A stretch of 43,543 bases of DNA from positions 1 through 43,543 of IMG/VR virus record IMGVR_UViG_3300034523_000200. One strand, written 5' to 3'. Positions 1-43,543 of the stretch are shown one piece after another (positions within the stretch are counted from its first letter, which is position 1; each line of letters begins with the position of its first letter). Origin of the DNA: a virus. The position numbers and the translations under genes are program-made. The notes under the pieces were generated by a model that was not told the origin of the DNA, ran no database searches, and saw only the letters and a list, made by a program, of their open reading frames with translations.

Positions 1-127
1 GCCAGGGTGGCCGTAGCAATCGGGCGGGTCGGCGCACGCGCAACGGCCCCGCCGGAGGTAGTCGGGCTGGACGTCGCCCACCCCGGCCACCCACACCACC
101 CGTTCCGGTTCCGCGTCCGCCGCCTCG
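1..127. repeat. terminal direct repeat, copy 1 (assembly overlap)
   Basis: These 127 bases are identical to 43417-43543. The repeat lies inside the tape-measure coding frame, and joining the two ends over a single copy keeps that frame open. This fits a circular sequence cut at an arbitrary point with one k-mer of overlap. It does not look like physical phage ends, which would not normally fall in the middle of a structural gene. Confidence 0.93.
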
Positions 128-872
128 CCCACCCACCCCCCCAGCCCCAGTCAGCACTGTTGCCCGCCTGACGTCCGCCGCGAGCAAAATCAGCAAGCTT
201 GGCAAGGGAATACCGGGCGGATCTCTTCTTGAGGCTGGCTTGAAGGCCGTGGACACCTATCAGAATGCCGAAACCACACAAGCCAAGGCCGAGGGTTACG
301 GCGAAGCAGCGGGCGGCTTGGCGGGGACGATGGCTGGCGCAGCGACAGGCGCCGCGATTGGTTCGGTCGTGCCGATCATTGGCACGGTGGTCGGCGGGAT
401 GATCGGCGCTTACTTGGGCGGCATGGGCGGCGACGCCTTGGGCGGCCTGGCGGGCAAGTCTCTGTTTGGTGGGAATGAGCCGGTGGTGGTGAAAGCCCCG
501 GAAAAGACCGCCGAAGAAAAGCGCCTTGAATCCGCACAGCGCCCGGTGGTTTCGCCGCAGGCCGTTACGCGTAACGGCGCGGCGCCCTCGATGCCGACGT
601 TTGGTGAGGTGGCTCGCTCGTTTGAAAGCCCGACGGCACAAACCCCTATCGCCGCCCTGATGAAGCCGCTGCAGAAGGCTCAGGCCCCAGCAGCGCCGGC
701 CAAGATCGAGCAGAACACCACCAACGCGCCGGTGTTCAACATCACCGTCGCCGGAGACGCCAAAGACCCTCGGGCCTTGGCGAACGAACTGATGCCGGAG
801 ATTCAGCGCCGCTTCGATGAGATGGCGCAGCAGGCCAGCCGGCGCAGCATGAGCGACGAGCCACATATCTAA
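1..872 (+). CDS. tail tape measure protein, C-terminal part (continues from 41481)
   Basis: This is the 3' part of the tape-measure gene that begins at 41481. Across the circular junction the full gene is 2808 nt and encodes 935 aa. The reading frame enters at base 3. The first residues form a Gly/Arg stretch and then a Pro/Arg-rich low-complexity linker up to about base 170. After this comes a Gly/Ala-rich hydrophobic segment (about bases 320-470, with PIIGTVVGGMIGAYLGG) of the kind seen near tape-measure C-termini. The last ~60 residues include an FNITVAGDA-like strand. The gene ends nine bases before the gpU start, as in P2-type tail operons. The tape measure sets tail length and fills the tail tube. 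Confidence 0.85.
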   Translation, partial: QGGRSNRAGRRTRNGPAGGSRAGRRPPRPPTPPVPVPRPPPRPPTPPAPVSTVARLTSAASKISKLGKGIPGGSLLEAGLKAVDTYQNAETTQAKAEGYGEAAGGLAGTMAGAATGAAIGSVVPIIGTVVGGMIGAYLGGMGGDALGGLAGKSLFGGNEPVVVKAPEKTAEEKRLESAQRPVVSPQAVTRNGAAPSMPTFGEVARSFESPTAQTPIAALMKPLQKAQAPAAPAKIEQNTTNAPVFNITVAGDAKDPRALANELMPEIQRRFDEMAQQASRRSMSDEPHI

Positions 873-881
873 GGAGGACGG

Positions 882-1727
882 ATGGAATATGTAGCCAAAT
901 TGCAGTCAGGCCTCAAGTACATGGTGGAGGCGGGCGAGGCCGGCCGCAAAAACGTGGACGGCATGCTGGGCCCGGTCAATGGCGCGATCAGCTCCATGAC
1001 GGGCGCAGCGGATGAGTTGGAGAGCCTGCCTTTTGTCGGGCCGGCCATCGGCGCCAAGCTGGGACGCATCACCGGGGCGATTGCCAACGCCCAAGCCAAG
1101 GTCGGCCAGGTCGCGGCGGTCTACGGAAAGGCCACGCGCGCAGCAGCCCAGGTGCAGGAGCGGATAGGGGTACTCAAGGAGCAAGGCACCCGGGCGATGG
1201 CGGCGGCCAGTAAGCTGGCTACCAAGTTCGGGTTCAAGGCGGACACCGTGGTGCCCACCGCCGCGCTGGCGCCGGGCGCAACCCCGGCCCCGGAGGCGGT
1301 CAAGGCGTTTCCGCATCTGCTGATCATGCAGCCGCTCAAGCCCAACGCACAGCCGTACTACTTCAACCTGGACACCGCCGCTTTCGATGAGCTGCGGCGT
1401 TCGACCGCGTACCGCTGGGCCAGCCAGGAGCGGCTTTCGCGCCGACCGGCGCAGCAGGCCGTGGGCATGGGGGAAGAAAAACTAACGCTCAAGGGCGCGA
1501 TTTTCCCGGGCTTCAAAGGCGGCTTAAAGCAGCTGGACACCTTGCGCAGCATTGGCCAGCAGTTACAGCCGCTGATGCTGACCACGGGTTACGGTCACGT
1601 CCTGGGTAGTTGGTGCCTGCTAAGCATCGACGACGAGCAAAGCGCGCTGCTGCAAGGCGGCATCCCCCGTAAACAGGGTTTCAGTTTGGAGTTTGCCCGC
1701 TATGGCGATGACATGCAGGACATCTGA
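882..1727 (+). CDS. U: P2 gpU-like tail terminator with N-terminal extension
   Basis: The protein has 281 aa. The C-terminal ~130 residues (from about residue 145) match phage P2 gpU family features: an early LKPNAQPYYFNLDT stretch, a central LTLKGAIFPGFKGG and a final FSLEFARYGDD. GpU caps the tail tube and fixes its final length. The N-terminal ~140 residues are Ala/Gly-rich and helical and are not part of standard gpU (about 150 aa), so this is an extended version. The ATG follows a strong AAGGAGG. The gene sits between the tape measure and gpX, the P2 order. The gpU call is confident; the role of the extension is unknown. Confidence 0.85.
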   Translation: MEYVAKLQSGLKYMVEAGEAGRKNVDGMLGPVNGAISSMTGAADELESLPFVGPAIGAKLGRITGAIANAQAKVGQVAAVYGKATRAAAQVQERIGVLKEQGTRAMAAASKLATKFGFKADTVVPTAALAPGATPAPEAVKAFPHLLIMQPLKPNAQPYYFNLDTAAFDELRRSTAYRWASQERLSRRPAQQAVGMGEEKLTLKGAIFPGFKGGLKQLDTLRSIGQQLQPLMLTTGYGHVLGSWCLLSIDDEQSALLQGGIPRKQGFSLEFARYGDDMQDI

Positions 1728-1908
1728 CGGAGATCTGCTGGACACCCTCTGTCACCACTACTACGGCCACCTACGCGGCACAGTGGAAGCGGTGCTGGAG
1801 GCCAACGAAGGGCTCGCCAAGGAGCCCCAGCCGTTCCGCGCCGGGCTGCTGATCCGCCTACCCGAGGTGGTGACGGCAGCGGACGAAGCCGTCCGTCTCT
1901 GGGATTGA
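1702..1908 (+). CDS. X: P2 gpX-like tail protein
   Basis: The protein has about 68 aa and fits the short gpX family, whose fold is LysM-like. It has the typical early 'DGDLLDTLCHHYYG' region and 'LAKEPQPFRAGLLIRLP' before the C-terminus. GpX is needed for P2 tail completion and may contact the hub. The start is uncertain: ATG 1702 has GGAG ten bases upstream, and ATG 1708 is also possible. The gene overlaps the end of gpU, indicating translational coupling. Confidence 0.8.
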   Translation: MAMTCRTSDGDLLDTLCHHYYGHLRGTVEAVLEANEGLAKEPQPFRAGLLIRLPEVVTAADEAVRLWD

Positions 1909-1967
1909 AGGCTATTTGCTATCAGCGCTCGGATCAGTACCATGGGCGTTTTGGTCGGTGGCCTTCT

Positions 1968-2293
1968 ATGGAAAGAGCAACGGAAATAATCACGAAACAA
2001 CGCACGACCTGGGGCGAAATTGGCTACCGGTTTAACTGGTTTTTCTGGGGAATAATTCTAATCATCCTGCTGGCAATGATTCCGGTTGTTGGCTGGTTAT
2101 TGGGGTTTGGGGTTTTCGGAACAATGCTTGGAAGGTTTTCGGCTTCCGCGAGAAAAGCCTTTTGGCGCGGTGCCCGAACTGTCGATCCCACTTTGAGCTG
2201 CAGCCAAAACCCGCAAAAACGTCCTGCCCCTACTGCCACTATCCGCTGTTGATCAGCGGCAACCAGCTGTTGCCGGATGCCGAAGACGATTAA
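1968..2293 (+). pseudogene. membrane/zinc-ribbon protein split by an apparent frameshift
   Basis: From ATG 1968 one frame encodes a short polar N-terminus and then a strong transmembrane segment (FFWGIILIILLAMIPVVGWL). This frame degenerates after about 2150 and stops at 2252. The frame one base back is open to TAA 2291 and encodes a clear zinc ribbon, CPNC-N15-CPYC (RCPNCRSHFELQ, then TSCPYCHYPLL). The most economical reading is one TM + zinc-ribbon protein of about 108 aa. It would be interrupted by a -1 shift near 2125-2160, possibly at the AAAA run 2153-2156. The cause could be a mutation, a sequencing error or programmed slippage. Function is unknown. The gene sits between gpX and gpD, where P2 has no such gene. 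Confidence 0.6.
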
Positions 2294-2310
2294 CCGTTTC
2301 CTTCCACCGA

Positions 2311-2334
2311 AGCCCCGCCGATGCGGGGCTTTTT
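2311..2334 (+). terminator. terminator-like hairpin directly before gpD
   Basis: There is an 8-bp stem, AGCCCCGC / GCGGGGCT, with loop CGAT and then TTTTT. The T-tract is followed within a few bases by CTGGAG and the gpD start. The structure is intrinsic-terminator-like but lies inside the late operon. It probably acts as an attenuator or mRNA-stabilising hairpin rather than as an operon end. Confidence 0.7.
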
Positions 2335-2352
2335 CGTTTCTGGAGCGACTCA

Positions 2353-3399
2353 ATGAAACCTGTCTTTCGCATCGTCGCGGACGGGCACGACATCACCGCC
2401 CTGATCAATGATCGACTGTTATCGGCCAGTACCACCGACAAGCCGGGCATCGACTCCGACGACTTCGAGTTGCGCCTGGATGATCGCGACGGCGCCCTGA
2501 CCCTGCCCAGTCGCGGCGCGAATATCGCGGTGTACCTGGGCTGGGAAAGCGACAGGCTGACCCTGCTGGGGCGCTACACGGTCGATGAAATCGAAGTCTC
2601 TGGCCCACCCGACACCGTGGTGATTCGCAGCAAGTCCAGCGACACGCGCAGCAGCGCCAAGACCACTCGCGATGGCAGCTGGGAGGGGGTGCCGCTGTCT
2701 AGCATCGTGGCCGACATTGCCAAGCGTAACGGCTGGATTCCTGAGTGCCCGGTCGACACCCTGGTCGAGCGGGTAGACCAACTGGGCGAGTCGGACCTGA
2801 ATTTCATCAACCGGCTGGCCAAGCTGCACGACTGCACGGCCAAGGTGGCGGACGGCAAGCTGTTGGTGTTGCCCCGCCAGGCGGGAAAAAGCGCGAGCGG
2901 CAAGGACCTGCCCAAGGTCACGATCCGCCGCAGTGACGTGAGCCGCTGGCAATTCCGTCTCGGCGACGACAACGTCAAGAGCGCGGTCAAGGCCAGCTAT
3001 CAGGATGACAAGGGCAAGTTGGTCACTGTTGAGGTGGGCAATGAGGCCACACCTGACGGGCTGCCGCCTGTTCATACGGACCGCCACATCCATGCCAACA
3101 AGAGCGCCGCCGAGGCAGCGGCCAAGGCACGCCTGGCGGGCTTCAACCGCTCGACGGCCGGGGTTCGCCTGGAAATGCCCGGGCGTACCGATCTGTTCGC
3201 CGAGTCGGAAATCGATGCGCGGGAGTTCAAGGAAGGCTTGGACGGCAGCTACCTGGTGGATTCAGTCCAGCAGGTCTGGACCCAGGCGGGGTGGTCAACC
3301 ACCGTCGAGTGTAACGGCGGCAAGAAAGGCAAGGCCGACGCCAAGGGCAAGAAAAAGCAGAAAGCGCCGCTTAAGGTCGTGGACCTGTCGGCGCAGTAA
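2353..3399 (+). CDS. D: P2 gpD-like baseplate hub (late control D family)
   Basis: The protein has 348 aa, the usual size for gpD. It starts with the family-typical 'PVFRIVADGHDITALINDRL', followed by 'DDFELRLDDRDGAL'. It also has 'LNFINRLAKLHDCTAKVADGKLLVL' (the VgrG-like hub region) and a Lys-rich tail. GpD forms the central hub of the contractile baseplate, on which the tail tube assembles and to which the spike (gpV, 30124-30684) binds. It is preceded by a hairpin and CTGGAG. The order U-X-D follows P2. Confidence 0.9.
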   Translation: MKPVFRIVADGHDITALINDRLLSASTTDKPGIDSDDFELRLDDRDGALTLPSRGANIAVYLGWESDRLTLLGRYTVDEIEVSGPPDTVVIRSKSSDTRSSAKTTRDGSWEGVPLSSIVADIAKRNGWIPECPVDTLVERVDQLGESDLNFINRLAKLHDCTAKVADGKLLVLPRQAGKSASGKDLPKVTIRRSDVSRWQFRLGDDNVKSAVKASYQDDKGKLVTVEVGNEATPDGLPPVHTDRHIHANKSAAEAAAKARLAGFNRSTAGVRLEMPGRTDLFAESEIDAREFKEGLDGSYLVDSVQQVWTQAGWSTTVECNGGKKGKADAKGKKKQKAPLKVVDLSAQ

Positions 3400-3434
3400 C
3401 ACCATCCCTATCGACTACAAATTTCAGCTATCCA

Positions 3435-3458
3435 GCCCGCCCAGCGCGGGCATTTTTT
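3435..3458 (+). terminator. terminator-like hairpin before the endolysin
   Basis: The stem GCCCGC / GCGGGC has a five-base loop and is followed by TTTTTT. CTGGAGA and the endolysin ATG come directly after. This is the same architecture as the hairpin at 2311-2334. Confidence 0.65.
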
Positions 3459-3474
3459 CGCCTGGAGAAAAGTT

Positions 3475-3900
3475 ATGACTGCAACCGATAAAGACCGCGA
3501 CATCCTCGCTCGCACGCTGTGGGGTGAGGCGCGCGGCGAAAGCCTGGACGGCCAGATCGCCGTGGCTTGGACAATCCGAAACCGCGTGAACGATGGCAAG
3601 GCCAAGTCGTGGTGGGGGGAGGGTTATGCCGGGGTGTGCCAGAAGCCGTACCAGTTCAGCTGCTGGAACAAGAACGATCCGAACTTCGCCTACCTGAGTG
3701 GCGCGAAGCCGATCCCGTTCCGTGAGTTTGCTCAGGCGCAGATCGCCGCTGACCATGTGATGGCTGGCAAGGTGCCAGACCCCACTGGTGGCGCCACGCA
3801 CTATTACGCGACCACCATGACCAAGGCTCCGGACTGGGCAGCCGGTGCCAAGCAAACGCTGAAGCTTGGGCATCACGTCTTCTTCAAGGATGTGCCATGA
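3475..3900 (+). CDS. SleB-like cell wall hydrolase (endolysin)
   Basis: The protein has 141 aa and one domain. The start, 'DILARTLWGEARGESLDGQ', is characteristic of the SleB/CwlJ cell-wall hydrolase family and contains the conserved acidic GEARGE motif. 'VAWTIRNRV', 'KPYQFSCWN' and 'DPTGGATHYY' follow, all typical of phage members. It should cleave peptidoglycan at the end of infection. No signal peptide is visible, so release should depend on the holin encoded far upstream at 21223. The start follows CTGGAGA. It is followed, with overlap, by a DUF6527-like gene and the spanins. Confidence 0.88.
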   Translation: MTATDKDRDILARTLWGEARGESLDGQIAVAWTIRNRVNDGKAKSWWGEGYAGVCQKPYQFSCWNKNDPNFAYLSGAKPIPFREFAQAQIAADHVMAGKVPDPTGGATHYYATTMTKAPDWAAGAKQTLKLGHHVFFKDVP

Positions 3901-4247
3901 CAGCCTTCGTCAGATTGTCCCGCGTACTGGCCAAGTCCGAAGCGGATCGGCTGTTCTTCGGATGCCCAGGCTGCGACATGATCCACGGTATTTCGCACGG
4001 TCCAGGCCCAGGGCCACGCTGGGGCTGGAATGGCGATGTCGAGAAGCCAACCTTCACGCCCAGCGTGCTGGTGACATGGAGCGAACCGAGCGACAACCCG
4101 GGCGAATTTGACAATACCTCTAAGGACGTGAAGAAGGTCTGTCACTCGTTCGTGACCGATGGTCGAATCCAGTTTCTCGGCGACTGCACGCATGAACTCG
4201 CCGGCCAGACGCTCGACCTTCCCGATTGGGATGAGGGGGGCGCATGA
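3897..4247 (+). CDS. DUF6527-like small protein with conserved cysteines
   Basis: The protein has 116 aa. It carries FGCPGCDMIH near the start, WGWNGDVEKPTFTPSVLV in the middle, and CHSFV and GDCTHELAGQ near the end. From memory this matches a family often found beside phage lysis genes (DUF6527, frequently misannotated as ammonia monooxygenase). The paired cysteines suggest a bound metal. The start overlaps the endolysin stop (ATGACA), and the end overlaps the spanin start. The molecular role in the phage is not known, and the family assignment is by motif recall only. Confidence 0.6.
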   Translation: MTAFVRLSRVLAKSEADRLFFGCPGCDMIHGISHGPGPGPRWGWNGDVEKPTFTPSVLVTWSEPSDNPGEFDNTSKDVKKVCHSFVTDGRIQFLGDCTHELAGQTLDLPDWDEGGA

Positions 4248-4618
4248 GTGCCGTGACATGGCGAGCGCCTGGCATTGGTGTGGCGCTAGTCCTGCTGCTG
4301 GCCACCGGTACCGGGCTGGGCATCTGGCTTGCCGCCGGGCACTACCGGCCGCTGCTCGATACCGCGAACAGCGATCTATCCATAGCCAAGGCTGGGCGTG
4401 ACAACCTGGAAGCTCTCGCAGGCGAGCAGGGCAGAAAGCTCGGCGAGTTGGTTCTGGCTGGCGAGGTGCGGGAGCGAGCTGCCGCTCAGCTAATGACTAA
4501 AGCGAAGGAAGAGGCCCAGCCCGACTACGCCGCCGCCAATCGGCTGCTGCAGGAGCGGATTGGTGGCGACCCGGCCCAGGCTGCCGCCTCAATCATTGAT
4601 GAGGAGCTGGGGCTATGA
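4244..4618 (+). CDS. i-spanin (Rz-like inner membrane spanin)
   Basis: The protein has 124 aa. An N-terminal hydrophobic helix (VALVLLLATGTGLGIWLAA) anchors it in the inner membrane. The rest is charged and helical, giving the periplasmic coiled coil expected of Rz. It is directly followed by a lipoprotein gene that overlaps its stop, the classical Rz/Rz1 pair. Spanins fuse the inner and outer membranes in the last step of lysis. The function is assigned by topology and context, since spanin sequences are poorly conserved. Confidence 0.8.
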   Translation: MSAVTWRAPGIGVALVLLLATGTGLGIWLAAGHYRPLLDTANSDLSIAKAGRDNLEALAGEQGRKLGELVLAGEVRERAAAQLMTKAKEEAQPDYAAANRLLQERIGGDPAQAAASIIDEELGL

Positions 4619-4896
4619 GTCGAACTGCCGGCTTTACACCTGGTGTAATGATGGTCGTGTTGTGTTCTGCGCTGGCGGGGTGCGCAACCCGAGAGCCCGA
4701 GGTGCGTACTGTGCGGGTAGAGGTGCCGGTGCAGGTTCCCTGCAGGGCGCCGGTTGTTTCGGCGCCTGCGTTTGCTGCTGCTGGCTTGACGAAAGCCGAC
4801 ACCCTCGAAGTGAAGGTGCGCGCATTGCTTGCCGAGCGGCGGCAGCGAATCGGGTATGAAAAGGAGTTGGTCGCGGCAGTGGGGGCGTGTCAGTAG
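4615..4896 (+). CDS. o-spanin (Rz1-like outer membrane lipoprotein)
   Basis: The protein has 93 aa. A signal sequence ends in the lipobox LAGC (about residues 20-23), followed by the short Val/Pro-rich stretch RVEVPVQVPCRAPV. This is a normal o-spanin arrangement. The ATG overlaps the i-spanin stop (ATGA), so the two should be translated together. The mature lipoprotein would sit in the outer membrane and bind the i-spanin across the periplasm. It closes the late operon. Confidence 0.82.
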   Translation: MSRTAGFTPGVMMVVLCSALAGCATREPEVRTVRVEVPVQVPCRAPVVSAPAFAAAGLTKADTLEVKVRALLAERRQRIGYEKELVAAVGACQ

Positions 4897-5040
4897 AGAT
4901 CAACTCAAAAAGGGAGGGTGCATCAATATCAAACCAATCGCCGTCCCTGCCCCGCAAGTCCAGCCAAGGCTTTTGCTCTGCGCACAAAGCGTAGCGAGCC
5001 TATCACCTGTTTTTATCCATACAGTAAGGTCTTGCTTTTT

Positions 5041-5835
5041 ATGTCCTCACCCATCATCCCTTGGATGGGCGGCAAACGCCGCCTGGCCGACCGCCTTATT
5101 CCCCTCTTCCCACCCCATGAATGTTACGTCGAAGTCTTTGCCGGTGGCGGCGCACTCTACTTCATGCGACCCCAGGCCGCGCCCACCGAAGTCCTCAATG
5201 ACATCAATGGCGACTTGGTCACCCTGTATCGTGTCGTGCAAAACCACCTCGAAGAGTTCGTACGCCAATTCAAATGGGCGCTCAGCTCGCGCCAGATTTT
5301 TGAATGGCAGAAGATGACCCGACCAGAAACCCTCACCGATATCCAGCGCGCCGCCCGATTCTTCTACCTGCAGCACCACGCTTTCGCTGGAAAGGTCACG
5401 GGTCAGACGTTCGGTACCGCCACCACCGGCCCGGCCACCAACCTGCTGCGGATCGAGGAGAATCTATCGGCCGCTTGGCAGCGCCTGGCTGGCACCTACG
5501 TTGAAAACCTCCCCTGGCTTGAATGCGCCGAACGCTACGACCGTGCCCACACCTTTCACTACATGGACCCGCCTTACTGGCAGACCGCTGGTTATGGCGT
5601 GGACTTCCCGTTCGAGAACTATGAGCGAATGGCCGACTTCATGCGACGGTGCAAAGGCAAGGTGATGGTCAGCATCAACGACCATCCGGATATTCGGCGG
5701 GTGTTCGAAGGCTTTCATTTCGAGACGTTGGATATCCGATACACCACTACAAACCAGCGCCAAGGCAAAGCCGAGGTCAGCGGGGAGCTGGTGATCATGA
5801 ACTGGGAACCAGCGGAATTGGGAGGGTTGTTTTAG
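5041..5835 (+). CDS. D12-class N6-adenine DNA methyltransferase (Dam-like)
   Basis: The protein has 264 aa from ATG 5041. The earlier GTG at 4918 would add a non-homologous tail. It shows 'PIIPWMGGKRRLADRL' (SAM-binding entry), 'YVEVFAGGGALYF' (motif I) and the catalytic DPPY in 'HYMDPPYWQTAGYG' (motif IV), in the order of the D12/Dam class. It should methylate the N6 of adenine in a short target, probably to protect phage DNA or to influence regulation. The specificity cannot be read from the sequence. It lies alone between the spanins and attP and ends upstream of the hairpin at 5905. Confidence 0.9.
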   Translation: MSSPIIPWMGGKRRLADRLIPLFPPHECYVEVFAGGGALYFMRPQAAPTEVLNDINGDLVTLYRVVQNHLEEFVRQFKWALSSRQIFEWQKMTRPETLTDIQRAARFFYLQHHAFAGKVTGQTFGTATTGPATNLLRIEENLSAAWQRLAGTYVENLPWLECAERYDRAHTFHYMDPPYWQTAGYGVDFPFENYERMADFMRRCKGKVMVSINDHPDIRRVFEGFHFETLDIRYTTTNQRQGKAEVSGELVIMNWEPAELGGLF

Positions 5836-5876
5836 CGACTATCGCTGGTGATCTGGGCTGGAAATTGATTGTGCGG

Positions 5877-5895
5877 TTACGCCAGCTTTACGCCA
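5877..5895 (+). repeat. integrase arm-type sites, left pair (TTACGCCA x2)
   Basis: TTACGCCA occurs at 5877-5884 and 5888-5895, exactly 11 bp apart. The same pair with the same 11-bp spacing recurs at 6083-6101, on the other side of the presumed attP core and just before int. Paired direct repeats one helical turn apart, flanking a core, are the usual form of integrase arm sites. Confidence 0.7.
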
Positions 5896-5904
5896 GACGA
5901 AAAA

Positions 5905-5929
5905 AAAGGCCTTGAAAATCAAGGCCTTT
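5905..5929. terminator. bidirectional intrinsic terminator beside attP
   Basis: A perfect 11-bp stem, AAAGGCCTTGA / TCAAGGCCTTT, has loop AAA. On the - strand it is followed by eight Ts, and on the + strand by TTTCTTTC. It can end methylase transcription. It also sits just beyond the tRNA-like 3' end at 5941-5960 in - orientation, where a tRNA gene would have its own terminator. Confidence 0.8.
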
Positions 5930-5940
5930 CTTTCATTGCT

Positions 5941-5960
5941 TGGTGCCCCGAGGGGGAATC
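5941..5960 (-). other. candidate attP core: tRNA 3'-end identity
   Basis: Read on the - strand, these 20 bases end in CCA and fit tRNA positions 57-76. They comprise T-loop GATT, T-stem 3' strand CCCCC, acceptor strand TCGGGGC, discriminator A and CCA. Upstream bases do not continue a tRNA, so only the 3' end is present, as expected for an attP core that rebuilds a host tRNA gene on integration. It lies between the two arm-site pairs and beside int. Which tRNA is targeted cannot be determined here. Confidence 0.6.
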
Positions 5961-6082
5961 TAAAAGGTTTGCTCAGCAAGTTGCAGATAGTAGCAGTTTC
6001 CTGCAAACCCTTGCCATGAAAGGCTTTCAGGGTGATTTACTCAGACAGTTCCGGGCGTATAGTTTCAATGGCGTGATAGTCT

Positions 6083-6101
6083 TTACGCCATTTTTACGCC
6101 A
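6083..6101 (+). repeat. integrase arm-type sites, right pair (TTACGCCA x2)
   Basis: TTACGCCA occurs at 6083-6090 and 6094-6101, again 11 bp apart, 14 bp before the int start. With the left pair it brackets the tRNA-like core. A degenerate inverted copy (TGGCGTGA) lies at 6069-6076. Confidence 0.7.
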
Positions 6102-6114
6102 AGGGGGATTCGGC

Positions 6115-7113
6115 GTGGCGTCATACAGAAAACGAAGTGGTGGATGGCGTGCGGAGGTGGTGAAGCTCGGCATTAGGGATTCCCAGACTCTACCGACGAA
6201 GGCGGCAGCTATCGCCTGGGCGACACACCGCGAAGCTGAGATTCTCGCGGGAGCCGGGAAAGCCAAGACCGGCAACCACATGACTTTGTCAGACGCGCTC
6301 AGGCGATACAAGCGCGAAGTTTCTCCGACCAAGGCTGGTCAGCGCTGGGAAGAGTTGCGCCTGGATAAAATGGATAACGAGCTGACGTTTGTGGGCGAGT
6401 TGATCGGCGACGTCTCTGCTGACCAAATTGCTGAATGGCGTGACCTTCGCCTTAAGAAGGTTGCGAGTCCGTCAGTGCGGCGTGAGATGACGCTGCTTTC
6501 TTCGGTCTTCGAAATTGCAAAGCGGGAGTGGAAGTGCTGCAAGATTAACCCGGTGCGTGAGGTGAAGCGCCCTAGCAACGGTCGCCCGCGTGATCGTCGG
6601 GTGTCTGCTGCCGAAGAGAAGGCACTCATTGATCGGTTTGGGTTCGTCGATGGCGTAGCGCCATCGACTCTACAGCAAGAGTTGGCATATGTGTTTTTGC
6701 TGGCACTCGAAACGGCCATGCGACAAGGCGAGATACTTGGGCTGACGGTAAAAGCTGTTCGCCTCAAGGATCGATACGTCCGGCTGGATATGACCAAAAA
6801 TGGTGATAGCCGCAACGTGCCTTTGACCCGGCGTGCAGGTGAGTTGCTGAAGGTGTTGCTAGGCGAGAGGGTGGAGGATGGTGCGGTTTTCAGACTCGAA
6901 TCCGCGTCTGCGGATGCAATGTTTCGGAAGGTGAGGGATGAACTAAAGATCGTTGACTTGCACTTCCATGATACCAGGCATGAAGCCACGACCCGTCTTG
7001 CTCGAAAGGTCGATGTGCTCGACCTGGCTCGCATTACCGGGCACAAGGACCCGCGTTCTTTGATGGTCTATTACAATGCCACTGCCGCCGAGATGGCGGC
7101 GAGGCTGGATTGA
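6115..7113 (+). CDS. int: tyrosine site-specific integrase
   Basis: The protein has 332 aa from GTG 6115, chosen because GGGGGA lies six bases upstream and the sequence then begins 'ASYRKRSGGWRAEV', a usual N-terminal arm-binding start. A longer frame reaches back through the attP sites and is unlikely to be translated. The catalytic domain shows the first Arg in 'ETAMRQGEILGLT', the HxxR box in 'LHFHDTRHEATTRLA', a later His in 'ITGHKDPRSLMVYY' and the Tyr nucleophile there. It recombines attP with a host site. It converges with the excisionase-like gene, 10 bp away. Confidence 0.93.
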   Translation: MASYRKRSGGWRAEVVKLGIRDSQTLPTKAAAIAWATHREAEILAGAGKAKTGNHMTLSDALRRYKREVSPTKAGQRWEELRLDKMDNELTFVGELIGDVSADQIAEWRDLRLKKVASPSVRREMTLLSSVFEIAKREWKCCKINPVREVKRPSNGRPRDRRVSAAEEKALIDRFGFVDGVAPSTLQQELAYVFLLALETAMRQGEILGLTVKAVRLKDRYVRLDMTKNGDSRNVPLTRRAGELLKVLLGERVEDGAVFRLESASADAMFRKVRDELKIVDLHFHDTRHEATTRLARKVDVLDLARITGHKDPRSLMVYYNATAAEMAARLD

Positions 7114-7123
7114 AGGGCAGTGG

Positions 7124-7438
7124 TCACGCAGCTTTGCGGGCGGCACGCGGGACGGGCAGCTTTGCGCGGTTCTGACGAGCCCATTTGATTACTTCCCCGG
7201 CAAACCATCTTTTCACTGCCTTGGCGCCGGTGGCGCATGGCTGAAATGCCAACGGAAAACCGGGCTGTACAACGATGCGGCGTTCAACTGTGTACTGGGC
7301 CAGCTTCAGATATTGAGCGATATCGTCAGAGGTCCATAGTTCGTCGTCGATCGAGACTTTGGGTGCGCGCAGCTCATTTACCAAGGCGCGGAGTGTGGCC
7401 AGCAGATCCTCGCTGCTTTCTAGTGCCGGGGTCGTCAT
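7124..7438 (-). CDS. excisionase / AlpA-like DNA-binding protein
   Basis: The protein has 104 aa. The central part 'ELWTSDDIAQYLKLAQYTVERRIV' is a winged-helix/HTH of the AlpA-MerR type found in excisionases. It is followed by 'KRWFAGEVIKWARQNR', the usual end of that domain, and a basic tail. It lies tail-to-tail with int and is the last gene of the leftward operon, the normal place for a recombination directionality factor. Its start overlaps the upstream mini-gene (ATGA). Excisionase is the best call; a transcriptional regulator is possible. Confidence 0.65.
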   Translation of the reverse strand: MTTPALESSEDLLATLRALVNELRAPKVSIDDELWTSDDIAQYLKLAQYTVERRIVVQPGFPLAFQPCATGAKAVKRWFAGEVIKWARQNRAKLPVPRAARKAA

Positions 7439-7533
7439 GCTGTTTCCCCTCTGACCATGATGCCAGTGATATCGTTGAATGCACTGACGTTGGGTGGGCC
7501 TTCACAGAACGGGCAAGATTTTAGAGTCGTCAT
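7435..7533 (-). CDS. truncated Lar-like CPFC mini-protein (32 aa)
   Basis: This 32-aa frame starts 'MTTLKSCPFCEGPPNVSAF', which looks like the N-terminus of Lar-family restriction-alleviation proteins. That family normally has a second CxxC about 20 residues later, which is missing here. The start overlaps the RT stop and its own stop overlaps the next start (both ATGA), so translation appears coupled. It is either a remnant kept for coupling or a real micro-protein. Confidence 0.45.
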   Translation of the reverse strand: MTTLKSCPFCEGPPNVSAFNDITGIMVRGETA

Positions 7534-8666
7534 GCTCCCCGCCTTTTATATGTCTTGGTGAGTCTCGCATTGACTGTCTGGCCGCGCATCAGTACGGCCT
7601 TTGCCAGCTTGCGTCGATCCGTATGGCTATGAGTTGCTTGGGTGAGTAGCCCGAAATAACTGTTAGCTGTTTCGGTCAGTTCGGCGGCCGGCGCTGTCGC
7701 AACTCGCTTAAGCGCATGCTCGACTGTGCGACGGCGGGTGGTGCGATGCCATGGTTTGATCACCTGGCCAACAAAGTCGACACCGCGACTGATAGGTTGC
7801 TGGATGGTCTTGCTGGGGTTGAGGCGGACACCCAGCCGCTCGGGAAGGAAGTCTGTCAATTCATTCAGCCAGGTCCTGAGTTGCTCTGGCGATTGATGCA
7901 GCAGCACGAAGTCATCGACGTAGCGGATGTAATGCTGGACCTGCATGCGGTGTTTGACGTGCTGGTCTAGCGTGTCCAGGTACAGGTTGGCAAAGAACTG
8001 GCTGCTCAGGTTACCGATGGGCAGGCCCAGGTAACTCGGTTGGCTGGCAAGTCGCTTGTGCTGCGGCACTCGATTGACCAGGCGCGGCGTGCTGTGTAAC
8101 CGATAGTTTTCTCGGGGGTCGTGCATCAGTATCTGCTGGGCCAATGCCAGCCATTGGGGTTCCTTGATGCGGGTGGCCAGCTGCTGCTCGAGCACGCGCT
8201 TATCTATGCTCACAAAGAAGTTGGCGAGGTCGCACTTGAGGTAGTGCGCCGGCTGGCTCCAGTTCTGAGTGATGCTGCGGATCTTGGCCTCCAAGCGCTG
8301 AGCAGCGTACAGCGTGCCGCGCCCAGTGATACAGGCGCAGCTGTCGGCAATGAAACTGCGCTCAATGCGCGGACCAATATGGTTATAGAGCAGGTGGTGC
8401 ACGATGCGGTCACGAAAGTCTGCTGCCCAGACCTCTCTTGGTTTCGGGTGAGTTACCACGAAACAGATCGATGGGCCTGGCTGGTAACTGCGGTCGATCA
8501 GTTCGGTATGCAGTTGCATAAGGTTGCGCTCCAGGTTGAGCTCGAAGGCCAGGGCGTTACGACTGCTGCGTTTATTGCGACGGCAGTCGAAGTAGGCCTG
8601 CACCAAAGCCTCAAAAGAAAAATCAGCATGGCCTGCTGCTACAGCGTGTGTATCTGCGGACGGCAC
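7530..8666 (-). CDS. DGR-1 reverse transcriptase
   Basis: The protein has about 378 aa if started at GTG 8666. Motifs in order are 'FRDRIVHHLL', GRGT (~115), 'LKCDLANFFVSID' with a catalytic Asp (~146), 'GLPIGNLSSQFFANLYLD' and 'HYIRYVDDFVLL' with the catalytic YVDD (~249-252). The SQ in the IGxxxSQ motif marks DGR-type RTs. It copies the TR transcript with errors at adenines for transfer into variable repeats. The start is uncertain: GTG 8666 lies inside the 3' end of the TR, and the open frame continues back to 8951. GTG 8666 gives an N-terminus comparable in length to the second RT (38159-39208). Confidence 0.92.
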   Translation of the reverse strand: MPSADTHAVAAGHADFSFEALVQAYFDCRRNKRSSRNALAFELNLERNLMQLHTELIDRSYQPGPSICFVVTHPKPREVWAADFRDRIVHHLLYNHIGPRIERSFIADSCACITGRGTLYAAQRLEAKIRSITQNWSQPAHYLKCDLANFFVSIDKRVLEQQLATRIKEPQWLALAQQILMHDPRENYRLHSTPRLVNRVPQHKRLASQPSYLGLPIGNLSSQFFANLYLDTLDQHVKHRMQVQHYIRYVDDFVLLHQSPEQLRTWLNELTDFLPERLGVRLNPSKTIQQPISRGVDFVGQVIKPWHRTTRRRTVEHALKRVATAPAAELTETANSYFGLLTQATHSHTDRRKLAKAVLMRGQTVNARLTKTYKRRGA

Positions 8667-8753
8667 GAGCCCGACGGGCGTTGTCCTTGTGGTCGTTGTT
8701 CTGGTTGCCATCATCGAAGTTCTGGATCCACGCGTTGTTCGGGCTGTACTGCG
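8653..8753 (-). repeat. DGR-1 template repeat (TR1)
   Basis: This 101-bp sequence aligns without gaps to VR1 (9359-9459) and VR2 (10028-10128). Read on the - strand in the VR frame it is rich in AAC, GAT and GAC codons. VR2 differs at 14 positions, all TR adenines. VR1 differs at 12, of which 11 are adenines. The 3' ~27 bases (CGTCGGGCTCGTGCCGTCC region) are identical in all three and form the initiation-of-mutagenic-homing segment. It lies between avd and the RT, the normal place for a TR. Confidence 0.95.
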
Positions 8754-8925
8754 CCAAGTCGTGCTATCTACGTCAGCCTGCCGAAGGTGAAAACCGATCA
8801 GCAGGTCAACTGCGCAGGGCCTGCACGGCAGAATGCCGACGGTTCCCTTGATGCGCATGGCGGTGGCCGGGAAGGCCAGCGGCACGACCAGATTCAAAAT
8901 CGCGCAGGCGAGAGCGCCTTGACGC
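8754..8925. other. avd-TR1 spacer, no convincing gene
   Basis: This 172-bp stretch lies between the avd stop and TR1. The RT reading frame is open through it, giving a composition unlike an RT, and nothing recognisable is encoded. It is probably the 5' part of the TR-containing RNA, which in characterised DGRs extends beyond the repeat. Confidence 0.4.
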
Positions 8926-9288
8926 TCAGGCGGCAGGCGACGTTGCGGCATGTTTTTTCCACCCTGTTGCTTGTCGACCCAGCGGGTCAGTGATCTCGAT
9001 AGCCCTGGCGTACTGCTTGGTGCTGATCAAGTGCTTGTCCACGGCGAGGCGTAACATCAGCTCGATAATCTGGACGTGCTCCAACAACTTCTGGATATGC
9101 ACGATCCGGTCGGACCCGGTGGCTACGTTTGCCCTGAAGATCAGTGTCACCACTTCGAAACACTCCATCAGCACTTTCTCGCCAAGCGTCCGCTTGAAGT
9201 CGCGCGGCATGTTCTTGGCAAGGTCAGCGGCTAGGCTGGCGAGATCGCTGGCCAGTTTGTAGATCGGTAATTGGTGGTGTAAGGCCAT
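8926..9288 (-). CDS. avd: DGR-1 accessory variability determinant (Avd)
   Basis: The protein has 120 aa from ATG 9288. The sequence 'LPIYKLASDLASLAADLAKNMPRDFKRTLGEKV', then 'ECFEVVTLIFRANVA', and 'ISTKQYARAIEITDPLGRQATGWKK' near the C-terminus match the four-helix-bundle Avd family. Avd forms a basic pentamer that binds the RT and the TR RNA and is required for mutagenic cDNA synthesis in characterised DGRs. It lies between the variable gene and TR1 on the same strand, as in Bordetella phage BPP-1. It differs clearly from the second Avd at 37506-37862. Confidence 0.9.
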   Translation of the reverse strand: MALHHQLPIYKLASDLASLAADLAKNMPRDFKRTLGEKVLMECFEVVTLIFRANVATGSDRIVHIQKLLEHVQIIELMLRLAVDKHLISTKQYARAIEITDPLGRQATGWKKHAATSPAA

Positions 9289-9305
9289 GCTGAAAAACTC
9301 GCGAA

Positions 9306-9324
9306 GCACGGGCTGCGCCCGCGC
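9306..9324 (-). other. GC hairpin downstream of VR1
   Basis: GCACGGGC and GCCCGCGC (seven of eight paired) surround TGC on the + strand (loop GCA on the coding strand). The hairpin lies 34 nt beyond the VR1 3' boundary, just after the stop codon. An analogous hairpin with the same loop lies 35 nt beyond VR2, and none follows TR1. It corresponds in place to the DGR target-recognition hairpin known from BPP-1. Confidence 0.6.
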
Positions 9325-9334
9325 CCCTTAAGGG

Positions 9335-9949
9335 TTAAAGGGTTGAAGTGCTAACGACTCTGCGGACGGCACGAGCCCGACGGGCGAGGTCCTTGGGGAG
9401 GTGGTTCTGGTAGCCAGCAACGAAGTTCTGGATCCACGCGGTGCCCGGGCTGTACTGCGTGCTGCTCAGGTACCACGCTTCATCGAACAGTTCGGGTACC
9501 GATGCGTAGCACAGTGCCAGCTCGAAGCGGGCTGGCAGGTACCAGTCGGTGTGCCCCTTGACGTCGAGGTTCGCCGCCCAGTCAGCTGCCGGGTGATCGT
9601 TGTCAGACCCAGCAAGTGAGGCCGTGTTGAGCAGGCCATCCCGCGCATGTTTGGCGCCTGATTCATCTTTGCCATAAGACCCCCATACGGCATCGCTGGC
9701 TGCTCCGTCTTCATCGCGGGCAACGACGAGGTGGTAATCCAGTTGGCCGTCTTCGCCGCGCATCAGTCCGGCGTAAATCCCTCCTTCTCCGCCCCAGTAC
9801 GTGCCGATGGCTGGGGGAGCGATCACGCTAAAGACACCTGCTGTTGCGAATGTTGCCAGCGTGCCTGGAATGGGCGTTACGGTTTCGGGTGCGAAGAAGT
9901 TCAATGTGACGTTCAGGTTCTTGGCTTGAATTCGTGGTGCTTGCTTCAT
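9335..9949 (-). CDS. DGR-1 variable protein 1 (DUF1566/Lcl-like)
   Basis: The protein has 204 aa from ATG 9949 (GAGG upstream). After a ~50-residue N-terminus it shows 'VWGSYGKDESGAKHARDGLLNT', 'WAANLDVKGHTDWYLPAR' and 'EAWYLSSTQYSPGTAWIQNF', typical of the DUF1566/Lcl C-type-lectin-like domain used by DGRs as a scaffold. Residues ~164-197 are the variable repeat. There is no signal peptide and no tail-protein feature, and it is encoded in the early operon. Its binding partner is unknown. It is paralogous to the C-terminal domain of the next gene upstream (10010-11593). Confidence 0.85.
   Translation of the reverse strand: MKQAPRIQAKNLNVTLNFFAPETVTPIPGTLATFATAGVFSVIAPPAIGTYWGGEGGIYAGLMRGEDGQLDYHLVVARDEDGAASDAVWGSYGKDESGAKHARDGLLNTASLAGSDNDHPAADWAANLDVKGHTDWYLPARFELALCYASVPELFDEAWYLSSTQYSPGTAWIQNFVAGYQNHLPKDLARRARAVRRVVSTSTL
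9359..9459 (-). repeat. DGR-1 variable repeat VR1
   Basis: The 101 bp align gap-free to TR1. Eleven of 12 differences are at TR adenines (to G, C or T). The exception is a G-to-C in the codon GAC to CTC. The first variable codons AAC AAC became GGC ACC, identical to VR2. The terminal ~27 bp match TR1 exactly. Confidence 0.94.
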
Positions 9950-9975
9950 GGTCAGAGCCTCAAAAAATTGTGCGA

Positions 9976-9992
9976 ACCGCGCTGCGCGCGGT
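9976..9992 (-). other. GC hairpin downstream of VR2
   Basis: A perfect 7-bp stem, ACCGCGC / GCGCGGT, surrounds TGC (loop GCA on the coding strand). It lies 35 nt past the VR2 boundary, just after the stop codon of the DHH-variable fusion. It has the same loop and almost the same distance as the hairpin after VR1. Confidence 0.65.
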
Positions 9993-10009
9993 ATCAATGA
10001 CTGAAGTGA

Positions 10010-10621
10010 TTAAGGGGTAACCTTGAATCTGCGGACGGCACGAGCCCGACGGGCGTTGCCCTTGCGGTCGCCGTGCTGGCCGCCACCATCGAAGCCCTGG
10101 ATCCACGCGGTGCCCGGGCTGCACTGCGTACTGCTGAGGTACCAGCTGTCACTGAAGGCTTCTGCACCACCCTCTTGAAACTCGGGAGAGGTAGTCTGGC
10201 CTGGGCTTTGCTCGCTATACGGATATCCGGTTGGCAGGCTGCTGGGGTTGTCGCCGTCGCGCAACGATGCCCAGTTCTCTTGCGCGGTGGGCTTGAGGTT
10301 CCGGTAGCAGAGTTCCAGTTCATCGCGACTTGGCAGGTACCAGTCATGGTGGTCATTGATGACCAGGTCGAGTGCCCACTGAGCGATCTCGCTGCCGGCG
10401 CTTGCCATGGCCCGGGTGTTGGCCAGGCCGTCATTACAGCTGCGCGCCCCGGCAACGTCTTGGCCGTACTTGCCCCACGGCGCCTCGGGATTTTCGCCTT
10501 GGGCTTCCGGGGAGGCGATCAGCGCGAACTCCGTGCCGTCGATCTGGAAGCGACCAGCATAAAACCCACCGGCAAATGGGATGCCGAAGGCAGTCGGAAT
10601 ATTGTTCGTGGTAGTGGTCAT
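10010..10621 (-). CDS. possible internal-start product: DGR-1 variable protein 2
   Basis: Within the fusion frame, ATG 10621 is preceded by GAAGG at normal spacing and gives 203 aa, almost the same length as VP1 (204 aa). Conserved blocks shared with VP1 are 'GGFYAG', 'WGKYGQDVAGA', 'DGLANT', 'DWYLPSRDELELCY' and 'SWYLSSTQ'. This supports an originally separate gene that became in-frame with the DHH gene, or an alternative product made now. Only protein-level data can distinguish these. Confidence 0.5.
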   Translation of the reverse strand: MTTTTNNIPTAFGIPFAGGFYAGRFQIDGTEFALIASPEAQGENPEAPWGKYGQDVAGARSCNDGLANTRAMASAGSEIAQWALDLVINDHHDWYLPSRDELELCYRNLKPTAQENWASLRDGDNPSSLPTGYPYSEQSPGQTTSPEFQEGGAEAFSDSWYLSSTQCSPGTAWIQGFDGGGQHGDRKGNARRARAVRRFKVTP

Positions 10622-11593
10622 TTCGGTTACCTTCGGCGTGAGCGAGTTGGCAATGTGCTGGTAGTCCGCTGCTGGTGAAGCCAGGGAGTGGTCAAACGGA
10701 ACTCGGAAGCCCGCCGCATTTCGATGACCTCCGCCTCCGTATTGGCTCGCGATCTCCGAAACATCCATGCCTTCATCAGTGCTACGCAGGCTGAACACTC
10801 GACCAGTCGGGGTGTCCCAGTAGCACGCTGCGAAGGGTTCGCCCTGGGCCATAAGGTGGCCGGCGTCACTGGTCAGCGTGTACGGCAGGCTCGCGGCCGG
10901 CACGTCGTGACCACCGATCACCAAGCGGCGCTTGGTTACAGCGACCAACTCAGTGACATCCTTGTGATGTTTCCGCTCGATTGCCGCGCCGTCCAGCCGT
11001 AGGGCTTGAACGTCGGCGGCCATCAGCCCATCCCAGACTTCGAAGTCGTATGGATAGCTGAAGAGGTTGGCCTGGATCTCCCGGGTGCCATCCAGTTTGA
11101 ACAGCCATAAATCCCGATCCTCGATGTGGCGCAGGAGCTGGGGCGGATCTTGGTCGGGGAAGAAATGATCCCAAGCGAGCATCGCGCCACTACGGTACAT
11201 ATCAAAACAGCAGGCTATGGCTGGGCCGTTTTGCGAGTGTGCCATGGCGTGCGCCGTTTTCCAGCCGAGCAACCGGGATCCGTCATCCTGACGGGTGTCT
11301 TCTTCGATACCGGCGTGGAATGGCTCAAAACGGGCCAGGTCTTCGGCAGCGCTTTTATGGTGGTCCAGCACGATGATGCTGTTCGCCTTATTCGCGAGCG
11401 CCGCCAGAACGTCGTACTTGTAGCTGAAATCGACCAGGATCACGTCCTTGCCCGTGACGTCCGGCGGCTCTTGACCGTAAACACCAGGGACGAACTCGAC
11501 ATCTGCGCCAAGAGCCTTGCGGACAACCCAGGCAGCACCGAATCCGTCAGCGCAATTACCGTGATAAATACAGAGTTTCTTTGCGTCGTTCAT
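10010..11593 (-). CDS. DHH phosphoesterase fused to a DGR-variable domain
   Basis: The protein has 527 aa. Residues 1-~310 are a DHH/DHHA1 phosphoesterase: 'YHGNCADGFGAA' (10-21), 'VILVDFS' (51-57), DHH at 77-79 in 'VLDHHKSA', and GGGGHRNAAGF (286-296). This family hydrolyses phosphodiester bonds in short oligonucleotides or cyclic nucleotides. Residues ~325-527 are a DUF1566-like variable domain paralogous to the 204-aa VP1, with VR2 at ~489-522. No stop separates them. Met325 (ATG, base 10621) has GAAGG eight bases upstream and would give a free 203-aa variable protein. The gene may thus yield a fusion, a separate protein or both. It follows an overlapping Cys-rich mini-gene. Confidence 0.88.
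   Translation of the reverse strand: MNDAKKLCIYHGNCADGFGAAWVVRKALGADVEFVPGVYGQEPPDVTGKDVILVDFSYKYDVLAALANKANSIIVLDHHKSAAEDLARFEPFHAGIEEDTRQDDGSRLLGWKTAHAMAHSQNGPAIACCFDMYRSGAMLAWDHFFPDQDPPQLLRHIEDRDLWLFKLDGTREIQANLFSYPYDFEVWDGLMAADVQALRLDGAAIERKHHKDVTELVAVTKRRLVIGGHDVPAASLPYTLTSDAGHLMAQGEPFAACYWDTPTGRVFSLRSTDEGMDVSEIASQYGGGGHRNAAGFRVPFDHSLASPAADYQHIANSLTPKVTEMTTTTNNIPTAFGIPFAGGFYAGRFQIDGTEFALIASPEAQGENPEAPWGKYGQDVAGARSCNDGLANTRAMASAGSEIAQWALDLVINDHHDWYLPSRDELELCYRNLKPTAQENWASLRDGDNPSSLPTGYPYSEQSPGQTTSPEFQEGGAEAFSDSWYLSSTQCSPGTAWIQGFDGGGQHGDRKGNARRARAVRRFKVTP
10028..10128 (-). repeat. DGR-1 variable repeat VR2
   Basis: The 101 bp align gap-free to TR1. All 14 differences are at TR adenines: TAC to TGC, AAC to GGC four times, AAC to ACC, AAC to CAC, GAT to GGT, CAC to CGC and GAC to GGC. 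The 3' ~27 bp are identical to TR1. This is the signature of adenine-specific mutagenic homing. Confidence 0.96.
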
Positions 11594-11763
11594 TGATTGA
11601 TCTCCCTAGCACGTCGCTCAATGCCTTCGGCCTGGCGCTGTTTGCTGCATTCTTGGTGGTTGCCATGTGCGCGCGATTTGTCGCATTTGTCGCAGATGAC
11701 GTTCAGGTCGAGGGGCGGCATTTGCCCGATGCGAATTCGGACTGTCCGACGAAGGCCTGTCAT
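11590..11763 (-). CDS. small cysteine-rich protein (57 aa)
   Basis: A 57-aa frame starts at ATG 11763, with an internal ATG giving 44 aa. It contains LDLNVICDKCDKSRAHGNH and then a single Cys, followed by a charged helix, and resembles small zinc-binding proteins common in Pseudomonas prophages. Both ends overlap neighbours by ATGA, strong evidence of a translated gene in a coupled operon. Function is unknown. Confidence 0.65.
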   Translation of the reverse strand: MTGLRRTVRIRIGQMPPLDLNVICDKCDKSRAHGNHQECSKQRQAEGIERRAREINQ

Positions 11764-12278
11764 GCGGCACCGCCTGGCTGCGCGGCAATGGTGCCATCGG
11801 TCTCGCTAAGTGCGCCTGCGGACTCAACGGTGTTCTTCATTCGTGCAGCCAGCTCAATTATCGCCCGCTGCGTGCTGACTGCTCGAGATCGGATGGGCTC
11901 AGTGCCATGGATTGCATCCCAGGTGCGCAACGCCAGGCTCAACGTCTGCCCGGCCTCCACAAGTACTTTGATATCGGCGCCAGTGAACGGAGGAACCTTA
12001 ATCAGCACGGCCCGCGCCCGCAGCGCTGCCGTGCGGGCCTCGGACTGCTGAATCTCGTTGAGGTACTTGATCTGCTGTTCGTGCCGCAGATTGCTCAGTC
12101 GCTCTACATCATCGTGAAGGCTTTGAATGCGGCGGGCATACGCTACATTGACGTGGTTCTGTCCTGCGACATAGCCGGCCTTCTTGCCGCGCAGGAAGCC
12201 TCGCCATATGAAGTACGCAAGAAGTGCCCAGCTCAATGGAACGAGTACTGCGATGATGGTCAGGTGTTGAGTTTGCAT
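11760..12278 (-). CDS. membrane-anchored coiled-coil protein, unknown function
   Basis: The protein has 172 aa. An N-terminal hydrophobic helix (TIIAVLVPLSWALLAYFIW, about residues 8-26) is followed by a basic RGFLRGKKAGY and a long polar helical region (HDDVERLSNLRHEQQIKYL). The topology suggests an inner-membrane protein. It is not obviously a spanin, since no lipoprotein partner follows and the location is early, not late. It is preceded by the hairpin at 12300-12335 and coupled to the next gene by ATGA. Confidence 0.6.
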   Translation of the reverse strand: MQTQHLTIIAVLVPLSWALLAYFIWRGFLRGKKAGYVAGQNHVNVAYARRIQSLHDDVERLSNLRHEQQIKYLNEIQQSEARTAALRARAVLIKVPPFTGADIKVLVEAGQTLSLALRTWDAIHGTEPIRSRAVSTQRAIIELAARMKNTVESAGALSETDGTIAAQPGGAA

Positions 12279-12299
12279 GTGCTGTGCTCTCAGTAGATG

Positions 12300-12335
12300 C
12301 CACCGCCTGGATCGTTGGTGAGAGGCAGGCGGTGG
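12300..12335 (-). repeat. early-transcript hairpin with CCTCTCACCAA loop
   Basis: A perfect 10-bp stem, CCACCGCCTG / CAGGCGGTGG, encloses GGTGAGAGG (12317-12325; CCTCTCACC in the transcript). It is one of six copies of the same nonamer in the early region, at least five of them in hairpin loops. This one lies in the leader of the gene at 12278. Confidence 0.65.
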
Positions 12336-12359
12336 AGTGTTGCTACTCAGGTTGAACGC

Positions 12360-13166
12360 TTACGCGCTAAAGGTGCCGAGGGTCAGAGTTGCTGCGCCGC
12401 CGACTTCCTTCACCAGCACCGCCTTGAACTCTTGGGCTATCTCTTCCACCTGAAGTTCTTCGCCAACCCAGCGCAGCTTGAGGGTGGGCTTGTCGTCGCC
12501 GGTCAGAATGCTGAGCTTCAAGGTGAAGGTGCGAATGCCCAGGCCTTCATAGGGAGCGAAGGTGAAGTGCAGTGCGTCGAGGCGAGTATCGGCGCTAGCG
12601 GCTTCGATGCTGTCCATCGCGCTGCGTGAGGCGCCGAAGTTGTGTTCGCTGTGATTGGATGACGCCTTCGCTTCAATGGTGATGTTGCGCACGCTGTTCA
12701 CAGCCTGGTGGATATCCATGGCCTTTTGGCCGTCTTGTGTGGCCTTGAGATTGGTGTTCCAGTCTTCGATCCACTCGGCCAGGTCGCGCTGGGCGAGCTT
12801 TCTGCCGGCGATCTGTTTTAGGGCCTTGTAGGCGGCAGTGGGCTTAAGTGTCAGCGTCGCGGTATCGTCGGCGTGACCTGGGGAATTTTCGTCGCCGAGG
12901 TTGAAGAACACCTTGCAGCTCATTTCGTCTTGATCAACAAAGCCTTTCGCGGTGAGCCCGGTGCGGGCAATGGTGTATCCGGTGAAATCGCGCAGGCTAT
13001 TAGTGTTGAGCGCGCCACGAAAGCGAGCGCGGCCATTCTGGAACTGCTCCAGGCTATGAATTTTCACACCGACCGGCAGAACTGCTACGGGGGTGTGGGT
13101 TGCCGGGATAGTTTGGGCGGCAACAGCTTGGTCGATGATCAGTTCCAGCGTGTCTTTATTGAACAT
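12360..13166 (-). CDS. YfdQ-like (DUF2303) phage protein
   Basis: The protein has 268 aa, the usual length of the YfdQ/DUF2303 family. Family-like stretches include 'PVAVLPVGVKIHSLEQF' near the N-terminus, 'FVDQDEMSCKVFFNLGD' and 'DLAEWIEDWNTNL'. Members occur in early operons of many lambdoid prophages, and their biochemical role is not known. The leader contains GGTGAGAGG (13182-13190). It is paired with the next gene upstream (13212-13559), a frequent arrangement. The call is by motif recall. Confidence 0.7.
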   Translation of the reverse strand: MFNKDTLELIIDQAVAAQTIPATHTPVAVLPVGVKIHSLEQFQNGRARFRGALNTNSLRDFTGYTIARTGLTAKGFVDQDEMSCKVFFNLGDENSPGHADDTATLTLKPTAAYKALKQIAGRKLAQRDLAEWIEDWNTNLKATQDGQKAMDIHQAVNSVRNITIEAKASSNHSEHNFGASRSAMDSIEAASADTRLDALHFTFAPYEGLGIRTFTLKLSILTGDDKPTLKLRWVGEELQVEEIAQEFKAVLVKEVGGAATLTLGTFSA

Positions 13167-13181
13167 GGGTGTTTCCCTTTT

Positions 13182-13190
13182 GGTGAGAGG
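13182..13190 (-). repeat. CCTCTCACC motif in the YfdQ leader
   Basis: CCTCTCACCAAAAGGG on the - strand precedes the YfdQ start by about 15 bases. This is the copy with the weakest surrounding stem. It places the ribosome-binding AAAAGGG directly after the motif. Confidence 0.5.
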
Positions 13191-13211
13191 ATTTGGAGGT
13201 GATGCTTGCGA

Positions 13212-13559
13212 TCAGACTGCGCGAGCCTTGACTGGGGTATCGGTGCGGTTGAACAGCTGCGCCGTCGGGTCGTTCTGGAACAGCGTCAACCCGCTTTCAG
13301 TGACATAGAGCGGGGTGTCCAGGGTCGAGTCTTCGCGCAACTTGCCGCGTTTGGTCGGTTGCACGAAGTCCAGGGTGTGGCTGATGGCAACTTGGTTGCT
13401 TTGGCCGATCTGTTTGATCTTGAGCTTGATGGTCACTTCGCCCTGTTTGCTGTGGTCGACCACGCCGGCGGCTACGTCCGACAAGGCGCGCCCGATCTGC
13501 TGGCTGAACACACCAGCGTTGAGGGAGTTGAAGAAGTCATTGGTGTCCGTGGCTTTCAT
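13212..13559 (-). CDS. conserved early phage protein, unknown function
   Basis: The protein has 115 aa with no recognised domain. It contains 'EVTIKLKIKQIGQSNQVAISHTL' and 'LYVTESGLTLFQNDPTAQLF', suggesting a compact beta-rich protein. It sits immediately upstream of the YfdQ-like gene on the same transcript and the two may work together. A 7-bp hairpin (GCCGCTG / CAGCGGC, 13590-13608) lies in its leader. No function is proposed. Confidence 0.6.
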   Translation of the reverse strand: MKATDTNDFFNSLNAGVFSQQIGRALSDVAAGVVDHSKQGEVTIKLKIKQIGQSNQVAISHTLDFVQPTKRGKLREDSTLDTPLYVTESGLTLFQNDPTAQLFNRTDTPVKARAV

Positions 13560-13618
13560 GTGCTGTGTCTCACTTGTTGGTTAACGTTTGCCGCTGAAAG
13601 GCAGCGGCGACCTTTGAA

Positions 13619-13858
13619 TTAAGCGCCCGCCTGCTCTGCTTGAGCATCCAGATAGGCAGCCAGATCGTGCAGATAGACGCTAACGTGGCCCTTTGCGCCG
13701 CCATGGCGAGTGACCTTAAGGGCAATGCGCCCGGCGCTTATCTTGCGAAGCAAATAGCGGTCACTTGCGATATGAGAGAAGTAGCGCTCCCGGACTTCAG
13801 CCAAGGAGGGCGCCCCCACTGGAAACTCTTTGCGTAGCCGATCAAGGGTGTTGCTCAC
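13619..13858 (-). CDS. PrtN-like pyocin activator family protein
   Basis: The protein has 79 aa from GTG 13858, which overlaps the upstream stop (GTGA). 'EVRERYFSHIASDRYLLRKI' followed by SAGRIALKV and 'YLHDLAAYLDAQAEQ' matches the PrtN family of Pseudomonas pyocin transcription activators. Here it probably acts as a small DNA-binding regulator of phage genes. The longer upstream frame is not protein-like. This gene is one reason for suggesting a Pseudomonas host. Confidence 0.75.
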   Translation of the reverse strand: MSNTLDRLRKEFPVGAPSLAEVRERYFSHIASDRYLLRKISAGRIALKVTRHGGAKGHVSVYLHDLAAYLDAQAEQAGA

Positions 13859-14229
13859 GCCACTTCCTCCCCGAACCCCTCCGTAGGGGGCAGCAACTTG
13901 AGGCGGATCAGTTCGGCGAGACCTTCTTTGCTTTTGCCCTTTGCTGCAGCGCAGACATTCCCGGTTTCGTCGGCGACAACGGCGCCGTATGGGTATTCGG
14001 GGCATCTGGTGGGGGTGACATAAGCGATTTGCCCTGCGCTAATGACCGCATCCACGCAGCGAAAGACCTCGGCAAGTTCCGCGGTTACTGGTGGAAGCCC
14101 CTCCAGCAACGCGACAGCCTCCGCCGAAGCGCCAATCAAGGTCGCGCGGCTGATAATGGTTGGATGATTTAGGTGCATTGGGACCAGCTTCAAGGCGCCA
14201 ACGGCTGATGTAATAGCGTTCTGAGTCAT
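13855..14229 (-). CDS. early-operon protein, unknown function
   Basis: The protein has 124 aa and no recognised domain. It has an Ala/Leu-rich first half and the segment 'QIAYVTPTRCPEYPYGAVVADETGNVC'. It is coupled at both ends (ATGA with the upstream gene, GTGA with the PrtN-like gene), which supports real translation. Function cannot be inferred. Confidence 0.55.
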   Translation of the reverse strand: MTQNAITSAVGALKLVPMHLNHPTIISRATLIGASAEAVALLEGLPPVTAELAEVFRCVDAVISAGQIAYVTPTRCPEYPYGAVVADETGNVCAAAKGKSKEGLAELIRLKLLPPTEGFGEEVA

Positions 14230-14507
14230 GCTGCGGCGTCCTTGTGCTTGGGGGTAATCTCAATGCCTAGTTGTTTCGCCAGCCAGGCAACACCCGCTTC
14301 CTTGACCATCACGACGGCGTAGTGACTGAAGGTGTTGATGTTCGGGTTCCAGCGGCTGCGGGAGTCGACAAACAAGTAACCCTGGTCGCGGTGCTGGCTC
14401 GCCAGTTCACCAGCTTGGGTCAAGATGCCGAGTTCACGCAGCTGCTTGCGAAAGGTTCGAGGCTTAAGGCCCAGCAAGGCTGCTGTTGCGTCCAGGGTGC
14501 GATTCAT
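14226..14507 (-). CDS. KilAC-like / antirepressor C-domain protein
   Basis: The protein has 93 aa from ATG 14507. 'ATAALLGLKPRTFRKQLREL', then GILTQAGELASQHRDQGYLF and 'TKQLG'-like ends resemble the KilA-C/Ant domain of phage antirepressors: an HTH-like start with a conserved 'GIL' and 'GYF/GYLF'. No N-terminal Bro or KilA-N domain is present, so this is a stand-alone DNA-binding module. It may modulate repressor function or early genes. Confidence 0.55.
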   Translation of the reverse strand: MNRTLDATAALLGLKPRTFRKQLRELGILTQAGELASQHRDQGYLFVDSRSRWNPNINTFSHYAVVMVKEAGVAWLAKQLGIEITPKHKDAAA

Positions 14508-14518
14508 GACGTCCGACC

Positions 14519-15091
14519 TCAGGCTACGGCGCTGTTTGCGCGTGCGCACAGAGCTTCAAAGATCTCATCCAGTTGCCCGGTAAGGTCTTCTATAGCGCCG
14601 TCGTTGTGCAGGACCATATCGTTGTCCTGAATGCCGATGCCGGTCTCGCTGACATGAGGGTTGACCTCGACCGCATCCGGCCGGAGCAGGTGGATCACGA
14701 TCCCGCCACGCTTGCGCACGAAGTCAGCTTCATTCTCAAAGCGCAGGTCGCTGATCACGAATCCGCGGGCGTTGTCGTTGGTCTGCCCCAGAAACTCGAG
14801 GTTCTGTTCGGCCAGCAACAACCAGAGCTCAGGGTGCACCTGGTGGCGGCCCCACTCGGTGCCCATGGATTGCATGAGCTCGCGAGGCGAGCGGCCAAGC
14901 CAGTCAATCGTCAGCTCTTTGCGCTCGTCGTCGAAGTCGCACGGGCTCAGATTGAAGATGTGCATCAGGCCTTCGCGAAGCGGGTCGGCAAACGCGTACG
15001 TCACGAGCCCGTGGATATTCGCCAGGTGATTGGCGGCGCAGGTCTTGCCTGTTCTGGCGCGGCCAGCAAGGCCGATAAGAAGCTGGCTCAT
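14519..15091 (-). CDS. deoxynucleoside monophosphate kinase
   Basis: The protein has 190 aa. A P-loop at the N-terminus (IGLAGRARTGKTCAANHL, with GRARTGKT as Walker A) is followed by 'YAFADPLREGL', 'RSPRELMQSMGTEWGR' and 'VISDLRFENEADFVRK'. This is the pattern of phage dNMP kinases related to T4 gp1. It phosphorylates dNMPs to dNDPs and supports DNA synthesis. It is in the leftward early operon, coupled to the 67-aa gene upstream. Confidence is high for the fold and good for the substrate class. Confidence 0.82.
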   Translation of the reverse strand: MSQLLIGLAGRARTGKTCAANHLANIHGLVTYAFADPLREGLMHIFNLSPCDFDDERKELTIDWLGRSPRELMQSMGTEWGRHQVHPELWLLLAEQNLEFLGQTNDNARGFVISDLRFENEADFVRKRGGIVIHLLRPDAVEVNPHVSETGIGIQDNDMVLHNDGAIEDLTGQLDEIFEALCARANSAVA

Positions 15092-15291
15092 GCTGCGTCA
15101 CCTCCCCAAGGCCCGAAGTCGTCAGTGGCGACGGGGAGATCTGGACGGGCCGCCAGAGGGCGGCTATTGAGATTGGTGATGACCAGCAGGCCAGTGTTCC
15201 GCTGGATAGCTTGAACGGCTGTTGGGCTGGTGCAGGCTGCGGGGTGTAGATACACCGGGCAGCGGGTGGTGCTGTGCTGTGTCGTTTGCAT
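15088..15291 (-). CDS. first gene of the leftward operon, 67-aa hypothetical
   Basis: The protein has 67 aa. 'CPVYLHPAACTSPTAVQAIQ' and 'GLLVITNLNSRPLA' form a compact pattern seen in small Pseudomonas phage proteins of unknown function. It is the first gene after the predicted leftward promoter, and its stop overlaps the dNMP kinase start (ATGA). The leader carries a CCTCTCACCAAAGA hairpin. Confidence 0.6.
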   Translation of the reverse strand: MQTTQHSTTRCPVYLHPAACTSPTAVQAIQRNTGLLVITNLNSRPLAARPDLPVATDDFGPWGGDAA

Positions 15292-15293
15292 GT

Positions 15294-15322
15294 CTCGTAC
15301 TCTTTGGTGAGAGGGGTACGAG
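15294..15322 (-). repeat. leader hairpin with CCTCTCACCAAAGA loop
   Basis: A perfect 7-bp stem, CTCGTAC / GTACGAG, encloses the shared nonamer (GGTGAGAGG at 15306-15314 on +). It is the first structured element of the leftward transcript, overlapping the -10 side of the promoter region and directly upstream of the first ATG. Confidence 0.65.
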
Positions 15323-15326
15323 GCAA

Positions 15327-15354
15327 ATATTAACCGTAGAGGTTAATAGGTCAA
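15327..15354 (-). promoter_or_regulatory. leftward early promoter (PL) with embedded operator
   Basis: On the - strand, TTGACC (15349-15354) is followed by a 16-bp spacer and TAATAT (15327-15332). The spacer is almost entirely filled by the operator at 15328-15348. This is a good sigma-70-type promoter for the operon starting at 15291, positioned for direct repression. Confidence 0.7.
15328..15348. promoter_or_regulatory. repressor operator (PL spacer)
   Basis: A perfect palindrome with 8-bp arms around five bases: TATTAACC-N5-GGTTAATA. It shares TTAACC-N5-GGTTAA with the operator in the rightward promoter. It is the likely binding site of the S24 repressor and/or the Cro-like protein. Confidence 0.8.
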
Positions 15355-15362
15355 GCTAAAAA

Positions 15363-15379
15363 TTAACCTTATTGGATTG
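15363..15379. promoter_or_regulatory. weaker operator upstream of PL
   Basis: TTAACC-N5-GGATTG: one half-site is perfect and the other degenerate, 15 bp beyond the strong operator. A strong and a weak site in tandem suggests cooperative repressor binding. Confidence 0.5.
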
Positions 15380-15410
15380 GCATGTGATCGGCTCCGGTAA
15401 TGCCGGCCAT

Positions 15411-15434
15411 AAAAAACCCCGCTTTTGGCGGGGT
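15411..15434 (-). terminator. intrinsic terminator of the repressor transcript
   Basis: On the - strand the stem CCCCGC / GCGGGG, with loop CAAAA, is followed by TTTTTT. It lies 34 bp past the repressor stop and before PL, so it separates the repressor transcript from the leftward operon. Confidence 0.82.
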
Positions 15435-15467
15435 AGGCACTGTCTGGGTGGTTAATTTTTCGAGGTA

Positions 15468-16115
15468 TTAGAGGTCCTCAATTCGCCAGCGAGCCCTGCC
15501 GCAAACGTGCCACTCTTCAGTCATGCGAATTATGCGCTCAGGCCAGTTTGGGTTGAGTGCATATAGATAGTACTCATTGTCTTCGCGCCTCAGTTGCTTG
15601 AGGGTTACACCTTGGTCGCGCACGCGCTTAGCTGCGATGAAGTGGCCAGGGAGAGCTTCAAGAGCAGGATCAATAACGACTTTGTCGTTGTCAAAAAATT
15701 TAGGCTCCATGCTGATGCCTTCAACCCGCAAGATAAAAGCATTAGGTCCGACGGGCCCTGGAGCGTCGATCCACTCTTCTGCGTCAGCGGGGGAGAAGGT
15801 ATCAACCGCCTCGCACCAGGCGCCGGCTGCGATAGAGCCAATTACAGGCAGCTTCCTGCCGGTGCTGCTGATGAATACGGCGTTGCCGGACTCATCTAGC
15901 CCGAAGGGCATATCGAGATACCCTATGGGTAAGCCAAGTGAAAGTTCGATTTCGCGAGCAATTTGATCGCCGATTCCTTTAGTGGGCCTCTTGCCAGCAA
16001 AAGCGCTGATCTGCGCTTGGGCTTTGCCGAGCGTGTTGGCTAGATCGGTCGGCCGCAGTGAGCGGTCAGCCATTATTCGGCGCAGATTCTTGAGGCGGGT
16101 GTCAGTAATTTTCAT
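15468..16115 (-). CDS. cI: CI-like repressor, HTH plus S24 peptidase
   Basis: The protein has 215 aa. Residues ~5-60 form a helix-turn-helix DNA-binding domain ('RPTDLANTLGKAQAQISAFAG'). The C-terminal half is a LexA/CI S24 domain with the Ala-Gly cleavage pair in 'IAAGAWCEAV', the nucleophile Ser in 'VEGISMEP' and the Lys in 'FIAAKRVRD'. It should hold lysogeny by binding the TTAACC-N5-GGTTAA operators and be cleaved during the SOS response. It is divergent from the Cro-like gene, with two operators between them and two more beyond its own 3' end at PL. Confidence 0.93.
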   Translation of the reverse strand: MKITDTRLKNLRRIMADRSLRPTDLANTLGKAQAQISAFAGKRPTKGIGDQIAREIELSLGLPIGYLDMPFGLDESGNAVFISSTGRKLPVIGSIAAGAWCEAVDTFSPADAEEWIDAPGPVGPNAFILRVEGISMEPKFFDNDKVVIDPALEALPGHFIAAKRVRDQGVTLKQLRREDNEYYLYALNPNWPERIIRMTEEWHVCGRARWRIEDL

Positions 16116-16134
16116 CCGTTGAGTATCGCCTCGG

Positions 16135-16151
16135 TTAACCTTTGAGGGTAA
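16135..16151. promoter_or_regulatory. operator near the repressor start
   Basis: TTAACC-N5-GGGTAA, with one mismatch in the second half. It lies 20 bp from the repressor start codon, so occupancy would affect repressor transcription (autoregulation). Confidence 0.6.
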
Positions 16152-16165
16152 TATCCTTATAGGTG

Positions 16166-16194
16166 TTGATAAATTTAACCTGTGCGGTTAAATT
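16166..16194 (+). promoter_or_regulatory. rightward early promoter (PR)
   Basis: TTGATA (16166-16171), 17 bp, then TAAATT (16189-16194). As at PL, the spacer is filled by the perfect operator. The Cro-like start follows about 20 bp later, with AGAGG as ribosome site. Confidence 0.6.
16172..16194. promoter_or_regulatory. repressor operator (PR spacer)
   Basis: A perfect palindrome with 9-bp arms, AATTTAACC-N5-GGTTAAATT. It is the strongest operator of the four. Confidence 0.8.
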
Positions 16195-16214
16195 GATTCG
16201 CAGAGGTGCAGCCA

Positions 16215-16439
16215 ATGAAACTGCGTGAATACATCGACCAGCTAGATACTCCGGGTCTTGCAGCATATGCGGCGCGATGCGGCATTTCGTTGAACTACCT
16301 GCGCCTACACGTGAAGTACGCCAGCAAGGACCCTAGTGTTTCTTTGATTAAGGCGCTAGCCAATAAGAGCGAGGGGAAGGTTTCACTTGCTGAGGTTCTG
16401 GAGCATTTCGGGGTAACCGATGATGCTCCTGAGCCGTAA
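16215..16439 (+). CDS. cro: Cro/YdaS-like regulator
   Basis: The protein has 74 aa from ATG 16215, preceded by AGAGG; the GTG at 16206 is less likely. 'LREYIDQLDTPGLAAYAARC' then GISLNYLRLHV and 'SLIKALANKSEGKVSLAEVLEHF' give the short HTH fold of the YdaS/Cro group. It is the first rightward gene, divergent from the repressor, and should antagonise repressor synthesis at the start of lytic growth. Confidence 0.78.
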   Translation: MKLREYIDQLDTPGLAAYAARCGISLNYLRLHVKYASKDPSVSLIKALANKSEGKVSLAEVLEHFGVTDDAPEP

Positions 16440-16762
16440 AAGGGTGCTGGGCTGGGGCCTCTCACCATAAGAATCCCCCAGCCCAGCGGTGGCGATACGC
16501 AGCACATACCATACCGCCACATGAAACACCGGCCTGAAACCTCTCACCAAAGAAACTCCAGGCCGGAAGTAACGAGCTACACAAGGAACATGCAAGTCGC
16601 TACATAGCGCGTCGGCCCGGGACCTCTCACCATAAGAATCCCCGGACTGACTGGAACGATGAACCGTGCCGCACAGCACGATTAGCACAGCACATCGGTC
16701 GTGGTCTTAGAATAGAGCGTGTTTGACTCTACGGCCACACCGTAAACAGGGGATTTACGGTT
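16440..16762 (+). repeat. non-coding leader with three hairpin repeats
   Basis: No convincing gene is present in these 323 bp. There are three hairpins whose loops carry CCTCTCACCAWAAGAA. The stems are 16446-16457/16476-16487 (12 bp, perfect), 16529-16536/16559-16566 (8 bp, perfect) and 16611-16621/16641-16651 (11 positions, one mismatch and one G-U pair). Nonamers lie at 16458, 16540 and 16623. The same nonamer occurs three times on the other strand in the leftward operon. Only very short frames follow each hairpin. It is a candidate antitermination or regulatory RNA element. Confidence 0.7.
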
Positions 16763-17251
16763 ATGAGTCGCACAGATCTTTTGCCGGACGCTGGTCCGGT
16801 CCTTTCTCTGCGTCACGCGCTTTACCGCGCTGGGCGTGATTATCGGGGCGGTATCACAGCCCTGGCTTTCGATATGGTCATGGCTAACGACTCGCTTCAG
16901 AAGAAGCTGAAGCTCGACGAGGAGCGCCGCTGGCTGACGCCGGACGAACTGGAAGAGGTTATCCGGCTGACCGCCAATCCGGTGCTGCTGGATGCGTTGA
17001 TGCGCCCTGCTGGGGTGGTTTGGTACAAGCCAGTGCCAGTGCCAGCAACCTCGGAAGCGCTGAAAGCGGTTGGTAATGTTTTGGGTGAGACCGCAGAGTT
17101 TGTTTCGAGCATGCATGAAGCTGCCAAGGACAACGTCTGGGAGCTTCATGAGGTCATCGCGTTGGAGAAGCACGGGGCAGATGTTATCCGCGCGGTGCTC
17201 GGCATCATGGCCGGTGCCCGGGAAGCGATGGAGGGCCGGGACAATGGATGA
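16763..17251 (+). CDS. CII-family phage regulator
   Basis: The protein has 162 aa. 'LSLRHALYRAGRDYRGGITALAFDM', 'RWLTPDELEEVIRLTANP' and 'FVSSMHEAAKDNVWELHEV' are typical of the phage regulatory CII (P2/186/CP76-type) family, which affects the lysis-lysogeny choice or replication control. The sequence starts shortly after the hairpin region and overlaps the next gene by eight bases. The family call is confident; the target promoter is unknown. Confidence 0.78.
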   Translation: MSRTDLLPDAGPVLSLRHALYRAGRDYRGGITALAFDMVMANDSLQKKLKLDEERRWLTPDELEEVIRLTANPVLLDALMRPAGVVWYKPVPVPATSEALKAVGNVLGETAEFVSSMHEAAKDNVWELHEVIALEKHGADVIRAVLGIMAGAREAMEGRDNG

Positions 17252-17447
17252 TATCGACCGCGCCACTGAGCAGGCGCAATACCTGCTCGACGTTGCTCTT
17301 CATCGCAATCGCCGCGTGCCAACCAGCCGCGTTAGCGCTCAGTTCTGTGAGGATTGTGACGATCCTATCCCGTTGCTTCGACAGCAGACGATCGAGGGTT
17401 GCGAAACCTGCGTTCACTGTCAGGGGTTGCGGGAGGCGCGGCGATGA
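17244..17447 (+). CDS. DksA/TraR-type zinc-finger protein
   Basis: The protein has 67 aa from ATG 17244 (GGAGG upstream). The first half is an amphipathic helix (DDIDRATEQAQYLLDVALHR). The second half is a C4 zinc finger, FCEDCDDPIP and then CETCVHC. This is the short TraR/DksA phage type, which in known members binds the RNA polymerase secondary channel. It overlaps the CII-like gene and its stop overlaps the primase start (ATGA). Confidence 0.85.
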   Translation: MDDIDRATEQAQYLLDVALHRNRRVPTSRVSAQFCEDCDDPIPLLRQQTIEGCETCVHCQGLREARR

Positions 17448-20143
17448 GTGAAGCGGCCAAAGGAATAGCCATCGCCACATGGGCAAAGCGTTACATCAAT
17501 ACGTTCGACCTCGCCCTGGTATCCATCGAGCCAGGTGAAAAAGCGCCAAAGGGCATGGGATGGAACAAACCCGGCGGCTACATTACTGATGCCGCTGCAG
17601 CCGAAGCGTTCTGGCAACGAAACCCCAACCACAACTTAGGCGTCGTGCTGGGGCCGAGCCGTGTCTGCTCACTGGATGTGGACGACGTTCAGTGGACGCG
17701 GCATGTGCTGTATGAACTGCTGGGCCTTGATCTGGATGCTATGGCTTTGGTTTACCCAACCATTGTCGGCAACCCGCTGCGGTTTCGGGTCATGTTCAAA
17801 CTGCCGGAAGGTATCGAGCTGACCCGGCACTCCCTTTCTTGGCCCAACGAGAAGGATCCTGATGGATCGATTTTCAAGGGGCTGATGGATAGGGCTAAGG
17901 CAGCGAAAGAACAGGGCGACACCACAGCCGAGGCCGGGGCCCGTGCGGAATCCGAGGAATACAAACGCTTCACGGTGTTTGAGCTGCGTGCTGGCTTGGT
18001 GCAGGACGTGTTCCCGCCTTCGATTCATCCAGGCACCGGCAAGCCTTACACCTGGAGAACCCCGCCAAACGCAATAGACGGCTTGCCGACGCTGACCACT
18101 GACTTGCTGGCCATCTGGCAAAACTGGGACATTTTCAAACGCGATGCTGAAGCCGCGTGTCCGTGGGCCATCAAGCCAACAAAGCCAGCGGCGAAGGTCG
18201 CCAAGCGTCCGGTACCAGCGGCTGGCAAGGGGCCTTCGGTGATTGATGAATTCAATCGCTGCCACGACATCGAAGAATTGCTGCGCACCCATGCCTACAT
18301 CAAGCGGGGCAGCAAATGGTTGTACCCCCAGAGCAGCACCGGACTGCCCGGTGTGACGATCAGTGAGGGCAAGGTTTACTCGCACCACGGCGCCGATCCG
18401 CTCGCAAACGGACACCAGAATGACGCCTTTGAAGTCTTCTGTTTGCTCGAACACGGCGGCGACCAGTCGAAGGCGGTGAAGGACGCAGCGCGTATGCTGG
18501 GTATGCAGAATTCGACGCGTCCCGATCCGCGTGATCTTCCCCCGACCCCATCCGATGATATGCGCGAGCCGAGCCCAGCCGTCGCAAACACAAGCGAGGC
18601 CGCTCCTGCACCTAATGGGGGGGCGGGGGAGGTGCTGACGCTCGAGCACATACTTCGTCGGTTTGCATTGGTGGAAGGCACCACGCACGTGTGGGACTTT
18701 GACCAGTCGCGAGTTATGAAGAAGTCCGCATTTGAAGCCCGAGTCGGCAAGCCCCTGGCGAAACAGTGGTTAGAGGACACCGACCGTCGAAAGCTGATCT
18801 CCGATGACCATGTGCGCGACATCGAACAATCTCGCCGCATGGCTGGCAAAAAGGGCGGCGCCTTCGGCATGCCTCCGACCGAACGCTACGTGTACATCGA
18901 TGGCACGAAGGATGTTTGGGATCGCGAGAAGAAGCGGCGAGTAGCAGAGGGCGCCGTGAAGATGGCTTTGGGCGACACATACCCGTTGTGGTTGAACAGC
19001 AGCGAACGGCGGGTGGTCGATGTTGACCACATTGTCTTCGACCCAACGATGACCAAAGACCCGAACGTCTACATCAACACCTTCGATGGCCTGCCACTAG
19101 AGCCGGTTAGGGATGACGAAGCCTGCGCCAACCTCCGCTGGCTGATTTCGTTCTTGTGCAACCACGACGAACCAGCGGCCAATTGGCTGATTCGCTGGCT
19201 AGCGTATCCGCTGCAGCACCTGGGCGCCAAGATGGACACCGCCGTGCTGATGCACTCGATCATGGAGGGCTCGGGTAAGAGCCTTTTGTTTGCTGATGCG
19301 CTCGGCATGCTTTACGGCCAATACGCGGCGACGGTTGGTCAGACTCAACTGGAAAGCAACTTCAACGCCTGGCAAAGCCGCAAGTTGTGGTCGGTGTTCG
19401 AAGAGGTGGTCAGCCGTGATCAGCGCTACAACCAGGTGGGCAAGATCAAGCACCTGATCACTGGCAAAACAGTGCGGATGGAATCGAAGTTCATCAATGG
19501 CTGGGAAGAAGCCAACCATATGAACGCCGTGTTCCTGAGCAACGAGATTCTTCCTTGGCCGATCAGCGAGAGCGACCGGCGAATGCTGGTGATGTGGCCC
19601 GCGGAGACGTTGCCGGTTGACCGTCAAAAAGCAATTGGGCGCGAGCTTGAGCAGGGTGGTGTCGCAGCGCTGTATGGTTGGTTGTTGTCGGTCGATCTGG
19701 GCGATTTCAACCAGCGGACGCGACCTCCATCAACAGATGCCCGTGAGCGGCTGGTGGCCCTGAGTCGGGCCGGGTGGCAGACGTTCTTGCATCTTTGGCA
19801 GGCGAGTGAGCTTGGAAACGGTTTGTGGGGGCCGTGCCTGTCGACTGATCTATATGCGCTGTTCTTGGATTGGTGTCAGCGGAACAAAGAGCATACGATG
19901 AGCCAGACGAAATTCTCCCTGTTCATCAGTTCGGTGGTGGAGAAGACCAGGTCCATCCCATGGACTGAAGGTAGCAATCGTCGGTTCGGGGCGTTCTTCG
20001 TTCCCGATCATCCTGACGCTTCCCTGCTCCCATCATTGAAGGCGGCCGAGCTGGGGAGTACGGTTTCGTTCTGGCGCGCCAAGGCAAAGCTTGCAGGTTG
20101 GAATGTGGACGGCTGGGATCACATCAAAGGGGTCGTAGCATGA
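17444..20143 (+). CDS. primase-helicase replication protein
   Basis: The protein has 899 aa from ATG 17444. The N-terminal ~250 residues look like a primase-polymerase domain ('SIEPGEKAPKGMGWNKP', then 'NLGVVLGPSRVCSLDVDD' with acidic metal-site residues). The C-terminal part is a superfamily-3-like/DUF5906 helicase with Walker A 'MEGSGKSLLF' and Walker B-like 'LWSVFEEVVSRDQ', then 'FLSNEILPWPISESDRRMLV'. Such proteins initiate phage DNA replication at iteron origins. An iteron array follows directly (20157-20457). Confidence is high in the role and moderate in the exact domain names. Confidence 0.88.
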   Translation: MSEAAKGIAIATWAKRYINTFDLALVSIEPGEKAPKGMGWNKPGGYITDAAAAEAFWQRNPNHNLGVVLGPSRVCSLDVDDVQWTRHVLYELLGLDLDAMALVYPTIVGNPLRFRVMFKLPEGIELTRHSLSWPNEKDPDGSIFKGLMDRAKAAKEQGDTTAEAGARAESEEYKRFTVFELRAGLVQDVFPPSIHPGTGKPYTWRTPPNAIDGLPTLTTDLLAIWQNWDIFKRDAEAACPWAIKPTKPAAKVAKRPVPAAGKGPSVIDEFNRCHDIEELLRTHAYIKRGSKWLYPQSSTGLPGVTISEGKVYSHHGADPLANGHQNDAFEVFCLLEHGGDQSKAVKDAARMLGMQNSTRPDPRDLPPTPSDDMREPSPAVANTSEAAPAPNGGAGEVLTLEHILRRFALVEGTTHVWDFDQSRVMKKSAFEARVGKPLAKQWLEDTDRRKLISDDHVRDIEQSRRMAGKKGGAFGMPPTERYVYIDGTKDVWDREKKRRVAEGAVKMALGDTYPLWLNSSERRVVDVDHIVFDPTMTKDPNVYINTFDGLPLEPVRDDEACANLRWLISFLCNHDEPAANWLIRWLAYPLQHLGAKMDTAVLMHSIMEGSGKSLLFADALGMLYGQYAATVGQTQLESNFNAWQSRKLWSVFEEVVSRDQRYNQVGKIKHLITGKTVRMESKFINGWEEANHMNAVFLSNEILPWPISESDRRMLVMWPAETLPVDRQKAIGRELEQGGVAALYGWLLSVDLGDFNQRTRPPSTDARERLVALSRAGWQTFLHLWQASELGNGLWGPCLSTDLYALFLDWCQRNKEHTMSQTKFSLFISSVVEKTRSIPWTEGSNRRFGAFFVPDHPDASLLPSLKAAELGSTVSFWRAKAKLAGWNVDGWDHIKGVVA

Positions 20144-20156
20144 TATCTCCAAGCAT

Positions 20157-20457
20157 TGTGTCGGGTGTGTTGAGTGTGTGTCGGGTTAATTTTCGCAACC
20201 CAACACAGGCGCGAGCCAGCAAAATCAATGGTTATAGACAGGTGTGTTGGGTGTGTTGGGTTTACGCCCCCGCGCACGCGTGCACACGCATTTTTCTCAC
20301 TCTCATTTGCCCTTACAGCAACAGAAAAAAACTCCATGCGAGGGCCGAAAAACCCAACCAACCCAACACACTCAACACATATCGTTTGAAGCTATTGATT
20401 TATAAGGTTTTTATTTGTGTTGGGTTTGTGTTGGGTATGGTGTTTTTTGTGTCGGGT
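20157..20457. repeat. iteron array, probable replication origin
   Basis: There are eleven near-identical decamers TGTGTYGGGT in 300 bp. On + they lie at 20157, 20166 (one mismatch), 20177, 20243, 20252, 20416, 20427 and 20448; on - at 20198-20207, 20361-20370 and 20370-20379 (one mismatch). Pairs are spaced 9-11 bp, and an AT-rich stretch (about 20380-20415) lies between clusters. The array is directly downstream of the primase-helicase gene. A reading frame crosses it, but it is low-complexity and unlikely to be coding. Confidence 0.75.
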
Positions 20458-20480
20458 TCGTTTTTGCGGGGGATGGGGCG

Positions 20481-20963
20481 ATGATCGAGGAAATTGAAGC
20501 GCTGATGGTGCACTGGGGAGAACAGCAACACCGGCTCGGCCTGGGTGGCGGCATGGGCAGCCAGATGGGGACGATTATTGAGTGGGGCGGATGCGCGCCC
20601 CGCGGCACACCGGGTTCGCGGGAGTTGATGGGCGCGTCCACCGGCATGGACTACATCGGTAACGAGGTCGGAGCGGCGGTGGCTGAGTTGATGCGGGATA
20701 AGGCGCGCGGGCAGGGCTTGGCTAAATTGGCCGAACTCCGGTACCTGGATGTCCCGGCGACCACCGTCAGAGAACAGATGCGAGTGCTGGGTATCGCTGA
20801 AGGCGCTGATCGGACCTACCGCAACTGGGTGCAGCAACTGCACCAACGAGTGATGCTCATCCTGGTGATTCGCAGCGCCACCACGCGCGGTCACATGGGG
20901 AAGCGGCAAGTGGGTGATCATTGCAAGGTGACCAACAAAGGTGCCGGGCGCAGAAGGGTATAA
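20481..20963 (+). CDS. putative late-gene regulator (Q-like position)
   Basis: The protein has 160 aa and no certain family. The C-terminal part 'RYLDVPATTVREQMRVLGIAEGADRTYRNWVQQLHQRVM' resembles a helix-turn-helix of sigma-like or antiterminator regulators. The N-terminus is Gly-rich (LGLGGGMGSQMGTIIEW). It is the last gene of the early-right transcript and lies just before the phased repeats and the late operon, where lambdoid phages encode Q. The late operon contains several terminator-like hairpins, consistent with a need for antitermination. The function is inferred from position. Confidence 0.45.
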   Translation: MIEEIEALMVHWGEQQHRLGLGGGMGSQMGTIIEWGGCAPRGTPGSRELMGASTGMDYIGNEVGAAVAELMRDKARGQGLAKLAELRYLDVPATTVREQMRVLGIAEGADRTYRNWVQQLHQRVMLILVIRSATTRGHMGKRQVGDHCKVTNKGAGRRRV

Positions 20964-20982
20964 CCGTTCGTCGGGGTACTTT

Positions 20983-21023
20983 GTCGCATTGTGGTCGTAT
21001 TGATGTCGTATTGTTGTCGCATT
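20983..21023 (+). repeat. four GTCGYATT repeats at exactly 11-bp period
   Basis: GTCGCATT at 20983, GTCGTATT at 20994, GTCGTATT at 21005 and GTCGCATT at 21016. The spacing is exactly 11 bp each time, about one helical turn, so all copies face the same side of the DNA. It is a candidate activator-binding array for late transcription, possibly for the protein encoded just upstream. Confidence 0.75.
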
Positions 21024-21169
21024 CTGTCCAACCGTTAAACACTGCTTTTCGGTCTTTCCGAAGACAGGTACAAGGTCGCCATGATCTGCGATTTGCGCCT
21101 GAGTCGCTCCCCGAGCACGTGCTGTGCACCCCGCCCCGGCATTGACCGGGACACTGAGAACCCTGCCCA

Positions 21170-21190
21170 CCCCGGCGGGGTTTTCTTTTT
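21170..21190 (+). terminator. short terminator-like hairpin before the holin
   Basis: CCCC-GGC-GGGG is followed by TTTTCTTTTT. The stem is short, so termination should be weak. It resembles the hairpin-before-gene elements elsewhere in the late operon. Confidence 0.45.
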
Positions 21191-21222
21191 CCAGCGTTCC
21201 GCTTTTCCTCTTGAGGGCCACC

Positions 21223-21567
21223 ATGACAACAGAGCAGCAAGCGTTGGCTGAAATGCCAATATGGTTAGTGATCATGCTCGCCCTGGTCGGCGGCGTTTCG
21301 GGCGAGATGTGGCGAGCAGACAAGGATGGCATGCACGGCTGGTCGCTGATCCGCCGACTGGCGTTGCGATCCGGTGCCTGTGTCGTCTGCGGTCTGTCGA
21401 CCATGATGCTGCTTTATGCGGCGGGTGTTTCGATCTGGACGGCGGGCGGCTTTGGATGTCTCACCGCGATGGCGGGCGCCGATGTTGCCATTGGGCTGTA
21501 CGAGCGCTGGGCCGCCAAGCGGCTGGGCGTGTGTGAAGCGCCGCCTTCGGGCGGTGAGCAGGGATGA
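21223..21567 (+). CDS. phage holin
   Basis: The protein has 114 aa from ATG 21223 (TTGAGGG upstream). It has hydrophobic segments at about residues 11-28 (PIWLVIMLALVGGVSG) and 45-90 (a CVVCGLSTMMLLYAAGV helix and an Ala/Gly-rich helix), a polar start and a charged C-terminus. This is the size and topology of phage holins of the LydA/holin_3 type. It should permeabilise the inner membrane for the endolysin (3475-3900). It opens the late operon, far from the other lysis genes. Confidence 0.72.
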   Translation: MTTEQQALAEMPIWLVIMLALVGGVSGEMWRADKDGMHGWSLIRRLALRSGACVVCGLSTMMLLYAAGVSIWTAGGFGCLTAMAGADVAIGLYERWAAKRLGVCEAPPSGGEQG

Positions 21568-21772
21568 CCGTCTGGAGGCACCGTGATACGGATTCCCGAT
21601 GTGGTCGCACGGTTTTGGTGCGCCGAAAATCGCCGGGGACCCTGGGGTTATTCCAGGGGTACGGGGCAGGAAACCCGCGGGAAACTGTTAGCGGCAGGGT
21701 TGCCAGCTTACTGAAATTCAATCCATTGAAATTGAAAGGTTTCCATTGAAAAGCCGTTGAAAAGGAGGGCTT
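21568..21772 (+). other. holin-terminase gap; candidate cos region
   Basis: This 205-bp gap lies directly before the terminase small subunit, where lambda-type phages have cos. It contains an inverted repeat (CCCTGG 21640-21645 / CCAGGG 21653-21658) and TTGAAA repeats near 21725-21765. The cleavage site cannot be located from sequence alone. A possible 43-aa frame overlaps it. Confidence 0.35.
21583..21714 (+). CDS. possible 43-aa small protein
   Basis: A GTG start with GGAGG six bases upstream encodes 43 aa beginning IRIPDVVARFWCAENRRGPW and rich in Arg and Gly. Composition and ribosome site make translation plausible. An overlapping 61-aa frame from ATG 21564, which overlaps the holin stop, is an alternative. 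The gap may instead be purely cis-acting. Confidence 0.35.
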   Translation: MIRIPDVVARFWCAENRRGPWGYSRGTGQETRGKLLAAGLPAY

Positions 21773-22375
21773 ATGACAGAACCAATTTACCTGTCAAAGA
21801 GCGCCTTCGCGGCTCGGATCGGTAGGTCACCCAGCTACATCACCTGGCTGAAAGACAACAACCGACTGGTGCTGTCTGCCGACGGAAAGAAGGTCGACGT
21901 GCTTTCGACCGAAGCACTGATCCGCGACACCGCCGACCCCAGCAAGGCCGCCGTCGCTGACCGACACCAGCAAGACCGGCTTCAGCGTGACGTTTACAGC
22001 CAGTTATCCACCCAGGTCGAACCGACCTCAACGGCTGCACCGCCGCCCGCGATTACACCTGCGGGGCAGCAGCCCGACTTCCAGAAGGCTCGCGCCCTGC
22101 GCGAACACAACCTGGCGCTGCTGACTGAGATCGAGTTGCACAAGGCCAAGGGGGCGCTGGTCGCCATGACAGCGGTCAAGACCGGTGCATACAACGCCGG
22201 TCGCATGCTGCGTGACCAGCTGCTGGGCATGCCCCCGCAACTGGCTCCGGAGCTGGCCTCCATGACCGATCCTTGGGAAATCGAAAAACACCTGACGGCG
22301 GCCATCCGCCGGGCGCTGGAAGACGCCGAACGCATGTCTTCAGCGGATCTTGAACATGCCCTAACCACGAGTTAA
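21773..22375 (+). CDS. terminase small subunit
   Basis: The protein has 200 aa. The N-terminal 'YLSKSAFAARIGRSPSYITWL' is a helix-turn-helix typical of the DNA-recognition domain of Nu1-type small terminases. A variable Pro-rich linker follows (~80-100), then a helical region 'QKARALREHNLALLTEIELH' for oligomerisation and contact with the large subunit. It binds the packaging site and recruits the GpA-type large subunit, whose gene starts five bases later. It is preceded by AAGGAGGG. Confidence 0.82.
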   Translation: MTEPIYLSKSAFAARIGRSPSYITWLKDNNRLVLSADGKKVDVLSTEALIRDTADPSKAAVADRHQQDRLQRDVYSQLSTQVEPTSTAAPPPAITPAGQQPDFQKARALREHNLALLTEIELHKAKGALVAMTAVKTGAYNAGRMLRDQLLGMPPQLAPELASMTDPWEIEKHLTAAIRRALEDAERMSSADLEHALTTS

Positions 22376-22379
22376 GCCC

Positions 22380-24401
22380 ATGACCACGGAAATCCCTGAC
22401 GGTGCAGAGGTGTATCGCGAGGCGTATTTCCGTGGGCTCCGGCCCGACCCGGACGTCTGGATTGATCAATGGGCCGATGAATACATGCGCATTCCGCGTG
22501 ACACCGGCGCCGCTGAGCCAGGCCAGTACCGCACTTCGCGTACACCGTATGCCCGCGAACCCATGCGGTGCCTGTCGCCGGCTCACCCCTGCAAGCGCGT
22601 GATCACCATGGTGGCCTCGCAGTTGATGAAAACGCAGATCGCCTTGAACTGGATCGGCGGCCTGATCCATATGGCACCGTCCAACATCCTGACCCTGCTG
22701 CCGAGCCTTGGCCTGGCCAAGCGGGTGTCGTCGCGGATTGGCAAGACCATCAAGGCCGCACCGGTATTGCGTGAGCGTGTCGCCTCCAACCGGTCGCGAG
22801 ACTCGCGCAACACCATGGACACTAAGGAGTTCGAGGGCGGTTCGCTGTACGTCACCACCGCCGGCTCTGCGGCCAACCTGTCGGAGCTGTCGGCCCGTTA
22901 CGTTTACGGCGACGAGATCGACCGCTGGGAAGTGGACATCGGCGAAGAGGGCGACCCCATCGAGCTGGCGGAAACGCGGGGTAGTACCTTCGGCCGCAAT
23001 GCGAAGTTTTACTTCTCCAGCTCGCCGACCATCAAGGGCGCCTCGCGAATCTCTGACCTGTTTGAAGGCAGCGATCAGCGTTACTACTACGTGCCATGCC
23101 CGACCTGCGGGCACATGCAAATCCTTGAGTGGGAGCGACTGCATTACTCCAAGGATTACAGCGTGGTGCATTACGAGTGCGCCGGGCCTGAGTGCGACGT
23201 GCTGATCGACGAGTACCACAAGGGTGAAATGCTCGCTAAAGGCGAGTGGCGTTCCCATGCTGAAGGTGATGGCGAGACCGTCGGCTTCCACCTCAATGCG
23301 CTCTATTCTCCGCTCGGTTGGATGGATTGGAAGTCGCTGGCCAAGCAATTCGAGAAGGCCAAGAAGGCCCAAGCCAAAGGAGACTTGGAACCGATGCAGG
23401 TGTTCTACAACACCCGCCTGGCGAAAGTCTGGGACAGCGCGCAAGAGCAAACCAAGGCCGATACGCTGATGAAGCGGGCGCGGCTGGAGGGCTTTACCCT
23501 CGGCTCGCTATCGGCCGCGGTGCTGATGATCACCGGCTCCGTCGACGTTCAAGCCAATCGCCTGGAGTTCATGGCCATGGGGTGGGGCGTGGGCATGGAG
23601 CGCTGGGTTGTTGACTACCAGGTTGTCTCGGGCGATCCCGCAGACGAACGCACCTGGGCGGCGCTGGACGAATTGCTCAAGGCTAAATACCGCCATCCGT
23701 GCGGGGTCAGCCTGGGCATTCTTGCCGTAGCGGTCGACTCCGGCGGCCATCACACCGATGAGGTCTACCAGTTCTGCCGCGTTCGCCGCTGGCGAAATGT
23801 GTTCGCCATCAAGGGGGCGAGCAAGCCTGGTAAACCGGTGATTGCCCAGCGCCCGTCGATGGTTGACGTAACCTGGAAGGGCCAGACTGAACGCAACGGT
23901 GCCGAGCTGTGGTTTGTCGGTACCGACACGGCGAAGGACTGGATCTACAACCGCTACCCGTTCGAATCTGGGCCGGGCGCGCTGCACTTTGCCAACGACT
24001 TGCCGGACGACTTTTTCGCCCAGTGCGTGGCCGAGCGCAAGGTCGCCCGCTACGTGCGGGGACACAAGCGCATTGAGTGGGTCAAGGGCAAGGCCGAGCG
24101 CAACGAAGCGCTCGACCTGATGGTGTACTGCCTGGCCATGGCGCATTACCTGGGCATCAACCGCTACAAGGAACATGACTGGGAGCGAGTGCGTCAGTCC
24201 CTGGCGCAGTCTGGTTTGTTCGACGAAGCGTCAGGCATCAAGCATGTTCAAGGCGAGCGGGTCAGTAACACCGGACAAGCAACACCAGTTGCCGCACCAC
24301 AACCGGCTCCGCAACCCACTGCTCCGGCCGCGCAATCGCGACCAGCAGCATCGCCCCCTCAACGCCGCAGTTCCAGTAGCGGATACCTCAAGAGACGCTG
24401 A
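22380..24401 (+). CDS. terminase large subunit, lambda GpA family
   Basis: The protein has 673 aa, normal for GpA. 'WADEYMRIPRDTGAAEPGQY' and 'ITMVASQLMKTQIALNWIGG' (the divergent P-loop region with K), 'RYVYGDEIDRW' (Walker B, DE) and C-terminal nuclease-domain Asp residues ('VDVQANRLE', 'AVDSGGHHTDEVY') follow GpA order. It cuts concatemers at cos and drives DNA into the prohead. The last ~50 residues are a Pro/Gln/Ala-rich tail. GpA-type terminases usually make cohesive ends. Confidence 0.93.
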   Translation: MTTEIPDGAEVYREAYFRGLRPDPDVWIDQWADEYMRIPRDTGAAEPGQYRTSRTPYAREPMRCLSPAHPCKRVITMVASQLMKTQIALNWIGGLIHMAPSNILTLLPSLGLAKRVSSRIGKTIKAAPVLRERVASNRSRDSRNTMDTKEFEGGSLYVTTAGSAANLSELSARYVYGDEIDRWEVDIGEEGDPIELAETRGSTFGRNAKFYFSSSPTIKGASRISDLFEGSDQRYYYVPCPTCGHMQILEWERLHYSKDYSVVHYECAGPECDVLIDEYHKGEMLAKGEWRSHAEGDGETVGFHLNALYSPLGWMDWKSLAKQFEKAKKAQAKGDLEPMQVFYNTRLAKVWDSAQEQTKADTLMKRARLEGFTLGSLSAAVLMITGSVDVQANRLEFMAMGWGVGMERWVVDYQVVSGDPADERTWAALDELLKAKYRHPCGVSLGILAVAVDSGGHHTDEVYQFCRVRRWRNVFAIKGASKPGKPVIAQRPSMVDVTWKGQTERNGAELWFVGTDTAKDWIYNRYPFESGPGALHFANDLPDDFFAQCVAERKVARYVRGHKRIEWVKGKAERNEALDLMVYCLAMAHYLGINRYKEHDWERVRQSLAQSGLFDEASGIKHVQGERVSNTGQATPVAAPQPAPQPTAPAAQSRPAASPPQRRSSSSGYLKRR

Positions 24402-24402
24402 T

Positions 24403-24609
24403 ATGTCATTTACCCAGAAGCACCTCGACGCAGTTGAGGCGGCCATCGCTCGCGGTGAGAAAATCGTGCGCTACACCGACCGTACCGTGGAGTACCGCAC
24501 AGTCGACGAGCTGCTCAAGGCTCGCGAAGAGATCCGCTCGTCGCTGATCAATGCTGCTGGTCCGCGCTCGCGCGTGGTCAGGCTGTCCCACGGAGGCAAA
24601 GGACTCTAA
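24403..24609 (+). CDS. gpW-like head-tail joining protein
   Basis: The protein has 68 aa. 'KHLDAVEAAIARGEKIVRYTDRTVEYRTVDELLKAREEI' matches the short lambda gpW fold (two helices with a beta hairpin containing 'YR/TVEYRS'). It joins head and tail by binding under the portal. It sits between terminase and portal as in lambda, and its stop overlaps the portal start. Confidence 0.9.
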   Translation: MSFTQKHLDAVEAAIARGEKIVRYTDRTVEYRTVDELLKAREEIRSSLINAAGPRSRVVRLSHGGKGL

Positions 24610-26090
24610 TGGCCCGCCACTATCCGACGCTGACCCGTAACGGATTCGTGCTGCCGTCGAACATCAAGGCCAGTTACGAAGGCGCCGGGGAGGGCCGACG
24701 GTCTGCTGGCTGGGACGCTCCCGACAACGGGGTCAACAGCATCAATACCCCGGCGCTGCGTAACCTGCGTTCGCGTTCGCGCGCAGCGGTTCGCAATGAC
24801 CCGTATGCCTTCAACGTGATCGACAAACGCGTCAGCAACCTGATCGGTACCGGCATAAATCCCCGGCCGAAAACCGAAGACGCCCAGCTGCGAAACCTAC
24901 TCCAGGAGTTGTGGGACGACTGGGTCGATGAATCAGACGCCGATGAGCGCACCGACTTCTACGGTCAGCAAGCGCTAGTGGCACGCACCGTCGAAACCTC
25001 GGGCGAATGTTTTGTTCGGCTGCGACCACGCAGCCTGGATGAAGGCCTAGCGGTCCCTTTGCAGCTCCAGATACTGGCACCGGAGTTCGTGCCCCATGAC
25101 AAGTTCGAATCCACCAAGACCGGCAACATCATCCGCGCCGGGATCGAGTTCACCCCAGGTGGCAAGCGGGTGGCGTACTGGATGTACCTGTCGCATCCGC
25201 GTGATGCGTCGTCGCTGAACGCCGGTTACAACCAGTTGGTGCGGGTACCGGCGACTCAGGTGCTGCACATCTTCGAGCCAGTCGAGCCAGGCCAGCTGCG
25301 CGGCGTGCCGCGATTGTCGCCGGTGCTCAAGCGGCTGCGCAGCCTCGACAACTACGACGACGCCGTGTTGTTCCGTCAAGAGGTGGCCAACCTGTTTGCC
25401 GGTTTTATCAGTCGGCCGGCGCCGGACTCTGGACCTACGCCTAGGGATCCAGTCACTGGCCAACCGTTGAGTCTTGATCGGGATGGCTTCACGCCGATGG
25501 TCGCGCTAGAGCCCGGCACCATGCAGGAGCTGGGGCCTGGTGAAGAGGTCGAATTCTCCAAGCCGCCGGACGCGGGCAACAACTATCCGGACTTCATGCG
25601 GCAGCAGCTGATGGCTGCCGCAGCGGGGACCGGCACGCCTTATGAGATCCTCACGGGCGACATGCGCGGGGTCAACGACCGAGCACTTCGAGTTGTGCTC
25701 AACGAGTTTCGGCGCCGCCTGGAGCAACTGCAATTCAGCGTTTACGTGCACCAGCTCTGCCGCCCAGTCCGGGCCGCCTGGATGGACATGGCTGTCTTGT
25801 CGGGTGTCCTGGTACTGGACGGCTACGCCCAGCGTCGGCGTGAATACCTGCGTACCCGCTGGGTGCCGCAAGGCTGGGCCTACATCCAGCCTGTGCAAGA
25901 CGTACAGGCGCGGCGAATGGAAGTACAAGCGGGCTTTGCTTCGCGCAGCGAGATGGTTCTGCGCACGGGCTATGACGCTGAAACGGTTGATACGGAAAAT
26001 GCTGCCGACCTCGCCAGAGCCACAGATCTCGGCCTCAATTACAACACTCTCGACCCTGTCGTACTCACCGACAATAAGGAGCAACCATGA
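24609..26090 (+). CDS. portal protein, lambda family
   Basis: The protein has 493 aa. The sequence has 'NTPALRNLRSRSRAAVRNDPYAFNVIDK' near the start, and 'IGTGINPRPK', 'SGECFVRLRPR' and 'DMRGVNDRALRVVLNEFRRRLEQLQF' near the C-terminal clip/crown, all typical of the lambda gpB-type portal. It forms the dodecameric DNA entry ring. The gene overlaps the maturation protease by four bases (ATGA). Confidence 0.93.
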   Translation: MARHYPTLTRNGFVLPSNIKASYEGAGEGRRSAGWDAPDNGVNSINTPALRNLRSRSRAAVRNDPYAFNVIDKRVSNLIGTGINPRPKTEDAQLRNLLQELWDDWVDESDADERTDFYGQQALVARTVETSGECFVRLRPRSLDEGLAVPLQLQILAPEFVPHDKFESTKTGNIIRAGIEFTPGGKRVAYWMYLSHPRDASSLNAGYNQLVRVPATQVLHIFEPVEPGQLRGVPRLSPVLKRLRSLDNYDDAVLFRQEVANLFAGFISRPAPDSGPTPRDPVTGQPLSLDRDGFTPMVALEPGTMQELGPGEEVEFSKPPDAGNNYPDFMRQQLMAAAAGTGTPYEILTGDMRGVNDRALRVVLNEFRRRLEQLQFSVYVHQLCRPVRAAWMDMAVLSGVLVLDGYAQRRREYLRTRWVPQGWAYIQPVQDVQARRMEVQAGFASRSEMVLRTGYDAETVDTENAADLARATDLGLNYNTLDPVVLTDNKEQP

Positions 26091-27241
26091 GCAAAAAAGC
26101 GCTCCCGCGCATTTACGACAAGGCCGGCAAACGCGTGCCAGTGCAGGCCAAGAGCTGGTACGCCCTGCAAGCCACCGGCGAAGCCGAACAACGCACCATT
26201 GAAGTCTTCGTGTATGGCGAGATCGGTTACTGGGGAGTCACGGCCAACCAGTTCGTACTTGATCTAAAGGCGATGGATGATGGTGTATCGCCGGTGACTG
26301 TCGCGTTCAACAGCATCGGCGGCGATCTGTTTGACGGGTTGGCGATTCACAATGCGCTGTCCCGCCTCGGTGAGCGCTGTACGGGGCGCGTCGACGCCTT
26401 GGCCGCCAGCGCCGCCAGTGTCGCGGTCTGCGGCGCGCACCGCGTGGTAATCGCAGCCAATGCCATGCTGATGATTCACAATCCCTGGACCTACGCCTCG
26501 GGCGATGCCGAGGACTTTCGCAAAGTGGCCCAGGTGCTGGACCAAACCATGGAAGCCATCATCGCGGCTTACAAGTCGAAAGCACCGAATATCGACGAGG
26601 TCGAGCTGCGGCGCATGGTCGATGCGGAAACCTGGCTGACCGCCAACGAGGCAGTGGCCCTGGGTCTGGCCGATGAAGTAGGCGACGGGATCACGGTCAA
26701 GGCCTGTCTCGGCCAGGGCGGTGTGCTGCAGCGTTACCAACACGCACCGGCCGACTTGCTGGCCCAGCTCGACGAGCTGCCAGAGCCGGATCCGGACCTG
26801 GAGCCGGACGATCCGCCCAAGACGCCGCCCGTCGTCGACTCGACCAAGCTGGCACTGATGATCACCCAGCGCTGCGCCGAGGGCGGCATCAGCAACCTGG
26901 TCGCGCCGCTGCTCAGTTCCACCAAGCTTGAAAGCGAAGAGATTGTCCTGGCGGGATTAACACGGGCCAAGGCGGTGAACGATCTTTGCGTTGCCGCACG
27001 CTTGCCGGAGTTCAGCGCCGAGTACGTCGCCGCCGGTTTGGACGCACCAGCTGTTCGTGCGCGGCTGTTCGACAAGATCGTGAGCGGCGGCAAGGGCTTC
27101 GAAATCGACAACAGCTTGCCACTGGACAATGACCCGGCACCGAAGGTGCTGGCCAAACAACCTGATCCCACCTCGATCTGGGCCGCTCGACAAGCCGCTC
27201 AATCTGGAACCGCGCACGGCGCGAAAGGAGCAAGACCATGA
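26087..27241 (+). CDS. ClpP-like head maturation protease with scaffold-like C-terminus
   Basis: The protein has 384 aa. Residues ~35-210 form a ClpP fold: 'VTVAFNSIGGDLFDGLAIHNAL', nucleophile Ser in 'ALAASAASVAVCGAH', catalytic His in 'MLMIHNPWTYASGD' and a later Asp. The remaining ~170 residues are acidic and Pro-rich (PEPDPDLEPDDPPKTPP) and then helical, which could serve as an internal scaffold, as in other phages with protease-scaffold fusions. It processes capsid precursors during head assembly. It overlaps the decoration gene by four bases. Confidence 0.9.
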   Translation: MSKKALPRIYDKAGKRVPVQAKSWYALQATGEAEQRTIEVFVYGEIGYWGVTANQFVLDLKAMDDGVSPVTVAFNSIGGDLFDGLAIHNALSRLGERCTGRVDALAASAASVAVCGAHRVVIAANAMLMIHNPWTYASGDAEDFRKVAQVLDQTMEAIIAAYKSKAPNIDEVELRRMVDAETWLTANEAVALGLADEVGDGITVKACLGQGGVLQRYQHAPADLLAQLDELPEPDPDLEPDDPPKTPPVVDSTKLALMITQRCAEGGISNLVAPLLSSTKLESEEIVLAGLTRAKAVNDLCVAARLPEFSAEYVAAGLDAPAVRARLFDKIVSGGKGFEIDNSLPLDNDPAPKVLAKQPDPTSIWAARQAAQSGTAHGAKGARP

Positions 27242-27582
27242 CCATCAAAAAAGAACCGATTCACGCCGGTGAGTTTCTACTGTCCGAAGGGGCTGGGAAC
27301 ATCTCGCGAGAAACCATCAATGTGGCTGCCGGCCCCGCCCTTGAGCCAGGCCAGATCCTCGGCCTGGTAACTCTGACGGGCGAGTTCGCACCGTATGACC
27401 CGGTCGCAGAGGACGGCACCCAGGCCGCCGTTGCGATTCTGTTCGGCTCATTGGGCGAGTCGGACGTGGTGCGCCGTGGTCGTGCCGTAGTGCGTTTGGC
27501 AGAAATCAGCGAAGCGCACTTGACGGGGCTCGACGCCGACGCCGAGAAAGATCTCGCTGCACGTTTTCTGATCGTTCGCTAA
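27238..27582 (+). CDS. head decoration protein, lambda gpD family
   Basis: The protein has 114 aa. 'FLLSEGAGNISRETINVAAG' followed by 'LEPGQILGLVT' and 'AVAILFGSL' with 'GRAVVRLAEI' near the end is the classical lambda gpD pattern (starting around the 'S..... SRE..T' motif). Trimers stabilise the expanded capsid. It lies between protease and major capsid genes, as in lambda. Confidence 0.92.
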   Translation: MTIKKEPIHAGEFLLSEGAGNISRETINVAAGPALEPGQILGLVTLTGEFAPYDPVAEDGTQAAVAILFGSLGESDVVRRGRAVVRLAEISEAHLTGLDADAEKDLAARFLIVR

Positions 27583-27603
27583 GACGCTCAGCCACGTTTA
27601 TCT

Positions 27604-27625
27604 GCCCCGCCCTGAGCGGGGCTTT
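27604..27625 (+). terminator. hairpin before the major capsid gene
   Basis: The stem GCCCCGC / GCGGGGC has a five-base loop and only TTT after it. CTGGAGAG and the capsid ATG follow. The T-tract is short, so a stabilising or attenuating role is likelier than termination. Confidence 0.55.
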
Positions 27626-27644
27626 GCATTTCTGGAGAGTACCC

Positions 27645-28640
27645 ATGGCCGATATCGCCATTTTTGACGACGAAGCGTTTACCGTTACCGCGCTCACCGC
27701 TGCACTCAACGAGCAACCCTATCTGCCGGGGCGCATCAGCGCACTTGGCTTGTTCCGCGAAGAGGGCGTCACCACCCTGACCGTGCAGATTGAAAAGGAC
27801 GGCGACACCCTGGCCCTGGTTCCAGCGGGCGAGCGTGGTAGTTCTGGCCTAGTGGTTGGAGCCAGCAAGCGCAACCTGATTCCTTTCAACACCGTCCACT
27901 TGCCGGAACGCTTCACCATCAAGGCCGACGAGATTCAAGGCATCCGCGCCTTCGGTACCCGCACCGAATTGCAGGCGGTACAAGACGTGGTCAACGCCCG
28001 CCTGGCAAAAGCCCGCCGTCAGCTGGATGCCACCCACGAGTTCCAGCGCATGGGCGCACTCAATGGCCTGATCCTCGATGCCGATGGACAGAGACCTTTG
28101 CTGGACATCTACGCGGCCTTCGGTGTGCAACGCCAGACGCTTTCCATGGCCTTTGCCGACCAGGCCACCGAGCTGCGGGTTAAATGCGGCGAAGCCCTGG
28201 ATATGCAAGAAGACGCGCTGGGTAGCGTGACCAGTACCAGTTCTCGCGCTTTCTGCGGCAAGAACTTCTGGAACAAGCTGATCGTTCACAAGTCGGTCAA
28301 GGAGACCTACCTCAACAGCCAGCAAGCGGCTGCGCTGCGCGGTGATGCCCGAGAAAGCTTCGAGTTCGGCGGCATTATCTGGGAGCGCTACCGTGGCAAA
28401 GTTGCTGGGGTTTCTTTCGTCCACGACGACAAGGCTTTGCTGGTGCCTGAAGGTGTTCCCGATCTGTACATCTCAGCGTTTGCCCCGGCCGACTACATGG
28501 AAACGGTCAACACCCAGGGCATTCCGTACTACAGCATGATCGAGCCACTGCCGTTCAAAAAAGGCATGGCCGGCGAAGCCCAGTCCAACCCGTTGCACCT
28601 GTGCACTCGGCCTCGCGCACAGATCCTCCTGGAACTCTAA
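27645..28640 (+). CDS. major capsid protein, lambda gpE family
   Basis: The protein has 331 aa from ATG 27645 with CTGGAGAG upstream. The start 'FDDEAFTVTALTAALNEQPYLPGRI', then 'NLIPFNTVHLPERFTIKADEIQGIRAFG', and the late 'LYISAFAPADYMETVNTQGIPYY' are hallmarks of the lambda E capsid family. It forms the icosahedral shell. A hairpin lies between the decoration and capsid genes and may raise capsid expression. Confidence 0.94.
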   Translation: MADIAIFDDEAFTVTALTAALNEQPYLPGRISALGLFREEGVTTLTVQIEKDGDTLALVPAGERGSSGLVVGASKRNLIPFNTVHLPERFTIKADEIQGIRAFGTRTELQAVQDVVNARLAKARRQLDATHEFQRMGALNGLILDADGQRPLLDIYAAFGVQRQTLSMAFADQATELRVKCGEALDMQEDALGSVTSTSSRAFCGKNFWNKLIVHKSVKETYLNSQQAAALRGDARESFEFGGIIWERYRGKVAGVSFVHDDKALLVPEGVPDLYISAFAPADYMETVNTQGIPYYSMIEPLPFKKGMAGEAQSNPLHLCTRPRAQILLEL

Positions 28641-28642
28641 CC

Positions 28643-28957
28643 GTGGCCTTCCGCGACCTGATCGCCGAGGTCGACGCAGCGGTGTTCGAGACCCTGGCTG
28701 ACGTCGGCTACATCGAAGGTCGGCTGGTCTTGGGCATGTTCTCTGCGCCCTGGTTACAACCCAGCGTCGGCCGTTTGAATACCGGTATGCGTGAGCCGCA
28801 TTTCGTCATCCGGGTCGGGGACTCTGATGGCGTCGAGAAAGCGCAACACGTCACCATTGAACTGCCCGCCATGGATGGCGGCGGGGAATACATCGTGGTG
28901 CGACTGGAGCCAGACGGCGCCGGTCAGGTCGCCCTGGTCTTGAGGATGTCAGCATGA
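28643..28957 (+). CDS. lambda FII-like head-tail attachment protein
   Basis: The protein has 104 aa from GTG 28643, two bases after the capsid stop. It begins 'AFRDLIAEVDAAVFETLADV' and contains a beta-rich core with 'HFVIRVGDSDGVEKAQHVTI' and a terminal 'GQVALVLRMS', similar in size and layout to FII. It would form the interface between the neck and tail. Position after the capsid supports this; sequence similarity is weak. Confidence 0.6.
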   Translation: MAFRDLIAEVDAAVFETLADVGYIEGRLVLGMFSAPWLQPSVGRLNTGMREPHFVIRVGDSDGVEKAQHVTIELPAMDGGGEYIVVRLEPDGAGQVALVLRMSA

Positions 28958-29619
28958 GTATTGGCTCGTTCTACAAGACATCGGCCAGCAGCGGGATGAT
29001 CACCATTCAGCCTTCAGCTGCCGACATTCAGGCGCTGACTGACTTTGCCAAGGTGGTACCGAAAGCTGCCGCCGCTGCCCAGCGGCGGGCGATCAACAAA
29101 ACGCTGGGCTGGTTGCGCACCCATATTGCTCGCGCAGTCGGCAAGCAACAGGGCGTTGCCATGCGCGCAGTGCGGCAGCGCTTGCGTTCGTACCCTGTAA
29201 AAGGCAACACCGGACGCGGCAAGCTTTGGTTCGGTATTAATCCGCTGGAGGCCAGCCGCACCGGTCGTGCACGTCAAACACAGTCGGGTGTCTCGGTCGG
29301 TAAGCGCCGGTACCAGGGTGCGTTTTACAAGCGCGTGTATGGCGGTAACGCGAACATCTGGATCCGAACGGCCAGCAAGCACTTCTCGGCCGCCGACTAT
29401 CCGGCCAGTGATGTGTCATCAGCGAGCGGACCAAGCTCCGGCTGGATCGCCGAAAACGGTGACCGCTTCCCACTGGCCAAGGCCATGGTGCAACTGGACG
29501 ACGTGCGCCCCTTGTTCGAAGAGTGGACCCGCCGCGCCGATCAGCGCCTGCTGGAAATTCTCAAGCAGGAGCTGAATTTCGAACTTCAAAAATTCTTACG
29601 AGGGAATGTCCGTGGATGA
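28954..29619 (+). CDS. minor tail protein Z-like (GPZ family)
   Basis: The protein has 221 aa. 'AAAAQRRAINKTLGWLRTHIARAVG' (basic helix), 'GKLWFGINPLEASRTG' and 'RFPLAKAMVQLDDVRPLFEEW' follow the prophage minor tail protein Z family. Such proteins act in tail-neck completion. The start overlaps the previous stop (ATGA) and the end overlaps the next gene by 14 bases. Confidence 0.8.
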   Translation: MSIGSFYKTSASSGMITIQPSAADIQALTDFAKVVPKAAAAAQRRAINKTLGWLRTHIARAVGKQQGVAMRAVRQRLRSYPVKGNTGRGKLWFGINPLEASRTGRARQTQSGVSVGKRRYQGAFYKRVYGGNANIWIRTASKHFSAADYPASDVSSASGPSSGWIAENGDRFPLAKAMVQLDDVRPLFEEWTRRADQRLLEILKQELNFELQKFLRGNVRG

Positions 29620-30127
29620 GCCACTGACGTTGGACCGCCTGTATGCCGCTATCGAGCAGCGTATTGGCGAGCAGTTGCCTGGGCTGGAAACGGTCGCGAC
29701 CTGGCCGGACATCGATGGCCGGGCGCCAGCGCGGTTGCCGGCGCTGTTCCTGGAACTGGCAGAAATAGAGCCAGGAGGCGATGATGGTACGGGGCAAACG
29801 ACGCTCGTCTGCAAGTTCGAGGCGCGGGTGGTGGTGGGTGCCGAACAACCCCGCCACAACCACCAGGCTGCTCAGCTGGCTGCTCAGCTGGCGGTTCTGC
29901 TGCGCGCCCAGTACTGGGATATCGAAGGCGTCGACGCTGCCGAGTTCGTCCAGGCGGTGCAGGATTGGACCAAGCCCGAGCTGGATGGGTACACCGTCTG
30001 GCTGGTGGAGTGGACCCAGGCGATCAAGCTGGGTGAGGAGGAATGGCCCTGGGCCGACCAACCGGCAGTCCATCTCGACATTGATCTGGGTGCCGGGGCA
30101 GTCGAAGTGGGATTGGTGGCTGAGTGA
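29606..30127 (+). CDS. tail completion protein, unknown family
   Basis: The protein has 173 aa. An N-terminal helix ('LDRLYAAIEQRIGEQLPGLE') is followed by strands including 'RLPALFLELAEIEPG' and 'TLVCKFEARVVVG', and a C-terminal 'PAVHLDIDLGAGAVEVGLV'. Size, fold impression and position between Z-like and gpV suggest a tail terminator or completion protein. A specific family is not recognised. The start overlaps the end of the Z-like gene. Confidence 0.6.
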   Translation: MSVDEPLTLDRLYAAIEQRIGEQLPGLETVATWPDIDGRAPARLPALFLELAEIEPGGDDGTGQTTLVCKFEARVVVGAEQPRHNHQAAQLAAQLAVLLRAQYWDIEGVDAAEFVQAVQDWTKPELDGYTVWLVEWTQAIKLGEEEWPWADQPAVHLDIDLGAGAVEVGLVAE

Positions 30128-30684
30128 GCCGCGCGGCAGTAGGTGAGCATGACCGCATGATAGCGGCCATGATCAAGACCGGCCATGTGGTGGCGGTGGA
30201 TCTGGTCGCCGGCAAGGTGCGCATCCAGTCATTGGACTGGGTGAGCCCCTGGGTGCGCTGGCACGGGGTAGCAGCCGGCAAGGCCCGCCACTGGCGAGCG
30301 CCGAGCCTGGGCGAGCAAGGGACATTGATTAGCCCAAGCGGCGAGCCGTCCGCCGGGCGATTTCTGGGTGGCGTATTTGGTGAGGCTGCGCCAGCACCGG
30401 ATGACCGCGACCATGTCGAGGTCTGGAGCTTCGACGATGGCGGTTCGCTGGTGTATGACTGGCAGGCCAAGACCTACGACATCACCCTGCCCACCGGCAC
30501 CGTGACGATCAAGGTCGGCGCCTCGGTCGTCACCGTTACGGATAACGCGATTGAAGCGAAGGCGGTGGCGATCAAGCTGATCGGTGCCGCTGAGATAGAC
30601 GGCCCGCTACACGTAACGGGCGCCATCACGAGTGACGCCACTATCATGGATGCGGGCGGCAACAGCAATCACCACACGCATTGA
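30124..30684 (+). CDS. V: baseplate spike protein, P2 gpV-like
   Basis: The protein has 186 aa from GTG 30124, overlapping the upstream stop. An OB-like domain (~15-100, 'GKVRIQSLDWVSPWVRWHGVAAGK', 'GEQGTLISPSGEP') is followed by a repetitive beta region and the C-terminal NSNHHTH. This is the metal-binding HxH tip that gives P2 gpV its membrane-piercing needle. It starts the V-W-J-I baseplate cluster, with two small genes inserted before W. Confidence 0.92.
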   Translation: MSRAAVGEHDRMIAAMIKTGHVVAVDLVAGKVRIQSLDWVSPWVRWHGVAAGKARHWRAPSLGEQGTLISPSGEPSAGRFLGGVFGEAAPAPDDRDHVEVWSFDDGGSLVYDWQAKTYDITLPTGTVTIKVGASVVTVTDNAIEAKAVAIKLIGAAEIDGPLHVTGAITSDATIMDAGGNSNHHTH

Positions 30685-30691
30685 GGATGTC

Positions 30692-31003
30692 ATGAGCGAA
30701 ACCGAAGGCAAACCGGGCGCCACGTTTTGCGCCTTGGAACTCGAAAAAATGATCAGGCTGCAGCTGGATCGGCACTGCGACCATTACCGCATGCTCCCGT
30801 TTTGGGTGCGCGTGCTTGAAGGTGATACCCCAGCCAAGGAAATCGCCCTCGCCCTGTGCCGGGTCCTGAGTTCTGGCCACTACGTCAAGGCGCCCAATCA
30901 GCCAAGCAATGTCTTCAATATCACCGTGACGGGCAATGCGACTGCTGAGCAGGTTGCAGAGGCGGTACAAGCCAGCCTCCTGAACTGCACACCCAGTCGC
31001 TAG
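30692..31003 (+). CDS. small protein between V and W, unknown
   Basis: The protein has 103 aa from ATG 30692 (GAGGATGTC upstream). It has a helical N-terminus with 'LELEKMIRLQLDRHCDHYRM' and a C-terminal 'NVFNITVTGNATAEQVAEAVQ'. The latter resembles the 'FNITVAGDAKDPRALANELM' stretch at the tape-measure C-terminus, a motif common near tail assembly proteins. No function is known. Confidence 0.55.
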   Translation: MSETEGKPGATFCALELEKMIRLQLDRHCDHYRMLPFWVRVLEGDTPAKEIALALCRVLSSGHYVKAPNQPSNVFNITVTGNATAEQVAEAVQASLLNCTPSR

Positions 31004-31020
31004 GCCTTTCGTTTCATATG

Positions 31021-31042
31021 CCCGCCTTGAGCGGGTTTTTTT
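31021..31042 (+). terminator. terminator-like hairpin within the baseplate cluster
   Basis: CCCGC / GCGGG, loop CTTGA, then seven Ts, followed by CTGGAGA and the next ATG. It has the best T-tract of the internal late-operon hairpins. Confidence 0.65.
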
Positions 31043-31059
31043 GCACCTGGAGAAACCCG

Positions 31060-31341
31060 ATGGCAACTGCAAAAGATGACAAGAAACCCGCAACCGAATT
31101 TGCTTCAGCTGTTGAAATCCCACCGGCTCCAACGCCAGAAGCCGCCGATGCTGTACCGCTACAGCTGGTAGCTGAGGTTGGTCCGGCACGGATTTTTCGT
31201 GACAGGGTATTCACCTCTCGCACCCTGATCATGCCTGATGGACGTTCGCTCCCCGTCAGCAAAGGCCGCGTCATAGCGTTTGGCGACGATCAATTCGACT
31301 ACCTCAATGCTCACCCTGACCTTGAGCTAATTGCGGAGTGA
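31060..31341 (+). CDS. small tail protein, unknown function
   Basis: The protein has 93 aa from ATG 31060. A Lys/Pro/Ala-rich disordered first 45 residues precede a compact part, 'ARIFRDRVFTSRTLIMPDGRSLPVSKGRVIAFGDDQFDYLNAHPDLELI'. The second part looks like a small conserved domain found in P2-like Pseudomonas phages. Function is not known. It is preceded by the hairpin at 31021 and sits just before gpW. Confidence 0.55.
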   Translation: MATAKDDKKPATEFASAVEIPPAPTPEAADAVPLQLVAEVGPARIFRDRVFTSRTLIMPDGRSLPVSKGRVIAFGDDQFDYLNAHPDLELIAE

Positions 31342-31346
31342 ACTAG

Positions 31347-31673
31347 ATGATCGGAATGGATCGCCGTACCGGCCTGCCTATCGCAGGCATTGATCATCTG
31401 CGGCAGTCCATCGAAGACATCTTGACCACCCCGCTGGGCAGCCGTCGGATGCGCCCGGACTACGGCAGCAAGATACGCGGCTTTGTCGATATGCCCGTCA
31501 CCGAAGGCTGGAAAAGCGCCGTGCAGGCCGAGGTAGCCCGCGCCTTGGGGCGCTGGGAGCCACGCATCAAGCTGAGCCAGGTCACGGTGGTGGCGGTTCT
31601 GGCCGGAAAAATCAGCCTGCGTTTAACCGGTGAGTACCGGGGCGACAGCGCCATTCTTGAGGTGGTCGCATGA
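31347..31673 (+). CDS. W: baseplate wedge protein, P2 gpW / T4 gp25-like
   Basis: The protein has 108 aa. 'GMDRRTGLPIAGIDHLRQSI', 'DILTTPLGSRRMRPDYGSKI' and 'AVQAEVARALGRWEPRIKLSQV' are the conserved core of the gp25/gpW family, including the 'LGSR..RPDYGS' EPR-like region. It forms the baseplate inner ring that nucleates sheath assembly. Its stop overlaps the gpJ start. Confidence 0.93.
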   Translation: MIGMDRRTGLPIAGIDHLRQSIEDILTTPLGSRRMRPDYGSKIRGFVDMPVTEGWKSAVQAEVARALGRWEPRIKLSQVTVVAVLAGKISLRLTGEYRGDSAILEVVA

Positions 31674-32515
31674 GCATTGTGGATCTGTCGAAACTGCCGG
31701 TACCGGACGTGCTGGAAACCCTCGATTACGAGACTGAATTTTCGGCCGTGTTGGCACGCTTTCGGGCTGCGATGGGCGATCAGTGGAGCGCCGCACTGGA
31801 GTCTGACCCGGTCGTCAAAGAGTTTGAGCTGTTCGCCTATGAGCTGATCACGCTGCGCGCCCGGGTCAACGCAGCGGCCAAGGCCGTACTGCTGGCATCC
31901 TCCACCCGTAACGATCTGGATGGCGTCCTGGCGCTGCTGGGTGCTGAGCGCCTGGGGGGCGAGGGCGACGACGACTTCCGCGAGCGCGGCCGTCAGGCGC
32001 CCTATGGCTACAGCACGGCCGGCCCGCGCCAAGCCTACAAATATCACGCGCTGAGCGCCCATGAAGACATCCGGGATGTCTGGGTAGATCGTCCGACGCC
32101 GGGCGTGGTGCGCATCACGGTGTTGAGCCGGATCGGGGATGGCGTGCCCACGCCCGAGATGCTGGATGCCGTTCGTACCGTGCTTAACGCTGAGGATATG
32201 CGGCCCCTGAATGACACCGTGCTGGTCGAACCAGCCTATGCCATTCCGTGGATGCTGAGCGCGCGCCTGCACTTTGCCAGTGGCGCCGCGACCGAGCCGG
32301 TCATGCTGGCGGCGCAGGAAGCGGCTGGGCTGTACGCGGTGACGCAACACAAGCTCAACACGCCGCTGAGCATGAACATGGTCATTGTGGCGCTGGGCGC
32401 GGCGGGGGTGTCGGACGTGGAGCTGCTGAGCCCGACGCAAGACATTCCCGCCGCCGCCCAAGGCGCGGCGTATTGCACCGGCATTGAGCTGGTTCCGGTG
32501 GTGGATTATGAGTAG
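31670..32515 (+). CDS. J: baseplate wedge protein, P2 gpJ-like
   Basis: The protein has 281 aa. 'LPVPDVLETLDYETEFSAVLARF', 'ERLGGEGDDDFRERGRQAPYGYS' and 'AYKYHALSAHEDIRDVWVDRPTPGVVRITVLS' are typical of the gpJ (T4 gp6-like) family, slightly short of the usual ~300. It forms the wedge connecting the hub and fibres. It overlaps gpI by eight bases. Confidence 0.92.
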   Translation: MSIVDLSKLPVPDVLETLDYETEFSAVLARFRAAMGDQWSAALESDPVVKEFELFAYELITLRARVNAAAKAVLLASSTRNDLDGVLALLGAERLGGEGDDDFRERGRQAPYGYSTAGPRQAYKYHALSAHEDIRDVWVDRPTPGVVRITVLSRIGDGVPTPEMLDAVRTVLNAEDMRPLNDTVLVEPAYAIPWMLSARLHFASGAATEPVMLAAQEAAGLYAVTQHKLNTPLSMNMVIVALGAAGVSDVELLSPTQDIPAAAQGAAYCTGIELVPVVDYE

Positions 32516-33623
32516 TGCAGATCTGCTGCCTTCCAATAGCACGCCCCTGGAGCGGGCACTGGCCGAAGCTGGATCACCTCAGGGCATTGATCCCGACGTG
32601 ATCCGCACGCTGTGGAATGCGGACCTGTGTCCGCCGGAGTTTCTGCCGCAGCTGGCCTGGTCGCTGTCGGTGGACTTCTGGGAGCTGGCCGCCACGGAGG
32701 AGCAGCGCCGCGAGCTGATTCGCGGGGCCATTCAATGGCACCGCAAGCGCGGCACGCCCTGGGCGATCAAGCAAGCCTTGGCCGCCTTTGGCTATCCCGT
32801 GCTGGAGTTGGTCGAGCAGTCGACCTATTACGCGCAATGGGTCGCCTCCGGCGGCCATGTGCTTGACGGGGTCTGGTCGCTAGACGGATCGGTAACACTG
32901 AGCCCGCCGGATACAGGGCTTAACGGGCAAATCGTCCGACGCAGCGCCCTGAACCACTGGGCGCAGTACGCCATTCGACTGAACGTGGCCGACAGCCTGT
33001 GGTCGCGCGAGCATCAACGCAAGATCCGCGCGGTGGCCGAGGCGTTCGCGCCGGAGCGCAGCGAGCTGGTGTCGCTGATCGTCGGCATGGCGATGCGCTT
33101 TGACTCGCGCATCACCCTCAAGGCGCTGGCCGCTCGGGTCCGCGTCAAGTTCGTCAGCTGCAAGCGCTTTCAGCCTGCCGCTCGCCGAACGCTCGACGGC
33201 TGCTGGCGGCTTGCTGGCGACGAGGTGCCGCTGCCGCTCGACGGCGGATGGCGACTGAGCGGCCGCCCGCTGGATGGCCGAACGCTGACTGGGCTGGCAC
33301 TGGATAACGGGAACATTACGTTTCGCCAAAAGATGCGCGTGCGCTTGCGCATGACGCTGGGCGGCGCTCGCCAAGAGTCGCCACTCACCCTGGGCAATCA
33401 ATGGCGCGTACTCGACGGGCGCTGGGCGCTGGACGAGATGACGTTGCGCGGCTGGCCTCTGGAGGAAGGGGTGGGCCTTGCTGACAGCCAGCTGGATCGC
33501 ACCGCCCTGCAGCGTCTCGACGGCAGCTGGCTGTTAGGCGCCGCGCTGGGCGCTCCCGGGCTTTGGTTCAACGGCCTGGCCCGCTTCAAACATAAAGGCA
33601 TCACCACTCAGGAATCGATATGA
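32508..33623 (+). CDS. I: tail protein gpI-like with LDG-x-W repeats
   Basis: The protein has 371 aa from ATG 32508, much longer than P2 gpI (~180 aa). The N-terminal half is gpI: 'LPSNSTPLERALAEAG', 'LWNADLCPPEFLPQLAWSLSVDFW' and 'RKRGTPWAIKQALAAFGYP'. The C-terminal half has at least five spaced copies of an LDGxW(R/S/A/L)L motif (HVLDGVWSL, RTLDGCWRL, LPLDGGWRL, RVLDGRWAL, QRLDGSWLL), suggesting a repeated beta module. GpI links the wedge to the tail fibre. Similar repeats occur in some tail-fibre connectors. Confidence 0.85.
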   Translation: MSSADLLPSNSTPLERALAEAGSPQGIDPDVIRTLWNADLCPPEFLPQLAWSLSVDFWELAATEEQRRELIRGAIQWHRKRGTPWAIKQALAAFGYPVLELVEQSTYYAQWVASGGHVLDGVWSLDGSVTLSPPDTGLNGQIVRRSALNHWAQYAIRLNVADSLWSREHQRKIRAVAEAFAPERSELVSLIVGMAMRFDSRITLKALAARVRVKFVSCKRFQPAARRTLDGCWRLAGDEVPLPLDGGWRLSGRPLDGRTLTGLALDNGNITFRQKMRVRLRMTLGGARQESPLTLGNQWRVLDGRWALDEMTLRGWPLEEGVGLADSQLDRTALQRLDGSWLLGAALGAPGLWFNGLARFKHKGITTQESI

Positions 33624-33985
33624 GCAACCCCAACGCAACGCCGACGACCCATGCCTATCGAAGCGCCGTCGCCCTCAGCGCCGCGACCGGCGCCGCCATT
33701 TCCCCGATTGCCTTCATGGCGTTTGGCACCAGCGCCCAGGCGTTTTCGGCGGCGGATGACACGGCTCTGTATGGCGAGCTGGTACGGATACCGGTGACGG
33801 CCATTGCGACCGGCCCCGAGGTGAAGGTGATCGGCGTGCTGGCCGGCATTCAGGTCGGCAATAGCGTGGTGCGCGAGGTGGGGGTGTTCACGGCGGCAGG
33901 GGTGCTGGTCGGCCGCGCGGTACTGACACCCAAGGAGTTCGAGGAAAACAGCGAACTCGAAATTGAAATGGTCTTTGAATATTGA
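33620..33985 (+). CDS. tail-associated protein before the fibre, unknown
   Basis: The protein has 121 aa. 'ATPTTHAYRSAVALSAATGAAI' and 'AFMAFGTSAQAFSAADDTALYGE' precede 'VVREVGVFTAAGVLVGRAVL' and 'ELEIEMVFEY'. This resembles the N-terminal attachment part of many phage fibres ('PIAFMAFGTGG...') encoded separately, so it may be the fibre adaptor. It overlaps gpI by four bases and precedes the fibre by 11. Confidence 0.55.
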   Translation: MSNPNATPTTHAYRSAVALSAATGAAISPIAFMAFGTSAQAFSAADDTALYGELVRIPVTAIATGPEVKVIGVLAGIQVGNSVVREVGVFTAAGVLVGRAVLTPKEFEENSELEIEMVFEY

Positions 33986-33996
33986 GGTAAGTCGCT

Positions 33997-36561
33997 ATGC
34001 CGTTAACTCCAAGTCAGAACCCGGTGTTTGCTCCCACCGTTCCGGCGCTGACCACCAATAGCGTGGCCCACCCGGACACCTGGAACCCGATTCACCAAGC
34101 CCTGCTCGATAACGACGTGGTATTGCAGGCCGCTATCGTCGAGGCCAACGGAACGCTGGGCGACCAGGTCGAGCAGCTGGAGAGCCGCCTGGAAGGGGTC
34201 GAGTCTTCCAGCGCCGTCTCGGTGCAGAAGGCGCAAGATCTGGATTGGCTGTACCGCAACAACGTGGTCAAGTTCGAAATGTTCGTGGCCGGGTACACGT
34301 TGATCGACCTGGACCCGATTGCGATTGTCCAGGGCGTCAATGGCGATGACTCCATCGACCTGGCGTCCACAGCCAAGCTGCGCCCTGGTGAGTTCTACGT
34401 GCTCAGCGATCCGACTGCGCTCGACGCGAACGGTGACCCAGCCCCGGCCTCGGCCCTGGTGCAGATTCAGACCGTGCTGTCTGGCGCCCGCGTTCGTCTG
34501 GCGGCCAACCTGTCCCGCGACTGGGGGCCTTCGGCTACCTTGCGCCGCTCCAGCATCAAGGTGCTGGGCGCTTCCCGCGCCGCCGCCGCGCCGGGCGACA
34601 TCTACCTGACGCGCTCGATCAATATTGGCACCGACACTGCAGGTGGTGCGGTCGTGATTCGCCGCTCGCTCAACTCGGGCATGGCCCGTCTGTATTACCG
34701 CGACGGCTACCAGCCGACGTGGAAAGAAACGGGTTGGTCGTTGCGCCGTACCGATGGCGATATCCCGACCGGCTACGCCGATTACGAATACATTCTGCCG
34801 ATGCGCGGTGACGGCTGGCTGCGCCTGGACATATCGGGTGAAGCGATGAGCATTGCGCACCTGGTTGCGCTCGGCACGCCCACCGGCCTAGGCGGCTTTA
34901 TCAACCCGGACTTGCGCCCAGTAACGCCGCTGATCAGCACACCCGCCGCCGCTGCTGCCGGGGTGATGGAGCGCCCAACGCTGGCCTTGGTTGGCTACAG
35001 CTCGCCGTCCGGCAACACGCAGGCGGCCGTGCAATTTCAGTTGTCGACGAGCGCTGGCTTCGCCGCCATCCTGCACGACTCCGGCGTGCTGGGCTCGGGG
35101 CTGTCGTATGCCCTGCCTGCCGCCGTGCTGGTCGCGGGTACAACCTACTACTGGCGCGCTCGCGTCCAGGACGTGGCCGGCTTGTGGTCGGATTACTCAG
35201 CAGTGTCGAGCTTCGCCACGGCCGCCTCGTTTGTGTACGTCGCCGCGCCGAGCATCACCGGGCCGGCCGCAAACGCCACGGACGTGCCCGAGCAGCCGAC
35301 GCTGACCAGTTCGGCCTTTGTCGTTTCGGGCGGCGCGGATACGCACGCGGCCAGCCAGTGGCGGATTCGTCAGGCCGCAGGTACTTACGCCGCCCCTGTA
35401 TGGGACAGCGGCACCGATGCGGTGAACAAGCTCACGGCAGTGGTGCCTGCGGGCAAGTTGCTGCCGGGCCAGCTGAGCTATTACCTGCAAGTGCGCCATC
35501 AAGGCACCGCCAAGGGCTGGTCGGAGTGGTCGACCGAAAGCAAGATCACCACCAAGGCCGCTTTCGCTAACGTGATCGGTATCGCCATGCTCGCCACGGG
35601 TGGCGGCGGGGGCACCTGGGCGCGCGTGGACGAAAACGGCGCAACCAAGGTCACGGACGCCTCGTTTTTCAGCTCGCACGCCACCTACGGCGCGATTCAG
35701 GACCAGCTGGTCGACGGCCAGAACATGGTCAGAGTCCCAGCCTTTTACGTGAAGCGCGGCACCATCGCCTCGGGGGCCAACACTGGCAAGAAGGCGGTAT
35801 GGATTTCCGACCAGCCAGCGGCAGGGTTCACCTTGCACCCAGCGTTCAAGAATGCGGGCGCGGACCTAGCGCAGTTCTGGGTCGGCAAGTATCAGGGCAC
35901 GACTGACGGTGCGAAGCTGGGCTCCAAGCCTGGCCTGATGCCGCTGGCCAGTATCGATTTCCCGACCATGCAAGCCCGCGCCAGTGCGCGCAACACGGCA
36001 GGCGTCAGCGGTTTCGCGCTGTGGTCGATTTACCAGCTGTCGGCGATTCAGACGCTGGCGATGATCGAAATGGGCGGCGCGGATTCGCAAGCCCTGATCG
36101 GCCAGGGCAACGTCAGCACGAGCGCCGTTCAGGCGGTGGACAGTGTCACGGTCGCGCAAGCCACCTGGCGCGGCATCGTCGGGCTGTGGGGTAACGTCTA
36201 TCAAATGGTTGACGGCCTGCAGACCGATGCGTCGAGCAAGTTCAAGGTCTGGGACCGCAACGGTAACAAGTCGTACCTGACCACCACGCGAACCGCTCCA
36301 GCCGCTAACGCCTACCCGGTGACCATGGCCGAGGACGCTGGCGTCGATTACGACCTGCGCGACATCTTTGCACCTGCCACGGTTGATGCGACGGCCAGCA
36401 ATGGCAGCTATGGCGACTACTTCTATCAGGGCGCCAATGCCGTGGCGTATCACGGTGGCTACTACGGCTCCGGCTCGGTCGCCGGGCTGTTCTTTCTGTA
36501 CGTCTACATCGCCGCGTCGCACGCGATCACGATCGTTGGCGGCCGCCTCGCGAAGGTGTAA
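33997..36561 (+). CDS. tail fibre, DGR-2 variable protein
   Basis: The protein has 854 aa. The N-terminal ~70 residues include a coiled coil (LGDQVEQLESRLEGVESSSA). A middle region (~300-525) has two fibronectin-III-like repeats ('TYYWRARVQDVAGLWSDYS' and 'LSYYLQVRHQGTAKGWSEWS'). The C-terminal ~300 residues are a C-type-lectin/FGE-like domain ('VRVPAFYVK', 'QFWVGKYQ', 'WRGIVGLWGNVYQMVDG'). The last ~35 residues are the variable repeat (~819-852). It probably binds the host receptor, and DGR-2 diversifies the binding surface. Avd, TR2 and RT2 follow. Confidence 0.93.
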   Translation: MPLTPSQNPVFAPTVPALTTNSVAHPDTWNPIHQALLDNDVVLQAAIVEANGTLGDQVEQLESRLEGVESSSAVSVQKAQDLDWLYRNNVVKFEMFVAGYTLIDLDPIAIVQGVNGDDSIDLASTAKLRPGEFYVLSDPTALDANGDPAPASALVQIQTVLSGARVRLAANLSRDWGPSATLRRSSIKVLGASRAAAAPGDIYLTRSINIGTDTAGGAVVIRRSLNSGMARLYYRDGYQPTWKETGWSLRRTDGDIPTGYADYEYILPMRGDGWLRLDISGEAMSIAHLVALGTPTGLGGFINPDLRPVTPLISTPAAAAAGVMERPTLALVGYSSPSGNTQAAVQFQLSTSAGFAAILHDSGVLGSGLSYALPAAVLVAGTTYYWRARVQDVAGLWSDYSAVSSFATAASFVYVAAPSITGPAANATDVPEQPTLTSSAFVVSGGADTHAASQWRIRQAAGTYAAPVWDSGTDAVNKLTAVVPAGKLLPGQLSYYLQVRHQGTAKGWSEWSTESKITTKAAFANVIGIAMLATGGGGGTWARVDENGATKVTDASFFSSHATYGAIQDQLVDGQNMVRVPAFYVKRGTIASGANTGKKAVWISDQPAAGFTLHPAFKNAGADLAQFWVGKYQGTTDGAKLGSKPGLMPLASIDFPTMQARASARNTAGVSGFALWSIYQLSAIQTLAMIEMGGADSQALIGQGNVSTSAVQAVDSVTVAQATWRGIVGLWGNVYQMVDGLQTDASSKFKVWDRNGNKSYLTTTRTAPAANAYPVTMAEDAGVDYDLRDIFAPATVDATASNGSYGDYFYQGANAVAYHGGYYGSGSVAGLFFLYVYIAASHAITIVGGRLAKV
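36452..36551 (+). repeat. DGR-2 variable repeat (VR)
   Basis: The 100 bp align gap-free with TR2 (37886-37985). There are 12 differences, all at TR adenines (nine A-to-T, two A-to-C and one A-to-G), changing codons such as AAC to TAC, TCC, GTC, ATC or CAC. The 3' end (GGCGGCCGCCTCGC) is identical in both copies. Similarity upstream of 36452 has non-adenine differences and marks the 5' boundary. Confidence 0.97.
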
Positions 36562-36595
36562 TGGGTCCTGTGACCTGAGTCATGTCTTTGGGCTA

Positions 36596-36610
36596 GCCCG
36601 CCGAGCGGGC
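36596..36610 (+). other. GC hairpin downstream of the fibre VR
   Basis: A perfect 6-bp stem, GCCCGC / GCGGGC, has loop CGA and lies 44 nt after the VR. It may be the DGR target-recognition hairpin, or another of the hairpin-before-gene elements, since AGGAGA and a TTG start follow. Confidence 0.5.
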
Positions 36611-36635
36611 GCCCTTTGCTCTTAGGAGAGCGCTT

Positions 36636-37205
36636 TTGAACATTGAAAATGGAACCCTGACCGTTAATGGTCAGAGCGTAGTGCTGCCCGTGATTCAGGC
36701 TGACGCGAAGGTTCGCGTCTGGTCGGTGCCGCTGGAGTATCGCGAAAACGGCTTGTTTGTTGCGGTGATCCTGTCCGGCCAGCCGGACGAGATCCCGGCG
36801 TGCTCACTGGCGGATACCGAGTACCTGGGCGAACTGGAATACCCCGCCGCCGAGGCGCACAAGCTGGAGGCCGCCAAGGCCGCCAAGCTGGCGCAGATCA
36901 ATGCAGCCTGTGAGCTGGCATTGGCGGCCCTGACCAGCACCTACCCGCCCGGCGAGTTGCAGAGCTGGTCGCAGCAGGTGCAGGAAGCGGCGGCGTTTCT
37001 GCTCGACCCTCCCGGCCCCACGCTGCTGCTGGCGGCCATCGCCGAGGTGCGCGGCCTGACGGTTGCAGATCTGGCAGAACGGGTCCAGGCCAAGGCCGTG
37101 GGCTACGCCACGTATTCGGGCGCGATCATCGGCAAGCGTCAGGCCGCCGAGGATCTGCTTGGCAAGGCCGAAACGCTGGAAGAAGTGGGGGCCGTCGTAT
37201 GGTGA
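36636..37205 (+). CDS. tail fibre assembly-like protein (TTG start)
   Basis: The protein has 189 aa from TTG 36636, supported by AGGAGA six bases upstream; no ATG alternative keeps the N-terminus. 'DGQPDEIPACSLADTEYLG'-like polar parts precede a long helix (EAAKAAKLAQINAACELALA), typical of the Lys/Ala-rich helix in tail fibre assembly proteins and DUF4376-like proteins. It may chaperone the diversified fibre. It lies between the fibre and the DGR-2 accessory genes. Confidence 0.6.
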   Translation: MNIENGTLTVNGQSVVLPVIQADAKVRVWSVPLEYRENGLFVAVILSGQPDEIPACSLADTEYLGELEYPAAEAHKLEAAKAAKLAQINAACELALAALTSTYPPGELQSWSQQVQEAAAFLLDPPGPTLLLAAIAEVRGLTVADLAERVQAKAVGYATYSGAIIGKRQAAEDLLGKAETLEEVGAVVW

Positions 37206-37513
37206 AGCGTATTGCGCGGAGCCTGGCGCTGCTGCTGATGTGCGCGCTGGCGGCTGTGCTGAGCCTGGTGTGGATGTTCTGCGCCGTGCTGGCGAACAGC
37301 GCTCGCGGCCAGCGTCTGGCAGTGTCCTTCGACCAGCTGGCCAACACCGCGCTGGGCGGCGACGAGGACGAAACGATCAGTTCGCGCGCCGGCAAGGCGG
37401 CCCGCGAGGGCAAGTGGTGGGCGTGCCGCCTGTGTCGCTGGCTGGATCGATTCGACCCCAACCACTGCGAAAACAACATCGAGCAGGATGAAGGGAAGCG
37501 GGTCAGTGAGTGA
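37199..37513 (+). CDS. membrane protein within the DGR-2 cassette
   Basis: The protein has 104 aa. A signal-anchor helix (ALLLMCALAAVLSLVWMFCAVLA) is followed by 'VSFDQLANTALGGDEDETISSRAGKAAREGKWWACRLCRWLDRF' and a charged tail. The 'DQL.N..LGG..DET.SSR' pattern is a small phage family of unknown function. It is between the fibre assembly gene and avd, overlapping both. No role in the DGR is evident. Confidence 0.6.
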   Translation: MVKRIARSLALLLMCALAAVLSLVWMFCAVLANSARGQRLAVSFDQLANTALGGDEDETISSRAGKAAREGKWWACRLCRWLDRFDPNHCENNIEQDEGKRVSE

Positions 37514-37862
37514 CGCGCACCTGACCCTGCTAACCAAGCTTGAGGACCTGGACAGCTACACGCACACGGTGCTGCACCAGTTCCCCAAGCTGGAACGGCA
37601 CTTGCTCTGCGCTGATTTGCGCAGCACCTGCAATCAGCTGTTGCGCTTGACAGTGGTGGCATGGAAGCGCCGCCAGAAGACAGCCGCGCTGTTTGATCTG
37701 GATGTGGAGATCGAAGTGCTGCGTCACCTGGTGCGCAAAGCGCACCGGCTGAGCTACATCAACACCCACCGCCTCGATGTCTGGATGAGGCATGTCAATG
37801 AAATAGGGCGAATAGTGGGCGCCTGGGTCAAGCACGAAGGCCCAGCCGCACCCCGCCAGTAA
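37506..37862 (+). CDS. avd: DGR-2 accessory variability determinant (Avd)
   Basis: The protein has 118 aa from GTG 37506; ATG 37488 is an alternative start adding six residues. The sequence is all-helical and basic: 'LTLLTKLEDLDSYTHTVLHQFPKLERHLLC', 'STCNQLLRLTVVAWKRRQKTAALFDLDVEIEVLRHLVRKAHRL'. This is the bAvd-like four-helix-bundle pattern, placed directly before the TR and RT as in BPP-1. It should bind RT2 and the TR2 RNA. Similarity to the other Avd (8926-9288) is low, so the two DGRs do not look like a recent duplication. Confidence 0.85.
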   Translation: MSDAHLTLLTKLEDLDSYTHTVLHQFPKLERHLLCADLRSTCNQLLRLTVVAWKRRQKTAALFDLDVEIEVLRHLVRKAHRLSYINTHRLDVWMRHVNEIGRIVGAWVKHEGPAAPRQ

Positions 37863-37885
37863 CGAACGTAGGGCAGGGGCTTATT

Positions 37886-37985
37886 ACGGTGGCAACTACG
37901 GCAACGGCTCGAACGCCGGGCTGTTCTATCTGAACGTCAACAACGCCGCGTCGAACGCGAACACGAACGTTGGCGGCCGCCTCGC
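37886..37985 (+). repeat. DGR-2 template repeat (TR2)
   Basis: This 100-bp template is rich in AAC codons when read in the VR frame (GGC AAC TAC GGC AAC GGC TCG is the first part). It has about 22 adenines, and the VR differs at 12 of them and nowhere else. It lies 23 bp after avd and 173 bp before RT2. The sequence between TR2 and RT2 contains no gene and is probably part of the TR RNA. Confidence 0.97.
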
Positions 37986-38158
37986 AAACGATTACCGCCA
38001 GAAGGCGTCGGGCTCACGGGCCCGCGTCCAGTGCGTTTCCTTTGGAGCCTCTGTCCAGACCATGCAGTCAAAGATTTACAGGGCGTCGCGGCTAGTAGCC
38101 TCGGCGAATGTGGCGCCGCCCGACCTAATTTCCGCTCTGAAGAGCTAAGGCTTATGTT

Positions 38159-39208
38159 GTGCCGATCACTACCAATGGCCTGTGGGGCCAGATAATCGAC
38201 TTCGACAACCTGTATCAGGCTTACCGAGAGGCACGGCGCGGCAAGCGCAACCGGTCTTCGGTGATGCGCTTTTCAGCCAACGTCGAAGAGAACCTGGTCA
38301 ACCTGCAAAACCACTTGATATGGAAAAGCTGGAAGCCCGGCAAGCCCCGCGAATTTGTGGTCAAGGAACCCAAGCTGCGCCTGATACAGGCCCCGCCCTT
38401 TGCGGATCGCGTGATCCATCACGCCCTGGTGCGGGTGGTCAATCCCCTGTTTGAGCGCAAGTTCATCAGCGACTCCTATGCCTGCCGCATTGGCATGGGC
38501 ACGCAAGCCGCTGTGGCCCGAGCGCAGCACTTCATGCAGGTGGCCAAGCGCAATCACGGCCCCGGGGTGTACGTGCTCAAGGCCGACATCAGCCGATTTT
38601 TTGCCAGCATCCGGCATCACGTTTTGTTGGGGGAGATCCAGCGCACCATTGCCGACAAGAACGTGTTGTGGCTGTGGCGTCAGATCATCAATGGCTATGG
38701 CAACGAAACCGGCATTGGCTTGCCGGTGGGGGCGCTGACCAGTCAGCTAGGGGCCAACATCCTGCTGAACCGCCTGGATCATGTCGCCAAGGACCGCATG
38801 GGCATCAAGCATTACGTGCGCTACATGGATGACTTTATCGCCGTACTGCCTGACAAGGAGTGCGCGGCAGCGGCCCTGGCCGAACTGTCGACCGAAGTCG
38901 CCGCGCTGAGCCTTGCGCTCAACCCGAAAACTGCCATCCACCCCTGGCAGCGCGGCCTGGACTTTTGCGGTTACCGGATCTGGCCCACCCACCTGCTGCC
39001 ACGCAAGCGCAACATCAAGCGCGCCCGCGCTTCGTTCCGGCAACTGATGACACGCTACCGACAAGGCCAGATAGACCCGCAGTATGTCCGGCAACGGGTC
39101 TGCAGCTTTCTGGCGTACACCAAGCACTGCAACGCCCGCCGCACCGTCGAGGGCGTGCTGGGGGATTTGAAGCTGGTCAGAGCCCCGGCGTTACCCGTAA
39201 CACCGTAA
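38159..39208 (+). CDS. DGR-2 reverse transcriptase
   Basis: The protein has 349 aa from GTG 38159 (TAAGG upstream). RT motifs in order are 'LIQAPPFADRVIHHAL', GMGT (~112), 'VYVLKADISRFFASI' with a catalytic Asp (~143), 'GLPVGALTSQLGANILLN' with the DGR-type SQ (~195), and 'HYVRYMDDFIAVL' with YMDD (~222-225). A C-terminal thumb with 'GLDFCGYRIWPTHLLPRKR' follows, typical of DGR RTs. It differs in the active site (YMDD rather than YVDD) and overall sequence from the DGR-1 RT. Confidence 0.95.
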   Translation: MPITTNGLWGQIIDFDNLYQAYREARRGKRNRSSVMRFSANVEENLVNLQNHLIWKSWKPGKPREFVVKEPKLRLIQAPPFADRVIHHALVRVVNPLFERKFISDSYACRIGMGTQAAVARAQHFMQVAKRNHGPGVYVLKADISRFFASIRHHVLLGEIQRTIADKNVLWLWRQIINGYGNETGIGLPVGALTSQLGANILLNRLDHVAKDRMGIKHYVRYMDDFIAVLPDKECAAAALAELSTEVAALSLALNPKTAIHPWQRGLDFCGYRIWPTHLLPRKRNIKRARASFRQLMTRYRQGQIDPQYVRQRVCSFLAYTKHCNARRTVEGVLGDLKLVRAPALPVTP

Positions 39209-39250
39209 CACCGCACACCTTGCCTTCCGGCAAACACAAGCCGCCAACGG

Positions 39251-39272
39251 CCCGCCATCGAGCGGGTTTTTT
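39251..39272 (+). terminator. terminator-like hairpin before the sheath gene
   Basis: CCCGC / GCGGG with a six-base loop and six Ts, followed by CTGGAGA and the sheath ATG. It separates the DGR-2 cassette from the sheath gene. Confidence 0.65.
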
Positions 39273-39291
39273 CGTTTCTGGAGATTGCCTT

Positions 39292-40473
39292 ATGAGTTTC
39301 TTTCACGGCGTCACGACCTCTATCGTGAACGACGGGCCGCGCACTATCTCGCTGCCGTCGTCCTCGATCATTGGCCTGGTCGACACCTTCGTCGCTGCCA
39401 CCGGCCCGCTGGCCGAAGGCATTCCGACCGCCACGCCGGGCGTGCCGGTGCTGATCACCACTGAGCGCGAAGCCATTGCGGCATTCGGCGCTGACTCGGC
39501 AATCACCCGGGCCTGCCAGGCGATCTATGTCCGCGCCAAGGCGGTGATCGTCGCGGTCGGTGTCGAGCAGGGGGTAGATGTTGCCGCGCTGACCTCGGCC
39601 ATCATCGGTGGCGTCAAGGCCAATGGCGACCGTTCTGGCCTGCAAGCGCTGCTCGACGGCAAGAGCCGGTTCAACGCCCAGCCTCGTTTGCTGATCGCAC
39701 CGCTGCATTCCGCCACGCAAGCCGTAGCAACGGCCATGGATTCGCTAGCCGAGAAGCTGGGCGCAATCGCGATCATCGACGGCCCCGGCACCACCGACGA
39801 AGCCGCCCTGGAATACGCCCTGGAGTTCGGCAGCAAGCGCCTCTACATGGTTGATCCGGGTGTGCAGTACTGGGACACCGTGGCCAGCGCGACCGTGAAT
39901 GCCCCAGCCTCGGCGTGGGCGGCGGGCATGTTCGCCTGGACCGATGCCAACTACGGGTTCTGGGTGTCGCCGTCCAACAAGGAAATGGTCGGCATCACCG
40001 GCACCACGCGCCCGGTGGAGTTCCTCGACAACGACCCGACTTGCCGGGCGAACCTGCTCAACAACGCGTTTATCACCACGATCATCCGCGATGGCGGCTA
40101 CCGCCTGTGGGGCAACCGCACGCTGTCCAGCGATTCCAAGTGGACGTTCGTCACCCGCGTTCGCACCCTCGACATGGTCATGGCCGCAGTGCAGGCGGGC
40201 CACAAGTGGGCCGTCGACCTGGGAATTACCAAAACTTACGTCAAGGACGTGACCGAGGGCCTGAACGCCTTCATGCGCGACCTCAAGACGCAAGGCGCGC
40301 TGATCAACTTCGAAGTCTACCCCGACCTTGAAATGACCACGGCCACGCAGCTGGAGCAGGGCAAGATTTTCTGGCGCATCCGCTTCACTGACGTGCCAGT
40401 CGCAGAAAACCCGACGTTCCTGTTCGAAGTGACCAATCAGTGGGTCACCGAAGTTCTCGATATCAAGGCCTAA
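39292..40473 (+). CDS. FI: tail sheath protein, P2 FI-like
   Basis: The protein has 393 aa from ATG 39292. 'FFHGVTTSIVNDGPRTISLPSSSIIGLVDT' at the start, 'PRLLIAPLHSATQAVATAMDSLAEKLGAIAIIDGP' and 'GNRTLSSDSKWTFVTRVRTLDMV' are the standard features of P2-type sheath proteins. It forms the contractile outer tube. The normal length (~390) confirms the start. Confidence 0.95.
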   Translation: MSFFHGVTTSIVNDGPRTISLPSSSIIGLVDTFVAATGPLAEGIPTATPGVPVLITTEREAIAAFGADSAITRACQAIYVRAKAVIVAVGVEQGVDVAALTSAIIGGVKANGDRSGLQALLDGKSRFNAQPRLLIAPLHSATQAVATAMDSLAEKLGAIAIIDGPGTTDEAALEYALEFGSKRLYMVDPGVQYWDTVASATVNAPASAWAAGMFAWTDANYGFWVSPSNKEMVGITGTTRPVEFLDNDPTCRANLLNNAFITTIIRDGGYRLWGNRTLSSDSKWTFVTRVRTLDMVMAAVQAGHKWAVDLGITKTYVKDVTEGLNAFMRDLKTQGALINFEVYPDLEMTTATQLEQGKIFWRIRFTDVPVAENPTFLFEVTNQWVTEVLDIKA

Positions 40474-40485
40474 GGAGGCTCCAGC

Positions 40486-40995
40486 ATGGCAATGATTCCT
40501 CAAACACTCTTCGGCCAGAACATGTCCGTGGGCGGCATCAGCTTTCAAGGCGAGGTGCCCAGCTTCACCCTGCCGAAACTGACCCTAAAAACCGAAGAAC
40601 ACCGCGCTGGGGGTATGGACGCCCCTATCGAGTTGGACATGGGCATGGAGAAGATGGAGTCCAGCTTCACGACCACCGGCGTGCGCAAAGAGTCGATGAA
40701 ATACTTCGGCCTGGCGGACCAGACCGCCTTCGATGCGGCGTTTCGCGGCACCTTCAAGGGCCAGAAAGGCGCGGAAGTCGGGGTGGTCGCGACCATCCGC
40801 GGCATGCTCAAAGAGATTGATCCGGGCGACTGGAAGTCCGGTGACAAGGCCGAGTTCAAGTACTCGGTGGCCGTCAGCTACTACAAGCTGGAAGTCGACG
40901 GCGCGCTCGTTTACGAGATCGATCCGCTGAACGCCGTCCGCGTGATTGACGGCGTGGACCAGTTGACCCAGTACCGCACCAACCTCGGCATTTAA
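40486..40995 (+). CDS. FII: tail tube protein, P2 FII-like
   Basis: The protein has 169 aa. 'LPKLTLKTEEHRAGGMDAPIELDMGMEKMESSFT', 'GVVATIRGMLKEIDPGDWKSGDK' and 'YKLEVDGALVYEIDPLNAVRVIDGVDQL' are characteristic of the P2 FII tube family. It polymerises into the inner tube through which DNA passes. It follows the sheath by 12 bases with a clear AAGGAGG. Confidence 0.95.
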   Translation: MAMIPQTLFGQNMSVGGISFQGEVPSFTLPKLTLKTEEHRAGGMDAPIELDMGMEKMESSFTTTGVRKESMKYFGLADQTAFDAAFRGTFKGQKGAEVGVVATIRGMLKEIDPGDWKSGDKAEFKYSVAVSYYKLEVDGALVYEIDPLNAVRVIDGVDQLTQYRTNLGI

Positions 40996-41007
40996 GGAAA
41001 GACCACC

Positions 41008-41328
41008 ATGCAAGTAGCCAACGAAGCCAAAAAGCCCGATCCAATCCCGAGCTGGATGCAGATCGATGCCGAAGGCGTCACGGTCCAGTTGACCGCGCCC
41101 AGCAAAATCAACGGCATTCAGGTGGACTCGATTCGCCTGCGCTCGCCCACACTGCGCGAGGTCCGCACCGCGCAAAAAGTCCACTCGGGCGATGAGGAAA
41201 AGGTCGAGCTGATGCTGTTTTCCAGCCTGGCCGATACGTCCGCCGCCGATCTGGAGGGGTTGAAGCTGAAGGATTATGTTCGCGTGCAAACCGCCTATTT
41301 TCGCATGGGTGAAGACGACGAGCTTTAA
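41008..41328 (+). CDS. E: tail assembly chaperone, P2 gpE-like
   Basis: The protein has 106 aa. 'PSKINGIQVDSIRLRSPTLREVRTAQKV' and 'EKVELMLFSSLADTSAADLEGLKLKDYVRVQTAYFR' match the P2 gpE tail assembly chaperone. It binds the tape measure before tube assembly. The frame ends at CTT TAA C (41323-41329), where a +1 slip would extend the protein into the downstream T-like frame. Confidence 0.88.
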   Translation: MQVANEAKKPDPIPSWMQIDAEGVTVQLTAPSKINGIQVDSIRLRSPTLREVRTAQKVHSGDEEKVELMLFSSLADTSAADLEGLKLKDYVRVQTAYFRMGEDDEL

Positions 41329-41440
41329 CACGGCCCTGATCCGACTCGCGGCTAAACGTCTGTCGAAAGAAACGGGGTTCACCCTTTCCGAGATTGAAAA
41401 TATGCCGTTTTACGACATGGTTTGGTGGCTCACTGAGTGA
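41008..41440 (+). CDS. E+T frameshift product of the tail assembly chaperone
   Basis: Joining 41008-41325 with 41327-41440 (+1 at CTT TAA C) gives 143 aa. The added part is 'NTALIRLAAKRLSKETGFTL' then 'SEIENMPFYDMVWWLTE', resembling the short T-type extensions of tail chaperones. The slip site has the same layout as the bacterial prfB site (CUU-stop-C). P2 uses a -1 shift here instead. Separate translation from GTG 41309 (43 aa) is an alternative. Confidence 0.65.
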
Positions 41441-41480
41441 GCCGCCCGGCCCGTGAATCTGCCCTAGATGAGGTGGCGAC

Positions 41481-43543
41481 ATGGCGAACAATTTAGCGCT
41501 TGGTCTGGTGATTGGCGGCACCGTGAGCTCTACGGTGGGGAGCGCCTTCAAGGACGTAGAGGGTCGCATCAAGCGCTTGGATGCTGTCGGGGCCAGGTCG
41601 CGGGTGCTGCAGCGAACCATTGGCGACACCATGCGCCTGCGTCAGGAATGGCAAAAAGCGCACGCCTCGGGAGCGGCAGGGGCTGATGGCCTGCGCCGCA
41701 AGCTGGAGGCCAATCTCGACGGCCTCAAGCGCCAAGGGGTTGAGGTTAGAAACCTCGGCAAGGCCTACCAGCAAATGGGCCGTCTCGCCCGTAGTGCTGA
41801 ACTCAAGTCCAAGGGACAAACCCAGTTGCAGCAAGGTGGTGCTGGGCTGCGCAGAGTCGGCACGGGCGTGGCCGTTGGCGCAGCAGCGTTGGCGTTGCCG
41901 ACCAAAGTCAGTGCGGACTACAACGCAATCATTCGTGACATCGCGATCAAGGCGGGCATTGCCAACAAGCCGCAAGAGGGCGAAGTCTCCAGAAAGATCA
42001 TCGAGACATCCCGCGACAGCGGCATGGCGCGTAACGAAGTAGCGGATCTGGTCAACGCCCTGGTGGGTGCGGGCATGGATCTGACCAAGGCGATGGAGTA
42101 CGCACCGGTCGCCGCCAAGTTCGTTGTCGGCCAGGGCGCGGACGGCGTCGACACTGCCAAAATGATCAACGCGCTGATGCAGAACGCGAAGATTACCGAC
42201 CCGGCGAAGATTCAGCAGGCGCTGGAGGCGGTCGCGTTCCAGGGCCAGGCGGGCAGCTTTGAAGCCAGTGACATGGCGAGGTGGTTCCCTGAACTGCTGG
42301 CCGGCATGGGCCGGCTGGGCATCGAGGGCAACGATGCAGCGACGCAGCTAGGGGCCATGCTGCAGGTGCAGATGAAGACGGCCGGCAGCAGCGATGCGGC
42401 CGCCAATAACCTCAAGAACTGGATGGAGAAAATCGGTTCAGGCGAAACGGTCAAGGCCTACAAGGCTGCGGGAATCGACTATCAGGCGTCGATGAATACC
42501 GGCCTGCTGAACGGCAAGTCCACACTGGAATCCAGTTTCGCCCTGGCGCAGAAGTACGTCGAAGCGACAGACCCGAAAAAGTCCCAGCTGATGGCCGAGT
42601 CCATGGCAAAGATCAGCCAGGAATCCGACCCGACCAAGGCCAAGGAAATGATGAGTTCCTTGGAGCAGGCGTTACGCACTGGGGATCTGTTCGCAGACAT
42701 GCAGGTTAAGGCCGCGCTTACGGCCTACATGCAAAATAAGGATCTTTACGAGCGACTGAAAAAGGACTCGGGTGGCGCCAAGGGCATCCTGGACAAAAAC
42801 CTGATCGAACGCCGCGACACGTCGTCACAGAAATGGAAGGAAGCCGGGCAAGGTACAGACGACGCCATGCGCAGCGTGGGGGATGCTCTGGCACCGCTCA
42901 CGGACCGTTTGGCCAGCGGTATCATCACCGTCACAAAAACTATCAGCGGGCTGGCCGAGGAGTCGCCCAAGGTGGTCGCGGGCGTAGTGGCTTTGGGCGG
43001 CGGCATTGCTGCAGCCGCCTCGCTGTTCTCCGGCTTCAAGATTATGAAAGGCCTACTGAACATCGGGCGCGGCGTTCTCGGCGGCGGCTCCGGCGGTGTT
43101 CAAAAGGTTGAAATCGTCAACCCGGGCGGCGCCGGGGATGAGGCGACCGGCACAGGCAAGCAAGGCAAGGCCTCCATTGCCGCCGCGCTGATCAAAACGG
43201 GCCTCGATGCGTACAAGAACAAGGACGGACCGCCAGCGGAAGGCGGGAGCGAGGCCCAAAAGGGCGGCTTTGACCTAGCCGATACCGGCCTCAAGCTGCT
43301 GGAAACATTCCAGGAGGCCAAGGGCGGGGAGTCCGGTGGCGGCGACAGTGACGGCCCGCAGCGGGTCTTCGTGGTCAATGCGGGCGAGATGGGCGGCGCT
43401 GCAGCAGGCCAGCCAGGCCAGGGTGGCCGTAGCAATCGGGCGGGTCGGCGCACGCGCAACGGCCCCGCCGGAGGTAGTCGGGCTGGACGTCGCCCACCCC
43501 GGCCACCCACACCACCCGTTCCGGTTCCGCGTCCGCCGCCTCG
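41481..43543 (+). CDS. tail tape measure protein, N-terminal part (continues at base 1)
   Basis: The frame starts at ATG 41481 and is open to the end of the window, continuing at base 1 after the 127-bp overlap; the whole protein has 935 aa. The N-terminus has 'RSRVLQRTIGDTMRLRQEWQ' and coiled-coil regions. The central part contains 'DYNAIIRDIAIKAGIANKP' and 'NALVGAGMDLTKAMEYAPVAAKF', the core of the phage tape-measure family (PhageMin_Tail). A hydrophobic segment (VVAGVVALGGGIAAAASLF) follows. The length corresponds to the tail length. Confidence 0.92.
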   Translation, partial: MANNLALGLVIGGTVSSTVGSAFKDVEGRIKRLDAVGARSRVLQRTIGDTMRLRQEWQKAHASGAAGADGLRRKLEANLDGLKRQGVEVRNLGKAYQQMGRLARSAELKSKGQTQLQQGGAGLRRVGTGVAVGAAALALPTKVSADYNAIIRDIAIKAGIANKPQEGEVSRKIIETSRDSGMARNEVADLVNALVGAGMDLTKAMEYAPVAAKFVVGQGADGVDTAKMINALMQNAKITDPAKIQQALEAVAFQGQAGSFEASDMARWFPELLAGMGRLGIEGNDAATQLGAMLQVQMKTAGSSDAAANNLKNWMEKIGSGETVKAYKAAGIDYQASMNTGLLNGKSTLESSFALAQKYVEATDPKKSQLMAESMAKISQESDPTKAKEMMSSLEQALRTGDLFADMQVKAALTAYMQNKDLYERLKKDSGGAKGILDKNLIERRDTSSQKWKEAGQGTDDAMRSVGDALAPLTDRLASGIITVTKTISGLAEESPKVVAGVVALGGGIAAAASLFSGFKIMKGLLNIGRGVLGGGSGGVQKVEIVNPGGAGDEATGTGKQGKASIAAALIKTGLDAYKNKDGPPAEGGSEAQKGGFDLADTGLKLLETFQEAKGGESGGGDSDGPQRVFVVNAGEMGGAAAGQPGQGGRSNRAGRRTRNGPAGGSRAGRRPPRPPTPPVPVPRPPP
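43417..43543. repeat. terminal direct repeat, copy 2 (assembly overlap)
   Basis: Identical to 1-127; see that entry. Removing one copy gives a circle of about 43,416 bp. Confidence 0.93.

Follow-up and report, generated by a model that had tools for sequence, protein, structure and literature searches.

The window analysed here, the whole of IMG/VR record IMGVR_UViG_3300034523_000200 (43,543 nucleotides), carries a tail fibre gene whose 3' end recurs further downstream in altered form. A sequence-only reading of the window had taken the differences between the two copies as direct evidence of past mutagenic homing by a DGR in the receptor-binding domain of the fibre. The question raised by this locus is whether the differences do record such homing, and what the neighbouring genes and the relatives of this phage say about it.

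The DGR cassette at the tail fibre gene

The following features were assigned in and behind the fibre gene.

33997..36561, + strand: target gene, tail fibre of 854 residues (open reading frame list; PHROG tail protein over residues 572-852, E = 4e-30)
Residues 335-409 of the fibre: Ig-like domain
35629..36558, + strand: C-terminal C-type-lectin-like domain containing the variable repeat, residues 545-854 (AlphaFold2 and Foldseek prediction)
36452..36554, + strand: variable repeat VR2, core of 103 nt, ending two codons before the stop codon (13 of 13 differences at template adenines)
36538..36551, + strand: GC-rich, IMH-like 3' end of the VR, 13 of 14 bases G or C, equal to TR positions 37972-37985
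36596..36610, + strand: hairpin GCCCGC-CGA-GCGGGC 3' of the VR, with an outer arm pairing 36590-36593 with 36611-36614
36636..37205, + strand: protein of 189 residues, no assigned function (PHROG 2618), in the position of a fibre assembly protein, the role being suggested by position
37199..37513, + strand: protein of 104 residues, no assigned function (PHROG 34710)
37488..37862, + strand: Avd accessory protein of 124 residues (Pfam bAvd PF22296, E = 4e-25; PHROG Avd, E = 3e-32)
37886..37988, + strand: template repeat TR2 (alignment to VR2)
38159..39208, + strand: DGR reverse transcriptase (RT) of 349 residues (RVT_1, PF00078, E = 9e-20; PHROG 1423, E = 2e-123)

The best PDB match of the RT is the reverse transcriptase 8ub7 (E = 1e-48), and the DGR motifs [IVL]GxxxSQ and YxDD are present as VGALTSQ at residue 190 and YMDD at residue 222. 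With an RT adjoining the TR, an Avd, a GC-rich IMH, TR/VR differences restricted to adenines, one-way transfer from TR to VR and a VR at the 3' end of a target predicted to have a C-type-lectin fold, the cassette is a complete, classic Avd-type phage DGR.

The order of target, Avd, TR and RT is that of the BPP-1 DGR (mtd, avd, TR, brt), and in both systems only adenines are changed. The two also share an AAC-rich template in which the first adenine of AAC most often becomes T, a GC-rich VR 3' end with a hairpin behind it, and a C-lectin target at the tail. Unlike the BPP-1 cassette, that of the window has two extra genes between target and Avd, and its target, which includes an Ig-like domain, does not detectably match any solved structure in sequence. 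The same cassette and TR/VR pattern are found in IMG/VR phages and Proteobacteria prophages, such as that of Pseudomonas antarctica (locus L083), with RTs up to 89% identical to the window RT.

Differences between TR2 and VR2

VR2 and TR2 align without gaps at an offset of 1434. Over positions 36452-36551 they differ at 12 sites, every one an adenine in TR2 (A>T nine times, A>C twice, A>G once); the exact alignment thus reproduces the count given in the sequence-only reading. TR2 has 22 adenines in this alignment and VR2 has 10, which also bears out the statement that more than half of the available adenines had been changed. The probability that 12 positions drawn at random from 100 would all be A is 6e-10. 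The repeat had been placed correctly to within three bases: its true end is at 36554, which adds one further A>G, so that 13 of 13 differences lie at adenines, with 25 adenines available. Not one of the 78 non-A sites of the 103-nt core differs between TR2 and VR2. Beyond the repeat, non-A changes appear (36443 G>T, 36447 T>G, 36451 T>C and 36555 C>G). As differences outside 36452-36554 are not A-restricted, the repeat boundaries are sharp.

The 3' segment GGCGGCCGCCTCGC had been singled out as unchanged. It is indeed identical in TR2 and VR2, and nearly so in close relatives. Since it contains no adenine, it is not mutable by A-mutagenic homing, and its identity adds no evidence.

The adenine rule in related phages

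Homologous cassettes were collected from viral contigs and genomes, and the 103-nt core was placed in each by similarity to the window TR at non-A positions, for TR and VR alike; changes at adenines therefore had no influence on the choice of repeats. In 30 non-duplicate homologous TR/VR pairs, which come from mutually related phages and do not count as independent events, 326 of 346 differences fall at template adenines, with 42.5% of adenines changed versus 0.86% of non-A sites. A deduplicated set of 33, with near-identical VRs removed and genome loci added, gave 360 of 380. Comparing the VRs of related phages with the TR adenines had been proposed as a check, and it reveals no equal change at non-A sites. 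About 0.9% of the non-A positions differ between TR and VR in the relatives, which ordinary drift after the latest homing could account for.

The relatives also show the direction of copying. At non-A positions where a relative's TR departs from that of the window, the relative's own VR mirrors the difference in 263 of 264 cases. When phages with identical TRs are compared, their VRs show differences at 7-17 adenine sites and at two other sites at most. Differences restricted to adenines, together with VRs that follow their own TR, match the prediction of one-way A-mutagenic copying from TR to VR. One relative, L042, has a single TR (at 5728) and two VRs on either side of the RT (L042:4897 and L042:11796), with 20 and 11 differences from the TR, nearly all at A.

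Substitution spectrum

Changed template adenines in the relatives' pairs became G in 138 cases, T in 104 and C in 83. At the first A of AAC, T was most frequent (73, against 60 G and 33 C), and the RT of BPP-1 has been measured to convert the first adenine of AAC most often to T (PMC12875486). The template partly predicts the nine A>T changes seen in the window. VR2 is nevertheless rich in T versus the pooled spectrum (9 of 13, p = 0.007), as one among the 30 VRs examined.

With positions held fixed, spectra differ among VRs beyond expectation (p = 0.002-0.003), and a difference is also seen among six phages with identical TRs (p = 0.01). Pairs of changes to the same base are in excess, most strongly at adjacent adenines (ratio 1.46). 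We considered an event-wide signature left by each homing event. In AAC and AAT codons with both adenines changed, Leu, Ser (TC), Gly and Phe occur more often than expected, and Cys, Pro, Arg and Val less often. These codons were counted in 270 VRs associated with both RT types (L003-L262); the set was chosen by a score that penalises non-A changes, and its fraction of changes at A is therefore not used as evidence. Given this codon bias, amino acid selection accounts for the adjacent-adenine effect at least, and we claim no new mechanism.

The fibre tip

The C-terminal 310 residues of the fibre were modelled with AlphaFold2 from 28 aligned sequences (mean pLDDT 92.7, pTM 0.92). A phmmer search of the fibre against PDB sequences found nothing. 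The best structural match of the model, found by Foldseek, is the DGR variable protein TaqVP of Thermus aquaticus (5vf4; E = 1e-14, probability 1.0, TM 0.60), despite only 18% sequence identity; unlike TaqVP, the window domain forms a phage tail fibre tip. PvdO follows, and weaker matches include Mtd variants of BPP-1 (E = 2e-3 to 8e-3) and Treponema TvpA (2y3c, E = 6e-3); viral structural matches are mostly tail collar fibre proteins. With TaqVP as the best match and Mtd and TvpA weaker but consistent, the VR is predicted to sit in a C-type-lectin-type domain at the fibre tip. That this is a receptor-binding domain, as the sequence-only reading put it, agrees with the predicted fold and the C-terminal position in an 854-residue tail protein, from which we infer the binding itself.

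Of the 12 mutable codons of TR2, nine are AAC and the others TAC, TAT and ACG. A stop codon cannot arise from any of them by an A>N change, and about 2e12 proteins can be reached. Between the window and L003, the VR has 15 nonsynonymous changes and one synonymous change, versus 16 and 67 in the preceding 750 nt; fibre dN/dS values against L004 and L083 were left out because of indels.

The hairpin behind the variable repeat

The hairpin of the window lies 41 nt after the VR. Nearly all close relatives have it, 38-44 nt after the VR, and compensatory changes in the stem keep the pairing; pairs were counted on ungapped, loop-centred sequences, as MAFFT alignments of the short hairpins shifted the register. 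In BPP-1, a hairpin behind the VR is required for homing, and the hairpins of BPP-1 and other phage DGRs have GRNA tetraloops and lie 4-34 nt after the VR (PMC3240598). The close set differs from these both in its greater distance and in its loop, which is always a CGA or CAA triloop. In the distant relatives L030, L039 and L044 the loop is GAGA or GATA, so that the CRA triloop looks like a lineage variant. We also considered a transcription terminator, which is unlikely because a T run behind the hairpin is absent in most relatives.

Origin of the variable repeat

We take the cassette to be the complete Avd-type DGR of a temperate contractile-tailed phage, with A-mutagenic homing to the fibre VR (probability about 0.96). 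By analogy with BPP-1, TR2 would be transcribed, and a complex of RT and Avd would reverse-transcribe the TR RNA, making errors opposite its adenines; the cDNA so formed would take the place of the VR in the fibre gene. Such homing would be one-way, with the GC-rich 3' segment and the hairpin beyond the VR as its guides. Up to 12 codons of the C-type-lectin domain would be varied, and the bacterial surface structure that is bound would most likely change with them.

Fibre tips often evolve fast, and a plain duplication of the tip, followed by divergence under selection and involving no reverse transcription, could also yield two unequal copies. Such divergence would have had to strike a single template base every time, here and in the relatives, and an RT and an Avd flank the template; the A-only pattern in the relatives refutes this explanation, to which we give next to no credence. 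That adenine is the sole base changed would suit a deaminase editing A in DNA or RNA in place of error-prone reverse transcription. Deamination of adenine gives A>G only. The dominance of A>T in the window (9 of 12) and the presence of all three substitutions in the relatives refute deaminase editing, which is less credible still than duplication.

The cassette might also be a fossil, having homed in the past and no longer working in the window phage. The window is a single consensus sequence, as this explanation would allow; the RT is open and retains its motifs, its dN/dS, calculated with three viral relatives and one relative from a genome, is 0.05-0.16, and TR2 and VR2 show no drift at non-A sites. 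We therefore regard a fossil as improbable, and the A-mutagenic DGR would presumably still be active. What one consensus and its relatives speak to is homing in the past rather than current activity. Past homing, as proposed earlier, is supported by the A-only pattern in the window and the relatives, the intact RT and Avd, the VRs that follow their own TRs and the hairpin; to call the evidence direct was slightly too strong for one consensus sequence and its relatives.

A second DGR in the same phage

The window contains a complete second DGR, DGR-1, with these parts.

7530-11593, - strand: DGR-1
About 7530-8624, - strand: DGR-1 RT, 35% identical to the DGR-2 RT of the fibre cassette
About 8649-8769, - strand: template TR1
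8926-9309, - strand: Avd
9355-9476 and 10024-10145, - strand: VRs, in two targets

One of the targets is fused to a DHH-phosphoesterase-like domain. Each VR has 15 differences from TR1, 13 and 15 of which are at template adenines; in the VR at 10024-10145, 12 of the 15 changes are A>G. The similarity between TR1 and TR2 is no greater than that of shuffled sequences, which makes cross-homing between the two unlikely.

In the 27 viral records tested, no RT was closely related to that of DGR-1 (best, about 44% identity), and an RT search of 48 long viral records that contain a DGR-1-type RT found no second DGR RT. Two RTs in tandem occur in three of 27 viral records with the DGR-2 type; tandem pairs were seen in the relatives L025, L026, L029 and L089-L092. 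In G019 and G034 (loci L025 and L089), a sequence similar to the TR of the second RT lies on the opposite strand at a distance of 56-62 kb and may be a remote VR. A single DGR serving two targets has been reported in phages (PMC10743442, PMC8008677); in a limited literature search, two DGRs within one phage were not clearly stated.

The phage and the fibre-DGR block

The genes of the window include those for integrase, terminase, portal, capsid and baseplate proteins, and the gene following the DGR-2 RT encodes the tail sheath protein. Positions 1-127 and 43417-43543 are identical, and with such 127-base end repeats the record probably represents a complete genome assembled as a circle; most likely, it is that of a temperate contractile-tailed phage. 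The host is of the Pseudomonas type, and the nearest named relative by RT is the P. antarctica genome mentioned above (89% identity). A nucleotide-level search of annotated phage records with the window gave no match. In blastn comparisons, similarity to two relatives' records, G002 and G028, is confined to about 32738-39182, and that to G005 is slightly longer (31.3-39.2 kb). This limitation of nucleotide similarity to about the fibre-DGR block in three records suggests that the block may move between phages as a unit.

The fibre cassette is a DGR of a well-known kind, with the adenine rule confirmed on dozens of related phages. Its interest lies in the many natural variants that make this rule testable, in the hairpin loop variant and in the second DGR. 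Identical or near-identical templates paired with different fibre tips amount to a natural test of adenine-specific homing, and from this set of phages one can derive the rules by which a DGR lineage mutates its targets in nature. One phage here has two unrelated DGRs, and the fibre with its DGR is the part common to otherwise dissimilar phages. Tentatively, and at slightly less than even odds, two separate, non-exchangeable DGRs may run at once, one on the fibre tip and the other on two C-lectin-like targets, of which the DHH-fused one would probably be non-virion. In that case the adhesin of the phage and a second recognition protein would be varied independently of each other, and otherwise dissimilar phages would share the fibre DGR as an exchangeable module for receptor binding.
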